The notes under the pieces: model-generated | Told to the model about the DNA's origin: nothing | Databases searched by the model: none | The model's input: only the letters and a program-made list of their open reading frames with translations | Origin: Methanobacteriota archaeon | Lineage (GTDB): Archaea > Thermoplasmatota > Poseidoniia > Poseidoniales > Poseidoniaceae | Direction of reading: 5' to 3' | DNA length: 6,983 nt | NCBI GenBank assembly: GCA_002689565.1 | Contig: NZGQ01000041.1 | Location: forward strand, 2,996-9,978 | Shown: piece by piece, positions 1 through 6,983 of the stretch | Position numbering within the stretch: position 1 is the stretch's first letter | Layout of the letters: every line of letters starts with the position of its first letter | Position numbers and translations under genes: made by a program

Positions 1-24
1 ACTGCGCTACATATTGTACGCAGT
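1..24. repeat. Imperfect hairpin at the window edge
   Basis: Bases 1-6 (ACTGCG) pair with 19-24 (CGCAGT). After one bulged C at position 7, bases 8-10 pair with 16-18 around a five-base loop, giving a nine-pair stem. On the plus strand it is followed by CCTTTT at 28-33, so it could be a weak transcript end for a gene left of the window. It could equally be a chance fold or part of a cut-off feature. It does not fit a tRNA arm. Confidence 0.35.
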
Positions 25-34
25 AGTCCTTTTC

Positions 35-46
35 AAAGTCGACTTT
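35..46. repeat. 12-base perfect palindrome AAAGTCGACTTT
   Basis: The sequence AAAGTC/GACTTT is perfectly self-complementary and lies 28 bases beyond the stop codon of the RAM-domain gene. Palindromes of this size suit a dimeric regulator such as an Lrp family protein, and the adjacent gene encodes an Lrp-type domain. That protein lacks a DNA-binding domain, so the link is only suggestive. It may be chance. Confidence 0.3.
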
Positions 47-73
47 AGAGCAGTATAGTCTTTAGATTTGGCT

Positions 74-307
74 TTAAATTTCTGCACCTGCAAGAGTTTT
101 GGTTCCAGTAACTCCAGGGACTTGTCGAATTATATCTACCACTATTTTTGCTATTTGTCCCAATACTTCTGCTTCGAGTTTCACAATGATATCATAGTCA
201 CCAAAAAGTAGAGTTGCATCAACCACATTTTCTATATCTTTCATAGCCTGAAATGCATTATATTCCTGACCTGGTGAAACATTGACTAAGACATAACCTA
301 CTGCCAT
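74..307 (-). CDS. Stand-alone Lrp/AsnC ligand-binding (RAM) domain protein
   Basis: This 77-residue protein consists only of the C-terminal effector-binding domain of Lrp/AsnC regulators. It shows the usual order: a first strand GYVLVNVSPG, a helix (residues 17-25), a strand ending at VVDATLLFGDYDIIVKLEA with the characteristic GDYD turn (residues 36-39), a long helix (about 48-62), then PGVTGTKTL. Full-length Lrp proteins are about 150 residues with an N-terminal helix-turn-helix, which is absent here. The start is the ATG at 307-305, and no in-frame extension could add a DNA-binding domain because the large gene ends 37 bases upstream. In archaea such lone RAM proteins form dimers or higher rings and bind amino acids or other small effectors. 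They may modulate full-length Lrp partners. The ligand cannot be read from the sequence. Possible readthrough from the large upstream gene; no strong ribosome binding site of its own (only AGGACC nearby). Confidence 0.9.
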   Translation of the reverse strand: MAVGYVLVNVSPGQEYNAFQAMKDIENVVDATLLFGDYDIIVKLEAEVLGQIAKIVVDIIRQVPGVTGTKTLAGAEI

Positions 308-344
308 GTAGGTCCTAGCAACTCAACTATCATGAAGTCTATGT

Positions 345-3300
345 TCACCTTAGATCTTCAAGACTAGTTCTGTACAAGTCCCATTGGTCTTCTTCCCAAT
401 CTTCGGGGATAGGTCCATCTAACCAGTTCAGAAATTCTTCAAGAGTCCACCCTTCAGGAATACGCTCGTCTCTTTTTGGTGCTTCATCCTCGTTGGTCCA
501 TGTCTCGGTTTTTGTTTCCTCGCGTGCGCGCACGCGCGAGATAAGTAAGGAGACGATTAGAATAAACACCAGTCCTCCGATTGCAATTGGTAATACCATA
601 GATTGAGAACTATCATCAGTCTCTTGTTCTAGTTCTCCGCAATCTGTTATACATTCTAGAGGTTCATCAACTATAATTTGTGCATTATAGTTTACAGTAT
701 TATCACTCCAATCCTTACAGGACAAATCTATCGTTAGATTCCCTTCAACATTTGTTGGCAGTAGCCAAGAGGACGACCAGAAACCAATGTCATCCAGGTC
801 TGAAACAACAGATTCAGGCGTGGTGTAAATTATTGATCCATTTACTTGATAGTTCACGAGGCATGTTGCATCTATTCCATCAGCATCATCCATTTCGACC
901 AGTATTTCCAGCAATGATGCGTGAGATAGGTTAGACGGGTGTGTAACCGTAATTTCAGGAGGAGAATGTAAGAACTCAAAATTGAGGTAGGAGATTGATA
1001 CAAGCTCGTCGATATCTACCACTCTAACTCCGAGTGACCCATTACCCGGTATGAACGAAGAATCCAATTGTATTCTGAAATGATGTGCAGAATTTTGCTC
1101 GGCCAAGTCATTGCCACATTGCATCGAGCCTTGACTCGGTGCTGATACAATCCAACCTAACTGTTCTAGTGTAGCGGTTACATCACTAATTTGTCTAGAT
1201 GAACGAATCCTAACCACTGCATCAGCGGTTTGGCCGAACATCAGTTCTTGGATTTCCACGCCCTCTTGACATAGGTCAATTGAAAGGATTTCAGGGGGAC
1301 TCAAAACGATTGGTGTTTGTATACTGGCTGAGTTACCAACACCATTGGCTCCAGTTATGTTCACTGATAGAATCAAATTTCCGCTATCGATACTTTCTGA
1401 TGTAGTCAATGGTAAAGTTACAATTCCATTTTCAAATTCAATTGGCATTGAATATGGAAGTTGCCCAGGCCACATGACGGTCAAATCCCCGTAAACATTG
1501 TCGATTGAATCGTCGTAATCAGTTACTGTCACTTCGATGTATTCTTCTCCTCCCCCGAGGACATTTTCTACTGGGTTACCACTGCTATCTACAATTCTTA
1601 ATTCGGCTTCAGGCGGTTCGTCAGCCACTGGAATTGTTCTTTGTTTGATGAAATCTCCGTCATGAGTTCTAAGTTCAATTTTGAAAGATTGCAAACTGGT
1701 TTCGGTTGGAAGTGTGAATGATGCAATGTAACAATGGTGTTCTGAACTACTACCTGAAACATAAGTCAGTCCGTCGATTTGCCCTCTTGTTGAAGTGATT
1801 ATTGGTGCATGTAATCCCCTACTATGGTCTGGATCAAGTACACATGCTTTGAGGGTTAACACGTACCCTCGTAAAACACCCTGCGTAGGTATTGAAGTGA
1901 GAACTGATGCACCACCCCAATTAGGGTCATCAACTCCTGAAACATGAACTCCAAACCAAAATGCAGGAGCGTCCCTAACCATCGCAATCCCATTTGAAAC
2001 CAGAATGGTGGAAATGTTGGATTCATCTGTTGCCACAGCCTTGAGGTCTAACATTCCCAATTGAACATCTGTTGGTAATTCGATTGTGGTCCACCACAGA
2101 TACCCATCCTGGCTACCCGTTCCCTGCCAAGTCCATTCTGTACTGTTGTTTCCAGATGTTATTCGCCATGCTAATGATACGTTCTGAATTCCGCTGTCAT
2201 CGAGGGCTTCGATACTGCAAACAAAACGATCACCTCTGCTATATTGAGAAGAGTCACAAAATAAATCTTCAATCTCGGGAGCACTGTTAGCCCACAGGGT
2301 TAGGTCAAACAAATTGTTGTCAATATTTCTTTCAGGATTTAGTAGAGATGATGCTTCCCATCTGATTGCAAGATTATTCCAACCCTCTCTAGATGTATTC
2401 AATTGTAATTTGATAATTTGTCGGCTGCCATTTTCAGAACCACTTGGTAGGGTCATGCTGTGATTAGTCAATACAACACTTCCTAATTTATCTAAAACTT
2501 TGAGATTTCCAATCGCTTGACCAGGGCCGATATTTTGCATGGCTATTTCTATTTCAAAATCATGGTATTGAGATACATTTCCTACTATTCTAACGTCGAT
2601 GATTTCGATATCATGAACTACGTCAGCATATGGACTCATTTTTGGATCGCCGACAACAACTCCCATCCAACTGATCATAGTATTTGCAGCAGCGTAAGAT
2701 TCTGCAAGGTTGTAACCGCTAGAATATGAAGGAAGTAATACACTTGGTGAAGATACAGCTGTAAGATATGGTTCATACACATAGCCTTTGATTCCACTTG
2801 CACCATCTTCTAGAATATCTGCAACTAGAGATTGACCATAAGAAGTACCCCATTTGAATGACCGAGCTCCTGTGCTAACTGCGGTTTCAACTATTGAACC
2901 ATTCACCCAATCCATGTGCGGCCTGATTATTCTAAGGACTGCAGAATCAATGAATAGGGAGCCATCTGTTGAGGTTGGAACTATGTCAAGGGAGATGCGG
3001 ATTTTCATTGAAGTTGCATTTTCATGAGGTCTAAATCTCACGTCTCTGGAATCCCACGATGTGGTAAAATCCTTTTTCGAAGACTCATTGTAACTCAATT
3101 CTGTGCCACTGGAATCATATGAAGTGACTTCGAGTTGATATTCACCAAATACGTCACCATCCCTTTTTCCATACGAATAGACTACCCAAGCGTGATTGGT
3201 AAAATTTTCTGGGATGCTGTGTGTCGTTTCTAAGTAAGCAACGTCCTGGCCATTTCCAGAATATGCACTACAGTTGTTCACAATATTTCTATTCAGTACG

Positions 3301-5459
3301 GTGATCGAACTATTATTGAGTGCTGTGTCCCAAATCATCACATTGTCAATCATACCTTCAAAGTATGAACTGTCAGCTCGATTGACTCCAAGTTTGTACA
3401 AGTCAAAATTGTTGAATGAACCATTCGGGTAGTAGTTCGAATTAACCAATACTCCATCCAAATACTGATTCACATTTCCTGATTCATAAGATGTAACCAA
3501 GTGGCTCCATTGCTGTGGTATTACGTCACCAAATACTTTTGTTTGGTTATTGTGCAGTCTCCATTTAGCGCTATAAATTGCATGCTGGAAAGAGAGGTTA
3601 GATCCAGCATTATCACCGATTGCAAATGTAGAGGAATAGTTCGATTGATTAGTTGAGTTAGCCCATACCCATTGACTGATTGTGAAATCACCACTCCAAT
3701 CATCAATATCGATTTTAGCATAGTCATCATCACCGTCAAACCACAAACAATTGCCATCTACACAGGTTTTCCAATTGCTTGCATTCATTCCATTTAGACT
3801 AAAATTCGTATCACTGCCAATCTCATCTAAGGTCGAATTACCGCTACCTTCCTCGAAATTCCATTGATGAATTAGGTTGTCTACTTGAGGAATGTAATCT
3901 CCATGTACGTAGAATGCTGAAGCGGGGATTGTTGCCTTTGTGACATTAGGTCCTTCCCAAGAGAATCTTAGTCCGTGAGGGCCACCGCCTTGGAAGAATT
4001 CAATTCTGAAATCATGTTCTCCTGCACTCAAATTTACATTTCCAGAATATTCTCTCATTCCGTGCATTCCGTAGTTTTGGATTAGACTTACTCCATTAAT
4101 CCAGAGTTCTGATCCATCGTCTGTGTTCAGATAGAATGTCCAATTGCCGGATTCAGGTACGTCAATTATTCCGCTGAATCTAGCACCCCAGTTATTTTTG
4201 AATCTGTCATCTAACCCAGGATATGGGTTTCCTGATGATGAATATGCGAGATCGCTTTCAACCCTCACATGGTCAGGCTCTCTATCAATCAAATCTGGCA
4301 TTTTAGATGAATCGAAACTAATCCCTTCATTATCGAAATATTCTGCGTAAATCCCTTGCAGCAAGTATCCTGTTTCTTGATTACACTGAGAAGAAATCGA
4401 GGCTTCAAATGCTCCATTTCCACCTTGTTTAGTCGAGGTTTGATAAGACCAGTTAAACGAATCTCCTGAACTTACAGATGGAGCTGATATATTCCAATGC
4501 CTAGATCCACTAGACCAACTTGAATCCAGAGTATCAAAACCACCATTTGCAAGGTAATTTTTATTCCAATTACCATCATTACTTCCCCAAGAAGCATATC
4601 CGATAACATTCGACATGTTGGTTATGAATTCAGTTTCTTCGTCAAAATAGACTGGTAAATTCATTGTTCCGTTCAGAGTAGTATTTGTGGCATACAAATC
4701 ATCATTCCAGAATTTGTATCCCGAATCATTCCTATTTGTCGCTAAATCAAGGATGTGTGTTCCTCTAGAGCCGTAAGAGTTGTTTGCCTTTTCAATCAAC
4801 TCTAGGGCCGTATCTACTGTGTATCCCGTTAATCTCGTTACAAGGAAAAAACCATATTCGTCTCTCGTGAATTCTTCCATCTGCTTTCCTGCCAAAGGTC
4901 CATAGTTGTGATTACTCCACATATCTTCTCCAATCTCGGAATCATACGCTCCACCTGCAAGAGAGATTTCTTGGTCGAAAGATGCTTTGTTGTTACCTCC
5001 GTTTATCCTTAAGGGGATTCCTTTGGTGGTAACGAGGTAGTTCAACTCAGTACCATTGTAGGTTGACAACATCATCTTGAAAGGGTCTAGGAAGTAAGTA
5101 TTGAACTGGTTTCGATTTATGGTTTCACCAGTAGGATTTGATGAGTTGTCGAAAATGAACACTCGATCTGCACTAATATTCCTCGCTGTAACGAATGCCC
5201 AACCTATCGTTCGACTAGCTTCGGAATTATTGTTAATCAATACTGCAACATCGCTGTAATCAACTGCAGTAGATAGGTTAAATCCGCTAGGTACTGCAAC
5301 AGTTCGTAAGGGAGTTTCGTTCCAGATGTCGTTTGCGACGCTGAAGCCATCAAAAATATCAGAATTAAAATCTTCATTTTCGACCTTCTGATTTGGCAAA
5401 TGTATGGTACTTATTACGAAAAGCGCGACTAAGAAAAGCGCTTTTCGAGGGGGGCTCAT
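345..5459 (-). CDS. Giant membrane-anchored surface protein: split TIGR03790-like domain with PA14 and LamG inserts, CARDB and Ig-like domains
   Basis: Residue numbers count from the upstream TTG (5513). I prefer the ATG at 5459 (residue 19), because it places a classic signal peptide at the start: SPPRK, then a hydrophobic core (25-37). That gives 1704 residues. Domains in order: TIGR03790-like first part (about 87-315, with LINNNSEASRTIGWAF, NYLVTTKGIPLRI, GYASWGSND); first half of a jelly-roll, carbohydrate-binding-like domain (320-382, NGGFD); PA14 (384-535, with GNWTFYLNTDDGSELWING); LamG/concanavalin-like (546-742); second jelly-roll half (750-865); TIGR03790-like end (868-963, with GIKGYVYEPYLTA and VVVGDPKMSPY); CARDB-like (968-1075); about five Ig-like domains (1077-1620). 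One transmembrane helix (1639-1659), a basic stop-transfer RVRAR and an acidic tail with a Trp repeat (1685-1718) follow. It has 14 cysteines, all outside the TIGR03790-like part, and more than 35 N-x-S/T sequons, so the bulk is probably extracellular and glycosylated. Likely role: surface binding of glycans, particles or cells. No enzyme activity is supported. Confidence 0.85.
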   Translation of the reverse strand: MSPPRKALFLVALFVISTIHLPNQKVENEDFNSDIFDGFSVANDIWNETPLRTVAVPSGFNLSTAVDYSDVAVLINNNSEASRTIGWAFVTARNISADRVFIFDNSSNPTGETINRNQFNTYFLDPFKMMLSTYNGTELNYLVTTKGIPLRINGGNNKASFDQEISLAGGAYDSEIGEDMWSNHNYGPLAGKQMEEFTRDEYGFFLVTRLTGYTVDTALELIEKANNSYGSRGTHILDLATNRNDSGYKFWNDDLYATNTTLNGTMNLPVYFDEETEFITNMSNVIGYASWGSNDGNWNKNYLANGGFDTLDSSWSSGSRHWNISAPSVSSGDSFNWSYQTSTKQGGNGAFEASISSQCNQETGYLLQGIYAEYFDNEGISFDSSKMPDLIDREPDHVRVESDLAYSSSGNPYPGLDDRFKNNWGARFSGIIDVPESGNWTFYLNTDDGSELWINGVSLIQNYGMHGMREYSGNVNLSAGEHDFRIEFFQGGGPHGLRFSWEGPNVTKATIPASAFYVHGDYIPQVDNLIHQWNFEEGSGNSTLDEIGSDTNFSLNGMNASNWKTCVDGNCLWFDGDDDYAKIDIDDWSGDFTISQWVWANSTNQSNYSSTFAIGDNAGSNLSFQHAIYSAKWRLHNNQTKVFGDVIPQQWSHLVTSYESGNVNQYLDGVLVNSNYYPNGSFNNFDLYKLGVNRADSSYFEGMIDNVMIWDTALNNSSITVLNRNIVNNCSAYSGNGQDVAYLETTHSIPENFTNHAWVVYSYGKRDGDVFGEYQLEVTSYDSSGTELSYNESSKKDFTTSWDSRDVRFRPHENATSMKIRISLDIVPTSTDGSLFIDSAVLRIIRPHMDWVNGSIVETAVSTGARSFKWGTSYGQSLVADILEDGASGIKGYVYEPYLTAVSSPSVLLPSYSSGYNLAESYAAANTMISWMGVVVGDPKMSPYADVVHDIEIIDVRIVGNVSQYHDFEIEIAMQNIGPGQAIGNLKVLDKLGSVVLTNHSMTLPSGSENGSRQIIKLQLNTSREGWNNLAIRWEASSLLNPERNIDNNLFDLTLWANSAPEIEDLFCDSSQYSRGDRFVCSIEALDDSGIQNVSLAWRITSGNNSTEWTWQGTGSQDGYLWWTTIELPTDVQLGMLDLKAVATDESNISTILVSNGIAMVRDAPAFWFGVHVSGVDDPNWGGASVLTSIPTQGVLRGYVLTLKACVLDPDHSRGLHAPIITSTRGQIDGLTYVSGSSSEHHCYIASFTLPTETSLQSFKIELRTHDGDFIKQRTIPVADEPPEAELRIVDSSGNPVENVLGGGEEYIEVTVTDYDDSIDNVYGDLTVMWPGQLPYSMPIEFENGIVTLPLTTSESIDSGNLILSVNITGANGVGNSASIQTPIVLSPPEILSIDLCQEGVEIQELMFGQTADAVVRIRSSRQISDVTATLEQLGWIVSAPSQGSMQCGNDLAEQNSAHHFRIQLDSSFIPGNGSLGVRVVDIDELVSISYLNFEFLHSPPEITVTHPSNLSHASLLEILVEMDDADGIDATCLVNYQVNGSIIYTTPESVVSDLDDIGFWSSSWLLPTNVEGNLTIDLSCKDWSDNTVNYNAQIIVDEPLECITDCGELEQETDDSSQSMVLPIAIGGLVFILIVSLLISRVRAREETKTETWTNEDEAPKRDERIPEGWTLEEFLNWLDGPIPEDWEEDQWDLYRTSLEDLR
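360..461 (-). repeat. Tandem Trp-motif repeat encoded in the cytoplasmic tail
   Basis: The last 40 residues hold two copies of a short motif, IPEGWTLEEFLNWL (from residue 1685) and IPEDWEEDQWDLYR (from residue 1702), offset by exactly 17 residues. Each has Ile-Pro-Glu-Gly/Asp-Trp followed by an acidic amphipathic stretch with a second Trp. The copies are similar at protein level only. They face the cytoplasm if the membrane helix is oriented with the signal peptide side outside. I recall similar PEGWT-type endings on Marine Group II membrane proteins, so this may be a lineage-specific docking or sorting tag. Confidence 0.6.
521..538. repeat. 18-base alternating pyrimidine/purine (Z-DNA-prone) tract with 16-base palindrome
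   Basis: Bases 521-538 alternate pyrimidine and purine without a break, almost entirely CG with one TG and one CA step. Bases 521-536 form a perfect palindrome (CGCGTGCG/CGCACGCG). The tract lies in the large gene and encodes the basic residues after the membrane helix (R1660, V, R1662, A, R1664) with consecutive CGC arginine codons. The surrounding sequence is AT-leaning. Such a tract can adopt Z-DNA or a cruciform under negative supercoiling. Confidence 0.75.
537..599 (-). other. Transmembrane helix coding segment of the large surface protein
   Basis: Residues 1639-1659 (MVLPIAIGGLVFILIVSLLIS) form one uncharged hydrophobic stretch, preceded by an acidic, Ser-rich linker (ELEQETDDSSQ) and followed by RVRAR. 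The charge pattern supports an outside N-terminal part and a cytoplasmic tail of about 60 residues. Confidence 0.85.
3288..3878 (-). other. LamG/concanavalin A-like domain coding segment
   Basis: Residues 546-742 match the pattern of LamG-like jellyroll domains: an opening LIHQWNFEEGSGNSTLDE, a central LWFDGDDDYAKI, FTISQWVWANS, then WSHLVTSYESGNVNQYLDGVLV and a closing FEGMIDNVMIWDTAL. A cysteine pair (584 and 589) sits just before the FDG motif. This fold binds sugars or proteins in other secreted proteins. The ligand here is unknown. Confidence 0.8.
3909..4364 (-). other. PA14 domain coding segment
   Basis: Residues 384-535 show the PA14 sequence pattern: GIYAEYFDNEG, then FSGIIDVPESGNWTFYLNTDDGSELWING and a late AGEHDFRIEFFQGGGPHGLRFSWEGPN. 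The core DDGS and WING match those of PA14 domains in adhesins, glycosidases and toxins, where a DD pair often coordinates calcium and sugar. It directly precedes the LamG segment and, with it, interrupts a jelly-roll domain. Confidence 0.85.
5433..5446. repeat. 14-base perfect palindrome in the signal-peptide region
   Basis: GAAAAGC/GCTTTTC is perfectly self-complementary and begins 13 bases inside the large gene when read from the ATG at 5459. Its left part (GAAAAGCGC) is repeated directly at 5418-5426, because the hydrophobic core uses the same codons for Ala-Leu-Phe twice. It may be coincidence from codon choice, or an mRNA hairpin or operator close to the start. Confidence 0.5.
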
Positions 5460-5501
5460 ACTTACTTGGACGGGATATTGTTCAAAGTCACTTCGGATGC
5501 T

Positions 5502-5508
5502 TGTATTA
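5502..5508 (-). promoter_or_regulatory. Possible TATA-like box for the large surface-protein gene
   Basis: On the minus strand the bases read TAATACA. Transcription from here would be expected to start about 26 bases downstream, near 5479, leaving a leader of about 20 bases before the ATG at 5459. This would fit the ATG start rather than the TTG at 5513. The match is short and could be chance. Confidence 0.3.
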
Positions 5509-5523
5509 GCCAAAATTGTGGTT

Positions 5524-5535
5524 TTTTGCGCAAAA
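5524..5535. promoter_or_regulatory. 12-base perfect palindrome, candidate operator in the divergent promoter region
   Basis: TTTTGC/GCAAAA is a perfect inverted repeat in the 64-base gap between the divergent starts. It lies upstream of the macro-gene TATA element and just downstream of the same element read leftward. That position would let a dimeric regulator act on both genes. No regulator is identified. Confidence 0.45.
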
Positions 5536-5545
5536 TCGTCAATGT

Positions 5546-5552
5546 GTATATG
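5546..5552. promoter_or_regulatory. TATA-like element shared by divergent genes
   Basis: GTATATG on the plus strand reads CATATAC on the minus strand, so the core is nearly symmetric. For the macro gene its centre lies about 29 bases before the ATG at 5578. This is the spacing expected for a leaderless or nearly leaderless archaeal transcript and favours that start over the ATG at 5593. In the leftward direction, initiation would fall near 5523, upstream of the TTG at 5513. No clear BRE is visible. Confidence 0.5.
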
Positions 5553-5577
5553 AAGGACGGCCCCCCCTGCTCAAAAC

Positions 5578-6204
5578 ATGGTCGAGTTGTACATGGCGCG
5601 AACCTGCAAGTGGGGAATAGTTCGAGTCATCGGTGGAGACCTACATTTGCAAGAGGCAGATGTTGTAATTACACCTGCAAATAATCGCTTGTCAGGACGA
5701 GAAGGTTTGGATGCACAAATTCACAAAGCCGCTGGGGATGAATTGAGACAATTTTGCCGTGATATCAGTGTCGAGCAAAGAAAACTGAATCTTCCTCCTT
5801 GCCCTGTAACTACTAACGTAGTTTCTAAACCATATGAACTTGAAAAGCGTTTCAAGCACATCATTCATGTTGTTAGCCCAGATTGCAGAAGGCCAAATCA
5901 GGATGAAGCAAGAAGAGATTTGCTTCCAGCAGCCTACTTTAATCTCTTTGAAACACTGAAGGGAATGAAAGGTATCAAGGTAATTATGGCACCTCCTCTA
6001 TCCATGGGTGTATTCTCATACCCTCACAGGGAAGGTGCTCGTTTAACTTTAGAAACACTTCTTGGAATTATGGACGGAGAAGAAGATCCTGGAATCAAGG
6101 AATACAATATCGTGGTTAAGGAAAGGAATTTCATCAATAACATGCGAACCGTATATCGTGAATCAGAAGATCAACTTCCTGGAATAGATACCACGATGGT
6201 ATGA
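5578..6204 (+). CDS. Macro-domain protein (ADP-ribose-type nucleotide binding, possible hydrolase)
   Basis: This 208-residue protein is essentially one macro domain. Visible signatures are the first-strand GGDL (19-22) with ADVVITPANN (27-36, equivalent to the family NAAN loop), LSGREGLDAQIHKAAG (38-53) with the conserved Asp45 that packs against the distal ribose or adenine in MacroD-type enzymes, CPVTTNVV (75-82), HIIHVVSPD (94-102), and the phosphate-binding loop PPLSMGVFSYP (139-149). These are the family elements for binding ADP-ribose. Members remove ADP-ribose from proteins or nucleic acids, or hydrolyse O-acetyl-ADP-ribose. The exact substrate is not readable, and the glycine-rich loop is altered (SGREG in place of GGGG). 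The start at ATG 5578 is favoured by TATA spacing; ATG 5593 (MARTCKWG) is an alternative. The next gene begins 9 bases after the stop, so the two form an operon. Confidence 0.9.
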   Translation: MVELYMARTCKWGIVRVIGGDLHLQEADVVITPANNRLSGREGLDAQIHKAAGDELRQFCRDISVEQRKLNLPPCPVTTNVVSKPYELEKRFKHIIHVVSPDCRRPNQDEARRDLLPAAYFNLFETLKGMKGIKVIMAPPLSMGVFSYPHREGARLTLETLLGIMDGEEDPGIKEYNIVVKERNFINNMRTVYRESEDQLPGIDTTMV

Positions 6205-6208
6205 GGTG
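6203..6208 (+). promoter_or_regulatory. Ribosome binding site GAGGTG overlapping the macro-gene stop
   Basis: GAGGTG can pair with the anti-Shine-Dalgarno CACCTC end of archaeal 16S rRNA. It lies five bases before the ATG at 6214 and shares the GA of the TGA stop (6202-6204). This fixes the cyclase start and points to coupled translation. The first gene of the pair has no such site, in line with leaderless initiation. Confidence 0.75.
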
Positions 6209-6213
6209 TTCAA

Positions 6214-6983
6214 ATGGTCGATCTGCCAGCTATGGTGGCTTCGGCGATAGAGAGTGAACGCTCATCATTTACTGCTGCAGTATTACTTTCAAACAATTCC
6301 AGAACAGTCAAGAAAATTAGGGAGATACTTCCCAAAAAGTTGCGGATGGTCACACTCACTTCTTCTGCAAAGGTAAGTGAAAGTTTGAACGAATTAGGTT
6401 TCGAAGTAAAAATACTAGAAGATTCACTCTCTTCTCAAGGTTTGTCTGTATTGAATAGTTTACACGACATAATACTCCAAGGTCTAGGCGAAGGTCGTTT
6501 CACTTCTAATGATAGAATCTTGGCCATATTGGCAGAACCCATGAACGGAGTTATTGTTATCGAAGCAAGTACACTGGCTTCCAATAAATTAGCGATTATG
6601 GCAAATGAACATGAAATCGATATTGAGGTGCTGGCTAAACTGATGGAACTAGCCCGCTATATCGGCGGGCGTGGTCGTGAAGGTCATGCCGTAGGGGGTC
6701 TATTTGCGATAGGATCAGTACCTAAGCTTAGGAGATACAGTACTGCTCTTGTTCTAAATCCATTCAAGGGACATTCGGATAACAAGAGAGATGTGTCCCT
6801 CAAAAACAATCACGAAACTTTGGCGGAGTTTGCTTGGCTTGATGGAGCAATTCTGTTCAATTCAAAAGGAATCGCTAGCGATGCTGGAAGATACATCCAA
6901 GTTCCAGCAGGAATTAATCCAAAACCAGGAGAGGGAGGAAGACATCTTGCTGCTAGAGCGATTAGTCAACTCGCAGATTCAAT
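6214..6983 (+). CDS. dacZ: Archaeal diadenylate cyclase (c-di-AMP synthase), 3' end cut by window
   Basis: This frame stays open from the ATG at 6214 to the window end (256 complete codons). It was read by translating by hand. The second half is a DAC domain. It shows LARYIGGRGREGHAVGGLFAIGSV (about 147-169), NPFKGH (182-187), the catalytic LDGAILF with Asp210-Gly211-Ala212, and GEGGRHLAARAIS (240-251) with Arg243-His244 matching the RHR motif. DAC proteins condense two ATP into cyclic di-AMP as dimers meeting face to face. The N-terminal 100 residues (TAAVLLSNNSRTVKKIREIL) resemble the pyruvate-kinase C-terminal-like domain that precedes DAC in archaeal DacZ. I do not see DisA HhH regions. 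DacZ is about 270 residues, so only a short tail should be missing. c-di-AMP controls osmotic and potassium balance in archaea. It follows the macro gene by 9 bases with its own ribosome binding site. Confidence 0.85.
   Translation, partial: MVDLPAMVASAIESERSSFTAAVLLSNNSRTVKKIREILPKKLRMVTLTSSAKVSESLNELGFEVKILEDSLSSQGLSVLNSLHDIILQGLGEGRFTSNDRILAILAEPMNGVIVIEASTLASNKLAIMANEHEIDIEVLAKLMELARYIGGRGREGHAVGGLFAIGSVPKLRRYSTALVLNPFKGHSDNKRDVSLKNNHETLAEFAWLDGAILFNSKGIASDAGRYIQVPAGINPKPGEGGRHLAARAISQLADS

Follow-up and report, generated by a model that had tools for sequence, protein, structure and literature searches.

The TIGR03790 protein family is listed in NCBIfam with a description that gives no function, and a full-text literature search for the name found nothing. 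The systems that it partly resembles are better described. In clan CD peptidases, to which the gingipains of peptidase family C25 belong, His and Cys lie at the ends of neighbouring strands (available part of PMC4357240). In PA14 lectins, an Asp-Asp pair binds Ca2+ and sugar diols, and one such lectin is reported to adhere to diatom cells (PMC8092209). Nested insertions are known from ndhH and from a cyanobacterial RNA polymerase with six levels (accessible text of PMC13114784), and adhesion of Poseidoniales has been argued from flagella, thrombospondin and flotillin genes (in the portion of PMC6461757 at hand).

The stretch of DNA analyzed here (“the window”, 6,983 nucleotides) comes from Ca. 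Poseidoniales, uncultured ocean archaea, and its minus strand carries a gene whose sequence indicates a secreted, membrane-anchored protein of ~1,700 residues. Along the protein, a signal peptide is followed by TIGR03790 part 1, jelly-roll part 1, PA14, LamG, jelly-roll part 2, TIGR03790 part 2, a stalk, a transmembrane helix, and an acidic tail. We regard it as nearly certain that this order reflects a TIGR03790 core that contains a CBM-like jelly-roll, which in turn contains a PA14-LamG pair. The best overall explanation, to which we assign a probability of about 0.68, is that of a cell-surface glycan-binding protein built via two successive domain insertions. No account of this protein was found among the literature matches listed, from searches that covered few subscription papers and no preprints. 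The features are as follows.

345..5513, minus strand: whole open reading frame, 1,722 codons, TTG start
5459, minus strand: likelier ATG start at residue 19, giving 1,704 amino acids; a signal-peptide-like stretch directly follows Met19
4575..5255, minus strand: TIGR03790 core part 1, residues 87-313, a C25-like alpha/beta fold ending in GYASWGSND (profile match; predicted fold of a compact homologue)
4386..4574, minus strand: CBM-like jelly-roll part 1, residues 314-376, starting with NGGFD (register in 22/22, hhalign, covariation)
4383..4385, minus strand: Cys377, edge of the inner insert (kept in 79/80 nested proteins)
3879..4346, minus strand: PA14 lectin-type domain, residues 390-545 (Pfam PF07691; RsgI3 6qe7 match; Asp465-Asp466)
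3273..3878, minus strand: LamG/ConA-like domain, residues 546-747, with Cys584 and Cys589 (Pfam Laminin_G_3)
3270..3272, minus strand: Cys748, opposite edge of the inner insert (kept in 80/80 nested proteins)
2916..3269, minus strand: CBM-like jelly-roll part 2, residues 749-866 (HMM of 12 single inserts; hhalign)
2625..2915, minus strand: last part of the TIGR03790 core, residues 867-963, VSTGARSF to GDP (profile 237-316, E 2e-13 alone)
600..2624, minus strand: fast-evolving extracellular stalk, residues 964-1638 (identity comparison)
531..599, minus strand: transmembrane segment, approximately residues 1639-1661 (hydropathy maximum)
348..530, minus strand: short, acidic, tryptophan-rich cytoplasmic tail, PEGWTLEEFLNWLDGPIPEDWEEDQW (orthologue tails)

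The ATG at 5459 is the likelier start because 1,704 amino acids is the length of many relatives; the TTG start of the open reading frame (window 5459-5513) is probably wrong. Outside the core, a Pfam search of the stalk (residues 964-1638) returned nothing above cut-off, and in 16 relatives identity to the window protein is 25-65% over residues 964-1722 versus 67-86% over core part 1. Orthologue tails are present in three of five genomes. A fourth genome (G125) has a 260-residue frame with a similar tail on another contig, and this frame may be the missing end of the nested gene, since the latter runs off its contig there. Labels on the 17 loci retrieved with the protein read Euryarchaeota, euryarchaeote, or Poseidoniales/Poseidoniaceae. 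Head-to-head with the gene (window 5578-6981), a macro-domain gene is found in 17/17 related loci, followed by a DacZ-like diadenylate cyclase in 15/17. At one locus (L017:7992-13259), the nested gene is split among several frames in the record.

The original prediction held that the TIGR03790 domain is split by an insert, with two nonadjacent profile matches, and this was borne out. The whole protein scores 113.4 bits against TIGR03790 (curated cut-off, 67) in two stretches, residues 88-315 (profile 2-229) and 867-949 (profile 237-316), which include both profile ends in the correct order. Each part is also recognized alone (residues 87-315, E = 4.4e-19, profile 2-227; residues 867-949, E = 2e-13), while the 550 intervening residues and the C-terminal 747 residues give no TIGR03790 match. 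The predicted motif positions are also right: GYASWGSND ends at residue 313 and is followed by NGGFD, and STGARSF, GYVYEPYL, GYNLAESY, and VVVGDPKMSPY come after residue 867. The insertion point, directly after the SWGSND motif, is identical in all loci read. The insert measures 552 residues in the window, in contrast to 6-12 residues at this point in 22 aligned compact members of the family, which otherwise share the core motifs. In 21 other nested loci, the insert measures 551-560 residues, which argues that the nested arrangement does not arise by chance.

These results bear on the reading that the protein consists of ordinary domains in a row, with the two TIGR03790 stretches being separate degenerate repeats or the outcome of a duplication. 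Some observations fit such a tandem: the first jelly-roll half is weak by sequence alone, and the large structural model described below has a pTM of 0.68. However, the profile divides into complementary stretches (2-229 and 237-316) without overlap, five archaeal loci without the insert run straight through the same point, and the core halves covary across 550 residues. We therefore rejected the tandem reading, chiefly on the complementary profile parts and the uninterrupted relatives, and consider it extremely improbable.

An AlphaFold2 model of residues 80-970 (pLDDT 84.9, pTM 0.68) contains strands in each half of the jelly-roll, and each half of the core shows alpha/beta elements. This comparison, made at the level of elements and not of strand pairing, agrees to that extent with the expectation that each pair of pieces forms one fold. 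The 891-residue model is weak at the core motifs, with residues 311-313, 880-894, and 910-919 below pLDDT 50. A Foldseek search with it returned almost solely LamG and PA14 matches, MpPA14 included, and since these fill the list, the lack of a jelly-roll row carries no weight.

Evidence for the inner split comes from relatives whose insert consists of a single uninterrupted module of ~160 residues (the single-insert class). All 12 such modules share an invariant first Asn, first Glu, one Trp, and an Asp near the end, and their profile matches the solved xylanase module 4xuo over positions 12-155 (E = 1e-4). Against Pfam, they resemble CBM_4_9-type modules: 5/12 match PF02018 (CBM_4_9) weakly (best E = 2.9e-4) and 2/12 match PF22637 (CBM_4_9_1), with one above cut-off. 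The window protein, in which the module is split by PA14-LamG, unlike in these unbroken relatives, has no match to Pfam CBM families at E up to 1. The single-insert profile matches its second half at residues 790-867 (E = 1e-7), and equivalent matches occur in 22/22 nested proteins (E = 1e-6 to 5e-15, profile 52-88 to 158-160), the best at 46.2 bits (L055). The start of the profile falls on the first half, in register, in all 22, although the first half alone gives no significant match in these proteins (i-E 0.098 to 6.3). Residues 316-866 together score 25.4 bits versus at most 6.7 in 500 shuffles.

Profile-profile comparison gave a consistent picture. With hhalign, half 2 aligns to template positions 53-158 (E = 1.9e-15, probability 98.5%) and half 1 to positions 3-22 (E = 0.0013, probability 18%), while PA14 and LamG reach 0.4% probability against the same jelly-roll template. 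Taken together, these placements indicate that PA14-LamG interrupts the jelly-roll near module position 50. Joining half 1 to half 2 adds a mean of 0.44 bits (0.2 for the window) versus -0.53 for shuffles; one of 23 control segments (2.34 bits) exceeded the real gain.

Covariation was computed as mutual information with average-product correction over 143 nested proteins (Neff 84), with kinship handled by 90% identity weighting only. Among the top 200 pairs, 29 join core part 1 to core part 2, versus 8.0 expected, and 17 join the two jelly-roll parts, versus 6.5 expected. Pairs between core part 1 and LamG (3 versus 24.6) or PA14 (5 versus 16.8) are depleted, and pairs of jelly-roll part 2 with LamG (26 versus 16.9) and with PA14 (18 versus 11.5) are also above expectation. 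Altogether, the claim that PA14 and LamG split the jelly-roll is supported by covariation and by the relatives with an unbroken jelly-roll at the same point, half 1 being weak alone.

We surveyed 145 genomes of the phylum and 14 control genomes, with G001-G003 as the search starting points. TIGR03790 was found in 41 of the 145 and in none of the controls. By the spacing of TIGR03790 matches, plus sequence where read, these comprise 5 genomes that lack an insert, 11 that carry a single one, 24 with the nested form (10 classed on sequence and 14 on match spacing alone, ~1.5-1.65 kb), and one (G012) left unclassed, as its match ends too early. The single-insert G061 and the nested G110 are truncated by contig ends and were classed from the remainder. 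In a larger listing, at least 95 of 389 genomes have a TIGR03790 match; the class counts come from the 41-genome sample. At the insertion point, no-insert proteins have 8-9 residues (five archaeal loci), single-insert proteins 148-172, and nested proteins 550-559. The 22 compact proteins are presumably bacterial, since Bacteroidota is named for one of them and a Por_Secre_tail occurs in several; most have no stated origin. PA14 alone or LamG alone within the jelly-roll was not seen among the 41 genomes, the 14 classed by spacing included.

A maximum-likelihood tree was built from 53 core sequences with the insert removed, taking the outgroup from among the 22 compact proteins obtained by protein search. 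The nested form (16 rows) is one clade with one change (support 100/100, recovered in 100% of 200 bootstrap trees), so the core tree indicates that the inner insert was gained once. Six single-insert rows join this clade (85/97, not starred). The single-insert rows as a whole are not one clade, need six changes on a tree with several weak forks, and include one (L039) near the compact rows (94/71), which suggests that the jelly-roll was either gained early and then lost or gained repeatedly. The original prediction called two-level nesting in one extracellular chain unusual; the arrangement runs through a clade rather than being peculiar to one chain, and nested insertions are already documented. 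The A1-B1-C-B2-A2 proteins described in the available text of PMC13114784 are of the same topology class. The window protein differs as an extracellular lectin-type chain with living no-insert, single-insert, and nested relatives.

Within the inner insert, PA14 (residues 439-531, E = 6e-17, 62.2 bits versus a Pfam gathering score of 24) and Laminin_G_3 (residues 593-737, E = 6.4e-16, 59.3 bits versus 27.6) are both above threshold. The PA14 region matches that of the anti-sigma factor RsgI3 (6qe7, E = 4.3e-25), and the consecutive Asp pair of PA14 lectins, Asp465-Asp466, is invariant in 80/80 nested proteins. The pair is shared with RsgI3 and with MpPA14 of a Marinomonas adhesin, but here PA14 sits inside another carbohydrate-binding-type module. 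Given this conservation and the diatom adhesion of a PA14 lectin, we predict that the protein probably binds glycans, in glycan-dependent attachment or substrate capture.

Residues 80-970 contain only four cysteines (377, 584, 589, and 748). Cys584 and Cys589 form a close pair in LamG, while Cys377 and Cys748 border the inner insert, as the original prediction noted, and are present in 79/80 and 80/80 aligned nested proteins, respectively. None of the 12 single-insert modules contains more than one cysteine, so the flanking pair is absent from all of them. From this near-invariance in nested proteins and absence from single-insert modules, a Cys377-Cys748 disulfide likely seals off the inner insert at its neck.

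As modeled on a compact homologue, the TIGR03790 core has the caspase/gingipain fold (peptidase C25, clan CD); the Foldseek match of this homologue to a gingipain has a TM-score of only 0.48, and the VIA-align comparison covered the best 1000 Foldseek matches. In contrast to gingipains, the window core (residues 87-313 and 867-963) contains no cysteine, and its YASWGSND motif has no His, with equivalence to the catalytic His position assigned by inference rather than superposition. Peptidase_C25 (PF01364) has no match in the window (E up to 1) or in 25 compact members (E up to 10). When TIGR03790 was compared at the profile level with C25 proteins from within the phylum, no similarity emerged (hhalign probability 0.6%); the C25 profile was a poor one, made from the translated match stretches of L061-L080, minus two with internal stops and three that were empty, several being mis-cut at contig ends. 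Membership in C25 by sequence was therefore rejected, with the poor quality of that profile in mind. Of 141 genomes of the phylum, 65 carry Peptidase_C25 genes, frequently with at least 10 matches each; none were found in the nested-TIGR03790 genomes G001, G018, G027, and G036.

One branch of TIGR03790 (P0112, P0116, P0241-P0358), in which those members that are named are Bacteroidota, carries His and Cys at two positions that are Ser in the main family, with both present in 50/116 rows. By sequence, this branch may hold active peptidases, and its residues suggest that His and Cys were lost in the main branch. One reading is that the core serves only as a scaffold, an inert pseudo-peptidase, and that the lectin stack alone acts, as an adhesin. 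We give it somewhat less than an even chance. The missing cysteine and motif His and the suggested loss in the main branch agree with it, and pseudo-orthocaspases with Tyr-Ser replacing His-Cys provide a precedent (in the available part of PMC6426788). However, a dead site would be expected to drift, and the core motifs SWGSND, VST..R.F, the Q of GQS, EP, and GDP stay invariant, with one exceptional row each, across 25 compact and 80 nested proteins.

The same invariance fits another reading, in which the core represents a new type of clan CD domain, enzymatic or ligand-binding, that relies on serine or other residues and is directed to a glycosylated substrate by the nested lectins. The position of the insert, between two motifs and at the cleft rim, is also in line with the neighbouring strand ends that hold His and Cys in clan CD (PMC4357240, in part). 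Against this, no such clan CD enzyme was among the literature matches listed, the equivalence to C25 residues is inferred and not superposed, and the profile comparison with C25 is negative. We hold this reading, and with it a putative active non-cysteine site, as tentative.

In the explanation that we prefer, that of a glycan-binding surface protein formed by two insertions, a CBM-like jelly-roll would have entered one loop of the TIGR03790 core, and a PA14-LamG pair would later have entered a loop of the jelly-roll, its neck being closed by the putative disulfide. The lectin stack would stand at the rim of the presumed core cleft, since its loop joins two motifs at the positions of the clan CD His-loop and Cys-loop. 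There, it could attach either the cell or a substrate bearing sugars to particles or to phytoplankton. The core, for its part, may bind or process a peptide or glycopeptide by a noncanonical site (Ser311, Ser880, and neighbours) and not by a Cys-His dyad. A wider proposal, which we consider rather unlikely, is that TIGR03790 is a widespread but unrecognized clan CD family whose main branch swapped the Cys-His dyad for an invariant serine-rich site, with this loop as a growth point for lectins that nest within one another. The Poseidoniales protein would then form a disulfide-necked tower above an active non-cysteine site, anchoring the cell to particles coated with glycoprotein and acting on whatever it captures.

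For the family, the predicted gingipain-type fold offers a first mechanistic frame for TIGR03790. In addition, the series from no insert through single insert to nested form allows one to observe, and to test, how a nested protein grows step by step. Finally, a conserved surface protein can now be named for an abundant, uncultured group of marine archaea.
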